Part shown: positions 1 through 64,000 of the stretch, piece by piece | Numbering within the stretch: the stretch's first letter is position 1 | Layout: the number at the start of each line of letters is the position of its first letter | DNA from: Fimbriimonadaceae bacterium | Lineage (GTDB): Bacteria; Armatimonadota; Fimbriimonadia; Fimbriimonadales; Fimbriimonadaceae | Assembly: GCA_019454125.1 (NCBI GenBank) | Contig: CP075365.1 | Span: 2,288,218-2,352,217, forward strand | Length of the DNA: 64,000 bases | Direction: 5' to 3' | Translations under genes and position numbers: made by a program | Notes under the pieces: model-generated | Databases searched by the model: none | What the model saw: the letters and a program-made list of their open reading frames with translations, nothing else | What the model was told of the DNA's origin: nothing

Positions 1-1473
1 AATGTTGCCAGTCGCCACCGCGTCGAACTGGCCGGTCTGCCAGTTACGAAGGCTGACCACGGTCCCCACCGGGATCGACTGGTTGGCGCGGCCCAAGAAC
101 TCGACCGTCACCGTGTTCCGGTTCGCCACGTTCGTTTTGAAGCCGGCCGTCATCCGGGTGACCTTGGTGTTGCGGGCCCCGGGGGCGAACGGCACGATCT
201 CCAGTTCTTTGCCGTCCGCGATCACGAGGGAGCGCAGCTGGCCGGAAAGGAACACGCCCTCTTGGCGGCTCGCATCGGTCAAGTGGGTCACGTTCTGTCG
301 CCCGAGCTTATAGACGGTGCCACCGAGGGCCACTGTGTACAGCTCGCCGTTCTCGTCCGGGTTGATGGACGAGATGTTCCCGATGCTGCCGACTTCGCTG
401 CTGTGGTTGCGGTTGTCGGTGGCGGTGGCCTCGCCCGTGACCGGGTCGATCACGAGCCTAAGCGAGAAGAGCCGCCCCGCGACGTAGTCCGCATAAACGT
501 AGCGGCCGAAGAAATCCGGGCCCAGCTCCAGGCCTCGATAAACGTAGCCGCCTGTGATGGACTGGCCGACCGAGCGGTTGTAGGCGAAGATCGGCTTGGT
601 GTCCGGGCCATAGGCGAGGGCTCCCCCGTTGATCATCTGAGACCCTTCCCAGACGCGCCAACCGTAGTTGCGGCCCCCTTGGCCGGCGGGCTCGTAGTCG
701 ATCTCCTCCCATGCGCTCTGGCCGACGTCGCCGACGACCATGGCACCCGTTCCGAGCAGGTTCGGATCGTCAAAGCTGAACTTCCACGGGTTGCGGTAAC
801 CGAAAGCCCAGATCTCGTCCAGGGCCGCGATCGGGTCGTTATCGACGAAAGGGTTGTCCGGCGGGATCGCATAGTTCCGCTCGGGGTCGGCCGGAAAATC
901 GTCGCCCGAGACGTCCAGGCGCAGCATCTTGCCCAGCAACTCGTTCGGGTTCTGGGCGCGGTTGCCCGGGTCGTTCGCGCTGCCACCGTCACCGGTCGGC
1001 ACGTACAGATAGCCGTCCGGGCCGAACTGGATGGTCCCAGCGTTGTGGTTCGTGAACGGGCGCTGCGTCCGCAGAACCTTGACCTGGCTGGCCGGGTCGG
1101 CCTCGAGCCGGGTGCCCGCCTTCAGCTGGAAGCGGCTCAGCTGCATGTAGACGGGGCTCGTGTTCGAGGTGTAGTTGACGTAGAACGTGCCGCTGGTGGC
1201 GTAATCGGGCGGGAAGGCGAGGCCGAGCAGGCCGCGCTCACTGCCGACAAGGACGCTCAAGGTGAGGAACGGGGTGGGCAACCGGACTCCGTCTTGCACG
1301 ACGAAGATCGTGCCTCCCTGCTGGATCACGTACTGCAGGCTCGGATCGACGGGGTCCTGAATGATCCCCACCGAGCTGCTAAAGCCGCTGACATACGGCG
1401 TGGCCGTCAGGTTCTGGGCGAGCGAAGGCACCGTGGCGACGGCGAAAATGGCTAAGGCAAGCAAACGTTTCAT
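1..1473 (-). CDS. Secreted PQQ-type glucose/sorbosone dehydrogenase-like protein (3' end cut by window edge)
   Basis: Reading leftwards from an ATG at 1473-1471, one frame stays open to the window edge (491 codons, no stop reached). The start has a good ribosome site (AGGAGA just upstream). Residues 1-19 form a signal peptide ending SLA. The body looks like a six-bladed propeller of the glucose/sorbosone dehydrogenase family: the motif NHNAG..FGPDG.LYVPTGDGG lies at about residues 142-164, followed by RNPWKFSFD near 227. Members oxidise sugars in the periplasm with PQQ, but many relatives have no proven substrate. The residues after about 400 look like an extra C-terminal module of unknown role. 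A tRNA-Gln on the same strand lies about 90 bp upstream. Family assignment is firm; substrate is unknown. Confidence 0.85.
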   Translation of the reverse strand, partial: MKRLLALAIFAVATVPSLAQNLTATPYVSGFSSSVGIIQDPVDPSLQYVIQQGGTIFVVQDGVRLPTPFLTLSVLVGSERGLLGLAFPPDYATSGTFYVNYTSNTSPVYMQLSRFQLKAGTRLEADPASQVKVLRTQRPFTNHNAGTIQFGPDGYLYVPTGDGGSANDPGNRAQNPNELLGKMLRLDVSGDDFPADPERNYAIPPDNPFVDNDPIAALDEIWAFGYRNPWKFSFDDPNLLGTGAMVVGDVGQSAWEEIDYEPAGQGGRNYGWRVWEGSQMINGGALAYGPDTKPIFAYNRSVGQSITGGYVYRGLELGPDFFGRYVYADYVAGRLFSLRLVIDPVTGEATATDNRNHSSEVGSIGNISSINPDENGELYTVALGGTVYKLGRQNVTHLTDASRQEGVFLSGQLRSLVIADGKELEIVPFAPGARNTKVTRMTAGFKTNVANRNTVTVEFLGRANQSIPVGTVVSLRNWQTGQFDAVATGNI

Positions 1474-1566
1474 GACTCTCCTGGAAAAAGCGGGAAAACA
1501 CAGTTCCCCACCCCTCTATACGAGTGCTCGCCAGAAAGAGGTCACGGAGTTTTGCGAGAAAGGGTG

Positions 1567-1640
1567 TGGCTGCCGGACTAGGATTCGAACCCAGACTGAC
1601 GGTACCAAAAACCGCTGTCCTACCCTTAGACGATCCGGCA
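1567..1640 (-). tRNA. tRNA-Gln (anticodon TTG)
   Basis: On the minus strand the 7-bp acceptor stem TGCCGGA / TCCGGCA closes a full cloverleaf. The anticodon stem GCGGT/ACCGT (first pair G-U) holds the loop TTTTGGT, which places TTG at 34-36. The T arm carries GGTTCGAATCC. The discriminator is G and the CCA end is encoded (1567-1569). The body is close to the tRNA-Gln(CTG) at 32927-33000. Confidence 0.95.
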
Positions 1641-1679
1641 GTCCAGTGGCAAGGGTACCTGCGGATGCGACAGGGACGG

Positions 1680-1685
1680 TAGGAT
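1680..1685 (+). promoter_or_regulatory. Candidate -10 element of kynA (leaderless type)
   Basis: TAGGAT ends 6 bases before the kynA ATG at 1692, and no clear Shine-Dalgarno sequence sits in front of that ATG. This is the TANNNT spacing seen at leaderless genes. No convincing -35 box is visible. Confidence 0.35.
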
Positions 1686-1691
1686 ACGGGT

Positions 1692-2534
1692 ATGTCGCAC
1701 CGGCCCATGGAAGCGACCATCGAGACGGACTTCGAGCACCGCCTTGACTACGCGGGCTACTTGATGCTCGACCAGCTCCTGGATTGCCAGCGTCCGCTCT
1801 CCGAGCCGGCCCACCACGACGAGACCCTCTTCATCGTCCAGCACCAGACCTCCGAACTCTGGATGAAGCTCGTCGTCCACGAGCTGAAGGCCGCCGTCCG
1901 CCTCGTCCAAGAGGACGCCCTCGAGCCGTCTTTTAAGATTCTGGCGCGCGTTAAACACGTCCAAAAGATGCTGTTCGAGCAGTGGTCGGTCCTACAAACC
2001 TTGACCCCTTCTGAATACGCACAGTTCCGCGGGGTGCTCGGTTCGGCCAGCGGTTTTCAATCCCACCAGTTCCGGCTTATCGAGTTTTTGCTCGGCAACA
2101 AGGACGCGGACAGCGTCTCGGTCTTCAGGCACAAGCCCGAAATCGTCGCAGAGCTTCTCGAAGCCCTCAATTCCCCGAGCCTCTATGACGAGTTCTTGCG
2201 ACATTTGAAGCGGCGCGGCTATGAGATTCCCGACGAGGCGGTCGAGCGCGACTGGTCGCAACCGTACAAGGAACGAGAAGAGATAGTCCAAGTCTTCAAG
2301 CAAATCTATGAGGAGCCTGAAGCCTATTGGCCTGCCTATGAAATGGCGGAAAAACTCGTGGACGTAGAAGAACAGTTCGTCCTTTGGCGCTTCCGCCATA
2401 TGAAGACAGTCGAACGGATTATCGGTTATAAGAGGGGCACAGGCGGCAGCTCCGGGGTCAGCTTCCTTCGTCGCGCGATAGACATTAGGCTCTTCCCTGA
2501 ACTTTGGAGCGTTCGAACGGAGATCGGCAAGTGA
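1692..2534 (+). CDS. kynA: Tryptophan 2,3-dioxygenase
   Basis: A 280-residue haem dioxygenase that opens the indole ring of L-tryptophan to give N-formylkynurenine in the cytoplasm, the first step of the kynurenine pathway. The family blocks are complete: [15 protein letters not shown] (43-57), SGFQSHQFR (120-128) and [14 protein letters not shown] (232-245), in which H236 is the expected axial haem ligand, followed by GTGGSSGV. Length is normal for the family. The stop codon overlaps the GTG start of kynU, so the two are translationally coupled. An ATG at codon 6 is a possible alternative start; the first ATG is preferred because a TAGGAT -10-like hexamer lies 6 bases before it. Confidence 0.95.
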
Positions 2535-3772
2535 GCGCGCGCACCCTCAGCGCGACGGGCCTCGGCCCCGCCCCCTGGGACGACGCGGCCGTAGCCGAAG
2601 CCCTCTCCCCCCGGTTCTCCCGATCCCAGGCCGCCGACGCGGAGCGGGGCCGCGTCTATCTCGCGAACCACTCGCTCGGCCGCCCACCGGATGCGGTCGC
2701 CACCCACGTCGAGCGCGGCCTCTCGCTCTGGTACGGGTGGATGGACGGTGCCTGGGACGAAGGCGGCTGGCTGGACGAGGCGCGCGACTTTCGCAAGCTC
2801 CTGGGGAGGCTCGTCGGGATCGGCAACGGCGAGGTCGTGCTGCGCCCGAACGCGGGCCACGCGCTCCGCACCGTCCTGAACGCCTTTCCCCAGGGCCGCC
2901 CGATCCAGATCGTCACGACCAGGGGCGAGTTCGACAGCCTCGACTTCATCCTGAAAACGTACGCGTTCCGCGAGCGGGCGCGCGTCACATGGGTCGATCC
3001 AGAGCCGACCGATCCGCCCACCTTCCGCGAGGAGAAGATCGCGGACGCGGTCACCGACCAAACCGACCTCGTCGTCGTCTCCCACGCCTTTTTCGAGACC
3101 GGCCGCTTCCTGACGGGACTGGACGAGATCGTCCAGAGAGCCCACAGGCACGGCGCGAAGATCCTGGTCGACCTCTATCATTCGGCCGGGGTGGTGCCGC
3201 TGGACTTCGCCGCGCTCGGCGCGGATTTTGGGGTCGGGGGCTGCTACAAATATTTGCGGGGAGGGCCTGGCGCAGGCTGGCTCGCCCTCTCACCAGCCGT
3301 CCTTTCCGATGAGAGTTTTCGGTCTCTCGATACCGGCTGGTTCGCGAAGGAAGCCACTTTCGGGTACGAGAAATCCGAGCAGCCGCGATGGGCAGAGGGC
3401 GGCGATGGATGGATGGAGTCCACGCCGCCCGTCCTCGTGCCCTATCAAGCGCGGGCCGGGCTGGAGCTCGTCCTGGAGCTCGGCGTCGATCAGATCCGCG
3501 CGGACAACCTGGACCGCCAGGCCCTGTTGCGAGACGCGCTTCGAAGGCACGGCGCTTCCCCTTTCGAACCGGAAGACCCCCACGAGTTCGGCGCCTTCAC
3601 CCTCTTGCCGCATCCGCGGGCGACCGACCTCGTCAAGGCCCTGAAGGGGCACGGCATCGTCACCGACGCCCGCAGCGGGCGCGTCCGGCTCTGTCCTGAC
3701 TTCCTTAATCCGCGCGAGCAATTCGCCAGCGTTGCCCAGACGATCGCGACATGTGCCCGGGAACTCCACTAG
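2531..3772 (+). CDS. kynU: Kynureninase
   Basis: A PLP-dependent hydrolase that cleaves kynurenine (or 3-hydroxykynurenine) to anthranilate (or 3-hydroxyanthranilate) and alanine. The GTG at 2531 is chosen as start: it overlaps the kynA stop (GTGA) and has GGAG about 10 bases upstream; the frame is open further upstream only inside kynA. From this start the protein has 413 residues, normal for the family. The PLP-binding lysine is K240 in [10 protein letters not shown], preceded by [13 protein letters not shown], which holds the conserved aspartate. No kynurenine formamidase gene is adjacent, so the middle step of the pathway must be supplied from elsewhere or occur slowly without an enzyme. 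Confidence 0.93.
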
Positions 3773-3849
3773 GTTCCTGGCGGTCGCCCGCTATGGGCGG
3801 CCATTCAACCCAGTACCAGACTGCGGTTTAGGGACAAAATCGCCCGTTC

Positions 3850-6183
3850 ATGTTCTTCTCGAAGTATCCGCACCCGGCGAACTTCCGCTTTGTCGAGGAT
3901 TTCGACCCGGACTCCGGCAGCGCGAAGGTCGGCCAACGGAACCCCCGCGTGCACTTGGAAAGCTTCGAGGGGGGCATTTTTCGCGTCGTCGTCCGGGACG
4001 AGCGGATTTGGAAGCCCGATCCCTCGCTGGTCAAGCTTGAGATCCCCGGCGCCCCGCGCACGAACCACGTGTGCGTGGAATCGGCCTTCGACCTCACCTT
4101 CTTGGACGATTCCGGCTCCCCGGCCCTGGCGACCACGCCCGGCCAAGGCTTCGGCCTCTGCGGCAACGCGCACCTGTTCCAGTTCCAGGTGCCGTTCGAA
4201 GCGCAGTTCTTCGGCCTGGGCGGCAAGTGGCTCAACCGGCTGGAGATGTCCGGCGTCCGCACCAAGTTCTGGAACACGGACGTCTGGAGCGACTTCCACT
4301 GGGCGCAGTGGGGCAGCCACGAAATCGACCCGCCCTATTTCAGCACGCCCTACGTCGCGATGAAGACGCCCAAGCACTGGATCGGGCTGCTCCTCGACAA
4401 TCCTGCGACGACCTTCATCCAGACCCCCGGGCGCGACGACACCCGCGTCTTCGTCGAGTGGCAACGGACCCTGCCCCGGCTCGTCCTCGGGAGCGAGGAC
4501 GGCGAGCCCCGCCTCGTCGTCATGGTCGCGGACTCCCTCGCCGAATTGACCGAAAAGCTCCAGACCATCGTGGGCAAGACTCCCCGCCCGCCGATCTGGT
4601 CCATCGGGTTCCACCAGTCGCGCTGGGGCTATGGCGGCCATAAAGACCTCGTCGACCTCGATCGCCGCTTCGAGAAGTACGACATCCCCTGCAGCGGACT
4701 CTGGCTCGACCTCGACTACATGGACGGCTTCCGGATCTTCCAGACCAGCAAGCAGCAGTTCCCCAAAGGCCCGGGCGAGACCGCCGCGGCCCTCGCCAAG
4801 AACGACCGCCGGATCGTGCCGATCATCGACCCGGGCGTAAAGCAGGAAGCGGGCTACCGCGTCTTCGACGACGGCATGAAAAACGGCGTCTTCTGCCGCA
4901 ACGTGGAGGGCCAGCCCTATGTCGGGCTGGTGTGGCCCGGAGAAACCGTCTTCCCCGACTTCACCCAGCCAAAGGTACGCGATTGGTGGGCCGGCTATGC
5001 AAAGGAGTTCCGCGAGAGCGGGTTCGGCGCGGCTTGGCTGGATATGAACGACCCCTCGACGGGGCCGGTCGACCCGACCGGCATGCTGTTCAACGACGGG
5101 CAGGAGGCGCACGCCCTGCACCGGAACCAGTACGCGCTCGGCATGCAGATGGCAACGCGCAAGGGCTTCCTCCTTGCCTATCCGGAAGAGCGGCCGTTCC
5201 TGCTTAGCCGCTCGGGATTCACCGGCACCAGCCGCTTCTCCGCGATCTGGACGGGCGACAACGTCTCCAACGAGTTCTATCTCCGCCATGCGATCACGAC
5301 CTCTCTGGGCATGGCGATCAGCGGCCTTCCCTTCAACGGCCCCGACGTGGGAGGCTTCGGAGGGGACGCCGACGACGAGCTCATGGTGCGCTGGGTGCAG
5401 GCCTGCTTCCTGTTCCCGTTCTTCCGCAACCACTCCACCCTCGGCAGCCGGAACGAGGAGCCGTGGGCGTACCGCGCCAAGACGCGCTCGGTGATCGGCC
5501 ACTTTATCCAGCTTCGCTACCGCTTGCTTCCCTATCTCTACCAACTCTTTCTGCGCCAGGAGGCGCGCGGTGAGGCCCTCCTCCGACCCCTCTTCCACGA
5601 CTTTGACCAGGCCGGCCTCGAGACCGTGCTCGACGAGTTCTTGGTCGGGCCGGACATCCTCCAGGCTCCTGTCGTCGCGATGGGAGAGTATCGGCGCGAA
5701 GTGCTGCTCCCCGGCGACCAGCCCTGGTTCGACGCCCAGACCGGGCGTTGGAAGAAGCCGGGCAAGTCCTCGGTCTCTGCCCTCTTGCCTGCAAGCCCGC
5801 TCTATCTCCGTAGCGGGGCCGTCATCCCGATACAAAGGCGGCAGCCGACCGACAACCATGTCGACCTCGCCCGCCCCGCCCTCCTCTGCGCCCTCCCCGC
5901 CGACTGGAAGGGACACACGGTGCTGGAGTATGAGTTCGACGACGGCTTGAGCTACGGCTATGAGAAGGGAGAGCGGACCCGCGTGCGGATCGAAGTCGAT
6001 GGCAGGAAGGACACCGTCGAGGTCCGCACCGTGGCCCTCGAAGAGGGCTTCGGCGCGCTGGAGCCCGAGTTCTGGTTCGTCGAGAACGACCGCCACGTCA
6101 AAGTGGACGGAGAGGCGAAGTCGCTCAAAGAGACCTCGCTAGCGCTCACCGGCCGCAAGCTCACGGTCTACGCGGCTCAATAG
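3850..6183 (+). CDS. Glycoside hydrolase family 31 (alpha-glucosidase-like)
   Basis: A 777-residue GH31 enzyme releasing alpha-linked sugars, most likely glucose from maltodextrin-type substrates. There is no signal peptide, so it probably acts in the cytoplasm. The order is: N-terminal beta-sandwich (about 1-230), (beta/alpha)8 barrel from about 240 (RPPIWSIGFHQSRWGY), then C-terminal beta domains. The nucleophile is D398 in WLDMND (the common form is DMNE) and the acid/base is D470 in WTGDNVS. It precedes the LacI-regulated GH13/ABC operon by 143 bp, which fits a shared maltodextrin route. Alpha-xylosidase or another GH31 specificity cannot be excluded. The ATG lacks a clear ribosome site. 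Confidence 0.9.
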   Translation: MFFSKYPHPANFRFVEDFDPDSGSAKVGQRNPRVHLESFEGGIFRVVVRDERIWKPDPSLVKLEIPGAPRTNHVCVESAFDLTFLDDSGSPALATTPGQGFGLCGNAHLFQFQVPFEAQFFGLGGKWLNRLEMSGVRTKFWNTDVWSDFHWAQWGSHEIDPPYFSTPYVAMKTPKHWIGLLLDNPATTFIQTPGRDDTRVFVEWQRTLPRLVLGSEDGEPRLVVMVADSLAELTEKLQTIVGKTPRPPIWSIGFHQSRWGYGGHKDLVDLDRRFEKYDIPCSGLWLDLDYMDGFRIFQTSKQQFPKGPGETAAALAKNDRRIVPIIDPGVKQEAGYRVFDDGMKNGVFCRNVEGQPYVGLVWPGETVFPDFTQPKVRDWWAGYAKEFRESGFGAAWLDMNDPSTGPVDPTGMLFNDGQEAHALHRNQYALGMQMATRKGFLLAYPEERPFLLSRSGFTGTSRFSAIWTGDNVSNEFYLRHAITTSLGMAISGLPFNGPDVGGFGGDADDELMVRWVQACFLFPFFRNHSTLGSRNEEPWAYRAKTRSVIGHFIQLRYRLLPYLYQLFLRQEARGEALLRPLFHDFDQAGLETVLDEFLVGPDILQAPVVAMGEYRREVLLPGDQPWFDAQTGRWKKPGKSSVSALLPASPLYLRSGAVIPIQRRQPTDNHVDLARPALLCALPADWKGHTVLEYEFDDGLSYGYEKGERTRVRIEVDGRKDTVEVRTVALEEGFGALEPEFWFVENDRHVKVDGEAKSLKETSLALTGRKLTVYAAQ

Positions 6184-6202
6184 CGAGCCCTGGACGACGA
6201 TT

Positions 6203-6231
6203 CGATTAGCCTAGTAAAACTACTGTAATCG
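6203..6231. promoter_or_regulatory. 29-bp interrupted palindrome, candidate operator
   Basis: CGATTA and TAATCG form the outer perfect inverted repeat, TAGT and ACTA the inner one, around a central AAA; three mismatched bases separate outer and inner arms on each side. It is AT-rich in a GC-rich genome and sits between the GH31 stop and the LacI-family gene. Autoregulation by that LacI protein is an inference; the odd-length AAA centre differs from the usual CG-centred LacI operators. No U-tract follows, so a terminator is less likely. Confidence 0.35.
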
Positions 6232-6326
6232 CTGATCTTTTTGTAAAGAGTAGCGTTTCGGGCCCAAGAGTCTGTATACTCAGAATACGAATTCACAAGC
6301 TGACCGCAGCGTTGCGGGAGCTACCG

Positions 6327-7346
6327 ATGAGGGTTACGCAGCAACATATCGCGAAATATGCACAGGTCTCTCAGGCCACGGTCTCCCGCGTCCTTGCGGG
6401 AGACGACCGTGTCGAGACAGAGATCCGCGACAAGGTCATGGCTGCGATCGAGCAGCACAACTACCGGCCTGACGTCCGCGCCCGCTCGCTCCGCACCCGC
6501 TGCACCCATCTCATAGGCCTCGCCATCCAGCGGCCCGAAGGCGGCCTGAGCGGAGACCCCTTCTACACCAGCCTCATCAGCGAACTGCTCGATGGGCTGA
6601 GCCACACCGACTATCACCTCTGCCTGGATACGGTCCCCGTGGACGGCGGGCAGTGGCAAGTCTATGACGAACTGCTCCGGACACGCCGTGTGGACGGTCT
6701 CGTGCTAGTCGAGTCAGAGGCGAACGACGAACGCCTGGCACGGCTGCAAAAGGACAAGTTCCCCTTCGTCCTGATCGGCAACCCGATGGACGCGCGCGTC
6801 TGGTCGGTGGACAACGACAACGTCTACGCCGGGCAAATCGCGACCGAGCACCTCTTCACGAGCGGTTACCGCCGAGTCGGATTTATCGCGGGGCCGGAGG
6901 GCATCACGGTCAGCGAAGACCGCATCGAGGGCTATCGCCGCATCGTGCAGCAGCAGGAGGCGCCCGTCATGATCTGGCACGCCGACTTCGGCCAAGACTC
7001 GGCACGGGAGACCGCCCTCGCCGTCCTGCAAGGCGCGGACGCGCCCGACGCCCTTGTGGTCTTGGACGACTTTATGGCGATGGGCGTCGTCGACGCCGCC
7101 CGGCGGGTCGGGAAGAAAATGCCGCAAGACCTCGGCATCGTCAGCTTTAACGACAGCCCCGTTTGCCGCATGCTGGAAGGCGGCCTCTCCTCCGTCAGCC
7201 TCGATATCCACCGCCTCGTCTCGACCGCGCTCGAGATGCTGTTCACTGCGCTCAGCGGCGAGTTCGCCGAAGAACCGCGGCGCACCATCGTCCCGAGCCG
7301 GCTGATGGTGCGCGGCAGTTCCGTCAGGACGGGGGGCCTGCTGTGA
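6327..7346 (+). CDS. LacI family transcriptional regulator
   Basis: A 339-residue repressor/activator with an N-terminal helix-turn-helix (TQQHIAKYAQVSQATVSRVL, residues 4-23), hinge (to about 60) and a periplasmic-binding-protein-like sugar sensor (about 60-330). ATG 6327 is chosen because GGGAG lies about 6 bases upstream; a TTG at 6312 would add five residues. It opens an operon with a GH13 amylase, prepilin, small membrane protein and sugar permeases, so it most likely senses a malto-oligosaccharide or similar sugar and controls this operon. A TATACT hexamer at 6275-6280 is a candidate -10. Its stop overlaps the GTG of the amylase gene. Confidence 0.92.
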   Translation: MRVTQQHIAKYAQVSQATVSRVLAGDDRVETEIRDKVMAAIEQHNYRPDVRARSLRTRCTHLIGLAIQRPEGGLSGDPFYTSLISELLDGLSHTDYHLCLDTVPVDGGQWQVYDELLRTRRVDGLVLVESEANDERLARLQKDKFPFVLIGNPMDARVWSVDNDNVYAGQIATEHLFTSGYRRVGFIAGPEGITVSEDRIEGYRRIVQQQEAPVMIWHADFGQDSARETALAVLQGADAPDALVVLDDFMAMGVVDAARRVGKKMPQDLGIVSFNDSPVCRMLEGGLSSVSLDIHRLVSTALEMLFTALSGEFAEEPRRTIVPSRLMVRGSSVRTGGLL

Positions 7347-9496
7347 GCAGCCTGCTCCTTGCAGCTGCCCTCGCCCTCCTCGGCGAGCCCCACACCTTCA
7401 CCTACGTGCCCGACCGGCCCGCCAGCCGGGTGAACCTCGCGGGCACCTTCAACAACTGGAACAAGGACGCGACTTCCATGACCCTCGGGGCCGACGGCAA
7501 GACCTGGACGGCCAAACTCGACCTGCCCCTCGGCAAGCACTATTACAAGTTCGTTCTCGACGGGGACACTTGGGTCACCGACCCGAAAGCGCCGAGCGAG
7601 TCCGACGCGAGCGGTTACGTCAACAGCGTCCTCTACCTCTTCCCGCCCGACTACGGGACACCGGCCGTGCGGGGCGACGGCACCATAGCAGCCTCCGCGC
7701 TCGCCCACCGGCAGGAGATGCCGAGCCTCAATTGGGACCGCGGCAAGCTGCTGTTGACGCTCCGCGCACGCCCGCACGACCTCGTCAAGGTCTTCTGCAT
7801 TGCCGGCGACCGCAAAGTACCGATGACCGACGCGGGGGGCGACGACTTCTACACCTATTACCAAGCGGCCATGCCCTGGAGCATGGAGGGCGACATCGAC
7901 TACTGCTTCCGGATCGAGGACGGCCCCACCGTCCGATACTTTGGCCCCGACGGCCTCTCCGATAAACCGGAAACGTTCAAGTTAGAACATAAGACGTTTA
8001 AGCCGTTCCAACCGCCAAGCTGGGTGGAAAAGGCCGTCTTCTACCAAATCTTCCCGGAGCGGTTCGCCAACGGCGACAAATCGAACGACCCGCCGAACGT
8101 CCAACCTTGGGACGCCGAACCTCGATACGACAATTGGATGGGCGGCGACCTCGCCGGGGTGCGCCAGAACATGGGCCACATCGTCTCTCTCGGAGTCGAC
8201 GCGGTCTACTTCAACCCGATCTTCGAAGGCCCCTCGAACCACCATTACGAGACGACGGACTACCTGAAGGTGGACCACCGCTTCGGCACGAACGAAGAGT
8301 TCCGCGACCTCGTGCAAGAGCTTAAGGCGGCCGGCGTGCGCACCGTCCTCGACGGCGTCTTCAACCACACGAGCATCGACTTCTTCGCGTTCAAAGACCT
8401 CCTGCAGAACCAGGAAAAGTCGAAGTATGCCCACTGGTACTTTGTCAAATCATTCCCGGTTATCGCACAGGACAAACCGTCTTACGAAGCTTGGTGGGGG
8501 TTCCCCTCAATGCCAAAGCTCAACCTCCTGCAACCCGAAGTCTCGCGCTACGTCTTGACCGTCCCCGATTATTGGAACGATTTCGCCAAGATCGATGGCT
8601 GGCGCTTGGACGTTGCGAACGAGGTGCCGATGGAGTTCTGGCGCCAGTTCAGAACGGCGGTGAAGACGAAGAACCCGGAGGCCTGGATCGTCGGCGAGGA
8701 GTGGGGCGACGCCTCCGGCTGGCTCAAGGGCGACCAGTGGGACGCCTCGATGAACTACCCGTTCCGAGGCGCGGTGCTCGGCTTTGTCGCGCAGAAGCAA
8801 CTGAAGCCCTCCGATTTTTGGAAGCGGCTGAACGCGCTCTACGATTCCTACGGCCCGCAGGTCAGCCGCAACATGCTGAACCTTCTGGGAAGCCACGACA
8901 CGCCGCGCCTCCTACACGAGTGCGGCGGGGACGGGCGCCTGGCGCGGCTCGCCGCGATGATCCAGTTCACCTGGGTCGGCGCGCCCAGCGTCTATTACGG
9001 CGACGAACTCGGAATGGAGGGCGGGGCAGACCCGCAGAACCGGCGCGGCATGCGCTGGGACCTCGCCACGCCGGACAACCCCTACCTCAGCCTTTATCGG
9101 AAGCTCGGCAAGATCCGCCGCGAGACCCCCGCCCTGCAGAGCGGCGACCCGAGCCTGCTCGAGGCGAACGACGAAGAGGCCTGGCTCGCCTTCGCCCGCA
9201 CTTACGGGGACGAGAGGGCGGTCGTGGTCGTCAACCGTGGCGAAAGCCCGGCGCGGGTCAAGCTCGACCTGCCCGAATCCCTCATGTCCGCCGGGTTCTA
9301 CGACTTGCTGAACGAGCGCGCCGCCGCGATCGAGGGCGGAGCCCTCAGGCTGGAAGTGCCCGCGCTTTCAGTCGCGATCCTCGTTCCAGGCGACGGAAGC
9401 CTTGCCCGCGCGGCCGCCGCCGCGCCAAGACCGGTTTCAAAACACGCGACGCTCGCGGAACGCTCTTCCGCCCGACCCCCAAGCTATCAAAGGTGA
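7343..9496 (+). CDS. Secreted GH13 alpha-amylase / cyclomaltodextrinase-like enzyme
   Basis: The GTG at 7343 overlaps the stop of the regulator (GTGA) and gives a clean signal peptide ([15 protein letters not shown]), so it is preferred over upstream in-frame codons that lie inside lacI. The 717-residue protein has a CBM48/E-set module (about 18-105; [21 protein letters not shown]), a second N-terminal beta domain (about 125-215) and the GH13 barrel from about 230 ([14 protein letters not shown]). Catalytic residues are D423 (GWRLDVANE), E452 (VGEEWGD) and D519 (GSHDTPR). The architecture resembles neopullulanase/cyclomaltodextrinase enzymes. It acts outside the cytoplasm and would feed the importer encoded downstream. 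Exact specificity is not readable. Confidence 0.92.
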
Positions 9497-9504
9497 TACT
9501 CCCC

Positions 9505-10386
9505 ATGCTAAATCGACGCCGATCGGGCTTTACGCTCATTGAACTTCTCGTCGTGATCGCGATCATCGCGATCTTAGCGGCGATCCTCTTCCCCGTCTTC
9601 GCACAGGCAAAAGTTGCCGCTAAGAAGATCAACACGACCAGCAAGCTAAAGCAGATAAATCTGGCCCACCAAATGTACACCATCGACTTCGACGATATGT
9701 ACTGTCCGCGATGGAGGGGTGGTTACGGCCCCCCGAACGGAGGTGACCCGGAAAACAGCATGTCTTGGGATAAGTTGATCCAAACTTACACGAAGAACTA
9801 CGACATCATGTACTCGTCGGAGGACAAGCGTCCTACGTACAAGACACCGAAGGGCCAGATTCGCCGCAGCTTCGCCGTCGCTCGAAACGTTTTCCGCGGG
9901 ATTCAGCCGAGGAACGGTTTCCGAGGTACGTTCTTCGGCGCACCTGAAACCTGGAAGGTCTCGGTCACGACAACGGTCATTCCACTTCCTGGCGGCACGA
10001 TCACCGTTGCCGAACAGCGACAAGACATCTTCCAGAGTAACGACCCGTGGAAGGACGACAAATGGTACACGGGCGGAGACATTGAAAACACGCGAAGATC
10101 CGACTGGAAAAACACCAAGGATCCTAGGGCGCCTTACGGCAACATCGACAACGCTTACTCCGAAGGCTCTGTCTGGGCCTTTGCAGACGGGCACGTTCGT
10201 TACCAGAAAGTAAACGGCACGGCCAGTGATGGGGTTTTCCAGGGAACTGTCTTCGAAGGGTATGAGCAAAAGGCTGGCGCGTGGGTTACCGGTAACGGAG
10301 ACCCGTTCTGGGACAGGGGCATTGTTTGCCTGGACTCGCTCTTGAAGACCAGCGACGCGACCTGCAAGCTTCCTGGCGAAGATTAA
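9505..10386 (+). CDS. Type IV prepilin-like protein with H-X9-DG type C-terminus
   Basis: A 293-residue protein with a canonical class III prepilin signal: short basic leader, then [19 protein letters not shown], cut before F by a prepilin peptidase. ATG 9505 follows an AAAGGTGAT ribosome site 8 bp after the amylase gene. The mature part starts with the usual helix ([13 protein letters not shown]) and ends near [12 protein letters not shown], matching the H-X9-DG processing-associated motif found in large paralog sets in Planctomycetota, Armatimonadota and relatives. Inside a sugar-uptake operon it could form a pseudopilus or envelope fibre that holds enzymes or substrate; this is inference. 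A second copy with the same signal lies at 29155-29823, also beside a sugar importer. Confidence 0.9.
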
Positions 10387-10387
10387 G

Positions 10388-10645
10388 ATGAAACGGGAAA
10401 TCCCGCCCGCAACGATCATCGCAGTCATCGTCCTCGCGGTTGCCGCCTTAGGAGCTGCCTGGTTCTTTTCCGGCAACTCGGGGCAGATGTCGGCTCAAGA
10501 ACTCGACCTGGCGAAGGAACAAGGCCGGCTCAGGCAGGAAAGGGAAGCAGCGGCGGCGCGAGGAGAGCTCGGGCTTGGCTCCGGTGGAGCCGAGTCCGAG
10601 GCGCGCGCCCGGCAAAGCGCGCAGTCAGAAACCGGGGGACAATAA
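10388..10645 (+). CDS. Small single-span membrane protein of unknown function
   Basis: An 85-residue product beginning one base after the prepilin stop. Residues 8-28 form one hydrophobic helix (ATIIAVIVLAVAALGAAWFF). The rest is hydrophilic, rich in Ala, Glu, Arg and Gln, and likely a short helix or disordered tail (AQELDLAKEQGRLRQEREAAAARGE spans about 36-60; only the composition matters). No family is recognised. The position between a prepilin and the binding-protein/permease fusion, with nearly no gap, says it is co-translated with them and may anchor or guide one of them. The downstream start is 27 bp away. Confidence 0.75.
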   Translation: MKREIPPATIIAVIVLAVAALGAAWFFSGNSGQMSAQELDLAKEQGRLRQEREAAAARGELGLGSGGAESEARARQSAQSETGGQ

Positions 10646-10672
10646 GCGGCCTTCGTGAGAAACGGGAGTGCA

Positions 10673-13099
10673 ATGGGATCCCGACTAGCCAGGGCGCTCT
10701 GCACCCTGGCTATCGTGCAGTCGGCCCTTGTCGCATTTGCCGAGGAGCGGCAGATCGTCACCGTCTGGGGACTCAGTGCCGGTCCCGACGCGAAAGGGGC
10801 GGAAGCCGTCGTCCGCGAGTTCGAGAAGCGGAACCCTGACCTCAAAGTCCGGGCCTTGCGCATGGGCGCGGGCGAGATGAACCCCCAAAAACTGATGACA
10901 TCCATCGTCGGCAACGCCCCGCCCGACGTCATCTATCAAGACCGGTTCAGCCTTAGCGATTGGGCGAGCCGCGGCGCCTTCCGACCGCTCGACGACCTGA
11001 TGGCCCGCGACAAGGCAAACCCCCTGAACCCGCGGCCCGAGCAATACTTCCCCGCCGCCTGGGCAGAGACGCAGTACGAGGGCAAGACCTACGCCATCCC
11101 CAGCGGGTCGGACACGCGCGTCCTCTATTGGAACCGCCGAATCTTCCGCCAAAACGCGGACGCCCTCCGCGCGGCCGGGCTCGACCCGGGCCGACCGCCC
11201 CGAACCTGGAGCGAGACCCTGCAGTACAGCAAGGTCTTGACTAAGCGCGACGCGAACGGGCAGATCGTCGCCGCTGGCTTCATCCCCAACTACGGCAACT
11301 CCTGGCTCTACCTCTTCGCCTTTCAGAACGACGCCCAATTCATGAGCGCCGACGGGCGCACCTGCACCCTCGACACCCCCGCCGCGCGGGAGGCCGTCGA
11401 ATTCATGGTCAAAGGGTACGACCTGCTCGGCGGCTATGACAACGCCCAGAAGTTTAGCAGCGGTTTCCTCGGCAACGAGAACGACCCCTTCGTGATCGGC
11501 AAAGTCGCGATGAAGGTCGACGGAGACTGGATCCTCTCGAACCTGAGCCGCTATGCGCCGGACCTGGATTTCGGCGTCGCCCCGCCTCCGGTGCCGGACG
11601 ACCGCTTCGCCCGCCGGGGCCGCTTCAAGGATGACAAGGACCTGTTCATCACCTGGATGGGCGGCTTTAGCTACGGTGTCCCCGTCGGCGCGAAGAACGT
11701 CGAAGGGGCGTGGCGCTACATCAAGTTCGCGGCCAGCGCCGAAGGACGGCTGATCGAGGTCCGCGCCCAAGCCGATTGGGACAAGCTGCGCGGCCGCGAG
11801 TTCATCCAGCGCGTCCAAGCCCACCGCGAGGCGAACGAGGAGATCCTCCGGCAGTACGCCCCCAAGCAGCCCAACTATGCCGACGCCGTCAGCCTTCACG
11901 TGGCGATCGGCGAAGTCGGCCGGATCCGCCCGCCGACCGTGGTCGGCCAGGTCCTGTGGGACGAACACATCAAGGCGTTCGAGGCGGCCTGCCGCCATGA
12001 ATTGCCCCCCGACCGCGCGCTCAAACGAGGGCAGTCCGTGGTCCAGCGAGAGCTCGACGCCCACTATCGCTATTTCTCCCTGCCCCAGTTCGACATGCGC
12101 GTCCCCTTGGGCATCGGGGCCACCGCGTTCCTGGCCCTGGTCGCCGGATTCGTCGTCTGGATCCGGCGGCAAAAGCTCGGCCGGCTCGCCCGAGAGGAGA
12201 CGAAGTGGGCCTACATCCTGCTTTCGCCCTGGTTACTTGGATTTTTCATCTTCACAGCAGGGCCGATGCTCGCCTCCCTGGCCTTCAGCATGACCCAGTA
12301 CAACGTGCTGAGCGACCCGAAGTGGGTCGGCGCCGAGAACTACGTGGCTCTGTTCACAAGCGAGCGAGAGAACCTGGTCAAAGCGTTCGGCAACGTCTTT
12401 TATCTTGCCGGGATCGGGGTGCCGCTGGGAATCGTCTCCGGGTTGCTCATCGCGCTCCTGCTCAATACAAGCGTTCGCGGCATAAACACGTACCGCACCA
12501 TCTTCTACCTCCCTTCGATCGTCCCGGTCGTGGCGGGCGCAGTGCTTTGGTCGTGGGTGCTGACCCCGGACCCCAGCAAGGGCCTCGTCAACGCCGCGTG
12601 GCTCCACACGGTCACGGAGTGGCTCGGCGTGTCCCCGCCCGGCTGGCTCACCGTCGCGGACTGGGCGAAGCCCGCGCTGATCACCATGGGCGTCTGGGGC
12701 GCAGGGGGCGGCATGATCCTCTGGCTGGCCGGCCTCAAAGGGGTGCCGAAGACCCTCTATGAAGCCGCAAGCCTCGACGGTGCGAACCCCGTCACCCAGT
12801 TCTTCAGCGTCACCCTGCCGATGCTGAGCCCGATCGTCTTCTTCAACGTCGTCACCGGGCTCATCAACTCGATGCAGGAGTTCGACCGCGTCTGGGTGCT
12901 GCGCGGCAACACGGGAAGCTCCGGCCCGTCCGACTCGCTCCTCGTGCCCGTCGTGCACCTCTTCGTGAACGGGTTCACGTATTTCAAGCTCGGCTTCGCC
13001 TCGGCCCTCGCCTGGCTGATCTTCGCCGTCATCCTGACCCTGACGCTCGTCCAGATGCGGCTCCGCAAGCGCTGGGTCTTCGCGGAGGGCGACCGGTGA
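10673..13099 (+). CDS. Fusion of sugar-binding protein and MalF-type ABC permease
   Basis: One 808-residue protein holds two importer subunits normally made separately. Residues 1-23 are a signal or anchor segment, about 25-460 a family 1 extracellular solute-binding protein (TVWGLSAGPDAKG, PPDVIYQDRFSLSDW, YAIPSGSDTRVLYWNRR), then a membrane helix near 475-495. From about 505 a MalF-type permease follows (YILLSPWLLGFFIFTAGPML) with the EAA motif EAASLDGANP near 695 that contacts the ATPase. ATG 10673 is chosen for its GGGAG site; a GTG 18 bases upstream is the alternative. Its stop overlaps the next permease. The import ATPase is not in the window and is probably shared. Confidence 0.9.
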   Translation: MGSRLARALCTLAIVQSALVAFAEERQIVTVWGLSAGPDAKGAEAVVREFEKRNPDLKVRALRMGAGEMNPQKLMTSIVGNAPPDVIYQDRFSLSDWASRGAFRPLDDLMARDKANPLNPRPEQYFPAAWAETQYEGKTYAIPSGSDTRVLYWNRRIFRQNADALRAAGLDPGRPPRTWSETLQYSKVLTKRDANGQIVAAGFIPNYGNSWLYLFAFQNDAQFMSADGRTCTLDTPAAREAVEFMVKGYDLLGGYDNAQKFSSGFLGNENDPFVIGKVAMKVDGDWILSNLSRYAPDLDFGVAPPPVPDDRFARRGRFKDDKDLFITWMGGFSYGVPVGAKNVEGAWRYIKFAASAEGRLIEVRAQADWDKLRGREFIQRVQAHREANEEILRQYAPKQPNYADAVSLHVAIGEVGRIRPPTVVGQVLWDEHIKAFEAACRHELPPDRALKRGQSVVQRELDAHYRYFSLPQFDMRVPLGIGATAFLALVAGFVVWIRRQKLGRLAREETKWAYILLSPWLLGFFIFTAGPMLASLAFSMTQYNVLSDPKWVGAENYVALFTSERENLVKAFGNVFYLAGIGVPLGIVSGLLIALLLNTSVRGINTYRTIFYLPSIVPVVAGAVLWSWVLTPDPSKGLVNAAWLHTVTEWLGVSPPGWLTVADWAKPALITMGVWGAGGGMILWLAGLKGVPKTLYEAASLDGANPVTQFFSVTLPMLSPIVFFNVVTGLINSMQEFDRVWVLRGNTGSSGPSDSLLVPVVHLFVNGFTYFKLGFASALAWLIFAVILTLTLVQMRLRKRWVFAEGDR

Positions 13100-14814
13100 A
13101 CGCGGCCCTGGCCTATGCCGTCTCCACCCTCAGCTTTTGGGGCGGTTCTGCCCTAGCGCTCGGCGGGGTGTTCTTCGCCTTCCAGGGGTTGACGGCCGCG
13201 CCCGGCCAAGACCGCGCCGCCTCGGTCCGGCGCTTGGCATGGGCGTTGGCGCTTGGCGCGCTGGCCCTGCTCTTCTCCGCCTCGCTCACGCCGAGCAAGG
13301 GGCTGGCCGTCCCCGTCGTCTGGCCTGTGCTTCCGCTCCCGGGATGGCTGGCGGTCGCCGCGGGCGCGGTCGCCCTGGGCACCTTTCTCAGCGGCCTCGT
13401 CGAGATCAGGGAGCGCCGGCGCAGCCGCTGGGTCCAGGCCCTCGTCTGGGCGGTCGCAGCCGTCCTGTGCGGCGCGTGGGCGAAGGCGCAGGGAGGGCCC
13501 TTCGAGCTGCTCACGGGGAGGGTGTCGCTCAGCCCGGTCGCGGCCCTCGCCCTTGGCCTGCTCGCGGTCGGGGCGGTCGCGGCCATGGTCGCCACCGCGC
13601 GCTCCGCAAATGTGCGCCAGAAACTGGGCAGACTCGCCGTCACCGCGGTCCTCTGGGTGGGCTGCTTCGTCTTCGGCGTGCCGTTCCTGTGGCTCCTGGT
13701 CACGAGCTTTAAGGAAGACCGCGACATGGCCTCGCCGAACGGCGTGGTGTGGGTGCCGCGCGTCCAGCAGACGGTGCCGCACCTCACCCCCGACCAGCCC
13801 TACTATGCCGCCACCTACGACGGCCGCCCCGTCGAGGCGAACCTGGAGACCAAGCGCGCGGACGGCACCCTGGTGCTGAGCATCGCCCGCCCCGTCGGCC
13901 TCGGCGGTTTCACCTTCGAAGCGAAGGAAGGAGAAGTCAAGCTCATCCCGCGCGAACTCCCGATGGTCACGGGCAACGCGGACGGGGTGGACTTCAAGGC
14001 GATGGTCACGCGCGAACTCTCCGACGGGCGGCGCGAAGTCGAGTTCCTGGAGCCGCAGGCGCTCAAGGGGCAGACCCGCACCTTCAGCCCCACAGAGATC
14101 GAGCCATACCGCCCCGTCAGCCTCCGCTGGCGGAACTATGTGGAGGCGCTCGAGTTCTTGCCCGCCGAGACGCAGATGGGGCTGGTCTACCTGCGCAACA
14201 CCCTTTTCCTGGTGGTGATGAACGTGATCGGCACGGTCGCCAGCTGCTCGCTGGTCGCCTACGCCTTCGCCCGGCTCCGCTTCCCCGGCAGGGAGACCCT
14301 TTTCAAGGTGCTCCTGAGCACGATGATGCTGCCCGCCGCCGTCACCATCCTGCCCCAGTTCCTCATCTTCAAGAACCTCGGCTGGGTGAACACGCTCAAC
14401 CCGCTCTGGGTGCCCGCGTTCTTCACCACCCCGTTCACAGTTTTTATGCTTCGCGAGTTTTTCCTCCAAATCCCTTATGAATTGGAGGACGCAGCAAAAG
14501 TGGACGGTTCAAGCTACCTTTGCACGTTTTGGTCGGTGATGGTCCCCCAGATAAAGCCGGCCATCGTCGTCGTCGTCATCTGGACATTCATTGGGACTTG
14601 GAACAATTTTATGGGGCCGCTCATTTACGTCAATACCCCCGAACTGATTCCGGTAGCCTATGCCGTCCAGATGTTCAACGGGGAGCGTAACGGTGAACCT
14701 GGGCTGCTGATGGCTTTCGTGACGATGGCGATGATGCCGGTGCTCGCACTTTTCGCGTTCGCCCAGCGATACTTCATCGAAGGCGTTTCCCTGAGCGGTT
14801 TGGGCGGACGATAA
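13096..14814 (+). CDS. MalG-type sugar ABC permease with extra N-terminal and periplasmic modules
   Basis: A 572-residue second permease, GTG start overlapping the previous stop by 4 bp. Normal MalG proteins have about 280-300 residues. Here roughly 180 extra N-terminal residues form about five additional hydrophobic helices. After the first true MalG helix (VGCFVFGVPFLWLLVTSFK, near 200) there is an inserted soluble segment of about 130 residues (about 220-350) rich in beta-type sequence. The core follows from YLRNTLFLVVMNVIGTVAS with the EAA motif ELEDAAKVDGSSY near 475. It pairs with the MalF half of the upstream fusion. The insert probably faces the periplasm and may dock the fused binding domain. 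GC content falls from about 14440 onwards. Confidence 0.9.
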   Translation: MNAALAYAVSTLSFWGGSALALGGVFFAFQGLTAAPGQDRAASVRRLAWALALGALALLFSASLTPSKGLAVPVVWPVLPLPGWLAVAAGAVALGTFLSGLVEIRERRRSRWVQALVWAVAAVLCGAWAKAQGGPFELLTGRVSLSPVAALALGLLAVGAVAAMVATARSANVRQKLGRLAVTAVLWVGCFVFGVPFLWLLVTSFKEDRDMASPNGVVWVPRVQQTVPHLTPDQPYYAATYDGRPVEANLETKRADGTLVLSIARPVGLGGFTFEAKEGEVKLIPRELPMVTGNADGVDFKAMVTRELSDGRREVEFLEPQALKGQTRTFSPTEIEPYRPVSLRWRNYVEALEFLPAETQMGLVYLRNTLFLVVMNVIGTVASCSLVAYAFARLRFPGRETLFKVLLSTMMLPAAVTILPQFLIFKNLGWVNTLNPLWVPAFFTTPFTVFMLREFFLQIPYELEDAAKVDGSSYLCTFWSVMVPQIKPAIVVVVIWTFIGTWNNFMGPLIYVNTPELIPVAYAVQMFNGERNGEPGLLMAFVTMAMMPVLALFAFAQRYFIEGVSLSGLGGR

Positions 14815-14909
14815 AGCAAGAAGCGAGTTTGCCATGGGTCGGTAATTCTCGCGTCATTAGACCTAACGACCTTGGCAAAACAACTCAGCCTCAAGGCAAA
14901 ATCATAACA

Positions 14910-17810
14910 ATGCTTCTACCATGGAGGGTCGAGATGCTTGGCGGGTTGCGCGCCAAGCAGAACGACCACGTCGTTTCCCGGTTCCAAACTCAAAAAACGG
15001 GGGCCTTGTTCGCAAGGCTTTGCTTGAGCAAGGACAGGTCGCTGCCCCGAGACCAGGTCGCCAACCTGATTTGGCCCACCGGGGAGCCCGCCGCAATCCG
15101 CAACCGCCTGAACCAGGCCGTCTCGTCGCTCCGCCGGCAGCTCGAACACCCCGGAATGGAGGGGCAGCGAGTTTTCGTCAGTGACCACCACCACCTCGGC
15201 CTGAACCCTCAGATCTTCTCGACCGACGTCGAAGAGTTCGAGAACGCCGTCAAGAGCGCGGCCCTCGCGTCTTCGTTCAACGAGCGCGTCACAAACCTAG
15301 AATTCGCGGCCGAGGTCTATAAAGGCGAGTTCCTCGCCGGCTTCAACGAATCGTGGGTGGAAGGGGAACGGCGACGGCTCGCCGACGTCTATGTCCAAGT
15401 CCTCCGCGACCTGAGCGATGCCTACCTGGAGATGGGGCGCCCCGCGATGGCCGCCGACTGGGCCAACAAACTCGCCCGGATCAACGCGAAAGACGCAGTG
15501 GCCAAACGCGTCCTGCAAGCCGTCCGCGACGGCGGCTCGCAGCCGACCGAGGCCCGCTTCACGAACGCCCCGGAGACCTCCAACGGTTCTGTACCGGCCC
15601 TTTCGCCCAGCCCGCTCAGCTGCCTGATCCCGGCAAAGCCGAACCAGATCATCGGACGCGACGTCGAAATGGCCCGCTTGTCCGCGCTCATGGCGGAAGG
15701 CGGACCCCGCCTCGTCACGATCGTGGGCATCGGGGGCATCGGCAAGACGCGCCTCGCGCTCGAAGCCATGCACGGCTTGTGCGAGCTCTCGTGCTGCGCC
15801 TGCGCCTCGGCCAGCTACCAGCCCGGCTCCGGCAAGGGCGAACTCGTACGGTCCGTCCTCAACGCGGGGCTGAGTAACTTCGACGCCGCGAACCGGACGG
15901 TCGAGAGGCTCCAGCGAGAGTCGATGGACATGGGCGGCCTTGTGATCATGCTGGACGTGCTCGGCACGCTCGGGCCGGAGGAGGTCGACGAGCTGGTCGA
16001 ATTCATGGAGGCGACTCCCAACGTTCGCTTCCTGGTTACAAATAGACGCCCGCTCTACCTGCCGCAAGAGAGCGTCGTCCCCCTCGGCCCGCTCCGCGTC
16101 CCCGACCGCAGCGACGGCCCGTTCGAAGACGTCAAGTCCAACCCCAGCGTGGCCCTCTTCACCCAGCGCGCCTCCGCCATCAAGCCCGATTTCGGCGCGA
16201 CGCGCCGGACCTCCGAGCAACTCGGCGAGCTGGCCCAGCGCCTCGAAGGCTATCCCATGGCCCTGGAGCTTGCGGCGGCTTGGATCCGCAGCCTCACGGT
16301 GCAACAGATGCTGGAGAGCCTGGACGAGACCGACGAACTCCTCCAGAGCCGACGGCGCGACGTCCGCGCCCGGCACCGCTCCGTCCACGACGTGGTCTCT
16401 GAGAGCCTCCAACTTGTCGAGGAGGCGGACCGCAAGGCGCTCGCGAAAGTGCGAGTCTTCCGCGGCGGCTGGACCCACGAGGCCCTCGACGCGGTGGAGC
16501 CTGACGGCAACGCCCTGCAGTCCCTGCAGACCCTCGTGGACCACGGCCTCATCATCGAGCACACGCGCGACAACCGGCCTTCGCGGTTCACCGCCATGCA
16601 GACCGTGCTCAACTACGCGAGCCAGGACGGGGATGGTGCGTCGGAAGACGCTGCAAAGCGCCACGCCGAGTACTACCTCGCGTTCGCGGAAAGGAACACG
16701 CCGCTCTCCAAGAAGCTCGAACAGAGCACCTGGATCGCCCTATGCGCCGAGGATTGGGCGAACATGGCCGAGGCAGCCGACTGGTTCTTGGCGCACGACC
16801 GCTACGACGAGGCCCTCAGGCTCACGGTCGGCCTGGCAGACGTCTGGACCGAGGCGGACGGCCTTTCGAAGGTCCAGGCCTGGCTACGGTCTTGCCTGCA
16901 CGGCGTGCCCCAGGATTCGAAGCACTACCCCTGGGTCCAGGGCAGCCTTGGCCTGGCGGCTTGGTTCGATGGCGACGTGGCCGAAGCCGAGAGGCTGCTG
17001 GAGAAGGCGATCGCGGCGGCGCGGACCAATAAGGACGAAAACGTGCTGGCGCGGCTGCTCGTCTGGGCAAGCTATGTCACCCATTCTGAGCGCGACTTCG
17101 ATCGCGGCGCGGAATACCTGGACGAGGCCCAAAAGCTCGCGCAGAGCAACGGTCAGCGCCAACTGGAGCGCCTTATCTGGCGCCGCCGGGGCAACGACCT
17201 GGTGGAGACCGAGCAGTGGGAAGAGGCGGAAGCCGCTTATAAGCGCGTGATCGAGACAGCCGAGGAGGACAACGACGATGACGGTCGGACGGCCGCGCTG
17301 ACGAACCTTGGCGCGCTCGCCGGATGGCAGGAGAAGACGGAGCTCAGCCGGAACTTCCTGCGCCAGGCGATCCAGGTCGCTGACGATGCGGGCCTCTCGG
17401 TGAAGAAGCAGATCGCCCTGATCGTGCTCGGAAGGGTCGAGGCCGAGTACGGCAACCCAGAAGAGGCGATCCGGCTGATCCGCGCCGCCTGCGAGCGCAA
17501 ACCTTCGAAGGCCGAGGTCCTTGCCGACGCCTACGAGGTCTTCGCCCTCGCCGAGGAGAAGCTCGGCAATCCCGAGGCCGCCTCCATGATCATGGGGTAC
17601 CTCAAGGCGAAGGCGCCGCGATCGCGCAACAGGCAGCACGGTATCGGTGGCCGACAAATGGCGGCAGCCCGCGAACGACTCATCGAGCGGCTTGGCAAGA
17701 CCCGGTTCGACCAGTGCGTCGAATTCGGGAGCTACCTCACCGCGAACGACCTGATGCGGCAAAACGCCTTCGCCGCCGTCGGCGCGCGAGACCTCGTCTC
17801 GGTCGGCTGA
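14910..17810 (+). CDS. SARP/AfsR-like regulator: BTAD, NTPase and TPR domains
   Basis: A 966-residue signal-integrating regulator. Residues 1-95 resemble the winged-helix DNA-binding domain of SARP proteins (WRVEMLGGLRA, then LPRDQVANLIWP). About 100-240 is the bacterial activator domain (EVYKGEFLAGFNESW). About 255-600 is a STAND NTPase with P-loop GIGGIGKTRLA (K279) and a Walker-B-like LVIMLDVLG. About 630-930 is a run of TPR-like helices (WEEAEAAYKRVIETAEEDN). ATG 14910 is preferred because family members begin a few residues before the W/RVEMLGG strand; an upstream TTG is possible. It follows the permease by 95 bp on the same strand and precedes a hexosaminidase, so control of either is plausible. 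The ligand is unknown. Confidence 0.88.
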   Translation: MLLPWRVEMLGGLRAKQNDHVVSRFQTQKTGALFARLCLSKDRSLPRDQVANLIWPTGEPAAIRNRLNQAVSSLRRQLEHPGMEGQRVFVSDHHHLGLNPQIFSTDVEEFENAVKSAALASSFNERVTNLEFAAEVYKGEFLAGFNESWVEGERRRLADVYVQVLRDLSDAYLEMGRPAMAADWANKLARINAKDAVAKRVLQAVRDGGSQPTEARFTNAPETSNGSVPALSPSPLSCLIPAKPNQIIGRDVEMARLSALMAEGGPRLVTIVGIGGIGKTRLALEAMHGLCELSCCACASASYQPGSGKGELVRSVLNAGLSNFDAANRTVERLQRESMDMGGLVIMLDVLGTLGPEEVDELVEFMEATPNVRFLVTNRRPLYLPQESVVPLGPLRVPDRSDGPFEDVKSNPSVALFTQRASAIKPDFGATRRTSEQLGELAQRLEGYPMALELAAAWIRSLTVQQMLESLDETDELLQSRRRDVRARHRSVHDVVSESLQLVEEADRKALAKVRVFRGGWTHEALDAVEPDGNALQSLQTLVDHGLIIEHTRDNRPSRFTAMQTVLNYASQDGDGASEDAAKRHAEYYLAFAERNTPLSKKLEQSTWIALCAEDWANMAEAADWFLAHDRYDEALRLTVGLADVWTEADGLSKVQAWLRSCLHGVPQDSKHYPWVQGSLGLAAWFDGDVAEAERLLEKAIAAARTNKDENVLARLLVWASYVTHSERDFDRGAEYLDEAQKLAQSNGQRQLERLIWRRRGNDLVETEQWEEAEAAYKRVIETAEEDNDDDGRTAALTNLGALAGWQEKTELSRNFLRQAIQVADDAGLSVKKQIALIVLGRVEAEYGNPEEAIRLIRAACERKPSKAEVLADAYEVFALAEEKLGNPEAASMIMGYLKAKAPRSRNRQHGIGGRQMAAARERLIERLGKTRFDQCVEFGSYLTANDLMRQNAFAAVGARDLVSVG

Positions 17811-17825
17811 CGACTAGGCCGGTTT

Positions 17826-17860
17826 GGCTGCCCGGTTGACTTCAACGTCGCCGGGCGGCC
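17826..17860 (+). terminator. GC-rich hairpin between regulator and hexosaminidase
   Basis: GGCTGCCCGG and CCGGGCGGCC form a 10-bp stem with one mismatch and a 15-base loop in the 90-bp gap. There is no U-tract, so intrinsic termination is uncertain; an mRNA-stabilising or Rho-linked hairpin is equally possible. Confidence 0.25.
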
Positions 17861-17900
17861 AGACTGGTTCGGACCCGCCCCTTCGGAGCCCTAAGCACGG

Positions 17901-19595
17901 ATGCTTGCCGCAGTTACCGCCCTTGCCCTTGCCATGCCGGCGATCATCCCCGTGCCCCTGAGCGTGACCCCCGAAGCGGGGGCCTTCACGTTCGACGAGG
18001 CGACCAAGATCGTCGCCCACGGCGACCTCGACCCCATCGCCGACCGCTTGCGCGAGTCCCTCTCGCCAGCCACAGACTTCCCGCTCAAGGCCGCGAGCTC
18101 CGCGACGAAAAACGCGGTCGTCATCTCATACAACCCGAAGCTGACGTGGCTCTCGGACGAGGGGTACCGCCTCAGCGTGACCCCGGACCTCATCGAGATC
18201 CAGGCGAAGTCGGCGGCGGGCGCGTTCTACGGCGTCCAGTCGCTGCGCCAGATGTTGCCGAGCGACACCTTCCGGAGTGCTCCGATCGGGAAGGGCCCCT
18301 GGAAAGTGCCATGCGTGCGCATCGAGGACGAGCCCCGGTTCAAATGGAGGGGCGTGATGCTCGACCCCGTCCGCCACTTCCTGCCCAAGGACTGGATCCT
18401 CAAGTTCATCGACCTGATCGCCTTGCACAAGCTGAACACCCTGCACCTGCACCTGACGGACGACCAGGGGTGGCGCATGGAGATCAAGCGCTATCCTCGG
18501 CTCACCGTGGTCGGTGGTTGGAGGCGGGAGACGGTGGTGGCGCGGAACACGCCCGTCTACGACGGCAAGCCCCACGGCGGCTTCTACACCCAGGAAGACC
18601 TCCGCGAAATCGTGGCGTATGCCAAGCAGCGCTTCGTGACCGTCGTCCCCGAGATCGAAATGCCGGGGCACGCGTCAGCAGCCATAGCAGCGTATCCGTC
18701 CCTCGGCAATATCGACACGCGGCTGGAAGTCAAGCGCGAATGGGGCGTCTCCGAGAACATTTTCAACGTCGAGGACTCGACCATCGAGTTCCTCCAGGGC
18801 GTGCTGGAAGAGGTGGTCGCGGTCTTCCCCAGCGAGTTCATCCATATCGGCGGCGACGAGGCGCCGAAGGCGCAATGGAAGGCGAGCCCAGCGGCGCAGT
18901 CCAAGATGCGAGCGCTCGGCCTGAAGGACGAGGACGCGCTCCAAAGCTGGTTCATCGGACAGATGAACACGTGGCTCACCGCACGGGGCCGGCGCCTGAT
19001 CGGTTGGGACGAAATCGCCGAAGGCGGCCTTCCCCCGGGCGTGACCGTGATGGCGTGGCGCGGAATTCCCAAGGGCGTCGCCGCCGCCAAGGCCGGCCAC
19101 GACGTCGTGATGGCCCCGACCAGCCACACCTATTTCGACTACTACCAAGCGGAGCCCTCTTCGGGAGAGCCGCTCGCCATCGGCGGGTTCACCTCGCTGG
19201 CCAAGTCATACGAAATGGAACCCGTTCCGCGCGAGCTGACCAAGGCGCAAGGTAAGCGGGTCCTCGGCGTCCAGGCCCAACTCTGGTCTGAATACATGGT
19301 GAGCCCGAGCCACGTGGAGTACATGGCGTTCCCGCGCCTTTGCTCGCTGGCCGAGGTGGCCTGGTCCGACCCCAGTCGCCGGAACTTCGACGACTTCTTG
19401 GAGCGGCTGAACCACAACCTGCCGCGCCTCGCCGCGCTTAGCGTGAACTACCGCCCGCTGGAAGGGCTCCCCCACCCCTTCGACGATTTCGCTTTTGACC
19501 ATGGCCCCAGGGCCGCGGCCCCCGGGGCGGTGCCGGTCCCTCCGCGCGCCAAACCGCGAGGACCCTCTCGCGACACGAAGCCCAGAAAAACGTAG
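17901..19595 (+). CDS. Secreted beta-N-acetylhexosaminidase (GH20)
   Basis: A 564-residue GH20 enzyme that removes terminal N-acetylhexosamine from chitin-type, glycan or peptidoglycan fragments. Residues 1-14 look like a short signal peptide (LAAVTALALAMPA). About 15-130 is the GH20b domain; the barrel starts at RIEDEPRFKWRGVMLD. The catalytic pair is D319-E320 in HIGGDEAPK, the substrate-assisted mechanism hallmark. Other conserved blocks are HLHLTDDQGWR and PEIEMPGHASAA. The C-terminal tail after about 535 is Pro/Arg/Lys-rich. It sits behind the SARP-type regulator on the same strand, separated by a 90-bp gap with a GC hairpin, and just ahead of the DNA repair operon, which begins 9 bp downstream. 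Confidence 0.93.
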   Translation: MLAAVTALALAMPAIIPVPLSVTPEAGAFTFDEATKIVAHGDLDPIADRLRESLSPATDFPLKAASSATKNAVVISYNPKLTWLSDEGYRLSVTPDLIEIQAKSAAGAFYGVQSLRQMLPSDTFRSAPIGKGPWKVPCVRIEDEPRFKWRGVMLDPVRHFLPKDWILKFIDLIALHKLNTLHLHLTDDQGWRMEIKRYPRLTVVGGWRRETVVARNTPVYDGKPHGGFYTQEDLREIVAYAKQRFVTVVPEIEMPGHASAAIAAYPSLGNIDTRLEVKREWGVSENIFNVEDSTIEFLQGVLEEVVAVFPSEFIHIGGDEAPKAQWKASPAAQSKMRALGLKDEDALQSWFIGQMNTWLTARGRRLIGWDEIAEGGLPPGVTVMAWRGIPKGVAAAKAGHDVVMAPTSHTYFDYYQAEPSSGEPLAIGGFTSLAKSYEMEPVPRELTKAQGKRVLGVQAQLWSEYMVSPSHVEYMAFPRLCSLAEVAWSDPSRRNFDDFLERLNHNLPRLAALSVNYRPLEGLPHPFDDFAFDHGPRAAAPGAVPVPPRAKPRGPSRDTKPRKT

Positions 19596-19604
19596 ACATT
19601 CATA

Positions 19605-20609
19605 GTGTCCGGCCCCGTCCTGCAACTTAGACCGGAGGGTCTCTACTGCCCGGCGGGCGACTTCTACATCGACCCTTGGCGTCCTGTCGCGCGCGCCATC
19701 GTCACCCACGCCCACTCGGACCACATGCGCTGGGGCATGGGCAGTTACCTTTGCAGCGAAAAAACCTTGCCCTTGCTCAGGGCGCGGCTGGGCGACGAGC
19801 CAAGTGCGACCGCCCTTCCCTATGGCGAATCCTTGGGCATCGGCGGCGCGAGCGTCTCGCTCCACCCCGCCGGCCACATCGTCGGCTCCGCCCAAGTGCG
19901 GGTCGAAGTGCGCGGCGAGGTTTGGGTCGTCAGCGGCGACTATAAGTGCGAGCCCGACCAGACGTGCGAACCTTGGGGACCGGTGAAGTGCCACGGCTTC
20001 GTGACCGAGACCACCTTCGGCCTGCCCATCTACCAGTGGCCCCGGCAAGAGGACGTTTTCGGCCAGATCAATCGCTGGTGGCAAGAGAACGCGGCCGCCG
20101 GGCGCACTTCCCTGCTCAGCGGATACTCGCTCGGCAAAGCCCAGCGACTGTTGGCCGGGGTCGACCCCGGCATCGGCCCGATCTACGTGCACGGGGCGGT
20201 GGCGAATATGAACCGGGCCTGTGCGGCGGCGGGAGTCGCCCTGCCCGAGTGGCTCCCCGTGGCCGAGGCGGAAAAGGGCAAAGAGTGGTCGGGGGCTCTC
20301 GTGGTGGCCCCACCGAGCGCGGTCGGCACGCCTTGGACCCGCAAGTTCGGCGACGTCTCCACGGCCTTCGCGAGCGGCTGGATGGCGATCCGCGGCGTTC
20401 GGCGTCGCCGCTCTGTGGACCAGGGCTTCGTTCTGAGCGACCACGTGGATTGGGGGTCTTTGCTCGCCGCGATTCGTGAAACGGGGGCGGAGACGGTGTG
20501 GACCACCCACGGCTACGCCCACCAGGTCGCGCGTTACCTCTGCGAGACCGGGCGCGACGCGAGGCCGCTCGAGACCCAGTTCGGCGAGGAAGAGGAGGAC
20601 GCCGAGTGA
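19605..20609 (+). CDS. Ligase-associated MBL-fold exonuclease
   Basis: A 334-residue metallo-beta-lactamase-fold nuclease of the type found in the ligase-associated DNA damage response cluster (TIGR04122-like). The metal site THAHSDH is at residues 34-40, with further ligands expected in HPAGHIVGSAQ and SGDYKCE. The beta-CASP-like second half contains SLLSGYSLGKAQRLL. It starts with GTG and opens a run of four genes in which each stop overlaps the next GTG start by 4 bp. The family is expected to trim DNA ends for the neighbouring ligase; biochemical data for these exonucleases are limited. Confidence 0.92.
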   Translation: MSGPVLQLRPEGLYCPAGDFYIDPWRPVARAIVTHAHSDHMRWGMGSYLCSEKTLPLLRARLGDEPSATALPYGESLGIGGASVSLHPAGHIVGSAQVRVEVRGEVWVVSGDYKCEPDQTCEPWGPVKCHGFVTETTFGLPIYQWPRQEDVFGQINRWWQENAAAGRTSLLSGYSLGKAQRLLAGVDPGIGPIYVHGAVANMNRACAAAGVALPEWLPVAEAEKGKEWSGALVVAPPSAVGTPWTRKFGDVSTAFASGWMAIRGVRRRRSVDQGFVLSDHVDWGSLLAAIRETGAETVWTTHGYAHQVARYLCETGRDARPLETQFGEEEEDAE

Positions 20610-22204
20610 GGGCCTTCGCCCGGCTCTTCGAGCGATTGGACTCGACCACGCGCACCACCGAGAAAGTCCGTGCCCTGGCCGAATACTTCCGCGAAGCCCC
20701 GCCCGAGGACGCCGCCTGGGCGGTCTTCTTCCTATCGGGCCGAAGGCTGCCGAGTCCCGTCAACCGGACGCTCCTCCGGACGTGGGCGCAGGAGGAGGCG
20801 CGGCTGCCGGACTGGCTGTTCCAGGAGTGCTACGACGCGGTCGCGGACATGGCGGAGACAATGAGCAAGGTCGTTCCGACGAAGGAAGCGACCGGATCCG
20901 ACCATGGGCTCGCCTGGTGGGTCGAGAGCCGTGTGCGACGCTTGCGCGACCTCGACGAAGCAGACCGGCGCGCGTCCCTGCTCGACTCCTGGTACAGCCT
21001 CTCAGGAACCGGCCGGTTCCTCTTCAATAAGCTTGTGACCGGGTCCTTCCGGGTCGGCGTCTCGCAAGAACTCGTGGTCCGGGGTCTCTCAGAAGCGACC
21101 GGAGTGGCGAGGACCGTCCTCTCCCATCGCCTCATGGGCGAATGGGCCCCCACCCCCGAGTTCTTCCGCGCCTTGGCGGCGGCGGACGATGGCCGCGCAG
21201 ACGTGAGCCGCCCCTACCCCTTCTGCCTGGCCCATGCCTTGACCGCCCCGGAGTCGGACCTTCGGGACTTGGCCGACTGGCTTGTGGAGTGGAAGTGGGA
21301 CGGCATCCGCTGCCAACTCATTCGGCGGGAGGGGCAGACCTTCTTGTGGTCGCGAGGTGAGGAGGTCCTGATCGAGACCTTTCCAGACATTGTGGAGATC
21401 GGGAGTTGGCTTCCAGACGGGACCGTCATAGACGGCGAGATCTTGGTGTGGTCAGAAGGCAGACCGCGTCCGTTCCAAGACCTTCAGCGTCGATTAGGGC
21501 GTAAATCGCCCGGAAAGAAACTTCTTAGCGAAGTTCCCTGCTCGCTCCTTGCATTCGACTTGCTTGAATTGAACTCGGTGGATATCCGCGAGAAGCCCAC
21601 AGAGTTTCGGCGCCAAGAGTTGGAGGTGATGATCACCGCTATCAACCACGAAGGCCTGCGCCTTTCCCCGTCGATCGAAGTGAAGGGATCGGGGGAGCTT
21701 GCTGCCGTCCGCGAGGCCGCGGGCACCCGGGGAGCGGAGGGGTTGATGATAAAGTCCAGGATGGCGCCTTACACCACCGGGCGCAAGACCGGGGTCTGGT
21801 GGAAGTGGAAAGTGGACCCCTTTGTCGTCGACGCCGTCCTCGTCACCGCCCAGCGCGGGAACGGTAAGAGGGCGAGCCTTTACACCGATTACACGTTTGC
21901 GATTTGGGACGGGGAGAACCTCGTCCCCTTCGCCAAAGCCTATTCCGGACTCGACGATAAAGAGATTCGCGAAGTGGACGCGTTCGTCCGCAAGAACACA
22001 CAGGAAAAGTTCGGCCCCGTCCGAAGCGTAAGGCCCGAGCTCGTCTTCGAGCTCGCCTTCGAAGGAGTGCAGGTTTCAAAACGCCATAAGAGCGGCCTCG
22101 CCGTGCGCTTTCCCCGCATCAATCGCTGGCGAAAGGATAAGAAACCTCAGGACGCCGATACCGTCGAGACGGTGAGAAGGCTGGTCGAGCAGAAGGCGCA
22201 GTGA
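20606..22204 (+). CDS. ATP-dependent DNA ligase (cluster type)
   Basis: A 532-residue ligase of the bacterial LigB/C-like group linked to Lhr-type helicases. GTG 20606 is chosen because it overlaps the exonuclease stop; the frame stays open upstream only through that gene. An N-terminal DNA-binding domain (about 1-200) precedes the nucleotidyltransferase core. The adenylated lysine is K230 in EWKWDGIR; DGEILVW and EGLMIKS are later ligase motifs, and WWKWKVDP (motif V) leads to the OB domain. It seals nicks using ATP, separate from the essential NAD-dependent LigA. A stretch around 21350-21750 has visibly lower GC than the rest. Confidence 0.94.
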   Translation: MRAFARLFERLDSTTRTTEKVRALAEYFREAPPEDAAWAVFFLSGRRLPSPVNRTLLRTWAQEEARLPDWLFQECYDAVADMAETMSKVVPTKEATGSDHGLAWWVESRVRRLRDLDEADRRASLLDSWYSLSGTGRFLFNKLVTGSFRVGVSQELVVRGLSEATGVARTVLSHRLMGEWAPTPEFFRALAAADDGRADVSRPYPFCLAHALTAPESDLRDLADWLVEWKWDGIRCQLIRREGQTFLWSRGEEVLIETFPDIVEIGSWLPDGTVIDGEILVWSEGRPRPFQDLQRRLGRKSPGKKLLSEVPCSLLAFDLLELNSVDIREKPTEFRRQELEVMITAINHEGLRLSPSIEVKGSGELAAVREAAGTRGAEGLMIKSRMAPYTTGRKTGVWWKWKVDPFVVDAVLVTAQRGNGKRASLYTDYTFAIWDGENLVPFAKAYSGLDDKEIREVDAFVRKNTQEKFGPVRSVRPELVFELAFEGVQVSKRHKSGLAVRFPRINRWRKDKKPQDADTVETVRRLVEQKAQ

Positions 22205-24633
22205 ACCAACCTCTCGACCGCATCGAAGACTGGTTCGCGCGCAGGGGCTGGACGCCCGCCCCGTTTCAGCGCGAAGTGTGGCAGGCCTATCTGGCGGGCG
22301 CGAGCGGACTGCTGCATTCCAGCACGGGCTCCGGGAAGACGCTCGGCGTCTGGATGGGGATTCTCGCCGAGGAGGCGGCCGGGCGGGAACCCGCGCGGGG
22401 TCCCGTCGCTCTGTGGCTGACGCCCCTCCGAGCCCTCGCCGCAGACACCCTTGCCGCCCTCCAAGAGCCGCTGGATGGGCTCGGCCTCGCCCAGTGGCGG
22501 ATCGAGGCGCGCACCGGCGACACAAGCCCGACCGCCAAGCAACGACAGACCCGCAACCCGCCGAACGCACTCGTCACCACACCTGAATCGCTCTCCCTGT
22601 TGCTGGCCGCCAAAGACGGCCGCGACCTGCTCGGGCACTTGCGGCTCGTCGTTATCGATGAGTGGCACGAGCTTCTCGGCACCAAGCGGGGGGTCCAGAC
22701 CGAACTAGCCCTGGCGCGGCTCCGACGCTGGAACAGGGGCCTGCGCGTCTGGGGCCTCTCCGCGACCCTCGGGAACACCGAAGAGGCAGCCAAGGTCCTG
22801 CACCCTGGCGAGCCCTTTGCGCTCGTCCAAGGTGAGACCGCGAAGCGAGTTACGGTCGATTCCCTCCTCCCAGAGTCGGTCGAACGGTTCCCTTGGGCGG
22901 GGCATATGGGGCAGCGGATGATAGAGCGGGTCGTCCACGAACTGGACCACTCGCCGAGCTCGCTCGTCTTCACCAACACCCGCGCCCAAGCGGAGATTTG
23001 GTATGGCGCGATCCTCGCCTTCAGGCCGGAGTGGGAGGAGGTCGTCGGTCTCCACCACGGCTCGCTCGACCTGGAGGAGCGGCGCGCGGTGGAACAGGGC
23101 CTGAAGGATGGGGCGCTGCGCGCCGTCGTCGCCACGAGCAGCCTCGACCTCGGGGTCGACTTCAGCCCGGTGGAGCGTGTCTTCCAGGTGGGTAGCCCGA
23201 AGGGTGTGGCCCGCCTTCTCCAGCGCGCTGGGCGCAGCGGGCACCAGCCGGGGGCGGCAAGCCGCGTCACCTGCGTCCCGACCCACGCCATGGAGCTCAT
23301 CGACGTCGCGGCGGTCCGCGTCGCCGCGGCCCAAAACCGTATCGAAAAGCGCGCCTATCACCGGGAGCCGCTCGACGTGCTGGCGCAGCACCTGGTGACC
23401 GTCGCCATCGGCGGCGGGTTCGACGGCGACGACCTCTTTGAAGAGGTGCGGTCCACGGCCGCCTATGCCCAGCTTGCCCGCGAGGACTGGGAGTGGGCGC
23501 TGGCGTTCGTGACGCGCGGTGGGCCGACCCTCGCCGCCTATCCCGATTACCGCAAGGTCCACGAGGAAGACGGCTTCTACACGGTCGAGAACCGGCGGAT
23601 CGCGCAGCGCCACCGCATGAACATCGGCACGATCGTGAGCGACGCCGCGATGAACGTGCAGTTCGTCGGCGGAGGGCGGCTCGGGAGCGTCGAGGAGGCG
23701 TTCGTCTCAAGGTTACGCAAAGGGGACAGGTTTGTCTTCGCGGGCCGCGCGCTGGAGTTTGTGGCCGTGCGGGATATGACGTGCTTGGTTCGGCGGGCAA
23801 AGTCCACAAAAGGAGTCGTGCCGCGATGGGCGGGGGGACGGTTGCCGCTTTCTTCCGAGCTCGCCCAGTCTGCCCGCGAGATCTTGCAGGACGCGAAGGA
23901 CGGCACTTACGCCGGGCCCGAAATGGCCCTCGGGCGGCCGATGCTGGAACTGCAGTCGAAGTGGTCCGCGATCCCCGGCATGAACGAACTGCTTGTCGAG
24001 CAGGTGCAGACACGCGAGGGTTGCCACACTTTTGTCTTCCCTTTCGAGGGGCGGCTCGTCCACGAGGGGCTGGCCGCGCTCTTCGCCTACCGCATGTCGC
24101 GCGACCGCTCCACCACCTTCTCCCTCGCCTGCAACGACTACGGGTTCGAGATGCTCGCCCCATGGCCGGTGGACTTTTTTGCGGCGGTCGAGGACGGCCT
24201 CTTCGCGATCCGCAACCTGGCCGAGGACGCACTGGCGAGCCTGAACTCCAGCGAGATGGCGCGGCGGCAGTTCCGCGAGATCGCGCGGGTCAGCGGACTT
24301 GTGCTCCAGTCCACGCCGGGAAAGCAGAAGTCCGTGCGCCAGCTGCAGGTTTCCAGCGGCCTGCTCTACGACGTCTTCGAGAAGTACGACCCTCGGCACC
24401 CGCTCCTGCGCCAAGCGCGCAACGAAGTCTTGGAGAAAAATCTGGAAGAGTCGCGCATGGCCGACTGCCTTCGACGGCTCGCGAAGGCACGCATCGTGCG
24501 GACGGAGCCGCCCCGGCCCACGCCCTTCGCGTTCCCGATCTTGGTGGACCGCCTGCGCGAGACCATCGGCAGCGAGTCCATGGACGATAGAATCCGCAGG
24601 ATGGTAGAAGCCTTGGAGCAGGCGGCCGGGTGA
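22201..24633 (+). CDS. Ligase-associated DEXH-box helicase (Lhr-Core type)
   Basis: An 810-residue superfamily 2 helicase, GTG start overlapping the ligase stop. Motif I is SSTGSGKT (about 40-47), motif II is DEWH in VVIDEWHELL, motif III is SATLGN, and the second RecA domain carries LDLGVDFSPVERV and QRAGRSGHQPG. The winged-helix and Lhr-specific domains fill the C-terminal half. In family terms it is a 3'-5' DNA-tracking helicase unwinding DNA or DNA:RNA; here it is expected to act with the exonuclease and ligase in DNA damage repair. Confidence 0.94.
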   Translation: MNQPLDRIEDWFARRGWTPAPFQREVWQAYLAGASGLLHSSTGSGKTLGVWMGILAEEAAGREPARGPVALWLTPLRALAADTLAALQEPLDGLGLAQWRIEARTGDTSPTAKQRQTRNPPNALVTTPESLSLLLAAKDGRDLLGHLRLVVIDEWHELLGTKRGVQTELALARLRRWNRGLRVWGLSATLGNTEEAAKVLHPGEPFALVQGETAKRVTVDSLLPESVERFPWAGHMGQRMIERVVHELDHSPSSLVFTNTRAQAEIWYGAILAFRPEWEEVVGLHHGSLDLEERRAVEQGLKDGALRAVVATSSLDLGVDFSPVERVFQVGSPKGVARLLQRAGRSGHQPGAASRVTCVPTHAMELIDVAAVRVAAAQNRIEKRAYHREPLDVLAQHLVTVAIGGGFDGDDLFEEVRSTAAYAQLAREDWEWALAFVTRGGPTLAAYPDYRKVHEEDGFYTVENRRIAQRHRMNIGTIVSDAAMNVQFVGGGRLGSVEEAFVSRLRKGDRFVFAGRALEFVAVRDMTCLVRRAKSTKGVVPRWAGGRLPLSSELAQSAREILQDAKDGTYAGPEMALGRPMLELQSKWSAIPGMNELLVEQVQTREGCHTFVFPFEGRLVHEGLAALFAYRMSRDRSTTFSLACNDYGFEMLAPWPVDFFAAVEDGLFAIRNLAEDALASLNSSEMARRQFREIARVSGLVLQSTPGKQKSVRQLQVSSGLLYDVFEKYDPRHPLLRQARNEVLEKNLEESRMADCLRRLAKARIVRTEPPRPTPFAFPILVDRLRETIGSESMDDRIRRMVEALEQAAG

Positions 24634-25310
24634 GCGACCTTCAGATCGAGCAGGGCCTCTGGCTGTGCCCGGAAGGGGGCGCGTTCTGGGCGTCTGAGGC
24701 GACGCTCTTCGTCGCGGACGTCCACCTTGGCAAGACGGTCACGTTTCGCGAAGGTGGGTGCCCCGTGCCCGAGGGGCCGACTGAAGAAGGGCTGGAGCGG
24801 ATCGGCGCGCTGGTCGACCGATTGAGCGCGGATCGGGTCGTGGTGCTCGGCGACCTTTGGCACGACGAGCGGGTCCATGCGGAGGCGACCGCTCGGCCCT
24901 TCGAAGCCTGGCGGGCTGCGCGCCGCGACCTCGAGTTTTGGCTTGTGCCCGGGAACCACGATCGCCGGTTCCACGCGCTGGCCCAAAGCCTGGCGCTCGA
25001 GATCGTGCCTGCCGGGAGCCAGTTCGGCCCGTTCCTGCTCTTCCACCGCCCGGACGACTGCCCATCCCGGGAGGCGCTCGCCCTCGCGGGCCACGTCCAT
25101 CCCTGTTTTCGGCTCGAGCAGGGAGGGGTCTCGCACCGGCTGCCCTGTTTTTGGCAGGTCGGCGGGTGCCTGGTCCTGCCCGCCTTCGGCCCCTTCACGG
25201 GAGGGTTCAACGTCGACCGTGACGAGGACTCGCGCATTTTTGTCACGACCGGCGAGTCCGTGCTGGAGGTTCGGCACAGCGACCGCCGCCCGTTCTTTGC
25301 GCGCCGATAG
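24630..25310 (+). CDS. pdeM: Ligase-associated metallophosphoesterase
   Basis: A 226-residue calcineurin-like phosphoesterase, last gene of the four-gene repair run (GTG overlapping the helicase stop). Metal-binding motifs in order: VADVHLGKT (about 30), LGDLWHDE (about 72), VPGNHDRR (about 107) and GHVHPCF (about 150). Family members of this cluster (TIGR04123-like, PdeM) are predicted DNA end-processing nucleases or phosphodiesterases. There is no terminator directly after it; the next gene starts about 40 bp downstream. Confidence 0.92.
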   Translation: MSDLQIEQGLWLCPEGGAFWASEATLFVADVHLGKTVTFREGGCPVPEGPTEEGLERIGALVDRLSADRVVVLGDLWHDERVHAEATARPFEAWRAARRDLEFWLVPGNHDRRFHALAQSLALEIVPAGSQFGPFLLFHRPDDCPSREALALAGHVHPCFRLEQGGVSHRLPCFWQVGGCLVLPAFGPFTGGFNVDRDEDSRIFVTTGESVLEVRHSDRRPFFARR

Positions 25311-25349
25311 GCAACATATTCCGTCACCGGTATGGGAGAATTCGGGGCG

Positions 25350-28300
25350 ATGCTCTCACTCGCCCTTTACGCTGCGTGCGTCGGGCAAACTCCTGCCCCC
25401 GCGGCAAAAGACGTCGGTTACTCCACGATCGCGACGGACCCGTTGCGCGCAGGCAAAATGCGCCCTCGCGACATCTGGGTCTTCCGCTCGGTGCTGGACA
25501 AGCACGCGCGCATGGTCACGATCGGCCTCAGCGACGACCTATGGGTCGCCTACGACGCGACCAACTGCGGCCTCTACAAGGCTTGGAAGGGCGGGGTCAA
25601 ATTCGACGGCGCGGTCTACACGACCGTCCACGGCCCCCAACCGACCAGCGAAGGCTCCGCCTATGCGGAATGGGACCCCGGCATGCCCGCTTGGACGTAC
25701 TCGGCCCAAGGCAAGGGCCACACCGTCCATCCGCGGTTCCGCGGCTACCGGTTTGTAAACGGCCATGTCCACCTGGACTACGAGATCGACCTCGGACCCG
25801 GCCGGACCGTGAAGGTCTCCGACGGCCCTGAGTTCGTCACGAAGAACGGTAAGCCGGGCCTCGAGCGGCGGTTCCGCGTCACCGGCTTGCCCACCGGATT
25901 CAAGCTTGGCGTGGTGATCCCGGGCGCGAAGGAAGCGGAGACCGTGGTCTCGGGCGCGACCCTTTCGAAGGACGAGCCCGTGACCGCGACCTTTTCCAAG
26001 GACGGGCTCGCCTACGTCACGACCTACTTCAACCCGCAGATGGCGTACCGCGCCTCGGTCAACCCCGGGATCGAGGGCGGGGCGTCTGCGCAACAGGAGC
26101 AGCAGCCCCGCGAGCCCGGTCTCGCGATGCGCATCTACCAGGTGAACAAGAGCATGTCGCAGCTCCCTCGCTTGGTGCCAAACCAGACCCCCAACGTCTC
26201 GCGGACCGTCCCGCAGGTGGACTTCGAAGGGACGGAAAGTTTCGGCGCCTCCTCCGAGGACAAGTTCTACTGCGAGCTGTCTGGGTTCATCAAGATTCCG
26301 AGCTCGGGCAAGTACGAGTTCCAACTGACGTCGGACGACGGCTCGACCCTTTACATCGGGGGCAAGCTGGTGGTCGACCACGATGGGCTCCACGGAGCCG
26401 AGGGCGCGGTCGGCGAAGCCACCCTCAGCGCCGGATCGCACCCCATCGCCATCCACCACTTTGAGAACGAAGGGGGCGCCACCCTCAAGCTGGAGTGGAG
26501 GAAGCCTGGCGACAAGGAGTTCTCGGTCGTGCCGACCGAGGCCCTGGAGACCCAGAGGGGCGAGGTCCACGTCACCAGCCCGGGGGACAAGATGGTGCTC
26601 GGCACGATCGACTGGTCGAAGCCGGGCGACGGTCGTCCGCTCGAAGGCGTCCACCCGTCCTACAAGCTCACCCAAGCTCGCCCCGACGCCTGGCACGTGA
26701 AGGTCGGCGGCATTGACTTTCTGCCGGACGGCCGCATGGTGGTCTGCGCGTGGGAGCCGGACGGCGGCGTCTACGTCGTGAGCAACTATCAGAGCGGCGA
26801 CCCCGCGAAGATCAAGGTCAAACGGATCGCGGCCGGCCTCGCCGAACCCCTCGGCCTCAAGGTCGTAAACGGCGCGATCTACGTCCTACAAAAACAGGAG
26901 CTGACCAAGCTCGTCGACACCGACGGCGACGGCGCCATCGACCAGTACTACGCCCTCGCCAATGGTTGGGGCGTCACTGCGAACTTCCATGAGTTCGCCT
27001 TCGGACTCGTCCACCACGACCACCACTTCTGGGCCACGCTCGCCACCGCGATCAACCCGGGTGGCCGCAGCACCCAGCCCCAAGAGCACGACAGGGGACG
27101 CGTGGTGAAGATCAACGACAAGACGGGCGCGTTCCAGTTCGTCGCGGCCGGTCTCCGGACTCCGAACGGCATCGGCATGGGCTCGTTCAACGGCGTCTAC
27201 GTCACGGACAACCAGGGCGACTGGCTGCCCAGTTCCAAGCTGGTCTTCGTGAAGCAAGGCGCGTTCTACGGCAACCGCTCGGTCGAGCCGGTGGCGAAGG
27301 CGAACACACCCGAGACTCCGCCGGTCGTCTGGCTCCCGCAAGGCGAGATCGGCAACTCCCCCAGCCAGCCTGCGCCGCTGAACGACGGCCCCTATCGAGG
27401 CCAGATGATCCACGGCGATGTCACCCACGGCGGCCTCAAGCGCGTCTTTGTCGAGAACGTGGACGGCCAGCTCCAGGGATGCGTCTTCCGCATGACCCAG
27501 GGGTTGGAGGCGGGCGTCAACCGCATCGCTTGGGGGCCGGACGGCGCGCTCTACATCGGCGGAGTCGGTTCGACCGGCAACTGGGGCCAGGAAGGCAAGC
27601 TTCTTTACGGCCTGCAGCGCTGGAAGTACACCGGCGCACCCACGTTTGAGATGCTAGCCGTCCGCGCGATGACGAACGGTCTGGAGATCGAATTCACGGA
27701 GCCGCTCGCCGCAGGCGCGGGCCAAGATCCTGCGACCTACCGAGTCGAGCAGTGGTACTACAAGCCGACCGCGACCTATGGCGGCCCGAAGATGGGCCTC
27801 GCCCAGCTCGAAGTCAAGGGCGTCCAGGTGAGCCAGGACCGTCGCAGCGCCCGCCTCGTGGTGGCGGGGATCAAGCCCGGCTACGTCGTCCACGTTCGGC
27901 TCGACAGCTCCCTGCCGAGCCAGTCGGGGCGCAGCCTCTGGTCCACCGAAGCCTGGTACACGATGAACCGCATCCCGAAGGGCAAGGTCGTCACAGCCTC
28001 GATCGGGTCGGACGCACGGCCGAGCGTCAACGCCCTCACGAAGAATGAGAGGTCGGCCGGCTTTGTCTCGCTCTTCAACGGCGAGAGCCTCGACGGCTGG
28101 CGCGGCTATGGCAACAAGGAGACCCCCGTCGCATGGGCCGCTCTCGACGGAGCGGTGACGTTCACCCCGGGCCTGCCCGGCGGCGACCTCGCCACAAAGG
28201 AGTCGTTCGGCGACTTCGACTTCCGCTTCGATTGGCGGGTGACGAGCGGGGGCAACAGCGGCGTGATCTATCGGGTTTCCGAGGACAAGCCGTACCCCTG

Positions 28301-28655
28301 GGAGACCGGACCCGAATACCAAGTGCTGGACGACGCCAAACACGCGGACGGCAAGGATCCCCTGACCAGCGCAGCCTCGCTCTACGGCCTGGTCGCGCGA
28401 GGCAAGAAGGTCGTGCGGCCGGCGGGCGTTTGGAACGAGGGCCGGATCGTGGCGCGCGGAGGAAAGGTCGAACACTGGCTCAACGGCGTCAAGGTGCTGG
28501 AATACGACACCGCCGCGCCGGACTGGGAAGCCAAAGTGAAGGCGAGCAAGTTCGGTTCGATGCCGGACTTCGCAAAGAACCGCGCGGGCCATATCGTCCT
28601 GCAGGACCATGGCGACCCGGTCGCCTATCGCAACCTGCGCATCAAGCGCCTCTGA
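25350..28655 (+). CDS. Large secreted PA14 / beta-propeller / DUF1080 multidomain protein
   Basis: A 1101-residue exported protein. ATG 25350 gives a compact signal peptide (LSLALYAACVGQTPA) and has GGAGAA and GGGG upstream; ATG 25332 would add six residues. About 20-240 is an N-terminal beta domain, about 290-400 a PA14 domain (LTSDDGSTLYIGGKLVVDH) that often binds glycans, and about 440-790 a sorbosone-dehydrogenase-like propeller (GIDFLPDGRMVV, RTPNGIGMG). About 905-1101 is a DUF1080 / 3-keto-disaccharide hydrolase-type lectin fold (FNGESLDGW, GNSGVIYRVSEDK, GPEYQVLDD). This order is known from large Planctomycetota/Verrucomicrobiota secreted proteins. A role in sugar oxidation or 3-keto-glycoside cleavage is likely. 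It ends at a strong terminator. Confidence 0.85.
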   Translation: MLSLALYAACVGQTPAPAAKDVGYSTIATDPLRAGKMRPRDIWVFRSVLDKHARMVTIGLSDDLWVAYDATNCGLYKAWKGGVKFDGAVYTTVHGPQPTSEGSAYAEWDPGMPAWTYSAQGKGHTVHPRFRGYRFVNGHVHLDYEIDLGPGRTVKVSDGPEFVTKNGKPGLERRFRVTGLPTGFKLGVVIPGAKEAETVVSGATLSKDEPVTATFSKDGLAYVTTYFNPQMAYRASVNPGIEGGASAQQEQQPREPGLAMRIYQVNKSMSQLPRLVPNQTPNVSRTVPQVDFEGTESFGASSEDKFYCELSGFIKIPSSGKYEFQLTSDDGSTLYIGGKLVVDHDGLHGAEGAVGEATLSAGSHPIAIHHFENEGGATLKLEWRKPGDKEFSVVPTEALETQRGEVHVTSPGDKMVLGTIDWSKPGDGRPLEGVHPSYKLTQARPDAWHVKVGGIDFLPDGRMVVCAWEPDGGVYVVSNYQSGDPAKIKVKRIAAGLAEPLGLKVVNGAIYVLQKQELTKLVDTDGDGAIDQYYALANGWGVTANFHEFAFGLVHHDHHFWATLATAINPGGRSTQPQEHDRGRVVKINDKTGAFQFVAAGLRTPNGIGMGSFNGVYVTDNQGDWLPSSKLVFVKQGAFYGNRSVEPVAKANTPETPPVVWLPQGEIGNSPSQPAPLNDGPYRGQMIHGDVTHGGLKRVFVENVDGQLQGCVFRMTQGLEAGVNRIAWGPDGALYIGGVGSTGNWGQEGKLLYGLQRWKYTGAPTFEMLAVRAMTNGLEIEFTEPLAAGAGQDPATYRVEQWYYKPTATYGGPKMGLAQLEVKGVQVSQDRRSARLVVAGIKPGYVVHVRLDSSLPSQSGRSLWSTEAWYTMNRIPKGKVVTASIGSDARPSVNALTKNERSAGFVSLFNGESLDGWRGYGNKETPVAWAALDGAVTFTPGLPGGDLATKESFGDFDFRFDWRVTSGGNSGVIYRVSEDKPYPWETGPEYQVLDDAKHADGKDPLTSAASLYGLVARGKKVVRPAGVWNEGRIVARGGKVEHWLNGVKVLEYDTAAPDWEAKVKASKFGSMPDFAKNRAGHIVLQDHGDPVAYRNLRIKRL

Positions 28656-28666
28656 CGGCGGGTAGC

Positions 28667-28712
28667 GGCTCCCCCTTTAGGCAGAATCGCCGAGGGGGAG
28701 CCGAGTTTTTTT
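28667..28712 (+). terminator. Strong intrinsic terminator after the PA14/DUF1080 gene
   Basis: GGCTCCCCC (28667-28675) pairs perfectly with GGGGGAGCC (28694-28702), followed after three bases by seven T. It lies 11 bp after the stop codon at 28655 and separates the large gene from the mini-cytochrome gene. Confidence 0.92.
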
Positions 28713-28771
28713 CGTCCCCCCTCCCACTTTCGGGTGACCAAACCGCTCCGATAGGCATACTTAATAGCGGT

Positions 28772-29146
28772 ATGCGCCCCGCGCTTGTTACAGCCAGCCT
28801 CGCCGTCCTCGCCCTCGGCCTCATGGCCAAAGCTCCCGCCCTTGAGCCTTCGGAGCCTAAAGTCAACTTCTCCACCCAGGTCAAGCCGATCCTCGCAAAG
28901 AACTGCTACCGTTGCCACTCCGCGAACGACGCGGACGGGGGGCTCGCCCTCGACAGCACGGGTTCCATCAAGAAGGGCGGCCGTTCTGGCAAGCTCTTTG
29001 TGCCGGGCAAGTCCAAGGAGAGCCTCTTGGTGATGCGGATCAAGGGCGAAGGTGGAAAGCAACGCATGCCGAAGCGGTCTGCACCGCTGAGCGACGCCGA
29101 CATCGCGCTCATCGCGAAATGGATCGACGAAGGCGCGAACTTCTGA
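28772..29146 (+). CDS. Exported mini c-type cytochrome (PSCyt1-like)
   Basis: A 124-residue protein: signal peptide to about residue 24, then FSTQVKPILAKNCYRCHS with one CxxCH haem site near residue 45, followed by GLALDSTGSIKKGG and LVPGK-type turns, and the closing IAKWIDEGANF. This is the small cytochrome module that usually forms the N-terminus of large Planctomycetota-type oxidoreductases; here it stands alone. It probably accepts electrons in the periplasm, perhaps from the sugar-oxidising protein upstream, though a terminator separates them. The start is the ATG after TACTTAATAGCGGT, with no clear ribosome site. It is convergent with the next gene, with only 8 bp between stop codons. 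Confidence 0.88.
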   Translation: MRPALVTASLAVLALGLMAKAPALEPSEPKVNFSTQVKPILAKNCYRCHSANDADGGLALDSTGSIKKGGRSGKLFVPGKSKESLLVMRIKGEGGKQRMPKRSAPLSDADIALIAKWIDEGANF

Positions 29147-29154
29147 TTCGCGCG

Positions 29155-29823
29155 TTAGTTGTCCAGCAAGTCGAAGAACCGGTCTTTAGGGGCCTGGTTC
29201 TCATAGAAGGCCGACATCTTCTTCCGCGAGATGTGGGTGTCGGCCCATTCGATGACGGCGTGCTCCACCGCGTTCGGGTCGGGGCGCCCCCAGCAATCGG
29301 CGTCCGGCTTGCTCGGCGGTAGCAGGAGCTTGCCGTCGTCCCCGCACCAGCTCTTGGTCTTGCTCGCGCGGGCGGTCGAGAGCACGACCGTGAGGCTCGG
29401 CGATTCCACCGCCGAGGCAGGCACCGCAATGTGCCCGTCGGCGTTAGAGAAGTCCATCTCGATGTTGGTCAGATAGAGGACGTTGTAGCCGAAGTGCGAG
29501 GTCGGCGTCCCGTTCGCGTCCTTCGTCTTCACCGTGCTCGTCGGGCAAAGCCAGACGTCCTTGTTCTTCACGTAAGGGTCGACAAGGTCGTGCCAGAGCA
29601 AGAACCCCGTGTCGGTCGAATATGCGGCCAGGGGGTAGGTGTCGTCGGAGTCGGACATGTACATCTGGAAGCCGATCCCCATCTGCCGCAGGTTCGAGCC
29701 ACAGGTCGTCGCCTTGGCCGCCTCCTTCGCCCGGGCAAAGACCGGGAAAAGGATGGCGGCCAGGATCGCGATGATCGCGATAACGACCAGGAGCTCGATA
29801 AGGGTGAAGCCGCGCTTGCGCAT
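29155..29823 (-). CDS. Second type IV prepilin-like protein beside a sugar importer
   Basis: A 222-residue prepilin whose ATG overlaps the stop of the binding-protein gene (TGATG), so it is made as part of the importer operon. The signal [19 protein letters not shown] is nearly identical to that of the prepilin at 9505. The mature chain continues [24 protein letters not shown] and [12 protein letters not shown], typical of the DUF1559/H-X9-DG paralogs. The C-terminal half holds two or three cysteines (SWCGDDG, DADCWG). No other pilus gene is nearby. An open frame continues further upstream but lies inside the binding-protein gene. Confidence 0.9.
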
Positions 29824-30854
29824 CAATAGACCGAGTCGGGGAAGTAGAACTCCTTCGCGTTCTCCGGCGTTACCAGTTGGACGTCGATGAGGAGGTGGCG
29901 GGGGACATACGGCCGAACCTGGGCCGGGCCCGCCCGCAGGGCGCTCGCACAGATGAACATGCCTGTCGCGACCATCGAGGGCGGATAGGTAACCGTCGCC
30001 GGCATCACCTTGTCGTTGTCCATCACCCTCTTCACAACATCTTTCATGCCACCGCCGCCGACGATCCAAACGTTGCTGCGGCCCGCTTCCTTCAGGGCCT
30101 GCTCGGCGCCTAGGGCCATGTCGTCGTCAGCCGCCCAGACGGCGTCCACCTGCGAGTGCTTGGTCAGCAAGGTTTGCAGGGTCTCGTAAGACTTCTGCCG
30201 GTTCCATTCGCCAGGTTGCGAGTCGAGGATCTGCACGCCTGGGAAGGCCTTCAAAGCCTCGCGGAAGGCCCCGTTCCGGGCCGTGTTGACCGTGCTCGGC
30301 ATGCCCTCCAGGACGATGATCTTTCCTTGCCCGTTCAGCTTCTGGCCGATGAACTCGCCGGCCTTGCGGCCGAAGGCGGCGTTGTCGCCCTCCAGGAAGA
30401 CGTCCGCCACCGGTTCCAAGAACCCGCGGTCCACGTTCACCAGGTAGACGCCGGCCTCCTTCACCTTCTTCGCGACGGGGGTGAGGGGGGCGCTCTCGGT
30501 CGCGAGGATCACCATGCCGTCGACCCCCTTAGTCAGCAAAGTTTCGATGTCGGAGATCTGCTTCTCCGGCTTGTCCGCCGGGACGACCGTCCACTCCACA
30601 TCGGGATAGGCCTTCTTCGCCTGGTCGACCCAATAGATCACTCCGGCCGTCCAGCCGTGGGTCGCGTTCGGGATCGAGACCCCGATGCGAATCTTCTTTC
30701 CGGGTGCGGGGGGCGCGCCTCCCTCGTTCTGGGAGTTCATCGGCGTGCTTTGGCCGGCGGAGGCGTCAGTGCCGCAGCCCGAAAGGGCGAGCAGCGAAAA
30801 AGTCGCGGTTGCGGTGGCGAATAGCGTTCTCCACATGGCGCGTCTTCGAATCAT
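29823..30854 (-). CDS. Ribose-type sugar ABC transporter binding lipoprotein
   Basis: A 343-residue substrate-binding protein of the periplasmic binding protein family used by ribose/xylose-type (CUT2) importers. A lipobox (LLALSGC, C27) marks it as a lipoprotein; a short Ser/Gly/Pro linker follows, then the two-lobed fold ([58 protein letters not shown]). It lies 9 bp after the permease gene and its stop overlaps the prepilin start. The sugar is not readable from sequence. Confidence 0.92.
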
Positions 30855-30863
30855 GGCACCAAC

Positions 30864-31850
30864 TTAGGCCGTGCGTCGCTGGATGAGAACGGCGAGGAGG
30901 ATGATGCCGCCCTTCACAAGGCCCTGCCAGTAGGGCGAAACCCCGAGCCCGACCAGCATGTTCGAAATGATGCCGAGGATGAGGATGCCGGCCACAGTGC
31001 CCCAGACACGGCCCTGGCCGCCCGCGATGCTCGTGCCGCCGATTGCCACCGCTGCGATCGCGTCGAGCTCATAGAGCACGCCCATCTGGGAGGAGGAGAC
31101 GGAGTTCATTCGGCCCGTCAGCCCGATGCCCGCGATCCCGACGAACAACCCGAGCAGCGCGTACGTCCAGAAACGGACTCGACGCGGGTCGATACCCGCA
31201 AGGTACGCCGCCTCCTCGTTCTCCCCGACCGCCACGATATTGCGGCCGAAGACCGTCCGCTCCAAAAGGAAGTGGCTGAAAAGCGCGATCAGGACGAAGA
31301 CCATGATGTTCCAGGTGATCTCGATCGGGTTGCCCGACGAGGCCCGCAAGAACGGCACGGGCAGGCCGCCCTGGCCCAGGGCGGGCAGGATCGATTGGCT
31401 GCTGGAGCGCAGCTCCCCCCCGTCCGCCAGGACGAGCGCGATCGAGCGGTAGCCGACCAGACCGCAGAGCGTGGCGATGAAGGGCGTCACCCGGCCCACG
31501 TTCACGATAAGCCCGTTTATCGCGCCGCCCGCGACCCCGGCTAGCGCTGCCGTCGCGACCCCGACCCCGACCGCCAGCACTTCCCCATTCGGGACCAGGC
31601 GGTTGATGGCGTGAAGGCCGAGGACGCTCGCGAGCGCGGCCAAGCTGCCCACCGAAAGATCGATGCCCCCGCCGACGATCACGAGCGTCATGCCGATCGC
31701 GATCATGCCGACGGAGGCGTTCTGGTTCAGGAGGTTTCGCAGGTTCTCGGGGCTCAAGAAGTGCCCGGGTTGCAGCACCGCGTTGACGATGACCAAGACG
31801 ACCAGGGCCACCACGACCCCGTAGTCTCGAAGAGCCCCCGCCACGCGCAT
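30864..31850 (-). CDS. Ribose-type (CUT2) sugar ABC transporter permease
   Basis: A 328-residue polytopic protein with about eight to ten hydrophobic helices. Family blocks: NASVGMIAIGMTLVIVGGGID, GRVTPFIATLCGL, FGRNIVAVGENEEAAYLAGI and AIGGTSIAGGQGRVWGTV (the BPD_transp_2 signature region). It forms the membrane channel for the binding lipoprotein encoded directly downstream. The matching RbsA-type ATPase, usually the gene between them, is absent from the window. Confidence 0.93.
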   Translation of the reverse strand: MRVAGALRDYGVVVALVVLVIVNAVLQPGHFLSPENLRNLLNQNASVGMIAIGMTLVIVGGGIDLSVGSLAALASVLGLHAINRLVPNGEVLAVGVGVATAALAGVAGGAINGLIVNVGRVTPFIATLCGLVGYRSIALVLADGGELRSSSQSILPALGQGGLPVPFLRASSGNPIEITWNIMVFVLIALFSHFLLERTVFGRNIVAVGENEEAAYLAGIDPRRVRFWTYALLGLFVGIAGIGLTGRMNSVSSSQMGVLYELDAIAAVAIGGTSIAGGQGRVWGTVAGILILGIISNMLVGLGVSPYWQGLVKGGIILLAVLIQRRTA

Positions 31851-31873
31851 TCCGGCGTTTCTACCCGCTCAGG

Positions 31874-32827
31874 TCACCACTTGGTGCAGGGGGAATACGT
31901 GCTGACGACCAAGTTGCTCACGGTGATCGCGCCGGAACCGGTGACGTCCGCCGAATGCAGTCGGACCACAGCCGCAGGCCACGGGACGCCGACCGGCCAG
32001 GCGGCCGGGATCCGGACCGTCTTGCCGTAGACGGTCGTCACGTCGAACGTGTCCCCGGCGGCCGCCTTCACCACCTGGGCGCCTTCGGCGACGTCCAAGT
32101 CCGAAGCCAGCGAGGTCACCCGCGCCGGCGCGACCGGCAAGCCGGGGCCGGGCAACGGGCCGGCGAGCGCTTCCGCGATCCCGAGGGCCAGCGCGTGGTA
32201 GCCAATCTCGTTAAAGTGCGTGTTGTCCCCGCCCAGGAACATGTACTGGGTGAACCGCTCGCGGAGGTTGAAGTGCGGTTCGAAGCCTGTCACCGGTCGC
32301 GCTTGCTGGCGCTGGGCGTGGACCGAAAGGCGCCAGCCCAAGAGGCCGGCGGCCACGACCCCGTCCATGGCGAGGGACGAGCCCGACTTGCTCTGCGTGC
32401 GCGGGATCGAGACCACCGTGCAGTTCGACCGGGCAAACACCGCGTCGAAGAAGGAGTCGTAGCGCGCCTTGTAGACGTTCGGGTCCGTGCTGTCGTTGTC
32501 GTTGGCGCCCATGAGGGCGACGATCACGTCCGGTTTGTAGGCGGCGATGGCGGTGACGGCGCGCGAGGTCAGCTGGGCGATGGTCTCGCCGCCATAGGCC
32601 TCGTGCTGCCAGTCACGGCCGTAGTCGCCCAAGTAGCCCTGTTGGCTGCTCTGTGAGCCGACAAAGCGCCAGTTCGTCACCCCCAAGGCGCCGAGGATCC
32701 GCTTGAGCGGCCCCCGCCAGCCACTTGTGGTCGAGGTCCCTGAGGTGAGGCTGTCCCCCAGGGCCATCAGCTGATAGAAACGGCCGTCGGCCAGCGGTAG
32801 TCGAGCGCTTGCTCCAAGGTCAGTCAT
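31874..32827 (-). CDS. SGNH/GDSL-family hydrolase
   Basis: A 317-residue SGNH-fold esterase. Block I is ALGDSLTSG with nucleophile S26; block III is GANDND; block V is DNTHFNEIGY with the catalytic Asp/His. The last 80 residues look like an added small beta domain. Members deacylate carbohydrates or lipids; here it is the first gene of a minus-strand sugar importer operon (23 bp before the permease), so a carbohydrate esterase is the best guess. No signal peptide is evident with this start, although the chain has an exported-protein flavour. Confidence 0.82.
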   Translation of the reverse strand: MTDLGASARLPLADGRFYQLMALGDSLTSGTSTTSGWRGPLKRILGALGVTNWRFVGSQSSQQGYLGDYGRDWQHEAYGGETIAQLTSRAVTAIAAYKPDVIVALMGANDNDSTDPNVYKARYDSFFDAVFARSNCTVVSIPRTQSKSGSSLAMDGVVAAGLLGWRLSVHAQRQQARPVTGFEPHFNLRERFTQYMFLGGDNTHFNEIGYHALALGIAEALAGPLPGPGLPVAPARVTSLASDLDVAEGAQVVKAAAGDTFDVTTVYGKTVRIPAAWPVGVPWPAAVVRLHSADVTGSGAITVSNLVVSTYSPCTKW

Positions 32828-32926
32828 ATGCTGCTTGTGGCCGTGCGCGTCAGCGCATTTGGCCCAAGAGCATGCGGCTTGGAGTGAGAAGCGTCAACCA
32901 GCGGCGACGTTGGGGGCGATGAAGTT

Positions 32927-33000
32927 TGGCTGCCCGACAGGGACTCGAACCCCAACTGACGGTACCAGAAACCGCTGTCCTACCATTAGACGATCGGGCA
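32927..33000 (-). tRNA. tRNA-Gln (anticodon CTG)
   Basis: Minus-strand cloverleaf with acceptor TGCCCGA / TCGGGCA, anticodon arm GCGGT-TTCTGGT-ACCGT giving CTG, T arm GGTTCGAGTCC, discriminator G and encoded CCA (32927-32929). It differs from tRNA-Gln(TTG) at 1567-1640 mainly in compensating stem changes. Confidence 0.95.
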
Positions 33001-33064
33001 GACCGAACTTCCATTATGGCACTTCGGTCTGCCCAGTTCCAGACCCAGCCTGTCGGCCGGGCCG

Positions 33065-33412
33065 TTAGGCTGCCAGTGACCCGACGGCGTACCTTTCGCG
33101 GCCTTCCAGGACACTCTGCAGGCGCGATTCGGTCAATCGAGCGGCTTCCATCTCGTCGCGAAGGACAAAGTACACACTGTCGGCGCCCGCGAAGAGGCAG
33201 ACGTCGCGAGCTTCCAGGAAGCTCCCCTTGGCTTCGACGTCGAGCTGCCGCGCCGTCGCCAGGTCGAGAAGGACGGTAAAACGAGTAGCCTGTCGCTCCT
33301 TCAGGAGGTCGCGAAGGTCTTCTAAGAAGACTTCGCCTTCTCCAGCGGTGATGACACCACCGAAACTTGCTTCGATACGCTGCTCGTTAGGGTTCCAGTT
33401 GAGGATATACAT
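33065..33412 (-). CDS. Small STAS-like (SpoIIAA-fold-like) protein
   Basis: A 115-residue cytoplasmic protein: MYILNWNPNEQRIEASFGGVI, then EDLRDLLKERQATRFTVLLDLATARQ. The alternation of strands and helices matches STAS-like domains that bind partners or lipids (for example anti-sigma antagonists), but no phosphorylatable Ser in the usual place can be assigned, so the function is unknown. It is the last gene after clpX on the same strand, behind a terminator, with its own AAAGG-type ribosome site. Closest neighbours downstream: tRNA-Gln. Confidence 0.7.
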   Translation of the reverse strand: MYILNWNPNEQRIEASFGGVITAGEGEVFLEDLRDLLKERQATRFTVLLDLATARQLDVEAKGSFLEARDVCLFAGADSVYFVLRDEMEAARLTESRLQSVLEGRERYAVGSLAA

Positions 33413-33553
33413 TGCCTTTGGCCAGGTTGTGCCGGGTCGGGGTTCCGGCCATGCACAGAGGTTTTATTCACCGGATCGCCCTACGGGAAACTGGCATCGC
33501 CATCAGGTTCCCTTATAACCGGGCCTCTTGCCAGCCGGTATCACTTCGACTGT

Positions 33554-33597
33554 AAAAAACGAAAGGTGGACAGCAAGGTTTCCACCCTGCTGCCCAC
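33554..33597 (-). terminator. Intrinsic terminator after clpX
   Basis: On the minus strand GTGGGCAGCAGGG pairs with CCTTGCTGTCCAC (13 bp including two G-U pairs), then TTTCGTTTTTT. It lies 24 bp after the clpX stop and before the STAS-like gene. Confidence 0.85.
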
Positions 33598-33620
33598 TCG
33601 TGAGCCGGATCTAAGCGGCC

Positions 33621-34940
33621 CTAGCTGGCCTGTCGGATCATTTCTTCGGTCATGAGCACCGGCTTGCGGCCGCCGCTGATGACCCCGTTCGGCACGAGCA
33701 CCTTCTTGATCGATTCGTCGCTCGGAACTTCGTACATGACCTCGAGCATGATCTGCTCGATGATCGAGCGGAGGGCCCGGGCGCCGGTCTTGCGGCGGAG
33801 GGCTTCCTGGGCGATCTCCATGAGCGCGCCCGATTCGATCTCTAGCTTGACCCCGTCAAGTTCGAAGAACTTCTGGTACTGCTTGAGGATCGCGTTCTTG
33901 GGCTCCGTGAGAATCTTCACGAGGGTGTCCTCGTCCAACTCGTCCAGAGTCGTCAGAACGGGGAGACGCCCGATGAACTCGGGGATCAGACCGTACTTCA
34001 AGAGGTCTTCGGGGTTCAGCGCCCGGAGGACGTCCTTCGACCGCTCGGTCTTGCTTTGCGGCTCGGACCGGAAGCCCATGACGTTCTCCTTCTGGCGGCG
34101 CATGATGATCTCGGTGAGGCCCTCGAAGGCCCCGCCGCAGACGAAGAGGATATTGCGGGTGTCGAGCTGGAGGTACTCCTGCTGGGGGTGCTTGCGGCCG
34201 CCTTGCGGGGGCACGTTCGCCAGCGTCCCTTCCAGGATCTTCAGCAAGGCTTGCTGGACGCCCTCCCCGCTCACGTCGCGGGTGATCGAGGGGTTGTCGC
34301 CCTTGCGGCCGATCTTGTCGATCTCGTCGACGTAGATGATGCCGCGCTCGCAAAGCTCCTTCGCATTGCGGGAATCCATCTGCTCCGCCGCCTGGAACAG
34401 CTTGAGCAGGATGTTCTCGACGTCCTCGCCCACGTACCCGGCCTCAGTGAGGGCGGTGGCGTCCGCGATGGCGAACGGCACGTGGAGCATCCGGGCCAAG
34501 GTCTGGGCCAGCAGCGTCTTGCCGCTACCCGTCGGACCGACCATCAGGATGTTCGACTTTTGAAGCTCGACACCCTCGGTGTCGACGTCGTGGATCCGCT
34601 TATAGTGGTTGTAGACCGCAACGGAGAGGGCCCGCTTCGCATGGTCCTGACCAATGACATATTGGTCGAGGAAGCCGACGATTTCCTTCGGCTTCGGCAC
34701 CTTGCCAAGCTTGAGTCCCGTGCCGGCAGCAGCCTGGCGGCGGGGGGTCTCCCTTTCTTCACGATCGCGGCGGGCCGGCTCTCGGCCGGGGGCTCCGCCC
34801 TCGTTCTGAAGAATGTCGTTGCAGAGGTCGATGCAGTCCGAACAGACGGCCCCATGGAGGCCGACGATCAGCTTCGGAACTTGCTCCTTGGCCTTGCCGC
34901 AGAGGCAGCACCGGTCGCGTCTCTCGTCTGGTTTCGCCAT
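33621..34940 (-). CDS. clpX: ATP-dependent Clp protease ATPase subunit ClpX
   Basis: A 439-residue AAA+ unfoldase. The N-terminal zinc-binding domain has [10 protein letters not shown] and CSDCIDLC (about 14-43). The P-loop is [15 protein letters not shown] and Walker [10 protein letters not shown]; a sensor and pore region follow, and the ClpP-binding loop is expected in [10 protein letters not shown] to IGF-like region (here [12 protein letters not shown] nearby). It recognises tagged substrates and feeds them to ClpP. Order tig-PilZ-clpP-clpX on this strand; 23 bp after clpP. Start has AGGAAG upstream. Confidence 0.97.
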
Positions 34941-34963
34941 TGACCGCTTCCTTACTTTCTCTA

Positions 34964-35563
34964 TTATCGCTCGCCCGGCTTCAGAACTTTATCTACAAGA
35001 CCATAGTTCATCGCATCTTCGCCGCTCATCCAGAAATCCCGGTCCATATCCCGGCGTACTTGGTCTTCCGGTTTGCCGGTCGCCTCCATCATGATGCCGA
35101 CCAAGATCGACATCAGTCGGTCGGCCTCTTTGAGGCTGATCTGCATGTCCGAGAGGCTGCCTTGGGCGCCGCCCGAAACCTGGTGGATCATGATGCGGGC
35201 GTTCTTCAAGGCAAAACGCTTGCCCTTTTTCCCGCCGGCAAGGAGGACGGCGCCCATAGAGGCCGCTTGGCCCACGCAGAAGGTCGCGACGTCCGGCTTG
35301 ATCATCTGCATCGTGTCGTAGATGGCAAGCCCGGCGCTCACGACGCCTCCCGGACTGTGGATGTAGAACTCGATGTCCTTATCGGGGTCCTCCTTTTCCA
35401 AGAAAAGAAGCTGGGCCACGATGAGGTTCGCCACGTAGTCATCGACCGCCGTCCCCAAAAAGACGATCCGGTCTTTGAGCAACCTGCTCCAGATGTCGTA
35501 GCTACGCTCTCCACGCGCAGTCTGCTCGATGACGTACGGAACTCCCATGCTTTTGGTGCTCAT
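34964..35563 (-). CDS. clpP: ATP-dependent Clp protease proteolytic subunit ClpP
   Basis: A 199-residue serine peptidase. Catalytic triad: S102 ([11 protein letters not shown]), H127 (MIHQVSGG) and D177 (DRDFWMS). The N-terminus carries only a short leader ([11 protein letters not shown]). It forms the tetradecameric chamber served by ClpX, encoded 23 bp downstream. AAGGAAA stands in front of the ATG. The 126-bp gap before it, after the PilZ gene, contains an AT-rich TATTTATA stretch that may be an internal promoter. Confidence 0.97.
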
Positions 35564-35689
35564 CGCTGGTTTCCTTAGTACCCGATCCGCCGAAAGCGGC
35601 TTCTGGGGACTCCTTGATTGTCGGCTGGACCGAAGTCCGGAGACGCTGGTATAAATACTGATTGAAATTCCACCGGGTGCGCTCCTGGC

Positions 35690-36355
35690 TCAACCCGTGC
35701 GGTCGAGCTGCGACATGACGGCGCTATAGGCGACGCGCCGCACGATGTCCAGCCAAGGCTCGGGGAAGAGCTGGACGGGCGCGCCTTCGCTGTCCACGAG
35801 CTGTAGGCCCAGGGTGCTGCCCGCCGACCAACGAATGCCGCAGAGCATGTCGGCCTCGCAATCCTGGAACCGGACCACGACCTTGAGCGGCTGGCCCTGG
35901 TCGAAGTCCGTCGCCACCGCTCCGTGCAGCCGGATCCCGACTCCCTCAAAGCTGACGTCCAGAACGTGGCCCTCGGCGCCCTTCACGCCCTGCTCCACCG
36001 TCGCCAAGCACGCGGACGGCCCGGTCGGGCTCACGCGGTAAGACGCCCGGCAACGGCCTGTGACGATGCGTTCTGGGATGCCCAGCGAGAGCGAAGCCCC
36101 GTTGTGGCTAGAAAGCACTGGCGCGTTCCACTGGACCTGCCCTGCGTTGAGGTTCACGGTCAGGGTGGCAGAGGTGAGCAGGGGGACGGTCGGCAGTTCC
36201 TCGTTCATATCGGGGCGGAACCGGTGATGGGCGCCCTCGATGTGGGTGAGGCGGCCCAAGATCTCCCGACCGAAATGATGGCCGCTGAGAAGGACCGGGA
36301 GCCCCGATTCCACAATGCCCCTGATCACGCGAACGATGTCCGTCCGCTCTTCCAT
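35690..36355 (-). CDS. PilZ-domain protein, likely cyclic-di-GMP receptor
   Basis: A 221-residue protein with a YcgR-like N-terminal beta domain (about 1-110) and a C-terminal PilZ domain (about 112-210). The c-di-GMP signature is visible as RCRASYRVSP (RxxxR) and LDVSFEGVGIRL (DxSxxG). ATG 36355 is preferred because GGAGGT lies 9 bases upstream; an in-frame start ten codons earlier has no such site. YcgR-type proteins slow flagellar motors when c-di-GMP binds, which fits a motile organism. Its place between tig and clpP is unusual and suggests either simple co-transcription or a link of c-di-GMP to protein quality control. Confidence 0.85.
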   Translation of the reverse strand: MEERTDIVRVIRGIVESGLPVLLSGHHFGREILGRLTHIEGAHHRFRPDMNEELPTVPLLTSATLTVNLNAGQVQWNAPVLSSHNGASLSLGIPERIVTGRCRASYRVSPTGPSACLATVEQGVKGAEGHVLDVSFEGVGIRLHGAVATDFDQGQPLKVVVRFQDCEADMLCGIRWSAGSTLGLQLVDSEGAPVQLFPEPWLDIVRRVAYSAVMSQLDRTG

Positions 36356-36454
36356 GATGAACTGACCTCCGTCCGAAAACCGCATCCAGGTGGAATCTTC
36401 GGCACCCTGAACGCCCAGCCGTAGAGGAAAAGGAGTCTTCCCTGAAGGCCCGAC

Positions 36455-37762
36455 CTAAGCGGGCGCGTCCGTGATCTTGGCGTGTTCGTTCAAGAACTCG
36501 ATCACCTGCTTGTACATTGCCCTGAAGACGATCTCCTCGCGAAGCTGCGCCCCGTACTCCTTCGCAAAGTGGCGGAGCTGTTCCTGCGGCACCTTGTTCT
36601 CCGAGGCGATCTGCAGGAAGTGGCGGTCGACGTCCTGCTGGCTTATCGTCATCTCTTCCGCCCGGAAGATCCGCTCGATCAGCACCGCGCGGAGAACGTG
36701 CAGCTTCGCCTCTTTCATCTGGGCCTGGACGAGTTCCTCGACGGTCAAGTCGTTCGCCTTGGCGTGCTCCTCCAAGGTCCGGCCTTGGCGCTGGAGCTCC
36801 GCGTTCATCTCGTTCAAGCGACGGCTGCCGACCTGCTCCCAGGTGTTGTCGGCCACTTGAATCTGGCTCTTTTCGACGAGTTGGTCGAGCAGCTGCTCAT
36901 TGACCATCTCCTGGCTGATCTGCTGTTTGGCCGAGAGCAGGCCCTCCCGCATCTTTTCGCGGAGCTCCTCGACGTTGTCGGCCTTCAGGCTCTGGGCGAA
37001 GGAGTCGTCGAGCTCGGGCGCCTGGACGGCGCTGACGCTGCGGATCGTCACGATTGCGTCGTGGCTCGTCCCGGCCCAGTCCTTCTCCTGGAAGTTGGCG
37101 GGAAAGTCGAGCTTGGCGTGCTTGATCTCCTCGTTCCCCATGCCGATGATCGTGGCGTCCAGGGTCTCGAAAGTCTTGCCCGCGACGACCACGAAGTTGC
37201 GCCCTTTGTCCTCATCGCCGATGCGAATGTTGACCACCGCGTTGTCGCCCTCTTGGATGCCGCGGCTGGTGACGGCCTCCACCTTGCCCTTCCGCTGGCG
37301 GAGCTCGTCGATCTGCCTTTGGACCTCTTTCTCCGTGACTTCGACCTTCGGCCGGTTCGCCTCAAGGCCCTTGTAATCCGCAAGCTCGACCACGGGCGGC
37401 AACGGGATCTTGGCCGTGTACTCGAGTTCCAGCTTGTCCTTGTCGAACTTGGTCACCTGGACGGCCGGGCCCTGGTCGGGCTTCAAGTCGCTTTCCTCGA
37501 TCGCCTGCTGGAGGGAAGCCCTCACCGCCTCGTCCACCGCTGCGTTGAGGTAATCGTTCGGATCGACCATCCGCTCGATGACGGAGCGCGGCGCGGTGCC
37601 GGGACGGAACCCGGGGACTTTGATGCGCTGCGCAAACCCGCGGGCCGCTTTCCCCAGCCCCTCGTCCACCTGCTTCGGGGAGCAGACGACGTGAAGCAGC
37701 ACGGTGCACGTATTCAGGTCTTCGCGTGTCACCTTCATCTCGGCGGTCGGGGCGGTCGACAT
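36455..37762 (-). CDS. tig: Trigger factor (ribosome-associated chaperone)
   Basis: A 435-residue chaperone binding the ribosome exit tunnel. The N-terminal ribosome-binding domain ends with the signature RIKVPGFRPGTAPRSVIE (normally GFRxGKxP; here GTAP). A PPIase domain follows at about 150-240 (EGDNAVVNIRIGDED), then the long helical C-terminal arms. ATG 37762 is chosen: TACGAT, a -10-like hexamer, ends 10 bases upstream and there is no close ribosome site, so a leaderless message is likely. ATG 37738 (MKVTRED) is an alternative. An intrinsic terminator lies about 85 bp upstream, so tig starts its own unit. Confidence 0.93.
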   Translation of the reverse strand: MSTAPTAEMKVTREDLNTCTVLLHVVCSPKQVDEGLGKAARGFAQRIKVPGFRPGTAPRSVIERMVDPNDYLNAAVDEAVRASLQQAIEESDLKPDQGPAVQVTKFDKDKLELEYTAKIPLPPVVELADYKGLEANRPKVEVTEKEVQRQIDELRQRKGKVEAVTSRGIQEGDNAVVNIRIGDEDKGRNFVVVAGKTFETLDATIIGMGNEEIKHAKLDFPANFQEKDWAGTSHDAIVTIRSVSAVQAPELDDSFAQSLKADNVEELREKMREGLLSAKQQISQEMVNEQLLDQLVEKSQIQVADNTWEQVGSRRLNEMNAELQRQGRTLEEHAKANDLTVEELVQAQMKEAKLHVLRAVLIERIFRAEEMTISQQDVDRHFLQIASENKVPQEQLRHFAKEYGAQLREEIVFRAMYKQVIEFLNEHAKITDAPA

Positions 37763-37772
37763 TAGACGGAAG

Positions 37773-37778
37773 ATCGTA
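37773..37778 (-). promoter_or_regulatory. Candidate -10 element of tig
   Basis: TACGAT on the minus strand, 10 bases before the ATG at 37762. It supports a leaderless or very short-leader tig transcript. No firm -35 is seen. Confidence 0.35.
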
Positions 37779-37845
37779 CCTCCCCAGAACCGGGCCGTCC
37801 GTGACGCTTTGCGGGGCAAGGTCGCCCCGAACTTGTCCGAACCCC

Positions 37846-37872
37846 AAAAAAAGGGCCCCGGTTTCCCGGGGC
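37846..37872 (-). terminator. Intrinsic terminator upstream of tig (end of htpX unit)
   Basis: On the minus strand GCCCCGG - GAAA - CCGGGGC (7-bp perfect stem, tetraloop) followed by CC and seven T. It lies about 150 bp beyond the htpX stop. A second small hairpin, GGCGGC/GCCGCC at about 37907-37926, lies between and has no U-tract. Confidence 0.88.
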
Positions 37873-38020
37873 TATGCTTCTGTTCTCTTCGTCCTGCTAT
37901 GGCGGCTCGATTCGGCCGCCTTGCGGATAAAAGACTGTCGCGCTTTTGCTCAGCCGCCTTAACCGCGATCTGGATCGTTCAATGTACCTAACATTTCAGC
38001 GAAGTACCGAACGTCCTGGA

Positions 38021-38875
38021 TCACGCGCGTCTAAGCTGGGACTCTAAGTCCTCTAAACGCCGTACACGATCCTCCATCGGAGGGTGGGTGCTGAAGAGCG
38101 CCTTGAACCCGCCCAAGCCCGCGAACGGGTTCACGATGCACATGTGGGCGGCGTTCTCCGGCATGTGGCCGGGGATCGCGCGGGTGCCCCGGTCGAGCTT
38201 CAGCAACGCGCCTTGCAGACCGCGTCCGCTCCCGACCATGCGCGCCGCCTCCGCGTCCGCCGCAAACTCGCGGTTCCGGCTGATGCCCATCTGGATGAGG
38301 ATCGCCGCGAGCGGCGCGACAAGCGACATCGCGAGCAGCCCGATCGGGTTCCGCTCGTTGTTGCCGCCGACGCCGCCGAAAATCGCGCCCCAGCGAATCA
38401 TGTTCGCAATAAGCGTGATGGCACCCGCCAGAGTCGCGACGATGGCCATCGTGAGCGTATCGCGGTGCTTGATGTGGGAGATTTCGTGGGCGATGACGCC
38501 TTCGACCTCCGGCTTGTCCAAAATGTTCAAGAGTCCTTGGTTGACCGCGACGACCCCGAACTTGGGCGACCTTCCCGTGGCGAACGCGTTCGGAGACGGG
38601 TCCGGCACGATGAAGAGCCGGGGCATCGGGATCTCGGCCCGCTCAGCTAGACGTTGAACCATCGCGTAAAGTTCGGGTGCCTGCGCAGGATCCACCGGTT
38701 GCGCCTTCGTCATCGCCAGGACGATCTTGTCGCTGAACCAGTAGCTGCCGAAGTTCATGACGAGCGCGAGTCCAAACGCGATGACCATGCCGCTCGTGCC
38801 GCCAAACGCATGGCCGAGCCACACCAGCAAGCCGGTCAGGACCGTAAGGAGAACGCCAACCTTAAGAATGCTCAT
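38021..38875 (-). CDS. htpX: Membrane metalloprotease HtpX
   Basis: A 284-residue M48 peptidase of the inner membrane that degrades misfolded membrane proteins. Two N-terminal hydrophobic helices (about 5-50), the zinc motif HEISH in GVIAHEISHIKH, then two further hydrophobic segments. The third ligand glutamate is expected in REFAADAEAARM. Length matches the family (about 285). It is transcribed away from the TIGR01777 gene side and ends about 150 bp before a strong terminator. Confidence 0.95.
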   Translation of the reverse strand: MSILKVGVLLTVLTGLLVWLGHAFGGTSGMVIAFGLALVMNFGSYWFSDKIVLAMTKAQPVDPAQAPELYAMVQRLAERAEIPMPRLFIVPDPSPNAFATGRSPKFGVVAVNQGLLNILDKPEVEGVIAHEISHIKHRDTLTMAIVATLAGAITLIANMIRWGAIFGGVGGNNERNPIGLLAMSLVAPLAAILIQMGISRNREFAADAEAARMVGSGRGLQGALLKLDRGTRAIPGHMPENAAHMCIVNPFAGLGGFKALFSTHPPMEDRVRRLEDLESQLRRA

Positions 38876-38919
38876 GTTTCTACCTACTTAACCTACCGTT
38901 TCTGACGAAAGTTTCGGGA

Positions 38920-39870
38920 CTAGGACGGGGTGTCCGTCTCGGCTGGGACCGCCCAGCCCGGCGGCTCCGTGTCGAGATCGGCCAGCGCCTCCGGCAGGTC
39001 CTCGAAATGGAACCGGTAACCGCGCGCCAGGGCCATCGCGGGGACCACGCGCTGGCCCCCGAGCAACATCTCCGGCGGCCATCCCTGAAGGCCCGCCACT
39101 GCGTTCACCATGAACTCGGGGACGTTCGGCATCGGCGGGCGGCCGAACTCGGCGCGGAACGCGGCCATCAGTTCCGAGTTGGTGACGGGCCGCGGGGCCA
39201 CGGCGTTCACGGGGCCCGTCGCCTCGCCCTCGATCGCCCAAAGCAGCATCCCCACCATGTCCTTCAGGTGGATCCAGCTGACGTACTGCCGGCCGTTGCC
39301 AAGGGCCGAACCCAGGAACGCCTTCGTCAACTTCGCGAAGAGCTCGAAAGAGCCGCCCCCGCGCCCCAGCACGATCCCCGTCCGGAGCAAGACCTTGCGG
39401 GTGTTCGGCGTCACAGCTTCAAGCGCCGCGTTCTCCCATTGCTGGCAAGTCTCAGCGAGGAAGTCCTTGCCCGGCGGGCTCGCCTCGCTCACCTCGCGGC
39501 TGCCGGTATCGCCATAGAAGCCGATCGCACTGCCGTTGATCCAGACCTTTGGGGGGTGGATGCACTGTCCGATCGCTTCGCCGATTGCGCGGGTCGGCTC
39601 CACCCGGGAGGAGGCGAGCTTTTTCTTATAGCCCTCGTTCCAGCGCGCCATGAGCGGCGCCCCGGCCAGGTTCACGACAGCGGTCGCGCCTTCCAGTTCC
39701 GCCGACCACGAAGCCTCCACATTCCTGCCGTCCCATTGGACGACTTTCGCCCGTTTGACCGACTTCGTCGAACGGCTGAGGACCGCGACTTCGAACCCGT
39801 GGTCGGCGAGAAGCTCGACCAACGCAGAACCGATGAAGCCGCTCCCACCTGCAATAACGACCTTCTTCAT
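38920..39870 (-). CDS. TIGR01777-family NAD-dependent epimerase/reductase-like protein
   Basis: A 316-residue extended short-chain dehydrogenase-like protein. The nucleotide-binding motif is IAGGSGFIGSALVE (about 5-18); LAGAPLMARWNEGYKKKLASSR is the family-specific block, followed by GSAIGFYGD. The C-terminal domain DUF1731-like carries PMPNVPEFMV. Relatives such as YfcH have no firmly assigned substrate. It is 44 bp upstream of htpX on the same strand; AGG lies just before the ATG. Confidence 0.88.
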   Translation of the reverse strand: MKKVVIAGGSGFIGSALVELLADHGFEVAVLSRSTKSVKRAKVVQWDGRNVEASWSAELEGATAVVNLAGAPLMARWNEGYKKKLASSRVEPTRAIGEAIGQCIHPPKVWINGSAIGFYGDTGSREVSEASPPGKDFLAETCQQWENAALEAVTPNTRKVLLRTGIVLGRGGGSFELFAKLTKAFLGSALGNGRQYVSWIHLKDMVGMLLWAIEGEATGPVNAVAPRPVTNSELMAAFRAEFGRPPMPNVPEFMVNAVAGLQGWPPEMLLGGQRVVPAMALARGYRFHFEDLPEALADLDTEPPGWAVPAETDTPS

Positions 39871-39916
39871 CCTTGCCCAGCCTCGCGCATTATCCCCGCC
39901 TTAAGCCGCCCGAAAC

Positions 39917-40516
39917 TTACTGCTCCACCATCCATTGGTCGACCAAGGTCTGTTCTACTCCAAGGACCTGCAGCACGCGGGCGACCACCGTGTCCGCCAG
40001 GTCTTCCAGGCTACCTGGGCGGGTGTACCAGGCTGGCGAGGCGGGCAAGACGGTCGCCCCCGCCTCGGCGAGCGCGGTGAGGTTACGCAGCATGATGAGG
40101 TTCCAGGGCATCTCGCGCGGCACGAGGACGAGGGGCCGGCGCTCCTTGAGGCAGACGTCCGCGGCGCGGGTCGTGAGGTCGTTGCTGATGCCGTTCGCGA
40201 TCCGCCCCGCGGTGCCCATCGAGCAGGGCAAGATCACCATGCCGTCATGGCGGAACGAACCGCTCGCGGGAGGCGTGAAGTAGTCCCGCTCGTCCAGAAG
40301 GTGGACGTTCCGGTAAGTCTCGCCGAGCCAGGGCTCCGTCGAGAAGTTCTGGCGGTCGATGGTCACCCCGAGCTCGGTCGCGGCGACGTCGACAGCCTGG
40401 GCGCTGACGGTCAGGTACACGTGGTCGAAGGCCCGCGCAGCCTGCCTCAAGAACCGCTGGGCGTAAATGGCCCCGCTTGCGCCTGTCACGGCGACGACGA
40501 GCTTGCCAGTCTTCAT
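39917..40516 (-). CDS. ubiX: UbiX-type flavin prenyltransferase
   Basis: A 199-residue enzyme that attaches a dimethylallyl group to FMN to make the prenylated cofactor of UbiD-type decarboxylases. FMN site VTGASGAIYAQRFL (10-23), the CSMGTAGRIANGIS region and the active-site block LVLVPREMPWNLIMLRNL are all conserved. No ubiD is present in the window. Only 23 bp separate its ATG from the proposed TTG of the divergent glycosyltransferase; TAGACT lies 10 bases upstream of the ATG. Confidence 0.94.
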   Translation of the reverse strand: MKTGKLVVAVTGASGAIYAQRFLRQAARAFDHVYLTVSAQAVDVAATELGVTIDRQNFSTEPWLGETYRNVHLLDERDYFTPPASGSFRHDGMVILPCSMGTAGRIANGISNDLTTRAADVCLKERRPLVLVPREMPWNLIMLRNLTALAEAGATVLPASPAWYTRPGSLEDLADTVVARVLQVLGVEQTLVDQWMVEQ

Positions 40517-40525
40517 CGGATGGTG

Positions 40526-40532
40526 TAGTCTA
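40526..40532. promoter_or_regulatory. Symmetric divergent -10 element
   Basis: TAGTCTA reads TAGTCT on the plus strand (8 bases before the TTG at 40540) and TAGACT on the minus strand (10 bases before the ubiX ATG). It is the only promoter-like sequence in a 23-bp gap. One -10 could serve both directions. Confidence 0.4.
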
Positions 40533-40539
40533 CGGCCCC

Positions 40540-41862
40540 TTGCAGCCCAGAGTGCGCCGCGTCCTCCGCCTAGGCTCGATTTTCGACGCCTGGACCTTGG
40601 CGACGATCCTTGTTATCGCGCTTGCGGTGCGGGTGTGGTGGCTTTTGGCCGTCGACACCCAGCCCATAACGGATTTCGCCTGGTACTTCGACCGGGCGGC
40701 AGAGATGGCGCAAGGTTGGGGCTACCGCGTGGACGACCACCCGACCGCGTACTGGCCGGTCGGCTACCCCCTCGCCTTGGCGACGGTGTTCAAGTTCGCC
40801 GGGGCTTCCGTGCTGGCGGGCAAGGTGCTGAACACCGCCCTGACCTTGGCCTGCGTGGCGCTCACCTGGGTGGTCGCCCGAAGGCTCTCGCCGTTCAAGG
40901 GCGCGTCTTGGATCGCGGCGCTCGTCGTCGCGCTGCACCCGGCTTATATCGCTTATTCGGGCATCCTCGCCTCCGAACCCCTTTTCACGGCCCTGGTCCT
41001 CGCCGGGGCCGCGACCTGCCTCGTCTGCCCCCGGCGCGGCGTGGCTTGGATGCTGGGCGCGGGCCTTGCCTTCGGCTTCGCCACACTCGTCCGGCCACAG
41101 GCCGTGCTGCTCCCCGCGATCATCATCGCCGTGGCGGCGGTCTGGGGCAACCGCGAAGCGTTGAAGGGGACCGTGCTCCAGCGACTGGCCTGGGTCTACC
41201 TGGTCGTCGGCCTGGTGGCCCTGACCTGGACCGTCCGCAACTACGACGCCTTCGGCAAGTTCGTCTTTATCAGCACGAACGGCGGGGACAACTTGCTCAT
41301 CGGCCACCACCCCGGGGCCAACGGCCGGTACAAAAACCCGGAGACCATCGAACCGCGACTGAAGGGGCTCAACGAGGTCGAACGGGACGCCATGGCCCGG
41401 GGCCTCGCCCTCTATTACCTGCGGCAGGATCCGGGCGCGAGCCTGGCCACCGTTCCCGCCAAAGTCTCGGCCACGTTCTTGGAGGGCACAGACGCCGCGT
41501 ATTGGGCGTTCCAGACCGAAAAGGGGCGGCTCAGGGTTCCCGGGATGGGCCCCGAGCGCAGTTTGTTCCTGGCCTTCAAGGGCTATGCGCAGACCTATAC
41601 CGCGGCGCTCTCGTACGGCTTCGGCCTTGCGCTGCTGGCTGGGTTCCTTGGCCGGAAGAAGGGGTTGACGACCCCGCCGCTCTGCACCGCATCGGTGCTC
41701 TATACGCTCGTGCTTGTCGCCGTCTTCTTCGGCAATCCCCGGTTTGGCTTTCCGAACGTGCCCTTCCTGGCGGTGGCGGTCGCCCACCTCGTCGCGGGCT
41801 TGGCCTCGCTCGCGAGGAAGCCGGCCGCCGAAGGGCAGCCGGTCGAAGCGGCTGCCCATTAG
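40540..41862 (+). CDS. Membrane glycosyltransferase of the GT-C / ArnT-like type
   Basis: About 440 residues, with around ten hydrophobic helices. The first periplasmic loop carries DTQPITDFAWYFDRAAEMAQGWGY, the acidic motif expected for dolichyl/polyprenyl-phosphate-sugar transferases (GT39/GT83 type). RPQAVLLPAIIIAVAAVWG is a typical inner helix block. It probably moves a sugar from a lipid carrier onto protein, lipid or a glycan in the periplasm. The start is uncertain: TTG 40540 lies 8 bases after a TAGTCT -10-like hexamer; GTG 40552 is an alternative. It is convergent with fliL, with 4 bp between the stops. Confidence 0.8.
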   Translation: MQPRVRRVLRLGSIFDAWTLATILVIALAVRVWWLLAVDTQPITDFAWYFDRAAEMAQGWGYRVDDHPTAYWPVGYPLALATVFKFAGASVLAGKVLNTALTLACVALTWVVARRLSPFKGASWIAALVVALHPAYIAYSGILASEPLFTALVLAGAATCLVCPRRGVAWMLGAGLAFGFATLVRPQAVLLPAIIIAVAAVWGNREALKGTVLQRLAWVYLVVGLVALTWTVRNYDAFGKFVFISTNGGDNLLIGHHPGANGRYKNPETIEPRLKGLNEVERDAMARGLALYYLRQDPGASLATVPAKVSATFLEGTDAAYWAFQTEKGRLRVPGMGPERSLFLAFKGYAQTYTAALSYGFGLALLAGFLGRKKGLTTPPLCTASVLYTLVLVAVFFGNPRFGFPNVPFLAVAVAHLVAGLASLARKPAAEGQPVEAAAH

Positions 41863-41866
41863 GCCG

Positions 41867-42496
41867 CTACTGCTGCGTAGCGAAGCTCGTGAAAAAGACT
41901 TTCAAGACAGGCCCCTTCTGCGAGTCCCACGATTTGTCGATGATCTCCTCCTCACCGTGGTCTTCCTCCTCGTCGTGGTGGCCCTTGGCCTCGCCCTTGG
42001 CGCCCTTCTTGTCGGCCTTGGCGCCTTTCTTCTCGGACTTGGAGTCCTTCTCCTCCTCGTCATTGTGCGGGGCGGTGGCGTTCACGGCCGCGGCGATCTC
42101 CTTCTTCAGGGCCGCCTTTCCTTCTGGCGTGGCAACCTGCGCAAGCGTCTTGGAGGAGAGCACCGAAACGATGGCGTCTTTCACGGGAGCGGGCGGCTCG
42201 GCCGCGCCCCCGTGGCCTTCACCGCCTCCGCCCCCTTCGGCTAAATGCGCGTCCTTGGCAAGCTGGAGCGAGACCTCGACCCGCAGGTACGTCTTACCGT
42301 CCGCAAGGTTCACGAGGTACTCGCCGACCGGGGTGATCTCGCCGAGCTCGACCTTCGGCTTCTCAGGCTCCTTCGAACCTCCACCCATCTTCATTCCGAA
42401 GTAGCCTCCTGCCCCCAGGGTCACCACCAGGGCAATGATCATGGGAAGTTTCCCGCCCTTCTTCTTCGGAGTTTCTGCCGCCGCTGCCTCTGCCAT
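41867..42496 (-). CDS. fliL: Flagellar basal body protein FliL with charged insertion
   Basis: A 209-residue single-pass protein: short cytoplasmic tail with Lys cluster, membrane helix (about 18-36), then the periplasmic SPFH-like domain (VGEYLVNLADGKTYLRVEVSLQL) closing with the family-typical KVFFTSFATQ. FliL supports flagellar stators. Unusually, two disordered insertions interrupt the domain: a Gly-rich run (about 88-97) and a strongly charged segment of about 45 residues (about 143-187) alternating Asp/Glu blocks with KKGAK repeats and three His. The gene stands apart from other flagellar genes. GAGGCAGG lies upstream of the ATG. Confidence 0.85.
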   Translation of the reverse strand: MAEAAAAETPKKKGGKLPMIIALVVTLGAGGYFGMKMGGGSKEPEKPKVELGEITPVGEYLVNLADGKTYLRVEVSLQLAKDAHLAEGGGGGEGHGGAAEPPAPVKDAIVSVLSSKTLAQVATPEGKAALKKEIAAAVNATAPHNDEEEKDSKSEKKGAKADKKGAKGEAKGHHDEEEDHGEEEIIDKSWDSQKGPVLKVFFTSFATQQ

Positions 42497-42615
42497 CTAC
42501 CTGCCTCGGAGGGTCTTGTTCCACAAAACTGCCGCTTTTCCTACGGGGTAGGCACACAAGACGCCCAGACCAGCATTCCGGCCCACGGGGGTTCAATTCT
42601 GTGGGGAAAAGCCCC

Positions 42616-42621
42616 TACACT
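42616..42621 (+). promoter_or_regulatory. Candidate -10 element of rocD
   Basis: TACACT ends 6 bases before the ATG at 42628. A GGGA sequence lies between them, so either a leaderless start or a weak ribosome site could apply. Confidence 0.35.
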
Positions 42622-42627
42622 GGGAAT

Positions 42628-43902
42628 ATGGCTCCGACCACCCGCACCAGCCTTTGGCAAGAGATCGCCGACCGAGGGGTCCCCTCCATCGTCGCCGAGC
42701 TCAGCGATGCCGAAGCCGTCCAAATGACCGAGCGCTATGGTGCCCATAACTATAAGCCGCTTCCGGTGAACATCGTCCGGGCGGACGGCGCCGAGGCCTG
42801 GGACGGGTCGGGCAAGCGCTATATCGACTGCGTCGGCGCCTATTCGGCCGTCGCCCACGGGCACCTCAGTGAGCGCGTGGTCGAAGCGATCAAGGAACAG
42901 CTCGAACGGCTCTCGCTGACGAGCCGGGCCTTTTACACGAGCGAGGTCGCCCTCTTCATGAAGGGCCTCGCCGAATACTGCGGCCTGGACATGGTTTGCC
43001 CGATGAACACCGGTGCCGAGGCCGTCGAGACTTGCATCAAGCTGGCTCGAAAGTGGGCCTATACGGTGAAGGGCGTCCCCAAAGACCAGGCCGAGATCCT
43101 AGTCTGCGAGGACAACTTCCACGGCCGGACCACCACCATCGTCGGATTCTCCACCGAGCCGGGCTACAAGGCGAACTTCGGCCCGTTCACCCCGGGCTTC
43201 AAGGTGATCCCCTTCGGCAATATCGAGGCTCTGCGCGCCGCGATCACGCCGAACACGGCCGCCTTCATGGCTGAACCGATCCAGGCGGAAGGGGGCATCA
43301 TCATCCCGCCGGAGGGCTGGATGGCGGAAGTCGCCAAGCTCTGCCGGGAGAACCGTGTCCTGCTGATCTGGGACGAGGTCCAGACCGGGTTCTGCCGCAC
43401 AGGGCGCCGCTTCGCCTGGCAATACGAGGACGCGGAACCCGACCTGGTCGCGGTCGGCAAGCCGCTCGGCGGCGGGATCATGCCCGTTTCGGCCGCGGTC
43501 GGCAAGGCGGAAGTCATGGAGGTCTTCCATCCCGGCGACCACGGTTCCACCTTTGGCGGCAACCCGCTCGGGGCCGTCGTCGCCCTCACCGCGCTCGCCG
43601 AAATGGAGGCCGAAGACTTCGCCGGCCAAGCCGTAAGGGCCGGTACCCGGTTCACGGAGGGCCTGCTGGCCCTTCAGTCGCCGCACATCAAAGAGGTCCG
43701 CTCCCGGGGCCTGCTTGTCGGCATGGAGGTCTCGGCCGAGGTCGATACCGCCGAGCTCACCCACCAGTTCCTCCACCATGGAGTGCTGACAAAGGAGACC
43801 AGGCATCGCACTTTCCGCTTCACGCCGCCCATCGTCATCACGGACGAGCAAGTGGACGAAGCGGTCGACCGGGTCGGAAAGAGCCTGGCCGCGCTCCCCT
43901 GA
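42628..43902 (+). CDS. rocD: Ornithine aminotransferase
   Basis: A 424-residue class III PLP aminotransferase. The N-terminal block TERYGAHNYKPLPVNIVRADG and the following YIDCVGAYSAVAHGH are characteristic of ornithine-oxo-acid transaminase rather than acetylornithine transaminase. The PLP lysine is in VAVGKPLGGG; WDEVQTGFCRTG carries the cofactor aspartate. It converts ornithine and 2-oxoglutarate to glutamate semialdehyde and glutamate, feeding proline or glutamate. ATG 42628 is preferred over an upstream GTG by homology of the N-terminus and promoter spacing. A perfect palindrome AAGCCGCC/GGCGGCTT lies directly at the stop. Confidence 0.9.
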   Translation: MAPTTRTSLWQEIADRGVPSIVAELSDAEAVQMTERYGAHNYKPLPVNIVRADGAEAWDGSGKRYIDCVGAYSAVAHGHLSERVVEAIKEQLERLSLTSRAFYTSEVALFMKGLAEYCGLDMVCPMNTGAEAVETCIKLARKWAYTVKGVPKDQAEILVCEDNFHGRTTTIVGFSTEPGYKANFGPFTPGFKVIPFGNIEALRAAITPNTAAFMAEPIQAEGGIIIPPEGWMAEVAKLCRENRVLLIWDEVQTGFCRTGRRFAWQYEDAEPDLVAVGKPLGGGIMPVSAAVGKAEVMEVFHPGDHGSTFGGNPLGAVVALTALAEMEAEDFAGQAVRAGTRFTEGLLALQSPHIKEVRSRGLLVGMEVSAEVDTAELTHQFLHHGVLTKETRHRTFRFTPPIVITDEQVDEAVDRVGKSLAALP

Positions 43903-43982
43903 AGCCGCCGGCGGCTTGTTCGGAAGGCGATCGGTAGGCCTTAACGCCGTTTTGCCTTCCGCGCTCGCTTCAAACTCTTGGC

Positions 43983-44984
43983 GTGGTTCCCCGAGACGTG
44001 GCCGAGATCGAGCGCGAAGCTGAAGCGGAAATCCTGGCTGCGAAGTCGACGGCCGAGATCCGCCAGATCGAACTTGCCCTGCTCGGCAAGAACGGCTCGC
44101 TCTCCGGCCTGATGAAGGGGATCGGTAGCTTGGCCCCCGACGAGCGGAAGCCCTTCGGCGAGAGGGTGAACCAGGCCAAGGCCCGGTTGCAGACGTTGCT
44201 CGACGAGTGCGCCGCCCGCGTGCAAGAAGTCGAACTGGCGGACCAGTTCGAGCGGGAGCGCATCGACATCACCCTGCCTGGTCGCCCCCTGCGCGCGGGC
44301 CGCAAACACGTCCTTCAGATAACGATCGACAACATTAAGCGCGTTATGGGCGGCATGGGGTTCGTTTACCACGAGTCACCAGAACTTGAAGAGTTTAAAT
44401 ACAACTTCGACGCCCTGAACTATCCGCCCGACCATCCCGCGATGGACGAACAGGATACGTTCTACATCACAGACGACCTCGTCCTTCGCACACAATGCAC
44501 AGCCTTGCAAGGACGGGTTTTCGAGTCGACAAAACCGCCCTTTCGCGCCTTTACGGTTGGCCGCACTTTCCGCAATGAAGCGGTAGACCGGACGCACAGC
44601 CACACCTTCCACCAAGTCGATGTCTTCATGGTTGACGAGGGTGTTTCCATGGCTAACCTCAAAGGGACGCTCGGCGCTTTTGCGAGAGAAATGTTCGGTG
44701 ACGGCGTCAAGGTCCGCTTTCGCCCCGACTTCTTTCCCTTCGTCGAGCCCGGTGTCGACTACGCCATATCATCTCCGAAACTTTTCGGCGGCAAATGGGT
44801 GGAGCTGGGCGGGGCAGGTTTGATCCACCCCAACATCCTTGAGCGTTATGGGATCGATACAGACAAGTATTCTGGCTTCGCGTTCGGCCTTGGGGTGGAG
44901 CGCATCCCTATGATGGCTTATGGCGTCGACGATCTGCGCCACTTCTTGGAGAACGACCGCCGCTTCCTTAGCCAGTTCGCCTAG
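43983..44984 (+). CDS. pheS: Phenylalanyl-tRNA synthetase alpha subunit
   Basis: A 333-residue class II synthetase subunit. An N-terminal coiled coil (about 1-85) precedes the catalytic core with motif 2 FRNEAVDRTHSHTFHQVD and motif 3 GLGVERIPMMAYGVDDLR. It starts with GTG without a visible ribosome site. pheT follows after 9 bp. Codon choice changes inside the gene: the first 330 bp are GC-rich, while from about 44310 onwards third positions become much richer in A and T, a state that continues to about 57.7 kb. Confidence 0.96.
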   Translation: MVPRDVAEIEREAEAEILAAKSTAEIRQIELALLGKNGSLSGLMKGIGSLAPDERKPFGERVNQAKARLQTLLDECAARVQEVELADQFERERIDITLPGRPLRAGRKHVLQITIDNIKRVMGGMGFVYHESPELEEFKYNFDALNYPPDHPAMDEQDTFYITDDLVLRTQCTALQGRVFESTKPPFRAFTVGRTFRNEAVDRTHSHTFHQVDVFMVDEGVSMANLKGTLGAFAREMFGDGVKVRFRPDFFPFVEPGVDYAISSPKLFGGKWVELGGAGLIHPNILERYGIDTDKYSGFAFGLGVERIPMMAYGVDDLRHFLENDRRFLSQFA

Positions 44985-44993
44985 GTTTTCGTT

Positions 44994-47003
44994 ATGAAAC
45001 TCACCGAGTCCATGATCCGTGACATGGTCGACACGACCATGACTGCCGAAGAGATCGGCGACTTGCTCACAATGGTCGGCTTCGAAATCGAAGAGATCAC
45101 CGAACAAGAAGGCGAAAAGGTCTTGGACATCAACATCATGGCGAACAGAGGCGACGGCGCCTCTTCCCTCGGTATCGCGCGTGAGATACTCGCTAAGTCG
45201 TCCGAGGCATCTCCCACTAAGCTTTATCAGTGGCTCACCACCTTCGAAGGCCCCACCTCCGACGACCTACCGCAATCTTCCATTGCCGTCTCCATCCAAA
45301 CACCGGCTTGTTCGCGCTTTGCGTGCCAGGAGTTTTCGGAGATCCAGAACGGTCCTTCGCCAGAGTGGCTCCAAGAACGCCTTCGAAGAATTGGCCAACG
45401 CCCCATCTCGCTCCTCGTCGACCTCACGAATTACGTGATGATCGAAACGGGCCAACCACTCCATGCCTACGACATGGCCAAACTTACGGAATCGACCATA
45501 GTTGTACGTGAAGCCCGGCCTGGCGAAACGGTCAAGACTTTGGATGAGACCGAGCGGACTTTGCCAGGAGGCGCGCTCGTTATAGCCGACGAATCCCGCC
45601 CTATCGGAGTGGCTGGCGTAATGGGTGGTTTTGAAACGGAGGTCGATGGGCAAACGACTCGATGTTTACTCGAGGCCGCCCACTTCGACCATCAACGGGT
45701 TCGCCAATCCCGTAAATCCTTAAAACTTCAGACCGATGCGAGCTATCGCTTTGAACGATACGTAGATCCCAACGGCCCTATTCGTGCCATCGCACGCTTT
45801 GCCCAGATCCTCGCAGAAACGGGAGAAGGAGCGCCCTCATCTCGTATAACCGACGAGTACCCCGCGCCGCCGAAGCGACACCCCATTACGCTCACCCTGG
45901 ATCGAGCGTCTGCGCGATTGGGAATGCCAGTCCATGACAAAAAACAAATTGGTTACCTCCGCTCTTTAGGATGTCAAGTTGTCGAAACAGCCGGTAGCAT
46001 GCAGGTGGTGCCCCCGACCTGGCGCATCGACCTCATCCGCTCTGACGACCTGGTCGAAGAGATCGGGCGCATGCACGGTTACGAAAAAATCCCTGAGGCC
46101 CTTCCCCACGGCTTTTCGAGTGTCGGTGGCGTGCACGGCCTCTATGCTTTTATCGACCAGGTTCAAGAGCGATTTTTACGGCTTGGTTTTGACCAAGCCA
46201 TGTCGCATTCTATGACGAGTAAGAGCCCCCTCGATGCACCGCTCCAACCTGTGGAGATCCGGCAGCCCCACTCCCCTGAACTTGCCTTTCTTCGAACATC
46301 CTTGCTTCCTGGCCTTGCTGACACCTTCGCCAGGAACGACTCCCACAACCAGCTATGGTTTGAGACAGGACGAGTGTTCTCTGAAGGCAAAGAATCATTG
46401 TCCCTCGGGCTCCTTGCCACTGGGCGCCTAAACTTGACCAGCTGGAACCACACAAGCGAGGACATCTTCGACTTCTATACTTTCAAAGCGTGCGTTCTTG
46501 AAGGCCTAGACCCACATCTCTCTTCGGCTCTAACTCTTAAGCTAGGAAACGATCCTCGTCTTCATCCCACCCGCCAAGCAGCGCTGGGCAAATACGGCAT
46601 CTTGGGCCAAGTCCATCCCACTATAGCGGCCCAAACCGGCCTTCCTGCGATGACGTTCTTGGCAGAGATTGATCTCGAAGCCGCGTTTGCGGAGCTTCGG
46701 AAAGTGCCGAGTTACCGACCGATCTTCCGAAACCCTCCGGCCCGGAGAGACGTCGCGCTGCTCGTCCCCGAGAGCGTTTCTTACCATGCTCTCTCCGAAG
46801 CGATAACGCTTGCGGGCGGCTCGAGTCTGGAACACTATGAGCTCTTCGACGCCTATAAGGGGCAAGGCGTACCACAAGGTCACGTTTCCTATGCGATAAC
46901 GCTTCAGTTCCGTAAAGATGGCAACTTTACGGACGCTGAAGCGAACCTGGTGCGGGACGAAATCGTAAAGGCGCTGCAACCCTTGGGCGTTTCCATTCGT
47001 TAA
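44994..47003 (+). CDS. pheT: Phenylalanyl-tRNA synthetase beta subunit, short form
   Basis: A 669-residue subunit, shorter than the usual 780-800. It begins MKLTESMIRDMVDTTMTAEEIGDLLTMVGFE and goes straight into the B1/B5 core, so the N-terminal EMAP-type tRNA-binding OB domain is missing. Present are the B3/B4 domain (RPISLLVDLTNYVMIETGQPLHAYD), the B5 domain, the catalytic-like module and the C-terminal ferredoxin-like anticodon-binding domain (RNPPARRDVALLVPE). Short forms without the OB domain are known in some phyla. Its last 77 bp overlap, tail to tail, the membrane protein gene on the other strand. Confidence 0.94.
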   Translation: MKLTESMIRDMVDTTMTAEEIGDLLTMVGFEIEEITEQEGEKVLDINIMANRGDGASSLGIAREILAKSSEASPTKLYQWLTTFEGPTSDDLPQSSIAVSIQTPACSRFACQEFSEIQNGPSPEWLQERLRRIGQRPISLLVDLTNYVMIETGQPLHAYDMAKLTESTIVVREARPGETVKTLDETERTLPGGALVIADESRPIGVAGVMGGFETEVDGQTTRCLLEAAHFDHQRVRQSRKSLKLQTDASYRFERYVDPNGPIRAIARFAQILAETGEGAPSSRITDEYPAPPKRHPITLTLDRASARLGMPVHDKKQIGYLRSLGCQVVETAGSMQVVPPTWRIDLIRSDDLVEEIGRMHGYEKIPEALPHGFSSVGGVHGLYAFIDQVQERFLRLGFDQAMSHSMTSKSPLDAPLQPVEIRQPHSPELAFLRTSLLPGLADTFARNDSHNQLWFETGRVFSEGKESLSLGLLATGRLNLTSWNHTSEDIFDFYTFKACVLEGLDPHLSSALTLKLGNDPRLHPTRQAALGKYGILGQVHPTIAAQTGLPAMTFLAEIDLEAAFAELRKVPSYRPIFRNPPARRDVALLVPESVSYHALSEAITLAGGSSLEHYELFDAYKGQGVPQGHVSYAITLQFRKDGNFTDAEANLVRDEIVKALQPLGVSIR

Positions 47004-48210
47004 CCACAGATCGCCAAAGCAGGAGCCCAAACCACGCGACAAACATCGCTTTAAACGCCAACGGCATAAAGTAATAGTGATCGAAGAACTTCAAAAAGGC
47101 AACAGGAAGAAATGTCACGACGAACGCCAAATAAAACGCACCCGCTTCTTTAAGCCCTCGTTGTTCAGCGATAAGTGCCAATCCAGCGAATGGCGCCAGC
47201 ATTGCCGCCAAGCTAATCCACCACTGGCCAGTCAACAATAGGCTGGGAAGAAGATCAAGAGTTGCTGCGATCCTGTTACTCTCCGTAAATCCTGGAACAA
47301 GGGTGTCAAGGATGTTTCTTACGGTTCCCTCGACTGACCGCAGCTGTTGCCCCTGGTAAGTTGAGATCGCAGTCGGGACAAAAGCAAGCCTTGCGAAAAT
47401 ATAGACGGCAAGTGATAGTAAGCCTCCTAGAACTAGCCCCCGCTTCATCAAGGTTGTTCCTTTAGACGCGCTGATCCATAACGCACAAACTATTGGTATT
47501 GCCACGGCTTGTTCATAGCAAAGGAGCGCCAGCAGCGAGCAGAGGAACGTAAGCAGCGACCAAACTATCACGGGAGACTCCTTCCGGGCCCCGGTAAGTA
47601 CGATGGCCAAAGCCCCTAGGGCCATGACCGTCGCCAGGGACGCTGTGCGTCCAGGAATCCAATTCACGACACCCTGGTAAAGGTTGGCCTCAGGCATTGT
47701 CATCAACACGACAAACAGTGTTGCTCCAGCCCATTTGAACGACTTCAGAAGGCTGGTACCCCGCCCGATAAGACCTATAGCAACAGCAACCGCAAGGCTG
47801 CCTCCCCAGTTCTGCAGGAGACTAAGATCCAATGGCGATAACCAGAATGTAAACACTCCCGTCGCAAATAGGCCAACGTTCCTCTGCGTTGTTATCAGCG
47901 AAGTAACGAGGTAAACAAGAAACACTGCCACTGCCGCTGAGACCGCATTGGTACGTGCGAATGCCTCTCCTGTACCAGGATCAATTCTTCGGTCGAGTTC
48001 AAAGGTTAACGTGCTGACCGGACGGTAAAAGTGGTTCTCTAGCGGCCAGTCGTGGAGAAACCAGTAGAGTGGTGGACGGTTGGAGGTGACTCGGAGAATC
48101 TCCCGAGTATCTGAATCTTGCAAAAGACTCGGGCTCTGACTTTGCTGCAAGTAAACATGGAGGGCTAACAGTAAAGCAATCAGAGGTTCTAGCCAGGTCT
48201 GCCATCTCAT
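46927..48210 (-). CDS. Polytopic membrane protein, GT-C glycosyltransferase-like
   Basis: A 427-residue protein with about ten hydrophobic helices. After the first helix comes a periplasmic loop DSDTREILRV...WPLENHFYRPVSTLTFELDR, a pattern of GT39-like transferases and related membrane proteins (acidic pair followed by FYRP). No known gene name fits. Its ATG overlaps the folC stop (ATGA), so it is translated with folC and dapL. The last 25 codons (rich in Arg and Pro) run antisense to the end of pheT. Confidence 0.8.
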   Translation of the reverse strand: MRWQTWLEPLIALLLALHVYLQQSQSPSLLQDSDTREILRVTSNRPPLYWFLHDWPLENHFYRPVSTLTFELDRRIDPGTGEAFARTNAVSAAVAVFLVYLVTSLITTQRNVGLFATGVFTFWLSPLDLSLLQNWGGSLAVAVAIGLIGRGTSLLKSFKWAGATLFVVLMTMPEANLYQGVVNWIPGRTASLATVMALGALAIVLTGARKESPVIVWSLLTFLCSLLALLCYEQAVAIPIVCALWISASKGTTLMKRGLVLGGLLSLAVYIFARLAFVPTAISTYQGQQLRSVEGTVRNILDTLVPGFTESNRIAATLDLLPSLLLTGQWWISLAAMLAPFAGLALIAEQRGLKEAGAFYLAFVVTFLPVAFLKFFDHYYFMPLAFKAMFVAWFGLLLWRSVVNEWKRPRVAAPLRFRPAPGSLQRP

Positions 48211-49484
48211 AGCCTTGAGAATACGCTGCCAATTAGAGAACCGACCTCCCCCACGAGGTAATAGCTCCCCGTGACTAGAATTAGCTCGGTCGGATCCGCC
48301 TTCAGCATGTTGACAGCTTCCGTAGCGTCTGCGAGGACTCGTACCTTAAGTCCATGCTCCTTAGCAACCGCCGCCAGATCCTCCGGCTTCTGGCTTCGAG
48401 GACTATCGAGAGGAACAAATATGCAGTCGTCGACCACGTCCGCCAACGCAGCAATAACTGCCACATGATCGTGGCCTTTCGCCATTCCCATGAGCAAGAA
48501 CGGTTTGGTGTCACTCTCATTTCGCATTCTGCTCACAAGACTTCTAATCCCTGCTGGGTTATGGCTCCCATCTAGGTACCACCTTTTCGACGCGTGAAAC
48601 ACAATCTCTCCCCTTCCGGGAAGCCTCGTACCCCGTATCGCCTCCCTCACCGTTTCTTTATCAAGGTCTATTCCTGCGATCGCTATCGCAGCGAGAGCCA
48701 AGCTCGCTGAATCTTGTTGCTCGGCACCAGGCATACCTGTCCTAATAGAACGATAAGTCTTGCCTAGAACATTACAATCAAACATACTCCCGTCTCCTTC
48801 CACGATAACCTCCTTGCCTAAGCGGAATACGGGCGCATCCATTTTCCGGGCGATTTCGGCAATGACATGTTCTGGCTCCTCTCCAATCCGTCCGACAACA
48901 ACGGGTCGGTGCCGCTTTATGATCCCTGCCTTCTCGGCCGCGATGGCACCTAATGAGTCGCCTAGAATCTCGGTGTGATCCATGCTTATGCTTGTTATAA
49001 TAGATGCGGACGGTTTGTCGATGACATTTGTGGCATCGAGTCTGCCGCCAAGTCCTACCTCAAGGGCTACATAGTCGCATTGAGATTCAGACCAGAACTG
49101 TAGGCCCATTGCCGTCTTAATCTCAAACTCTGTCGGAAGGCCCAGTCCATTCCGGTCACATTCTTCACCAGCCTTCCAAACATGTTCAACAAGCCGGGTT
49201 AGCTCACTCTCGGTAACGTACCGCCCGCCAAGTTGAATGCGCTCCCGAAGTGTGTAAACGAAAGGACTATAGAAGGCGCCTACTCGATAACCGTGTAAGT
49301 CGAGCAGTCGGTGGATATAAGCCGTCGTACTTCCTTTGCCATTCGTACCGGCTACGTGAAAATATCCAGGATGTCTTTCAATTCTGAGACGGTCGACCAG
49401 ACAACGGATCCGCGATAGATCTAACTTCCAGCCAGCGTTTGCAGCACTTGCAAGCTTGGCGATGGCTGAATCATACGTGGTCAC
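48207..49484 (-). CDS. folC: Folylpolyglutamate synthase / dihydrofolate synthase
   Basis: A 425-residue Mur-ligase-family enzyme that adds glutamate to dihydropteroate and folates. ATP loop HVAGTNGKGSTT (43-54); LEVGLGGRLDATNV and SMDHTEILGDSLGAIAAEKAGI are the family blocks; the C-terminal domain has YLDGSHNPAGI. It starts with a GTG that shares one base with the dapL stop (TAGTG), and its own stop overlaps the next gene. Lower GC than the flanking region. Confidence 0.95.
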   Translation of the reverse strand: MTTYDSAIAKLASAANAGWKLDLSRIRCLVDRLRIERHPGYFHVAGTNGKGSTTAYIHRLLDLHGYRVGAFYSPFVYTLRERIQLGGRYVTESELTRLVEHVWKAGEECDRNGLGLPTEFEIKTAMGLQFWSESQCDYVALEVGLGGRLDATNVIDKPSASIITSISMDHTEILGDSLGAIAAEKAGIIKRHRPVVVGRIGEEPEHVIAEIARKMDAPVFRLGKEVIVEGDGSMFDCNVLGKTYRSIRTGMPGAEQQDSASLALAAIAIAGIDLDKETVREAIRGTRLPGRGEIVFHASKRWYLDGSHNPAGIRSLVSRMRNESDTKPFLLMGMAKGHDHVAVIAALADVVDDCIFVPLDSPRSQKPEDLAAVAKEHGLKVRVLADATEAVNMLKADPTELILVTGSYYLVGEVGSLIGSVFSRL

Positions 49485-50677
49485 TAGACTTTCGCGCGCA
49501 CGGAGAAACCAGCCTTTGCTATCCGGTCGAGAACTTCGTGATAGCGCTCACCGTGCACGTCGCCCTTTAGGGTAAGGGCGAACCGAATATAACCCTCGCC
49601 CTCGTCACCAAAGCCGGAACCAGGTACGGCCGCCACGCCCGTACGCCTTAAGAGCTCCTTGGCGAAGGACATGCTGTCGCCGAACCCTTCTGGTATTTCT
49701 GCCCAAACAAAAAACGAGGCTTTAGGAGGTTCAACCGCCCAGCCCAGGTCGCGCAAGCCTGAGACGAGCACGTCCCTCCGGGTCTTGTACAACTCAATCG
49801 CTGCGTTCGTCTTACCTCGGCTTAGGGCCAGGGCGGCTGCTTCGGAGATCGCGGGAAACTGTTTACTGTCAATGTTGGACTTCAACTTTTGAAGTATTGT
49901 GATCGCGTCTGGGTTGCCGCAGGCAAAACCAATCCTCCAACCCGTCATGTTGTACATCTTGCTCAGGGAGTGAAACTCTATCCCGACGTCTTTGCCACCT
50001 TCAACCTGTAGCATTGTAGGATTCTTGAAACCGTCGAAAGCGATTGTGCCATATGCCATATCGTTGACGGCCAAGATGTCGTACTCGCGACAGAATCGGA
50101 CGAAGTCCTCGTAGAACGTTCTGGTAGCGATGGCACCAGTTGGATTATTTGGGTAGCAAACGTAGAACAACTTTGCCTTTCGCGCGATGTCAGTGGGGAT
50201 ATCGTCTAAGATGGGAAGGAAGGCATTAGCTTTCCTTAAGGGAACCTCGTGGACGTTTGCACCTGCCATTACGGCATTCACTTTGTAAACCGAGTAGGCG
50301 GGATTCGGTACAATCACCGTGTCTCCGTCTTCAGCGTAAGTCCAAGCAAGGTGTGCAAGTCCCTCTTTCGAACCAATCACCTGCATAATCTCCTTCTCAG
50401 CGTCTAGGCCGACTCCAAACTCTCGCTGGTAAAACGATTTACAGGCTTGAAGGAACATCGGCCAGCCACGCGAAGACTCGTCGTACCTGTGCGTTTCTGG
50501 ATTGCGGGCTGAGTTGCAAAGAGCGTCAACGATTTCCGGCGGCGTCGGTGTGTCGGGATCACCAATCCCCAAATCAATAACGTCTATCCCCTCAGAAGCT
50601 GCTGCCCGCTTGATCTCAGAGAGCTCGGCGAAAAGGTAGGGCGGAATGGCGTTAAGACGCCTGGCAGGCTGCGGCAT
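49484..50677 (-). CDS. dapL: LL-diaminopimelate aminotransferase
   Basis: A 397-residue class I/II PLP aminotransferase. The PLP lysine is in [20 protein letters not shown], very close to the DapL signature; the start [15 protein letters not shown] and [12 protein letters not shown] are also DapL-like. It makes LL-diaminopimelate in one step for lysine and peptidoglycan, the route used by several phyla lacking the succinylase pathway. ATG 50677 is chosen; upstream in-frame codons would run into the tRNA-Pro region. TATCAT lies 11 bases before the ATG. First gene of dapL-folC-membrane protein. An aspartate/alanine transaminase is the alternative. Confidence 0.87.
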
Positions 50678-50781
50678 GTCCAGCCGGGATGATATCACAG
50701 GCTTCCAGAAGGGGAGCGACTCCTTGCGCCCATCGGGCCAAAACCGTCGGCGCCGCCCCTGGGTATCATGCGAGACTGGCT

Positions 50782-50858
50782 CGAGGCGTAGCTCAGCTTG
50801 GTAGAGCACCTGCTTTGGGTGCAGGGGGCCGCAGGTTCAAATCCTGTCGCCTCGACCA
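50782..50858 (+). tRNA. tRNA-Pro (anticodon TGG)
   Basis: Acceptor CGAGGCG/CGCCTCG, D arm GCTCAGCTTGGTAGAGC, anticodon arm CCTGC-TTTGGGT-GCAGG giving TGG, T arm GCAGGTTCAAATCCTGT, discriminator A, CCA encoded. Only 13 bases separate it from the start codon of the carboxyltransferase gene. Confidence 0.96.
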
Positions 50859-50871
50859 CAACTTCACAAAT

Positions 50872-52476
50872 ATGGCCCTGCCTCAAACGCCCACCGCTGA
50901 CCCCCTCGAAGCAACCAGGAACAAGGCAGCCTATGCCGAGGTATTAGAGCTATTCCGGCAGAACGTCACGCGGGTTGTTTCCGGCGCAGACCCCAACGCC
51001 GTCAGCAAACACGTATCACGAGGCAAACTGCTTGCGCGGGATCGAATCCTTCAACTCTTGGATCCAGGGTCTCCCTTCCTTGAGTGCTCACTGTTCGCAG
51101 CACACGAGGTTTACGATGATCCGACACCTTCAGCAGGAATCATAACCGGTATTGGTCGTATTTCTGACCGGCTTTGTATGGTCGTGGCAAACGATGCGAC
51201 CGTCAAGGGTGGAACATACTATCCCTTAACTGTTAGGAAGCATCTTCGGGCTCAAGAAATTGCGCTCGAGAACAATCTTCCGTGCATATACTTAGTAGAC
51301 TCCGGGGGAGCCTACCTACCGTTACAAAGCGAGGTTTTTCCAGACAAGGAGCATTTCGGACGAATCTTCTATAACCAGGCGCGACTGAGCGCCAAGTCGA
51401 TTCCCCAAATCGCTGCGGTAATGGGCTCATGTACGGCGGGAGGCGCCTATGTTCCGGCAATGTGCGATGAGACGGTCATCGTGCGTAACCAAGGCACGAT
51501 CTTCTTGGGTGGCCCGCCCCTTGTCAAGGCTGCCACCGGAGAAGAAGTAAGCGCGGAGGACTTAGGGGGTGCAAGAGTCCATACTGAGACCAGTGGTGTT
51601 GCCGATCATATCGCAGAAAATGACCAACATGCACTGCAGATCCTTCGATCCATTGCTGCAACATTTCCGAATCCGACATCGAACATTCCCGATCCAGGCG
51701 AAGCGAGCCAACCGCTCCTTCCGCCAGACACTCTTTATTCTGTAGTCCCTTCTGACGCGCGTTCACAGTTGGATATCCGCCGCGTATTGGCCGCAATTCT
51801 CGATTCGTCGAAGTTGGACGAATTCAAAGCCAACTACGGCAAGACGCTCATCTGTGGCTTTGGACGGATCGAGGGGCATCAGGTCGGAATCATCGCGAAC
51901 GACGGTATTCTCTTCAGCGAGTCTGCCCTGAAGGGAGCTCACTTTATCGAACTTTGCGACCAGCGAAGGATTCCCCTCGTTTTCCTCCAAAACATAACAG
52001 GCTTCATGGTCGGGAAGCGCTATGAGAACGAAGGGATAGCGAAACAGGGAGCCAAGCTCGTTACCGCTGTTTCGACTGCATCTGTCCCAAAGTTTACGAT
52101 TGTTATCGGCGGCTCCTATGGCGCGGGTAACTATGGAATGTGCGGACGCGCATACCAGCCACGCTTCCTTTGGATGTGGCCCAACGCCCGGATCAGCGTG
52201 ATGGGCGGCGAACAGGCGGCAAACGTTCTTTTAACCGTTAAGCGCGACCAACTCCGATCTAAGGGCTCCGAGATGAGCCCGCAAGAGGAAGAGGCATACA
52301 AGGCCCCAATCCTCCAGAAGTACCAAAGCGAGTCCAGCGCTTATTATTCGAGCGCAAGGTTGTGGGACGATGGGATCATTGACCCAATTGACACAAGGAA
52401 CGTTCTCGCCCTCTGCTTAGAGGTGGCTCGATGCGCACCTATCGATGCGCCAGGATTCAGCATGTTCCGGATGTAG
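50872..52476 (+). CDS. Acyl-CoA carboxylase carboxyltransferase subunit, MccB-like
   Basis: A 534-residue biotin-dependent carboxyltransferase with N and C crotonase-like halves. [17 protein letters not shown] and [20 protein letters not shown] match methylcrotonyl-CoA carboxylase beta subunits (leucine breakdown) better than propionyl-CoA carboxylase; [16 protein letters not shown] is the second oxyanion site. The biotin carboxylase subunit is not adjacent. ATG 50872 is 13 bases after tRNA-Pro with no ribosome site, so the message probably starts within or is cut from the tRNA transcript. The stop lies 6 bp from the convergent fliD stop. Confidence 0.9.
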
Positions 52477-52482
52477 TAGCGG

Positions 52483-54735
52483 TTAACGCGTAGCAGTGAT
52501 CTGGGAAAGGCGTTGCTGTTGCTGCTGGAGTTGGCTGATTGCTTGCTCCATTGCCAAGAACCGCTTGCGCAACGTTTCTTGCCTTGATTTCAGTAAGAGA
52601 TTGAAGCTCTCGATCTGCGTGTCCAACTCGGTCATTTGCGTCTGGAAGCTGTTGGTCGAGGCCGTCAGGATCCCCGAGTCTGAAGCGTTAAACAGGTTCG
52701 CCGTGCTATCGGCGAAGGATCCCAGGCCCTGCGAAAAGACCATGCTTCCGATAAAGCCGAGCGTGTTCCCGGTATAGCTAATCTGGAGTCCATCTGTCTT
52801 GCTGTTGCCTTTGTTTCCAGCAAGAAACTGTCCGAGTCCGGTCGCGGGCTCTCCGTTAATCGTGCCTGCGACGTTTAAGGCATTAGTATAGTCGCCACCT
52901 TCCAATCCGATTCCACTATTATCCGTGGATGCTTCCAAGTTGCTCTTTACGGTAAAATCGCCCGGTGTACCCCAACGCTTGCTGGTTAGAAGTAGCTTAC
53001 CTTCACCGTCCAGCGAGGCAGCTACGACTTGATTGAGCTTGGCGTCGTTGTTGATGAGATCGACCAGATTCGCTGCAGTCCCGCCAGATGGAACATTCAG
53101 GGTCACTTCCGTGTTGCTGAAACCAGAACCGCTGAATGTCAAGATTTCACTGACGCTAGGATCTGTTTGAACTGTGGTTCCGGCCATCGTGGCCTTCGTC
53201 GCCAGCTGCGTAATGTCTATTGAGTAGCCCAATGACCCTGAAGACTTCGTACTCAGAGTACTGGACACGTAGGACAACTCCGTGTTCGTCGAAGATCCAC
53301 TTGCCGCAAACAGCTTTTGGACTGCAGCTGGATTTGCGGTGAAGGCTTCTTGAAGCTTATTCTTGTCTACGCTCAGTTTGCCGTCGGTTCCTAACGTGAT
53401 GCCGATCTGAGTCAAGTTCTTGTATTCGGGACCCGTGACATCCTGGAACGCAAGCCCTTGCAGGGCTGCTACAACCTGGGAAGCAATGGGGTCACCGAAG
53501 AGCGGGCCGGAGGCAAAGGTGTCCTTATCGAAGGAACTATTGCTGGAAATAAAGTCCATGACCCCGTTGAAGGCCGCGACGAGGGACTCTATGTTCTTGA
53601 CCGCGCCGCTTGTATCGCGTTCAAGGGTTAGAGTCGTGGTTAGTGGCGTCGTCTCATCGCCCTTTAGCAACTGTAGCGTCGCCCCAGGAATAAGATCACT
53701 GATCGTATTCGTGCTACTGGTCTGCTGGATACCATCGATCGAGAAGACCGCATCTTGCGCATTGGTGACCGTGTTCTGCTTGCCGGCTTGAAAAACACCC
53801 AGGGCGTTGAGGAGCCCGTCTGTATCTACCAAGACAGGAAACGCAGAACTTCCCTTTAGCTCCAGACTATAGACTTCCTTGCCGCCTTTAGTGGTTTTCA
53901 CGACCGTTGCGGTCGTGTCCGTTTCCAGGGCATTGATCTTTGCTGCCACCGTAGTGAGGGAGTCGACACCGAAATCAATATCGACTTGTTGCCCATCGAC
54001 CGTAAACGAACCAGTGGAGGAAACTCCGATCAGCGACGAAAGTACGGTTGCGCCGTTGCTTAGACCAAAGCTACGTACAGTATCGGGTCCTACCGTCTCA
54101 CGGAACGACTTGGTACCCGAGATGATCCCGAGTGTTTCGAAGACACTTCCACTTAAGTCTGCGAGTTGAATGCCGTTGGTGGTTCCGGTAGTGCTGGAAG
54201 TCAGCGTAAGGTAGGCATTCCCGGCACCGCCATTTAGGACGCTTGCGGTGACGCCGATGTTCAGCTCGTTGATTCGTGATGCAATACTCGATATCGAGTC
54301 GGAGGCCCCTATTTGGAAAGACTTGCCGTTGATGACCGCCGTGCCCTCGTAACCGAGAGCCGCAGTGTGGCTTGCTTGGGGAGCGCTGCTAATCTTCTCG
54401 GCCCGGGCAATCTTTGAAACGCTGAGTTCGTAAACCCCGGCGGTTACCCCGCTTGTGCCTGTAATCGTTGCGACCGACGTGTCGGAACTCTTCGCAGCCA
54501 CCCCGTTAAAGCTAGAAGCCTGCTTAAGGCTGGCGGCCGCGGTGGAAAGAGCCGAAATCCGTGTCCGGATCTGACCGTAAATTTCGGACTTTCTCTGGAG
54601 CGCGGACTTCCGAAGTTGCAGACGGTTGAGAGGCAGTGCCTCGATCTGCATCAGCTGGCTCACGATCGAATTTACATCGATTCCGGAGCCGATACCCGAA
54701 AAGCTTATCCCGCTGAGACTGCCACTTAAGCCCAC
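52483..54735 (-). CDS. fliD: Flagellar filament cap protein FliD (HAP2)
   Basis: A 750-residue FliD. The N-terminus SGSLSGISFSGIGSGIDVNSIVSQLMQIE is diagnostic, and the chain ends in a coiled coil (QTQMTELDTQIESFNLLLKSRQE, then a Gln-rich stretch). It caps the growing filament and helps flagellin fold. Typical FliD has 450-670 residues; the middle contains extra Ser/Thr-rich beta domains (about 240-600), probably surface exposed. It is the distal gene of the cheW-cheA-HDOD-fliD minus-strand block, 70 bp after the HDOD gene. Confidence 0.94.
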   Translation of the reverse strand: MGLSGSLSGISFSGIGSGIDVNSIVSQLMQIEALPLNRLQLRKSALQRKSEIYGQIRTRISALSTAAASLKQASSFNGVAAKSSDTSVATITGTSGVTAGVYELSVSKIARAEKISSAPQASHTAALGYEGTAVINGKSFQIGASDSISSIASRINELNIGVTASVLNGGAGNAYLTLTSSTTGTTNGIQLADLSGSVFETLGIISGTKSFRETVGPDTVRSFGLSNGATVLSSLIGVSSTGSFTVDGQQVDIDFGVDSLTTVAAKINALETDTTATVVKTTKGGKEVYSLELKGSSAFPVLVDTDGLLNALGVFQAGKQNTVTNAQDAVFSIDGIQQTSSTNTISDLIPGATLQLLKGDETTPLTTTLTLERDTSGAVKNIESLVAAFNGVMDFISSNSSFDKDTFASGPLFGDPIASQVVAALQGLAFQDVTGPEYKNLTQIGITLGTDGKLSVDKNKLQEAFTANPAAVQKLFAASGSSTNTELSYVSSTLSTKSSGSLGYSIDITQLATKATMAGTTVQTDPSVSEILTFSGSGFSNTEVTLNVPSGGTAANLVDLINNDAKLNQVVAASLDGEGKLLLTSKRWGTPGDFTVKSNLEASTDNSGIGLEGGDYTNALNVAGTINGEPATGLGQFLAGNKGNSKTDGLQISYTGNTLGFIGSMVFSQGLGSFADSTANLFNASDSGILTASTNSFQTQMTELDTQIESFNLLLKSRQETLRKRFLAMEQAISQLQQQQQRLSQITATR

Positions 54736-54805
54736 TTCTTAGTTCCTTCCACTTACCGGTCCATGGTCAGGGACTATCATCGCATAAACCCTCAGGTATA
54801 CGGGG

Positions 54806-55684
54806 TCACAACATGCCAAGAAGTTCCTTCGCGTTCTCGACGAACTGCTCTGTCTCTAACCGGAGCTCTTTACGCTCCTCGATCGAGTGCCCGAGCCACT
54901 CCTCAGCTCGAGGATCCCACGGCCAGAGTGGCGAGCACTCTTCGCCCAGCCAGATCTCGCTGGCGAGCCGGTCCGCGATGTGTACGCAGTACAACCGCTC
55001 GGAGTTTTCAACAGGATCGCCTTCTTCAAAGCCGTCATGGAGAGTAATCATTTCGCAAAGCGAAACCGGAAAGTTCCACTTCTCCGCCAAGACACCACCA
55101 AGATGGGCATGTGTGGTTCCCAGAATCCGTTGCTCGGTAGAGGACAGCGGCTCGGCCAAGCGGCTGGCTTCCGTCATAACCTGCGTGTAAGGTTGGTTGA
55201 ACAGCGTTAACAGGAAGAGCCGGCCAATGTCGTGCAGAAGGCCACCCACGAAAACCAACTCTTGCTCCTTTGTGCTGTGACCTTTTCTTCGGGAAATGGT
55301 CTGCGCACAAGTGGCAGATGCGAAACTGTGCTGCCAGAACTGCCGCTGGATCTCGATGATCCTGGGGTTGGGCGACGTCAGGGCATTGACGACGCCAATG
55401 CTCAGCACCAAGTTTCGTACTTGCTGGATTCCGAGGATTGCCAGGGCCTGGCCAATGCTGGCCACTTGCCGGGGTAGTCCAAAGTACGCGGAGTTCACGA
55501 CCTTGAACAGCTTCGTCGTGATGGAAGGATCCGTCGAGAGAAGTTTCTCGATCTCCGCCATGCTGACGTTCTCTTTGTCGGTCGCCTGCAGAACCTGTAC
55601 GATAACCGACGGCATAGCCGGAAGGTCGACCATCGCCTTTTCAATGTAGCGTTGGAGAAGGAAGTTTTCTGATCTTAATGCCAT
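54806..55684 (-). CDS. HDOD-domain signalling protein
   Basis: A 292-residue protein covered by one HDOD domain (about 15-210): LPAMPSVIVQVLQATDKENVSMAEIEKLLSTDPSITTKLFKVVNSAYFG is the diagnostic start, followed by GGLLHDIGRL. HDOD proteins link to HD-GYP and chemotaxis or motility control, and usually lack their own enzyme activity. It lies 12 bp after cheA on the same strand, so a role in the chemotaxis or flagellar pathway is likely. Confidence 0.9.
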   Translation of the reverse strand: MALRSENFLLQRYIEKAMVDLPAMPSVIVQVLQATDKENVSMAEIEKLLSTDPSITTKLFKVVNSAYFGLPRQVASIGQALAILGIQQVRNLVLSIGVVNALTSPNPRIIEIQRQFWQHSFASATCAQTISRRKGHSTKEQELVFVGGLLHDIGRLFLLTLFNQPYTQVMTEASRLAEPLSSTEQRILGTTHAHLGGVLAEKWNFPVSLCEMITLHDGFEEGDPVENSERLYCVHIADRLASEIWLGEECSPLWPWDPRAEEWLGHSIEERKELRLETEQFVENAKELLGML

Positions 55685-55696
55685 CTGGATACCCTA

Positions 55697-57700
55697 CTAG
55701 TCCGTATTCACTAAACTGTTCACGTCGACGATGAGGGCCACATTCCCATCACCAAGAATGGTGGCCCCGCTGACACCTGTTATGTCCCCACAGAATCGGC
55801 TAAGGGACTTGATGACCACTTCTTGTTCGCCGATGAGGCGATCGACGACCAACCCCAACCGCTTTTCTGCCAGTCCGACGATAACCACGAAGATCGGTTC
55901 ATCTTCTGGCGACCCGGTCTCGCTTGAAATGCCCAAAGTTGCGCCGAGCCTCATCAGCGGTGTGGTCATTCCACGGATGACGATAACTTCGTGCTGGTTA
56001 ACCGTCTGGATTTCCCGTCGCTCGATAAGGAGCGTCTCAATGACGGTGTCAAGGGGCAGCACATAAACATGTTTGCCAAGGCTTACTAAGAGTCCTCGAA
56101 TGATTGCGAGGGTAAGCGGTAATCGAAGGCTAAACTTTGTCCCTTCACCTATCTTGGTCTCGAGATCGATGATGCCACCGAGCTTCTGGAGGTTGGAACG
56201 GACAATGTCCATGCCTACCCCGCGGCCCGAGACCTCAGTAACCGCCTTAGCCGTGCTGACTCCGCTCGAGAAGATGAGCTGTAAAGCCTCCTTTTCGCTC
56301 ATGCGGTTTGCCTGCTCGGTAGTGATGAGGCCCTGGGAGATCGCCTTAGCCTTTAGTCTTTCACAATCGATGCCACGACCATCGTCCACAATCTCGATGA
56401 CAATGTGGTTTTCAAGATGGAGGGCCGAGAGCTTCACGACGCCCTGGGTCGGTTTCCCGACGGCCCGACGCTCGTCGGGAGTCTCAATGGCGTGGTCCAC
56501 ACAGTTTCGCAACATGTGCAAGAGCGGATCGCCGATGACCTCGATAACACTGCGGTCAAGCTCGGTCTCACCACCGCTCACCTCCATGCGCACATCTTTG
56601 CCAAGTTTTTGGGCCAAGTCGCGTACAACCCTTGGGAATCGGCTAAAAACGGTCTCGATCGGCATCATTCGGGCCTTCATAATCTGGTCTTGAAGGTCGC
56701 TTGTGATGCGGGCAATGTGGCTCACCGCCTCTGAGAGATGGTCGACACTGCGATCGTTATGGCGCGTTGCAAGCTCACTTGCAAGGCTTGCAAGCCGGGT
56801 TCGGTCAATGACCAGCTCACCGACAAGGTTCATCAAATTATCAAGGCGGGAAACATCGACCCTTACGGTCTGGCCCGTCTCGGTCTTTCGAGATGCTGTC
56901 GCGGCTTGAGGAGCAGGGGCCTGAGGCAGATTGTTTCGAACTGTGTCGGTCTGTTCCTGTCGCGCAGGCGGCTTCCATACCTGCAAGGTGAAGTTTGCAA
57001 CTTCGCTAATCTCTCGGAAGCTGGCCTTGAGGCTCTCCTCAGGGCTTTTTGAGTGGAAGTAGAGCTCGAAATGCTGTTCAAACTTCTCTTCTTCCAGTTT
57101 TTCCCGTGCGGGAACTGTGTGCAGAAGTTCGCCATCCTCTTGGATAGCGGAGATCGCCATAAATGCCCTCGCAAACTTCATCACACAGTCGGGCTGCAAC
57201 GTAAAGCTGGCGTGCCAGATCGGTGAGTCCTTCGACGCTATCCGCAGGGCGTCGATCTCTTCCTCTGGAAGCTCGCTCTTCACCGGTTTCGTGGTCGGCC
57301 CAGAAGCAACTTCGCCGCGCACAAAGCTTTCCAGTCTTTGGACAAGGGCAGTGCAATCGATCCCATCGCCTTGTCCCGCACTGATGCCCTCAGACATTTT
57401 GCGAAGGTTGTCCAAGCCTTCGAGCAAAGCGTTGGCGAGTTCCGTCCCAACCTCGAGCTGTCCGTTACGCAGTTGGTCGAGGACATCCTCCATCGAGTGC
57501 GTGAGGACGGCAAAGTTTTCAAAACCCATCGCACGGCCGCTCCCCTTCAACGTGTGGGCCGAGCGAAAGACGACCTGGAGCCTCTCGTCAGAAGGCTCCT
57601 GCTCCAGGAGCAAGAGTTCTCGCTCCAAGATGTCCAGCTGCTCTTCCGCTTCCTGGAGGAAAAGCTCCAGGTATTGGGACATGTCGAGTTCGGTCGCCAT
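55697..57700 (-). CDS. cheA: Chemotaxis histidine kinase CheA
   Basis: A 667-residue kinase: Hpt domain with phospho-accepting H49 (FRSAHTLKGSGRAMGF), a P2-like CheY/CheB-binding region (about 150-245), dimerisation domain (RVDVSRLDNLMNLVGELVIDR), HATPase with N box (MLRNCVDHAIETPDER), G1 box (IEIVDDGRGID) and G2 (GRGVGMDIVRSN), and a C-terminal CheW-like domain (about 530-667). It starts 17 bp after cheW. A full core kinase set for receptor clusters; receptors and CheY are outside the window. Confidence 0.96.
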   Translation of the reverse strand: MATELDMSQYLELFLQEAEEQLDILERELLLLEQEPSDERLQVVFRSAHTLKGSGRAMGFENFAVLTHSMEDVLDQLRNGQLEVGTELANALLEGLDNLRKMSEGISAGQGDGIDCTALVQRLESFVRGEVASGPTTKPVKSELPEEEIDALRIASKDSPIWHASFTLQPDCVMKFARAFMAISAIQEDGELLHTVPAREKLEEEKFEQHFELYFHSKSPEESLKASFREISEVANFTLQVWKPPARQEQTDTVRNNLPQAPAPQAATASRKTETGQTVRVDVSRLDNLMNLVGELVIDRTRLASLASELATRHNDRSVDHLSEAVSHIARITSDLQDQIMKARMMPIETVFSRFPRVVRDLAQKLGKDVRMEVSGGETELDRSVIEVIGDPLLHMLRNCVDHAIETPDERRAVGKPTQGVVKLSALHLENHIVIEIVDDGRGIDCERLKAKAISQGLITTEQANRMSEKEALQLIFSSGVSTAKAVTEVSGRGVGMDIVRSNLQKLGGIIDLETKIGEGTKFSLRLPLTLAIIRGLLVSLGKHVYVLPLDTVIETLLIERREIQTVNQHEVIVIRGMTTPLMRLGATLGISSETGSPEDEPIFVVIVGLAEKRLGLVVDRLIGEQEVVIKSLSRFCGDITGVSGATILGDGNVALIVDVNSLVNTD

Positions 57701-57717
57701 TCGGGTTCTTCGGAGTC

Positions 57718-58173
57718 TCAGGCCGCGAGGGCCTTATCAAGGTCGAGGAGCGTGACCAGCGAGTCGCCGCGCTTGGCGACCCCCCGGACGAAATCTGAGG
57801 CGGGGTCGCCTACCAGCGACGGAGTCTCATCGACCGTGTCGGACGAGATCGAGACGACCTCGCTCACAGCGTCGACGATGATGCCGACGTTGCCTCCGTC
57901 CGTCTCCACCACGATGATTCGGGTGAGGTCGGTCTCAGCGTTCGAGGCGAGGCGCAGGCGGGTGCGAAGGTCGACCACTGGGATCGTCTTGCCGCGAAGG
58001 TTGATAAGGCCGCGGATGTGCTCTTCGGTCCGGGGGATCGGGGTGATCTCCCGCATCCGAATGATCTCGTTCACCCGGAAGATATCGATCCCATAGGCCT
58101 CAGTGCCCATCTTGAAGACCACCATTTGTCGTTCGGTAGCCTCCGCCTTCACATCACCGATCAGGTCTGCCAT
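57718..58173 (-). CDS. cheW: Chemotaxis adaptor CheW
   Basis: A 151-residue CheW. ATG 58173 with GGAG 7 bases upstream is preferred to a TTG two codons earlier. Family blocks: QMVVFKMGTEAYGIDIFRVNEII, PRTEEHIRGLINLRGKTIPVVDLR, and the closing LLDLDKAL. It couples CheA to receptors. First gene of the cheW-cheA-HDOD-fliD block. GC content returns to the high level within or just before this gene. Confidence 0.95.
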   Translation of the reverse strand: MADLIGDVKAEATERQMVVFKMGTEAYGIDIFRVNEIIRMREITPIPRTEEHIRGLINLRGKTIPVVDLRTRLRLASNAETDLTRIIVVETDGGNVGIIVDAVSEVVSISSDTVDETPSLVGDPASDFVRGVAKRGDSLVTLLDLDKALAA

Positions 58174-58432
58174 TCGCAATCTCCTGACTTTCTTTTCGGC
58201 AAGTTTCCCGGCGTCCTTTATTGCCGGATCAGGGTTAAGTGGCGAACCAGCCTGGAGCCTGTCGAGGCCTAGGCCTACGAGCCCCTCTCAGAAAGGCGCC
58301 TTGACCGTTTCCGAATACGATGGCGTTGGACCTATCCCGTGCCTTATAGAGTTATTGAGTTGCGTTATAGGCGTCCGCCGAGTCCTGGCTCTTGACACCC
58401 AACGAGTTTTGGGGCTAGCCATCCATACAGGC

Positions 58433-58438
58433 TATACT
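58433..58438 (+). promoter_or_regulatory. Candidate -10 element of the surface-protein operon
   Basis: TATACT ends 8 bases before the ATG at 58447; TTGGGG at 58409-58414 is a weak -35 with an 18-bp spacer. A perfect TTGACA at 58392 is too far away (35 bp) to be its -35. Spacing suggests a leaderless message. The rest of the 270-bp gap to divergent cheW shows nothing else. Confidence 0.45.
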
Positions 58439-58446
58439 CTACGGTC

Positions 58447-59427
58447 ATGACGTCCATGCGAATCTGCTCGGTTCTGCTGGCGGCGGTTCTGGGAGGCATT
58501 GCGTGCGCCGCCACCCTCACCATAACTTCGCCGACCGAAGACGATTTCCTTGGTAAGACCAACAAGGTCAACTTCAACATTCGAGGCGCGATCCGCGAGG
58601 TCCGCGTCCGAGTCCGCGCCACCCTGAAGACCAACACCTCGGTCTTCGTCCAGGTCGAGAAGAGGTTCACGCCGAACATCGACGGCGAGGTCACGGACAG
58701 CATCGACCTCGACTTCGACGACTCGACCCCGGAAGGGATCTACACGATCCAGGTGACCCCGACGGAGCCGGGCAACACGTATAACGTCGTGCCCGAGATC
58801 GAGGTCACGGTCGACGTGCAGGAACCGAAGTTCATCAACGCCAACCCGGTCAACAACACGTTCGTCCGCGGGATCGTGCCGATCACGGCGAAGCTGCAAG
58901 AATCGAACGTCGACTTGTGGCGCGTGACCATTGACGGGTCCGGCATTCCGAACAACAGCGGCTCGGCCACGGACATCAACGTCCAGTGGAACACCGCTTC
59001 GATCCGGACAGACGGCTCCAAGACGATCTTGATCAAAGTCGATGACCTCGCGAAGAACTCGACCAGCCGAAGCGTCGACGTCACCCTAGACCGCCTGCGG
59101 CCGAACTCGGTGATCAACTCGCCTCGCGCGAACGCCTCGGTCAAGCCGAACACCGACATTGCGATCTTTGTGCGCGTCAACGACCAGTTCCAGGGCTCGG
59201 TCGCCTCGACCGGCATCGTAGTGGAAGCGCGGACTTTGCAGAACAAGTTCATAACCCGTGCGGCCCGCCGCAGTGCGGACGGCGACGGGAACGGGATAAA
59301 CTGGTTCGGAAGGCTAAGAGCGACACGAAGTTTGCCCTCGACGTTTAAACTCGTCGTCCTGGCAATCGATCGTGCCGGAAACTCGGCCGTGGTCCAAGAG
59401 ACCCGTGTCCGAATCGCGAATCGTTAG
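58447..59427 (+). CDS. Exported Ig-like domain protein of unknown function
   Basis: A 326-residue protein with a signal peptide (residues 1-21, ending ACA|ATLTITSPTEDD). The mature part reads as three Ig-like beta-sandwich repeats of about 90-100 residues (about 22-118, 119-215, 216-326), each with the SP/NP-turn and closing IKVDD- or VLAID-type strand (RTDGSKTILIKVDDLAKNS; LPSTFKLVVLAIDRAGNSA). No catalytic motif is seen. It is the first gene of an operon with an outer-membrane barrel and a caspase-like protein, so it may be a surface or periplasmic partner of these. A second ATG at codon 4 is possible. Confidence 0.82.
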   Translation: MTSMRICSVLLAAVLGGIACAATLTITSPTEDDFLGKTNKVNFNIRGAIREVRVRVRATLKTNTSVFVQVEKRFTPNIDGEVTDSIDLDFDDSTPEGIYTIQVTPTEPGNTYNVVPEIEVTVDVQEPKFINANPVNNTFVRGIVPITAKLQESNVDLWRVTIDGSGIPNNSGSATDINVQWNTASIRTDGSKTILIKVDDLAKNSTSRSVDVTLDRLRPNSVINSPRANASVKPNTDIAIFVRVNDQFQGSVASTGIVVEARTLQNKFITRAARRSADGDGNGINWFGRLRATRSLPSTFKLVVLAIDRAGNSAVVQETRVRIANR

Positions 59428-59487
59428 GACACTCCCGATACGTCGAATAAGATTGGGCGGAGTCCGCAAACAGGGAAAGGTGTGACA

Positions 59488-60615
59488 TTGACTGCATGGA
59501 AGCAAATCGTTAGCGTCGGGATCGGGGTCGGCATGGTGGGAGTTTCCCAGGCCCAGATCCCAGACCTTCTGAACGCGCTCGACGCGGGAGGGCGGGCTAT
59601 GGGTGTCGGCGGGGCGACCGCCTCGACGGACGGCAACACGTTCTCCGCCCTCAACAACCCGGCCGGCCTCGCCTACATCCCGAAGACGAGCATCGGGACC
59701 GCCTTTCGGAACCTGCCTGAGTCCGAGAACAGGATCTCGGGCGACTTCAACGACCCCACCTTCAGCACCAGCCGAAAGCACGGCCCCAGAAAGCTGACCC
59801 ACGCCGGGTTTGCGATGCCGTTCCGAGGAGGCGTGCTCGGGCTCTCCTACACCTTGGGCGGCTATATTGCCGACCGGACACGGGGCGACAACCTGACGAA
59901 CGGCAACCTCGTCAACCGGGGCTACGATTCCAACCTCACCGTACAGTACGACTTCTTCACGCTGGCCTATGGCAAACGCGCGGGGAGGAACAACTACGGC
60001 GTCGGAATCGTCTTCGCGAACCAGTACCTGCGCGACGACACCACCTATGTCGTCTTCGACAACAACCAGAACCAGATCGACGTCGTGCTGACGGACAACT
60101 CCGGCAACTCGCGGGGCATCGGGCTCGTCGCAGGATTCCAAACGAACCCGGACGACCGGAGCGTCTTCGGCGCGAGCATCCGCACGCCCATCGGGCTCAC
60201 CCGCAACGCGGCCACCGGCGCCTATAACAACCGCATCCCCGGCAAGGCCTCGATCGGCTACGCCACGCGGTCGGACTTCTTGCGCAACGGCCGGGACTTT
60301 TTTGCCTACGGGGCAGAGGTCGACTATTACTTCGCCGGTGACCGGGGCGGGCTGCTCGACCGGAAAGACGTGCTCGCCGGCGGCGTTGGTTTTGAGTACA
60401 ACACCCACCGATGGGGCGGAAGGGTCCCGTTCCGGGTTGGGTACCAGTTCTCACCCGAAGGCGGCAGGGGCTTCAGCGAAAGGAACGCGCTGACTTTTGG
60501 CCTTGGGTATCGTCCAGATAACAGCGACCTTGCGCTTGACTTGAACTTCGCCGCTCCTTCAGGAGGCGGAACGTTGGACACAGCGCTGTCGGTGGGCTAT
60601 CGGATCGGAAAGTAA
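59488..60615 (+). CDS. PorV/PorQ-like outer-membrane beta-barrel protein
   Basis: A 375-residue protein starting at TTG 59488, because GGGAAAGG lies 7 bases upstream (a GTG two codons earlier is too close to it). Signal peptide ends VSQA|Q. The mature N-terminus DAGGRAMGVGGATASTDGNTFSALNNPAGLAYI is the signature of PorV/PorQ/FadL-type barrels. The rest alternates amphipathic strands (YGVGIVFANQYLRDDTT, FRVGYQFSPEGG) and ends in an aromatic/hydrophobic strand (LSVGYRIGK). It shows that the cell has an outer membrane. It is 60 bp after the Ig-like gene and 15 bp before the caspase-like gene. Confidence 0.82.
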   Translation: MTAWKQIVSVGIGVGMVGVSQAQIPDLLNALDAGGRAMGVGGATASTDGNTFSALNNPAGLAYIPKTSIGTAFRNLPESENRISGDFNDPTFSTSRKHGPRKLTHAGFAMPFRGGVLGLSYTLGGYIADRTRGDNLTNGNLVNRGYDSNLTVQYDFFTLAYGKRAGRNNYGVGIVFANQYLRDDTTYVVFDNNQNQIDVVLTDNSGNSRGIGLVAGFQTNPDDRSVFGASIRTPIGLTRNAATGAYNNRIPGKASIGYATRSDFLRNGRDFFAYGAEVDYYFAGDRGGLLDRKDVLAGGVGFEYNTHRWGGRVPFRVGYQFSPEGGRGFSERNALTFGLGYRPDNSDLALDLNFAAPSGGGTLDTALSVGYRIGK

Positions 60616-60630
60616 GCTGAAGGATCAAGG

Positions 60631-61977
60631 ATGAGACTCAAAGCGCTGATGACTGCAGGGCTACTGGTCGGTGCCTCCGCACTGGCCCACGGCCAAGCTT
60701 GGAACGACGCCTATCAACGGGCACTCGCCGCGGCCCGGTCGCAAAACTGGATGGCCGCGCGGGACGCCTTCCAAGAAGCGATCGCGATCCGGCCGGAAGA
60801 CCAAGCGGGCCCGACCGTGCTGCCCGGCTCCGTCACCGAGCCCGTCCGTTGGCGAGACGGTTCCCCGTACTCGCCGAACTTCGGCTTCGCCTATGCGAAC
60901 TATAAGCTCGCCATGGCCGCGAGCGGCGATGACCGGAACGACTTCCTGAACGTTGCAGCCACGACCTTTGAGACCCTGCTGGCAAAGGGCCAAGCCTCGT
61001 CCGCGACCTACTACTTCTTGAACCGCGTCTACGGCGAACAGGGCCGGCCGGACAAGCAGCGCAACCTCGAGGAAGCGCTTAAGCAGACCGGGGCTGCCTG
61101 GAGAGTCGACACCGAGTTCGTCGCTCCCGAGGAGAAAGCGAGCGTCGTCAGCGCCACGCCTGCGGAGATCAAGCCGAACGAGCCCATAAAGGCAGGTGCC
61201 ACAACGACCCCCGGCGGCATCCTTACGCCGAAGGTGGCCGCAGAGAGCACAGCGCTTGTCGGACGTGTCCCCATCGTGCCCACGAAGTTCGCGCTCATCA
61301 TCGGCAACGGGCAGGGCAACATCGAGGGTGCCGGCCTCTCCTTCGCGAGCAGCGACGCGATGTTCCTTCGAGACGCCATCGTGCAGAACGCGGGCTACGA
61401 CGAAAAGAACGTCGAGCTGATCGTCGACGCCACCGCCGACCAGATGAGGATCGCGGCAGCGGCCCTCGCAGAACGCATGCCCGCCGACGCCAAGCTCATG
61501 GTGTTCTTCACCGGCGTAGGCGTGAACATCGACGGGCGCGACTACCTTGCAGGAATCGATGCGACTATGACCACGGACACGTCGCACATGCTCTCCAAGC
61601 AGGAGATGTACGGCATGTTCTTGAGCAAGGGAGCCCAAGTCTTCGCCTTTTTCCAGACGAACCGACCCGTGGTCGGTGGACGCTACTTCGGACAGGAGTA
61701 CCCGCTCGTCGGGGCTATCAGCCAAGCCCACGCAACCTCGCCCGACGCGCAATGTTTCGCGACCCAGAGCGAAGGCCGCCTGATCGGCGTCTACACAAAG
61801 GCTTTCGTGGACGTGGTGGGCACCTTGCGCTCGAACAACATCATCATCGGGGAATTCGGGTGGCAAGTCTTTAACGCCGTCCGCGGCGGATTGCCCGGAC
61901 AGCGGGATGGTGGTGGGTCCGTTCAGGTTCCCTCGCTGCCAGTAGTCCGATACATGAGCCCGAGCGCCGGCTTCTAA
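60631..61977 (+). CDS. Exported TPR protein with catalytically dead caspase-like domain
   Basis: A 448-residue exported protein. Signal peptide (about 1-22, ALAHG|Q), then a TPR-like helical part (about 23-150: AYQRALAAARSQNWMAARDAFQEAI), a linker rich in Thr/Pro, and a caspase-like fold from about 210 (TKFALIIGNGQGNIEG, LSFASSDAMFLRDAIVQNAGY). Where active caspase-like peptidases have GHG the chain reads FFTGVGVNIDGRDYLAG, and where they have DACR it reads AFFQTNRP, so both catalytic residues are gone. It therefore likely binds rather than cuts. It is coupled to the upstream barrel gene (15 bp). Confidence 0.8.
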   Translation: MRLKALMTAGLLVGASALAHGQAWNDAYQRALAAARSQNWMAARDAFQEAIAIRPEDQAGPTVLPGSVTEPVRWRDGSPYSPNFGFAYANYKLAMAASGDDRNDFLNVAATTFETLLAKGQASSATYYFLNRVYGEQGRPDKQRNLEEALKQTGAAWRVDTEFVAPEEKASVVSATPAEIKPNEPIKAGATTTPGGILTPKVAAESTALVGRVPIVPTKFALIIGNGQGNIEGAGLSFASSDAMFLRDAIVQNAGYDEKNVELIVDATADQMRIAAAALAERMPADAKLMVFFTGVGVNIDGRDYLAGIDATMTTDTSHMLSKQEMYGMFLSKGAQVFAFFQTNRPVVGGRYFGQEYPLVGAISQAHATSPDAQCFATQSEGRLIGVYTKAFVDVVGTLRSNNIIIGEFGWQVFNAVRGGLPGQRDGGGSVQVPSLPVVRYMSPSAGF

Positions 61978-61994
61978 TTCACAATAGCGTCCTT

Positions 61995-62867
61995 ATGACT
62001 TCTGCGAGAGGGCGCTCGGATCTGCCTGCCCTTGAGCCCGGTGCGGTCGCCCTCATGCGCCATTTCGAGGGCGACTTTGCCGATCGGTACATCACTGAAC
62101 TGCTGGTCGGTCGGATCCGTCGGACACTCGGCTGGAGCGTCCCCGACAAAAGCAACCTTGCAGAGCTTCTTACCGACCCCTACAAGGCGCTGGCCGCCTT
62201 CTATGGCCATTACGCCTTCTCCCGCCGGGGCAAGGAGCGGGACCTTGTCGGAGGACTCGCCATTGGCGCCCTCAACCGCCTAGCCGAACAAACGGGCTTT
62301 GAGGAAGCCCTCCAAATGCCGGACGGCTCCAAGCTTTGGGAGGCCTTCTGCAAGGTCTGCGAAGAGAGGGGCAAGAATCCGACCGAAGCCCAGAACCGCG
62401 GGCCCATCCAGGGCATGCTGGAGCTTGTTCAAGAGATCCATCGCTTGGATCCTTCGCTCTCCGTGAGCACCTGGGTAGCGAGAGACGTGGAGAAGACCGG
62501 GCTCGTGGAGCCCCAGTACCTGCGCATGGTCGATATCCGCGGCCTGGGCCCGAAAGGCACCTCGACCTTCCTGCGAGACATGGTCTGGCTGTACGACGTG
62601 GAGGAAAAGGCAAACCCTGCCGAGCGGATCTTCGTCCAACCGATCGACCGGTGGCAAAGACAGATCGTCAAGCACGTCGTCCCGGCCGAAGACCAGGGGG
62701 CACGCGCCGATTGGGTGATCGCCGGCAAACTCGCGAAGTACACGCGCCGAGCAGGGGTCAGCGGAGTGCGCTTCAACATGGGCGTGACCTTTTTCGGTCA
62801 AAGGATCGTCCACAAGCCGGAGGACTTCGAAGGGGCCGTCCGAACGCTCCTGGTCGGACTTCAGTAA
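61995..62867 (+). CDS. Cytoplasmic protein of unknown function, HhH-like
   Basis: A 290-residue soluble helical protein, 17 bp after the pseudo-caspase gene. No family is recognised with confidence. The segment MVDIRGLGPKGTSTFLRDM (about 178-196) looks like a helix-hairpin-helix loop, and IFVQPIDRWQRQIV (about 211-224) occupies the place of the VD.H.xR block of HhH-GPD base-excision glycosylases, but the usual catalytic pattern is not clear. It may be a DNA-binding or repair protein. Operon position next to surface proteins may be accidental. Convergent with coaX, 7 bp apart (CCCGGGC). Confidence 0.65.
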   Translation: MTSARGRSDLPALEPGAVALMRHFEGDFADRYITELLVGRIRRTLGWSVPDKSNLAELLTDPYKALAAFYGHYAFSRRGKERDLVGGLAIGALNRLAEQTGFEEALQMPDGSKLWEAFCKVCEERGKNPTEAQNRGPIQGMLELVQEIHRLDPSLSVSTWVARDVEKTGLVEPQYLRMVDIRGLGPKGTSTFLRDMVWLYDVEEKANPAERIFVQPIDRWQRQIVKHVVPAEDQGARADWVIAGKLAKYTRRAGVSGVRFNMGVTFFGQRIVHKPEDFEGAVRTLLVGLQ

Positions 62868-62874
62868 CCCGGGC

Positions 62875-63633
62875 TCAACTCATGCGCTCGGCCGCAAGAA
62901 GCAACCCGTCCAAAGTCAGATTGCCCTCGAACACGTCGATCCTCTCGCACATCGTGGCGAAGACCTCGCCCAAACCGCCCGTGGCGACGACCTTCGCCCG
63001 GCCACCCAACTCCTGGACGATGCGCGCGGCCACAGCGTCCACCGAACCGGCATAGCCGTACATGACGCCGCTCTCCAGGGCCGCCACCGTGTTGCGCCCG
63101 ATCGCTTCGCCGGGCAGCTTCAATTCGATCGGAGGCAGCTTCGCCGTGTGCTGGGCAAGCGCCTGGACTGCGACCTCGACCCCCGGCATGATCGCGCCGC
63201 CGACATAGCTCGCCTCGGCGTCCACCGTGTCGAACGTCGTCGCCGTCCCGAAATCCACAACGACCACGGGCGTGCCGTACCGCTCGATCGCGGCCAGCGC
63301 GTTCGCCAAGCGGTCTGCCCCGACCGCATGGGGCGGGTTGTAAGTCACGCGGAGCCCCACCTGGTCGCCCCGCTCCAAAAAGCGCGGCTCGACGTGCAGC
63401 CACTTCTGTGAGAGCCGCCGCCAGACCGTGTCCTCGGTCGGTACGACCGACCCGACGATCACCGTCTCCGCCGCGAAGGGTAGGTGCGAGAGCTCGCAAA
63501 GCGAGTGCAAGGTCGCGGCCAAGGCGTCCTCCGTGTGCGCGCCGGTCTCGAGCCGCCACACCGCCCTCCACCCCTGGCCGTCGTGACGGCCGATCACGGT
63601 ATGGGTGTTCCCTACGTCAATCGCCCAGAGCAT
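62875..63633 (-). CDS. coaX: Type III pantothenate kinase
   Basis: A 252-residue kinase that phosphorylates pantothenate with ATP as first step to coenzyme A. Phosphate loop AIDVGNTHTVIG (4-15); GADRLANALAA and VVDFGTATTFDTVD are the ASKHA family blocks; GGAIMPGVEVAVQAL and TGGLGEVFA complete the fold. Its 5' end overlaps the 3' end of glmM by 17 bp in another frame, so the two are co-transcribed with glmM first. Confidence 0.96.
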   Translation of the reverse strand: MLWAIDVGNTHTVIGRHDGQGWRAVWRLETGAHTEDALAATLHSLCELSHLPFAAETVIVGSVVPTEDTVWRRLSQKWLHVEPRFLERGDQVGLRVTYNPPHAVGADRLANALAAIERYGTPVVVVDFGTATTFDTVDAEASYVGGAIMPGVEVAVQALAQHTAKLPPIELKLPGEAIGRNTVAALESGVMYGYAGSVDAVAARIVQELGGRAKVVATGGLGEVFATMCERIDVFEGNLTLDGLLLAAERMS

Positions 63634-64000
63634 AAGTCAGATCGACCCGTCCCACCACTTCCCCGTCCAGCGACTCCACCAGGGCCGCCACCACGCTCTC
63701 TGCCACGGCATCGCGCACGCTGCCCGCGTCCGCCTCGACCATGACCCGGATCATCGGTTGGGTGCCACTAGCGCGGACGTTGATGCGCCCGCGACCGTCA
63801 AGCGCTCCTCGAGCGTCCTCGAGGGCCTGCACGACGCGCGGCGACTGCTCCCAGCCCTCCTTCTGCCCGACCCCGACATTGATCAGGAGCTGCGGCCAGG
63901 GTTCGTAGTCGTCGAAAAACTCGGCGGCCCGCTTGCCTTCGCGTTGCAGGACGCGAAGCAACTCGAGACAAGTGACGAGCCCGTCCCCGGTCGGCAGGTG
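63617..64000 (-). CDS. glmM: Phosphoglucosamine mutase, C-terminal part (5' end outside window)
   Basis: The frame is open from the right edge to a stop at 63617 (127 residues visible). It starts HLPTGDGLVTCLELLRVLQ, the domain-3 TGDG block, and contains the phosphate-binding RASGTQPMIRVMVEA, typical of GlmM (usually RxSGTEP; here Q replaces E). GlmM converts glucosamine-6-phosphate to glucosamine-1-phosphate for peptidoglycan and lipopolysaccharide. ManB/PGM family relatives are a less likely alternative because the Ser loop lies outside the window. Confidence 0.88.
   Translation of the reverse strand, partial: HLPTGDGLVTCLELLRVLQREGKRAAEFFDDYEPWPQLLINVGVGQKEGWEQSPRVVQALEDARGALDGRGRINVRASGTQPMIRVMVEADAGSVRDAVAESVVAALVESLDGEVVGRVDLTYALGD

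Follow-up and report, generated by a model that had tools for sequence, protein, structure and literature searches.

An operon of Fimbriimonadales encoding an Ig-like protein, a PorV/FadL-type barrel and a caspase-fold pseudoenzyme

The window analysed here is a stretch of 64,000 nucleotides from a Fimbriimonadaceae bacterium (assembly GCA_019454125.1, contig CP075365.1, positions 2,288,218 to 2,352,217), and on its forward strand lie three consecutive genes for an exported Ig-like protein, a predicted outer-membrane beta-barrel and an exported protein with TPR-like repeats and a caspase fold (Table 1). The gap between the Ig gene and the barrel gene is 54 bp, or 60 bp if translation of the barrel starts from the in-frame TTG at 59488, and the barrel gene is followed after 15 bp by the caspase-fold gene and this after 17 bp by a further ORF. 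Sec-type N-terminal signal sequences, judged by eye, were present on all three proteins in the window and in relatives, and the caspase-fold protein has no predicted membrane segment beyond its signal sequence. The preliminary description of this DNA had placed three exported products in one cluster, which agrees with these same-strand ORFs and their signals, and had placed them behind one TATACT promoter. The hexamer is indeed there before the first ATG, but a promoter scan found no -35 or sigma-70 match near it and just two further loci (L027 and L050) have it at a similar distance; it is thus a weak candidate which, if real, would give a near-leaderless transcript. For the downstream ORF, searches of Pfam, NCBIfam and PHROG gave nothing above cut-off; it is co-directional and syntenic with the trio among relatives and is probably co-transcribed with it. 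This ORF sits between the trio and a type III pantothenate kinase gene and shows by eye a helix-hairpin-helix-like stretch. Upstream of the trio, HDOD, CheA and CheW genes occupy window positions 54806-58179 on the opposite strand, CheW being kept near the operon in many relatives, and in several relatives (among them L058, L123 and L039) a HAD/Cof-type phosphatase gene lies 5' of the operon. When the upstream HAD gene and the downstream ORF were checked as members of the operon both were syntenic with it, and there was no evidence of a common function.

Table 1. Coordinates of the operon and its features in the window
Feature	Position	Strand	Basis
Exported Ig-like protein, 326 aa	58447..59427	+	ORF; Big_13/Big_7 matches below cut-off
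Outer-membrane beta-barrel (predicted), PorV/FadL superfamily, 377 aa	59482..60615	+	GTG start; AF2 and fold matches
Barrel strands (predicted), 14	59686-60606	+	AF2; N-terminal plug holds NPAG motif
Exported TPR-like plus C14 caspase-fold pseudoenzyme, 448 aa	60631..61977	+	AF2; MALT1 fold and profile matches
Ig protein C-terminal domain	59089-59424	+	One match in the window genome (G000)
Catalytic-His position, Val296 here	61516..61518	+	Alignment to MALT1
Catalytic-Cys loop position, residues 341-345, FQTNR	61651..61665	+	Alignment; Arg345 invariant 60/60
C-terminal Phe448	61972..61974	+	Conserved in orthologue alignments
Downstream ORF, family unassigned by profile searches	61995..62867	+	ORF list; synteny
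TATACT, possible -10 element, 8 bp before first ATG	58433..58438	+	Sequence; weak

The AF2 model of the caspase-fold protein (pLDDT 86) predicts TPR-like helical repeats at about residues 23-175 and a caspase fold at 215-448, joined by a linker of low confidence. The best fold match was MALT1 (Z 22.6, rmsd 3.0 over 211 residues), plant metacaspases matched at Z 20.7, and the profile of the family also matched MALT1 by sequence at 2.8e-6. Pfam C14 matched 14 of 22 orthologues at E<=0.001 and exceeded its cut-off in orthologues such as those of G001, G007, G008 and G038, and in the window genome there was no C14 match by Pfam. With the Pfam C25 model (PF01364) no match was obtained for the window protein at E<=1 or for the 22 orthologues at 0.001; C25 structures were absent from the listed fold matches as well, which was not used as a test. 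The domain is therefore of the C14 type (MALT1/metacaspase fold) and not of the C25/PorU type. Several relatives have more than one C14 caspase gene, and the GHG motif is intact in many of these; seven C14 matches were counted in G018.

The caspase fold had been described earlier as dead, and so it appears throughout the family, as the His-Cys dyad was absent in all 60 distinct orthologues. Position 296 is never His and is Ala or Val in most of them; the Cys position falls at residues 342-344 by the MALT1 alignment, ambiguous by one or two, and a lone Cys at 341 or 343 was seen in 4 of the 60, never together with the His. Invariant positions in the domain include D304, R345, F353, G354 and G361. 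The mean entropy of the pseudo-active-site loops was 1.55 vs 1.76 in the rest of the domain, and because they are only slightly more conserved this suggests at most, from sequence, that they may form a binding groove. The protein ends in Phe in 38 of 39 and in 47 of 48 orthologues in two counts, and in every alignment row that covers the end; Phe448, on a soluble exported protein, resembles the C-termini of outer-membrane barrels.

Conservation was examined in 61 genomes comprising the window genome, its family and its order, where matches were found to the caspase-fold protein in 44, to the barrel in 40 and to the Ig protein in 39, though a few of these hits are weak and fall on other caspase or Ig proteins. 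Among 48 named loci, whose records are with few exceptions titled as Armatimonadota, Fimbriimonadaceae or Chthonomonas MAGs, 41 had the complete trio in order, its genes as a rule close together or overlapping; four more are accounted for by contig edges or an assembly gap. This association is far above chance, and most Fimbriimonadales examined outside family f2 carry the operon; the neighbourhood of the three genes, offered earlier as a check on the grouping, is thus conserved. One record (L091, JADZEW010000008) is titled Methanoregulaceae archaeon and is probably a mis-titled bin (compare G011:C8 in the family of the window). An apparent 858-aa fusion of barrel and caspase (G007/L052) was rejected, as an assembly gap had been translated as X residues. 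Orthologues of the caspase-fold protein and the barrel were absent from all sampled genomes of f2, and in the phylum sample ten genomes from the family of the window lacked the barrel, among them the one-contig 5.2 Mb genome G175. Within the order, no sampled genome had the barrel, or a full Ig orthologue, without the caspase-fold gene. The distance-correlation among the trio genes was no higher than with the neighbouring ORF and does not discriminate.

The caspase-fold gene was found without the Ig and barrel genes in three loci, namely L106 (G020), L116 (G031) and L123. In L123 and in L058/L116, which are one contig of G031, it directly follows the HAD-type gene and both other genes are gone from the expected site, so that this pair is missing as a whole; the caspase-fold gene standing alone therefore points to some independent use of it, or to a remnant. 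When the phylum of the window, Armatimonadota, was scanned with the barrel profile, extended barrel relatives outside the order were found only in the distant families f28 and f11. When 251 genomes were searched in return with a profile made from these barrels, the only matches at 1e-15 were the Fimbriimonadales barrels, aligned over most of their length. In 5 of 5 loci the f28/f11 barrel lies directly 3' of a gene for an exported multi-Ig protein, of 1168-1324 aa where complete. The gene in third place in f28 codes for a large protein, about 1400-1500 aa long and seen only in that family, whose caspase domain lies towards the C-terminal end and retains the FAGHG and DACR motifs; in the f11 loci no caspase lies beside the pair, and the intact caspase of L127 (G039), on a separate contig, could not be assigned to the operon. 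The Ig-barrel pair is therefore the wider unit, and its association with a caspase either goes back to a common ancestor or arose on two occasions. In the caspase-domain tree the Fimbriimonadales pseudo-caspases form one clade (100/100) with the f28 enzymes elsewhere; a joint clade of the two was not rejected (AU p 0.254), and their N-terminal regions did not align by profile.

These loci lead to an alternative, that the Ig protein and the barrel are the working pair and that the pseudo-caspase is a separate periplasmic protein, a peptide or stress sensor, on the same transcript. The three loci with the caspase-fold gene alone and the f11 pair with no adjacent caspase are what would be expected of it. 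It is harder to reconcile with the otherwise near-constant adjacency across the order, where no barrel occurs without the caspase-fold gene, and with the caspase that also follows the pair in f28, and we consider it rather unlikely while taking it seriously.

The barrel itself can be read in more than one way. Its AF2 model (pLDDT 89) has 14 strands and an N-terminal plug, and among solved folds it comes closest to E. coli FadL, with Z 33.1 and an rmsd of 3.0 over 327 residues; BamG-type barrels of the Bacteroidota BAM (Z 27.5-28.6) and then PorV (Z 25.8-26.2) come next. By sequence, the NCBIfam model PorV_fam (NF033709, PorV/PorQ) matched 21 of 22 members at E<=0.001, always below its cut-off, the best at 7e-13 (48.8 bits) and the window barrel at 1.8e-8 (34.3 bits vs a cut-off of 90), so that the PorV-like character claimed for the barrel earlier is supported at this level. 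A barrel profile run against PDB sequences gave PorV at 0.017 and a FadL homologue at 0.076, both through the NPA motif, and one chance match. Thus the barrel is nearest to PorV/PorQ by sequence, far below cut-off, and nearest to FadL by fold, and it is fair to call it, on its predicted model, a member of the superfamily of 14-strand plugged FadL/PorV folds with the subgroup left open. In the preliminary description the proposal was said to fall if the barrel belonged to the FadL group and the caspase-fold protein was cytoplasmic; the fold is indeed nearer FadL (Z 33 vs 26 for PorV), but the caspase-fold protein is exported.

It can be argued from these data that the barrel takes up hydrophobic compounds as a FadL/TodX-like channel, with the Ig protein and the pseudo-caspase as periplasmic accessories, as FadL is the top fold match, ahead of PorV, the N-terminal hatch carries an NPA motif, and Pfam Toluene_X (PF03349) matches 7 of 22 members at E<=0.001, with the window protein below the Pfam cut-off. 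This we find distinctly unlikely, because the sequence models favour PorV/PorQ in 21 of 22 members over NCBIfam FadL in 1 of 22, and because we know of no FadL that is constantly paired with an Ig protein and a caspase-fold protein. Less probable still is that the barrel is a BamG-like accessory of BAM with the Ig protein as its outer canopy partner, like BamG and BamH in Bacteroidota. BamG is a FadL-fold barrel whose extracellular part anchors a surface lipoprotein (PMC12611786), the BamG-type fold matches fit such a role, and one related f11 barrel matched NCBIfam BamG at 6e-6, below its cut-off. However, none of the 22 members matched the BamG model (NF053685) at 0.001, the mature N-terminus of the barrel starts about where that of FadL does whereas the N-terminal tail of BamG is long, and the barrel is missing from the ten relatives in its own family and from all sampled f2 members, whereas BamG is conserved across Bacteroidota and essential in F. 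johnsoniae (PMC12611786).

The window Ig protein matched Pfam Big_13 at 1.2e-4 and Big_7 at 2.4e-3, both below cut-off, and its orthologue in L038 has several Ig domains with strong Pfam matches. Its C-terminal domain is single-copy in the window genome and in nearly all relatives that have it, and hence there is no cargo family for the system.

That the trio belongs to a genuine type IX secretion system is very improbable, as the adjacency of a PorV-like barrel and a caspase-fold protein which invites this reading is outweighed by a caspase that is C14 and inactive and by a window genome with no C25 protein (PF01364), no T9SS C-terminal domain (TIGR04183) and no over-cut-off match to SprA (TIGR04189). 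The C25 model exceeded its cut-off in 3 of 41 relatives and TIGR04183 did so in a control, showing that these searches work; the SprA model gave no over-cut-off match in 41 genomes in a search that had no positive control. Pieces of up to about 120 residues that matched SprA lay inside ORFs of mostly about 500-1200 residues and are not SprA. The preliminary description had set the trio beside PorV and PorU and yet had called it distinct from the type IX system; the distinction is in line with these results, and the PorU link is not supported, PorU and the gingipains being C25 proteins. With no SprA-like pore found that could carry the Ig protein through the outer membrane, this protein may stay periplasmic.

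The reading that we prefer, tentatively and with rather less than even confidence, is that the three genes specify an outer-membrane complex devoted to a single partner protein of its own. Within the Type 9 translocon, PorV uses its extracellular loops to bind Ig-fold CTDs (PMC10994853, PMC4804311), and by analogy with PorV and BamG the barrel would hold the adjacent Ig protein, its sole client, as a carrier or anchor of a beta-sandwich protein, possibly at the surface. As a periplasmic protein, the pseudo-caspase would use its inactivated groove to bind a peptide or protein tail and would serve as adaptor or checkpoint during assembly; an intact caspase in this place, such as f28 keeps together with its long multi-Ig protein, would act as the processing enzyme on the Ig protein or on the complex. 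This reading is favoured by the trio order in 41 of 48 loci, by the signal sequences on all three proteins, by the constant company of the caspase-fold gene wherever the order has the barrel, by the joint loss of Ig and barrel genes, by the recurrence of the pair in f28 and f11 and by the caspase as third gene in f28; against it are the FadL transporter as nearest solved fold, the caspase-fold gene alone in three loci, a distance-correlation no higher than with the neighbouring ORF and the lack of a SprA-like pore. The attachment or assembly machine proposed earlier is accordingly kept as a hypothesis. A more specific version, which we think unlikely, is a compact surface-display complex outside T9SS, confined to Armatimonadota as far as searched, with a PorV-type barrel as the carrier of one dedicated Ig-repeat protein; processing would fall to a C14 caspase that is still active in one family and has become a pseudoenzyme adaptor in Fimbriimonadales.

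Among known systems, PorV/PorQ (NF033709; PorV of the Type 9 translocon, 6h3i/8gl6) shares with the barrel the 14-strand plugged fold, the N-terminal NPA-type motif and the link to an Ig fold, and differs in that the window barrel is far below its cut-off in a genome without SprA and T9SS CTD cargo. FadL/TodX (PF03349) shares the closest solved fold, the position of the mature N-terminus and the NPA hatch, whereas the window barrel is below the Pfam cut-off and stands in an operon with Ig and caspase-fold partners. BamG/BamH likewise combines a FadL-fold barrel with an exported extracellular partner, but here the trio is not universal in its group, the Ig partner has no clear lipobox and there is no support from the BamG profile. 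The PorU/gingipain C25 sortase resembles the caspase-fold protein in having a caspase-like fold beside a PorV-type barrel, and differs from it, as this one is C14 and inactive and has no CTD cargo. Bacterial pseudo-orthocaspases have a C14 fold that has lost the His-Cys dyad, some with TPRs and signal-like N-termini; they were described in 2019 mainly from Alphaproteobacteria and Cyanobacteria, with YS, YA and FS dyads, and Armatimonadota are not mentioned (PMC6426788). The protein studied here is like them in the lost dyad, and differs in having mostly Ala or Val at the His site, an invariant Arg and a place in a barrel operon. In the literature searched we found no paper on an operon uniting a pseudo-orthocaspase, a PorV/FadL-type barrel and an Ig protein, and while the component folds are already known, their combination in one operon across an order looks undescribed. 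The operon looks like an envelope assembly or display complex and not a type IX secretion system. If this is real, PorV/FadL-type barrels carry or anchor beta-sandwich proteins outside Bacteroidota and without a SprA pore, and a bacterial pseudo-caspase gains a clear genetic context at the outer membrane in which its role is directly testable.

Follow-up and report, generated by a model that had tools for sequence, protein, structure and literature searches.

A lineage-wide caspase-fold protein lacking the His-Cys dyad is encoded beside an outer-membrane beta-barrel gene in Fimbriimonadaceae and related bacteria

Caspases cut with a His-Cys dyad, and a gene of a Fimbriimonadaceae bacterium appears to encode a caspase-like protein that has neither residue. 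The question raised by this locus is whether the protein is a caspase relative that has lost catalysis and, if so, what it would do in its host. The gene lies in the window, the whole stretch of 64,000 nucleotides of contig CP075365.1 analyzed here. The genome is a single 2.65-Mb contig, and the family Fimbriimonadaceae belongs to the Armatimonadota. The product, P0001, has 448 aa, and a protein 57% identical to it is encoded in a Fimbriimonadaceae MAG, the closest relative with a name. The initial annotation, made from the letters and their translations, described a clear caspase-like fold in which GHG had become GVG and the DACR region had become FFQTNR. Together with a signal peptide and TPR repeats, this was taken to indicate a secreted scaffold or receptor derived from a protease. 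The features of the gene are as follows.

60631..61977, + strand: pseudo-caspase P0001, 448 aa, third gene of a cassette (ATG at 60631, stop codon ending at 61977)
60631..60696, + strand: predicted signal peptide, residues 1-22, approximate (heuristic)
60697..61155, + strand: helical, TPR-like domain at the N terminus, roughly residues 23-175 (helices of the model)
61270..61974, + strand: caspase-fold domain without the dyad, residues 214-448 (range of the AlphaFold2 model aligned to MALT1 338-560)
61516..61518, + strand: V296, position of the catalytic His
61654..61665, + strand: Q342 T343 N344 R345, position of DACR, within FFQTNR (register from hhalign)

When P0001 was searched as a single sequence against Pfam, NCBIfam, and the PDB, no caspase was found, only weak TPR-like or chance matches, and PF00656 had no match in P0001 or anywhere in the window genome. 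We then turned to alignment A1, which holds P0001 and 40 orthologs (41 sequences). PF00656 matched 30 of these members at E values up to 1, the best being 8.4e-13, and in genome scans some orthologs stood above the PF00656 cut-off (e.g., G007:C16, G108:C172, and G038:C75). The best match of the family profile in the PDB was MALT1, with an E value of 3.7e-7 and most of the domain covered; metacaspases were weaker. An AlphaFold2 model of P0001 was obtained with a mean pLDDT of 89 and a pTM of 0.71, the linker at about residues 176-213 having low confidence. The MALT1 paracaspase was also the best PDB match of this model (Z 23.0, 3.2 Å over 212 residues, about 19% identity; Foldseek E 5e-10). The superposition ran up to MALT1 residue 560, past the Cys-bearing half, and p10 was compared only within this whole-domain superposition. 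The assignment of the C-terminal half of P0001 to the caspase-hemoglobinase fold (clan CD, C14-like) is well supported by the predicted model together with the family profile. The fold claimed by the initial annotation was thus borne out, though it was invisible from the single sequence.

Next, the catalytic site was examined across the family. In the loop FTGVG, V296 stands where dyad-bearing relatives carry His, and none of the 41 sequences has a His there. The Cys position was placed at N344 by hhalign profile-profile comparison and by hmmsearch, at T343 by HMMER against MALT1, and at R345 by MAFFT. No Cys was present at N344, the most likely position, in any of the 41 sequences, or at 345; at 343, the only one was in L036, which has a Thr at its position 296. 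Hence, with L036 excepted, none of the three registers yields a Cys. The single Cys and the three His of P0001 are not conserved across the 41 sequences, and a search over the whole protein found no conserved His or Cys in this set. Positions 296 and 344 carried 23 different residue pairs among the 41 sequences, and the variability of position 296 was at the 83rd percentile within the caspase domain, whereas G295, D304, R345, F353, G354, and G386 were invariant. Therefore, the old site is no longer under catalytic constraint while the fold has been retained, and the family is not an enzyme with a fixed new pair. Both replacements noted at the outset were confirmed for P0001, and the loss of the dyad was common to all the orthologs aligned; the His-Cys dyad that marks C14 peptidases is absent from the family.

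Orthologs of the pseudo-caspase were found in 81 of the 113 genomes of the class. They were present in families f1, f3, f4, and f5 and in none of the 14 f2 genomes among those listed; the f4 ortholog is a single fragment ending before the catalytic site. No full-length match outside the class was found among the matches listed for 291 genomes of the phylum. Since dyad-less orthologs occur across families of the class, the loss of the dyad is most likely older than the split of f1, f3, and f5. Other caspases of the phylum were scanned at 26 loci, chosen as the best hits to the family profile and so a non-random sample; 25 gave a domain, with GHG in 25 of 25 and Asp-x-Cys in 24 of 25. When 66 domains were placed in a tree, all 41 pseudo-caspases fell on one side of a branch with a support of 100/99.

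Export of P0001 is suggested by a heuristic, according to which 38 of the 39 full-length members have a charged N terminus followed by a hydrophobic run, with an A-x-A-Q-like end in 32 of the 39; start codons were those picked near the start of the query. This agrees with the signal peptide proposed earlier. The mention of TPR repeats, in contrast, was overstated. The model does contain helices at residues 23-36, 40-53, 82-96, 99-118, 124-137, and 140-153, or about three helix pairs, and TPR_2 matched 22 of the 41 members at E values up to 1 (best 2.5e-5), but the matches of P0001 itself were below the Pfam cut-offs (TPR_9, 15.9 bits with a cut-off of 35; TPR_1, 15.3 bits with a cut-off of 27.8; best E 0.013). 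Conservation along the protein is highest in this domain, in a stretch (residues 61-90, mean entropy 1.20) that contains the block W74-Y88 (WRxGxPYSPNFxxAY), and this block is the best candidate for a contact site.

The strongest clue to the role of P0001 is the gene cassette, with a barrel and an Ig-like protein, in which it is encoded and which extends beyond the segment covered by the initial annotation. The other genes of the cassette and those flanking it are as follows.

58447..59427, + strand: cassette gene 1, encoding an exported Ig-like protein of 326 aa (Pfam Big_13 E 1.2e-4 and Big_7 E 0.0024, both below cut-off; alignment A3)
59482..60615, + strand: cassette gene 2, FadL/PorV-superfamily outer-membrane beta-barrel, 377 aa (predicted model and structure matches)
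61995..62867, + strand: downstream gene, 290 aa, starting 17 bases past the pseudo-caspase stop
62875-63633, - strand: type III pantothenate kinase gene, convergent, after the 290-aa gene
52483-58179, - strand: FliD-like (by eye), HDOD, CheA, and CheW genes, upstream of the cassette

The Ig-like gene is separated from the barrel gene by 54 bases, and the barrel gene from the pseudo-caspase gene by 15 bases. The model of the barrel (pLDDT 87, pTM 0.83) gave a Z of 33.1 with E. coli FadL and of 25.7 with PorV (6h3i_F), so it is structurally closer to FadL. The PorV/PorQ family model NF033709 matched 34 of 34 barrel members, and the window barrel scored 34.3 bits with it, under the curated cut-off of 90. 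N59-P60-A61 is invariant in the barrel family; this Asn-Pro-Ala motif and the barrel fold are shared with E. coli FadL at about 15% identity. We know of no pairing of FadL with a caspase-fold protein.

The barrel gene was directly upstream of the pseudo-caspase gene in 37 of 40 loci, the exceptions being L026 (at a contig edge), L025, and L072. The gap between the two ranged from -4 to +35 bases in the 33 loci measured, L044 being omitted for its N-run. At that locus (in G007), an 826-aa frame seemed to fuse barrel and pseudo-caspase; the fusion was rejected, as the N-run of the assembly joins the two genes, and an automatic pipeline might annotate a fusion there that does not exist. Among the genomes of the class, 77 had the barrel, 76 of these also had the pseudo-caspase, and 74 had all three genes; an Ig-like ortholog was found in 76 of the 113 genomes, including a weak stray hit in G020. 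In the only barrel genome without a pseudo-caspase (G080), the contig ends inside the barrel gene. Five genomes had the pseudo-caspase without the barrel. In G040 and G069, the gene is broken at contig ends. In G020, G031, and G090, from two genera, neither the barrel nor the Ig-like gene was found, save the stray hit in G020, and a more sensitive barrel profile still gave no barrel ortholog in them. On present evidence, these three are real exceptions, so the pseudo-caspase can persist alone. The near-perfect dependence is therefore mainly one-way, the barrel being more dependent on the pseudo-caspase than the pseudo-caspase is on it.

The 290-aa gene is probably in the same transcription unit, and its membership in the cassette is not clear; it was near the pseudo-caspase gene in many but not all related loci. 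Its product had no match in Pfam, NCBIfam, or the PDB; by eye, one stretch resembles a helix-hairpin-helix. A scan for promoters and terminators found no promoter-like site, and the terminator-like sites were mostly within genes. cheA and cheW were neighbors in many f1 loci and were not found in f5 loci. No description of the cassette was found among open-licence papers.

Taking the fold, the lost dyad, and the cassette together, we think that P0001 is probably an exported pseudo-protease, in which a dead caspase fold and a TPR-like domain act as a noncatalytic envelope adaptor for the barrel. P0001 would be made together with the Ig-like protein and the barrel and exported. Its caspase-fold and helical domains would dock on the periplasmic or the surface side of the barrel, and the docked protein may then bind the Ig-like partner, or some other client, to hold it or position it without cutting. 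Of the roles named in the initial annotation, that of a scaffold thus appears to be the most likely one. A surface receptor, an adhesin, or a released factor unrelated to the barrel would fit the heuristic signal peptide and the three genomes that keep the pseudo-caspase without a barrel. The tight gene order and the one-way dependence of the barrel on the pseudo-caspase point the other way, and we regard a role of this kind as unlikely.

The origin of the adaptor was addressed with the barrel profile, which outside the class found better relatives in G143, G146, G147, and G211. In G143 and G147, the genes stand in the same order as in the window: first a long Ig-repeat protein, next the barrel, and last a protein (1378 or 1520 aa) whose C-terminal PF00656 domain is above the cut-off and keeps GHG and DACR. 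In G146, the third gene is split across two contigs, and its caspase part retains the dyad. When the G143 protein was searched against 291 genomes, relatives were found only in G143, G146, and G147, plus a weak hit in G069. A dyad-bearing caspase thus stands as the third gene in three genomes, and the simplest reading is therefore that catalysis was lost in place. This suggests that P0001 would descend from a dyad-bearing caspase that formerly occupied the same position in the cassette. In a second tree, with 16 of the 41 pseudo-caspases and 21 of the 25 other caspases, the caspases of G143, G147, and G146 did not join the pseudo-caspases, and the two formed a single clade in 4% of the bootstraps; such a clade was not rejected (p-AU 0.26). 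N-terminal homology between the pseudo-caspase and the large proteins of G143, G146, and G147 was not detected by hhalign (probability 9%, versus 37% and 32% in two negative controls), and it was supported for a truncated third gene of 1077 aa in G039 (E 2.7e-9 among four sequences). The earlier proposal that P0001 is a pseudo-caspase derived from a protease is nevertheless well supported by the fold, by the lack of any conserved His or Cys, by the separate branch in the tree of 66 domains, and by the dyad-bearing caspases at the same cassette position.

Two further genomes showed variations on this arrangement. G039 (L125, L126, and L136) apparently has two barrel cassettes, each truncated by the end of its contig. 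One of them contains a short pseudo-caspase-like start, and the third gene of the other is at least 1077 aa long. On a third contig of G039 lies a caspase domain that is open at its start and has an intact dyad (GHG and DCC); this domain is possibly, but not necessarily, the tail of the 1077-aa gene, and no overlap was found. In G211, neither of the two barrel loci has an adjoining caspase gene. A 924-aa protein near the barrel at L131 (1800-4571, - strand), without a recognizable caspase domain, is possibly a variant of the third gene.

PorU carries a gingipain-type caspase-like fold. The window cassette resembles the PorU:PorV pair in that a caspase-fold gene adjoins the gene of a barrel from the same superfamily. 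In the attachment complex of type IX secretion, as described in PMC5562754, the sortase PorU is anchored via the barrel PorV; PorU is active, unlike the dyad-less P0001. The presence of type IX secretion itself in the window genome and 20 relatives was considered and rejected, as NF033707, TIGR04189, and PF18962 (PorU, SprA, and Por-secretion-tail) were never above cut-off. A weak match of about 95 residues to positions ~590-690 of the SprA model was seen at G000:C1:524405-524701; at least one such match occurred in each of the 21 genomes, and most of the proteins concerned were about 900 aa long. A wider reading of the adaptor would make the cassette a PorU:PorV-like outer-membrane module without type IX secretion. 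In such a module, a C14-type protein with the caspase fold would dock on the FadL/PorV-superfamily barrel and act on an Ig-domain client. The ancestral form, represented by the large dyad-bearing proteins of G143, G146, and G147, would cut, and the form in this lineage would only bind. Here, the Ig client would have shortened from some 1200 residues to some 330, and the caspase protein from some 1400 to some 450. We hold this wider reading to be quite doubtful.

A different role for a dead caspase would be to regulate an active caspase that is present in the same cell, or to serve as its decoy, in the manner of c-FLIP with caspase-8 (PMC6426788). PF00656 caspases above the cut-off do occur in many genomes of the class, and any match was found in 75 of 113, some of these being the pseudo-caspase itself. 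However, at least 12 of the 81 pseudo-caspase genomes, the window genome included, had no PF00656 match. Conversely, G013, G073, G075, G076, and G078 have caspases but no pseudo-caspase, and the pseudo-caspase gene clusters with the barrel, not with a caspase. Because the window genome and at least 11 others that carry the pseudo-caspase lack such a match, we consider a regulator improbable.

Could P0001 still be an enzyme that uses a different nucleophile, or a dyad that has moved? Polar residues that might serve are available, as D160, K219, and Q432 are invariant in the family in addition to D304 and R345. No His, Cys, or Ser of the caspase domain was conserved enough among the 41 sequences to be a catalytic candidate, however, and position 296 is highly variable. 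D304 and Q432 were invariant in 15 dyad-bearing relatives too, so these two look structural. We therefore give continued catalysis very little credence.

Constraint on the gene was examined with pairs of orthologs. The dN/dS ratio was about 0.03 for L046/L071, 0.015 for L092/L096, and 0.05 for L080/L082, and L075/L076 had no amino acid change at all at a dS of 0.05. Purifying selection thus acts on the pseudo-caspase in close pairs, all of them elsewhere in the family; between P0001 and its nearest ortholog, dN was 0.375 and dS 0.955, and dS was saturated in two further pairs. That the gene is decaying toward loss, as the disappearance of both catalytic residues might suggest, is hardly credible: dN/dS is well under 1 in close pairs, the listed orthologs have open frames uninterrupted by stops, and the gene is retained across the order.

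Dead relatives of caspases are already established in bacteria. In one survey, 858 of 9,994 bacterial orthocaspases were pseudo-forms, and 90% of these came from Alphaproteobacteria and Cyanobacteria (PMC6426788). P0001 has one defining trait of a pseudo-orthocaspase, a p20 domain in which one or both dyad residues are substituted; pseudo-orthocaspases are also defined by the lack of p10, and the P0001 model aligned through MALT1 residue 560. As in the pseudo-orthocaspases described by Klemencic et al. 2019 (PMC6426788) and in SyOC (PMC7889975), both residues are replaced and the replacement is conserved in a lineage; some of those proteins carry an export signal, as predicted for the P0001 family, and some carry TPRs. 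There are also differences. Pseudo-orthocaspases have common fixed pairs (YS, YN, and FS), whereas the P0001 family has its 23 pairs, and their TPRs are C-terminal, whereas the helical domain of P0001 is N-terminal (PMC6426788). They commonly retain the two Asp of the specificity pocket (PMC6426788); in the P0001 family, the position two before the Cys is Q in 30 and E in 11 of the 41 sequences, and D242 is Asp in 34. Positions 342 and 242 would correspond to the pocket residues Asp211 and Asp95 of TbMC2. MALT1, the closest solved fold, keeps its dyad (GHG and DMCR) and has other partner domains. The terms "outer membrane" and "Armatimonad" do not occur in the main text of PMC6426788, which makes no mention there of a barrel cassette. 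The P0001 family is set apart by the free drift of both catalytic positions, by the lost pocket Asp, by the placement of its helical domain at the N terminus, and most of all by the cassette with the barrel.

Bacterial pseudo-orthocaspases have so far come mostly from two groups and been linked to photosynthesis, and the P0001 family provides a different setting. Here, a lineage-wide dead caspase belongs to a fixed outer-membrane cassette, and in related genomes the same position is taken by a counterpart that bears the dyad. With such a defined list of partners, the role of a caspase fold that does not cut becomes testable. The association of caspase-fold proteins with FadL/PorV-type barrels may extend beyond type IX secretion.
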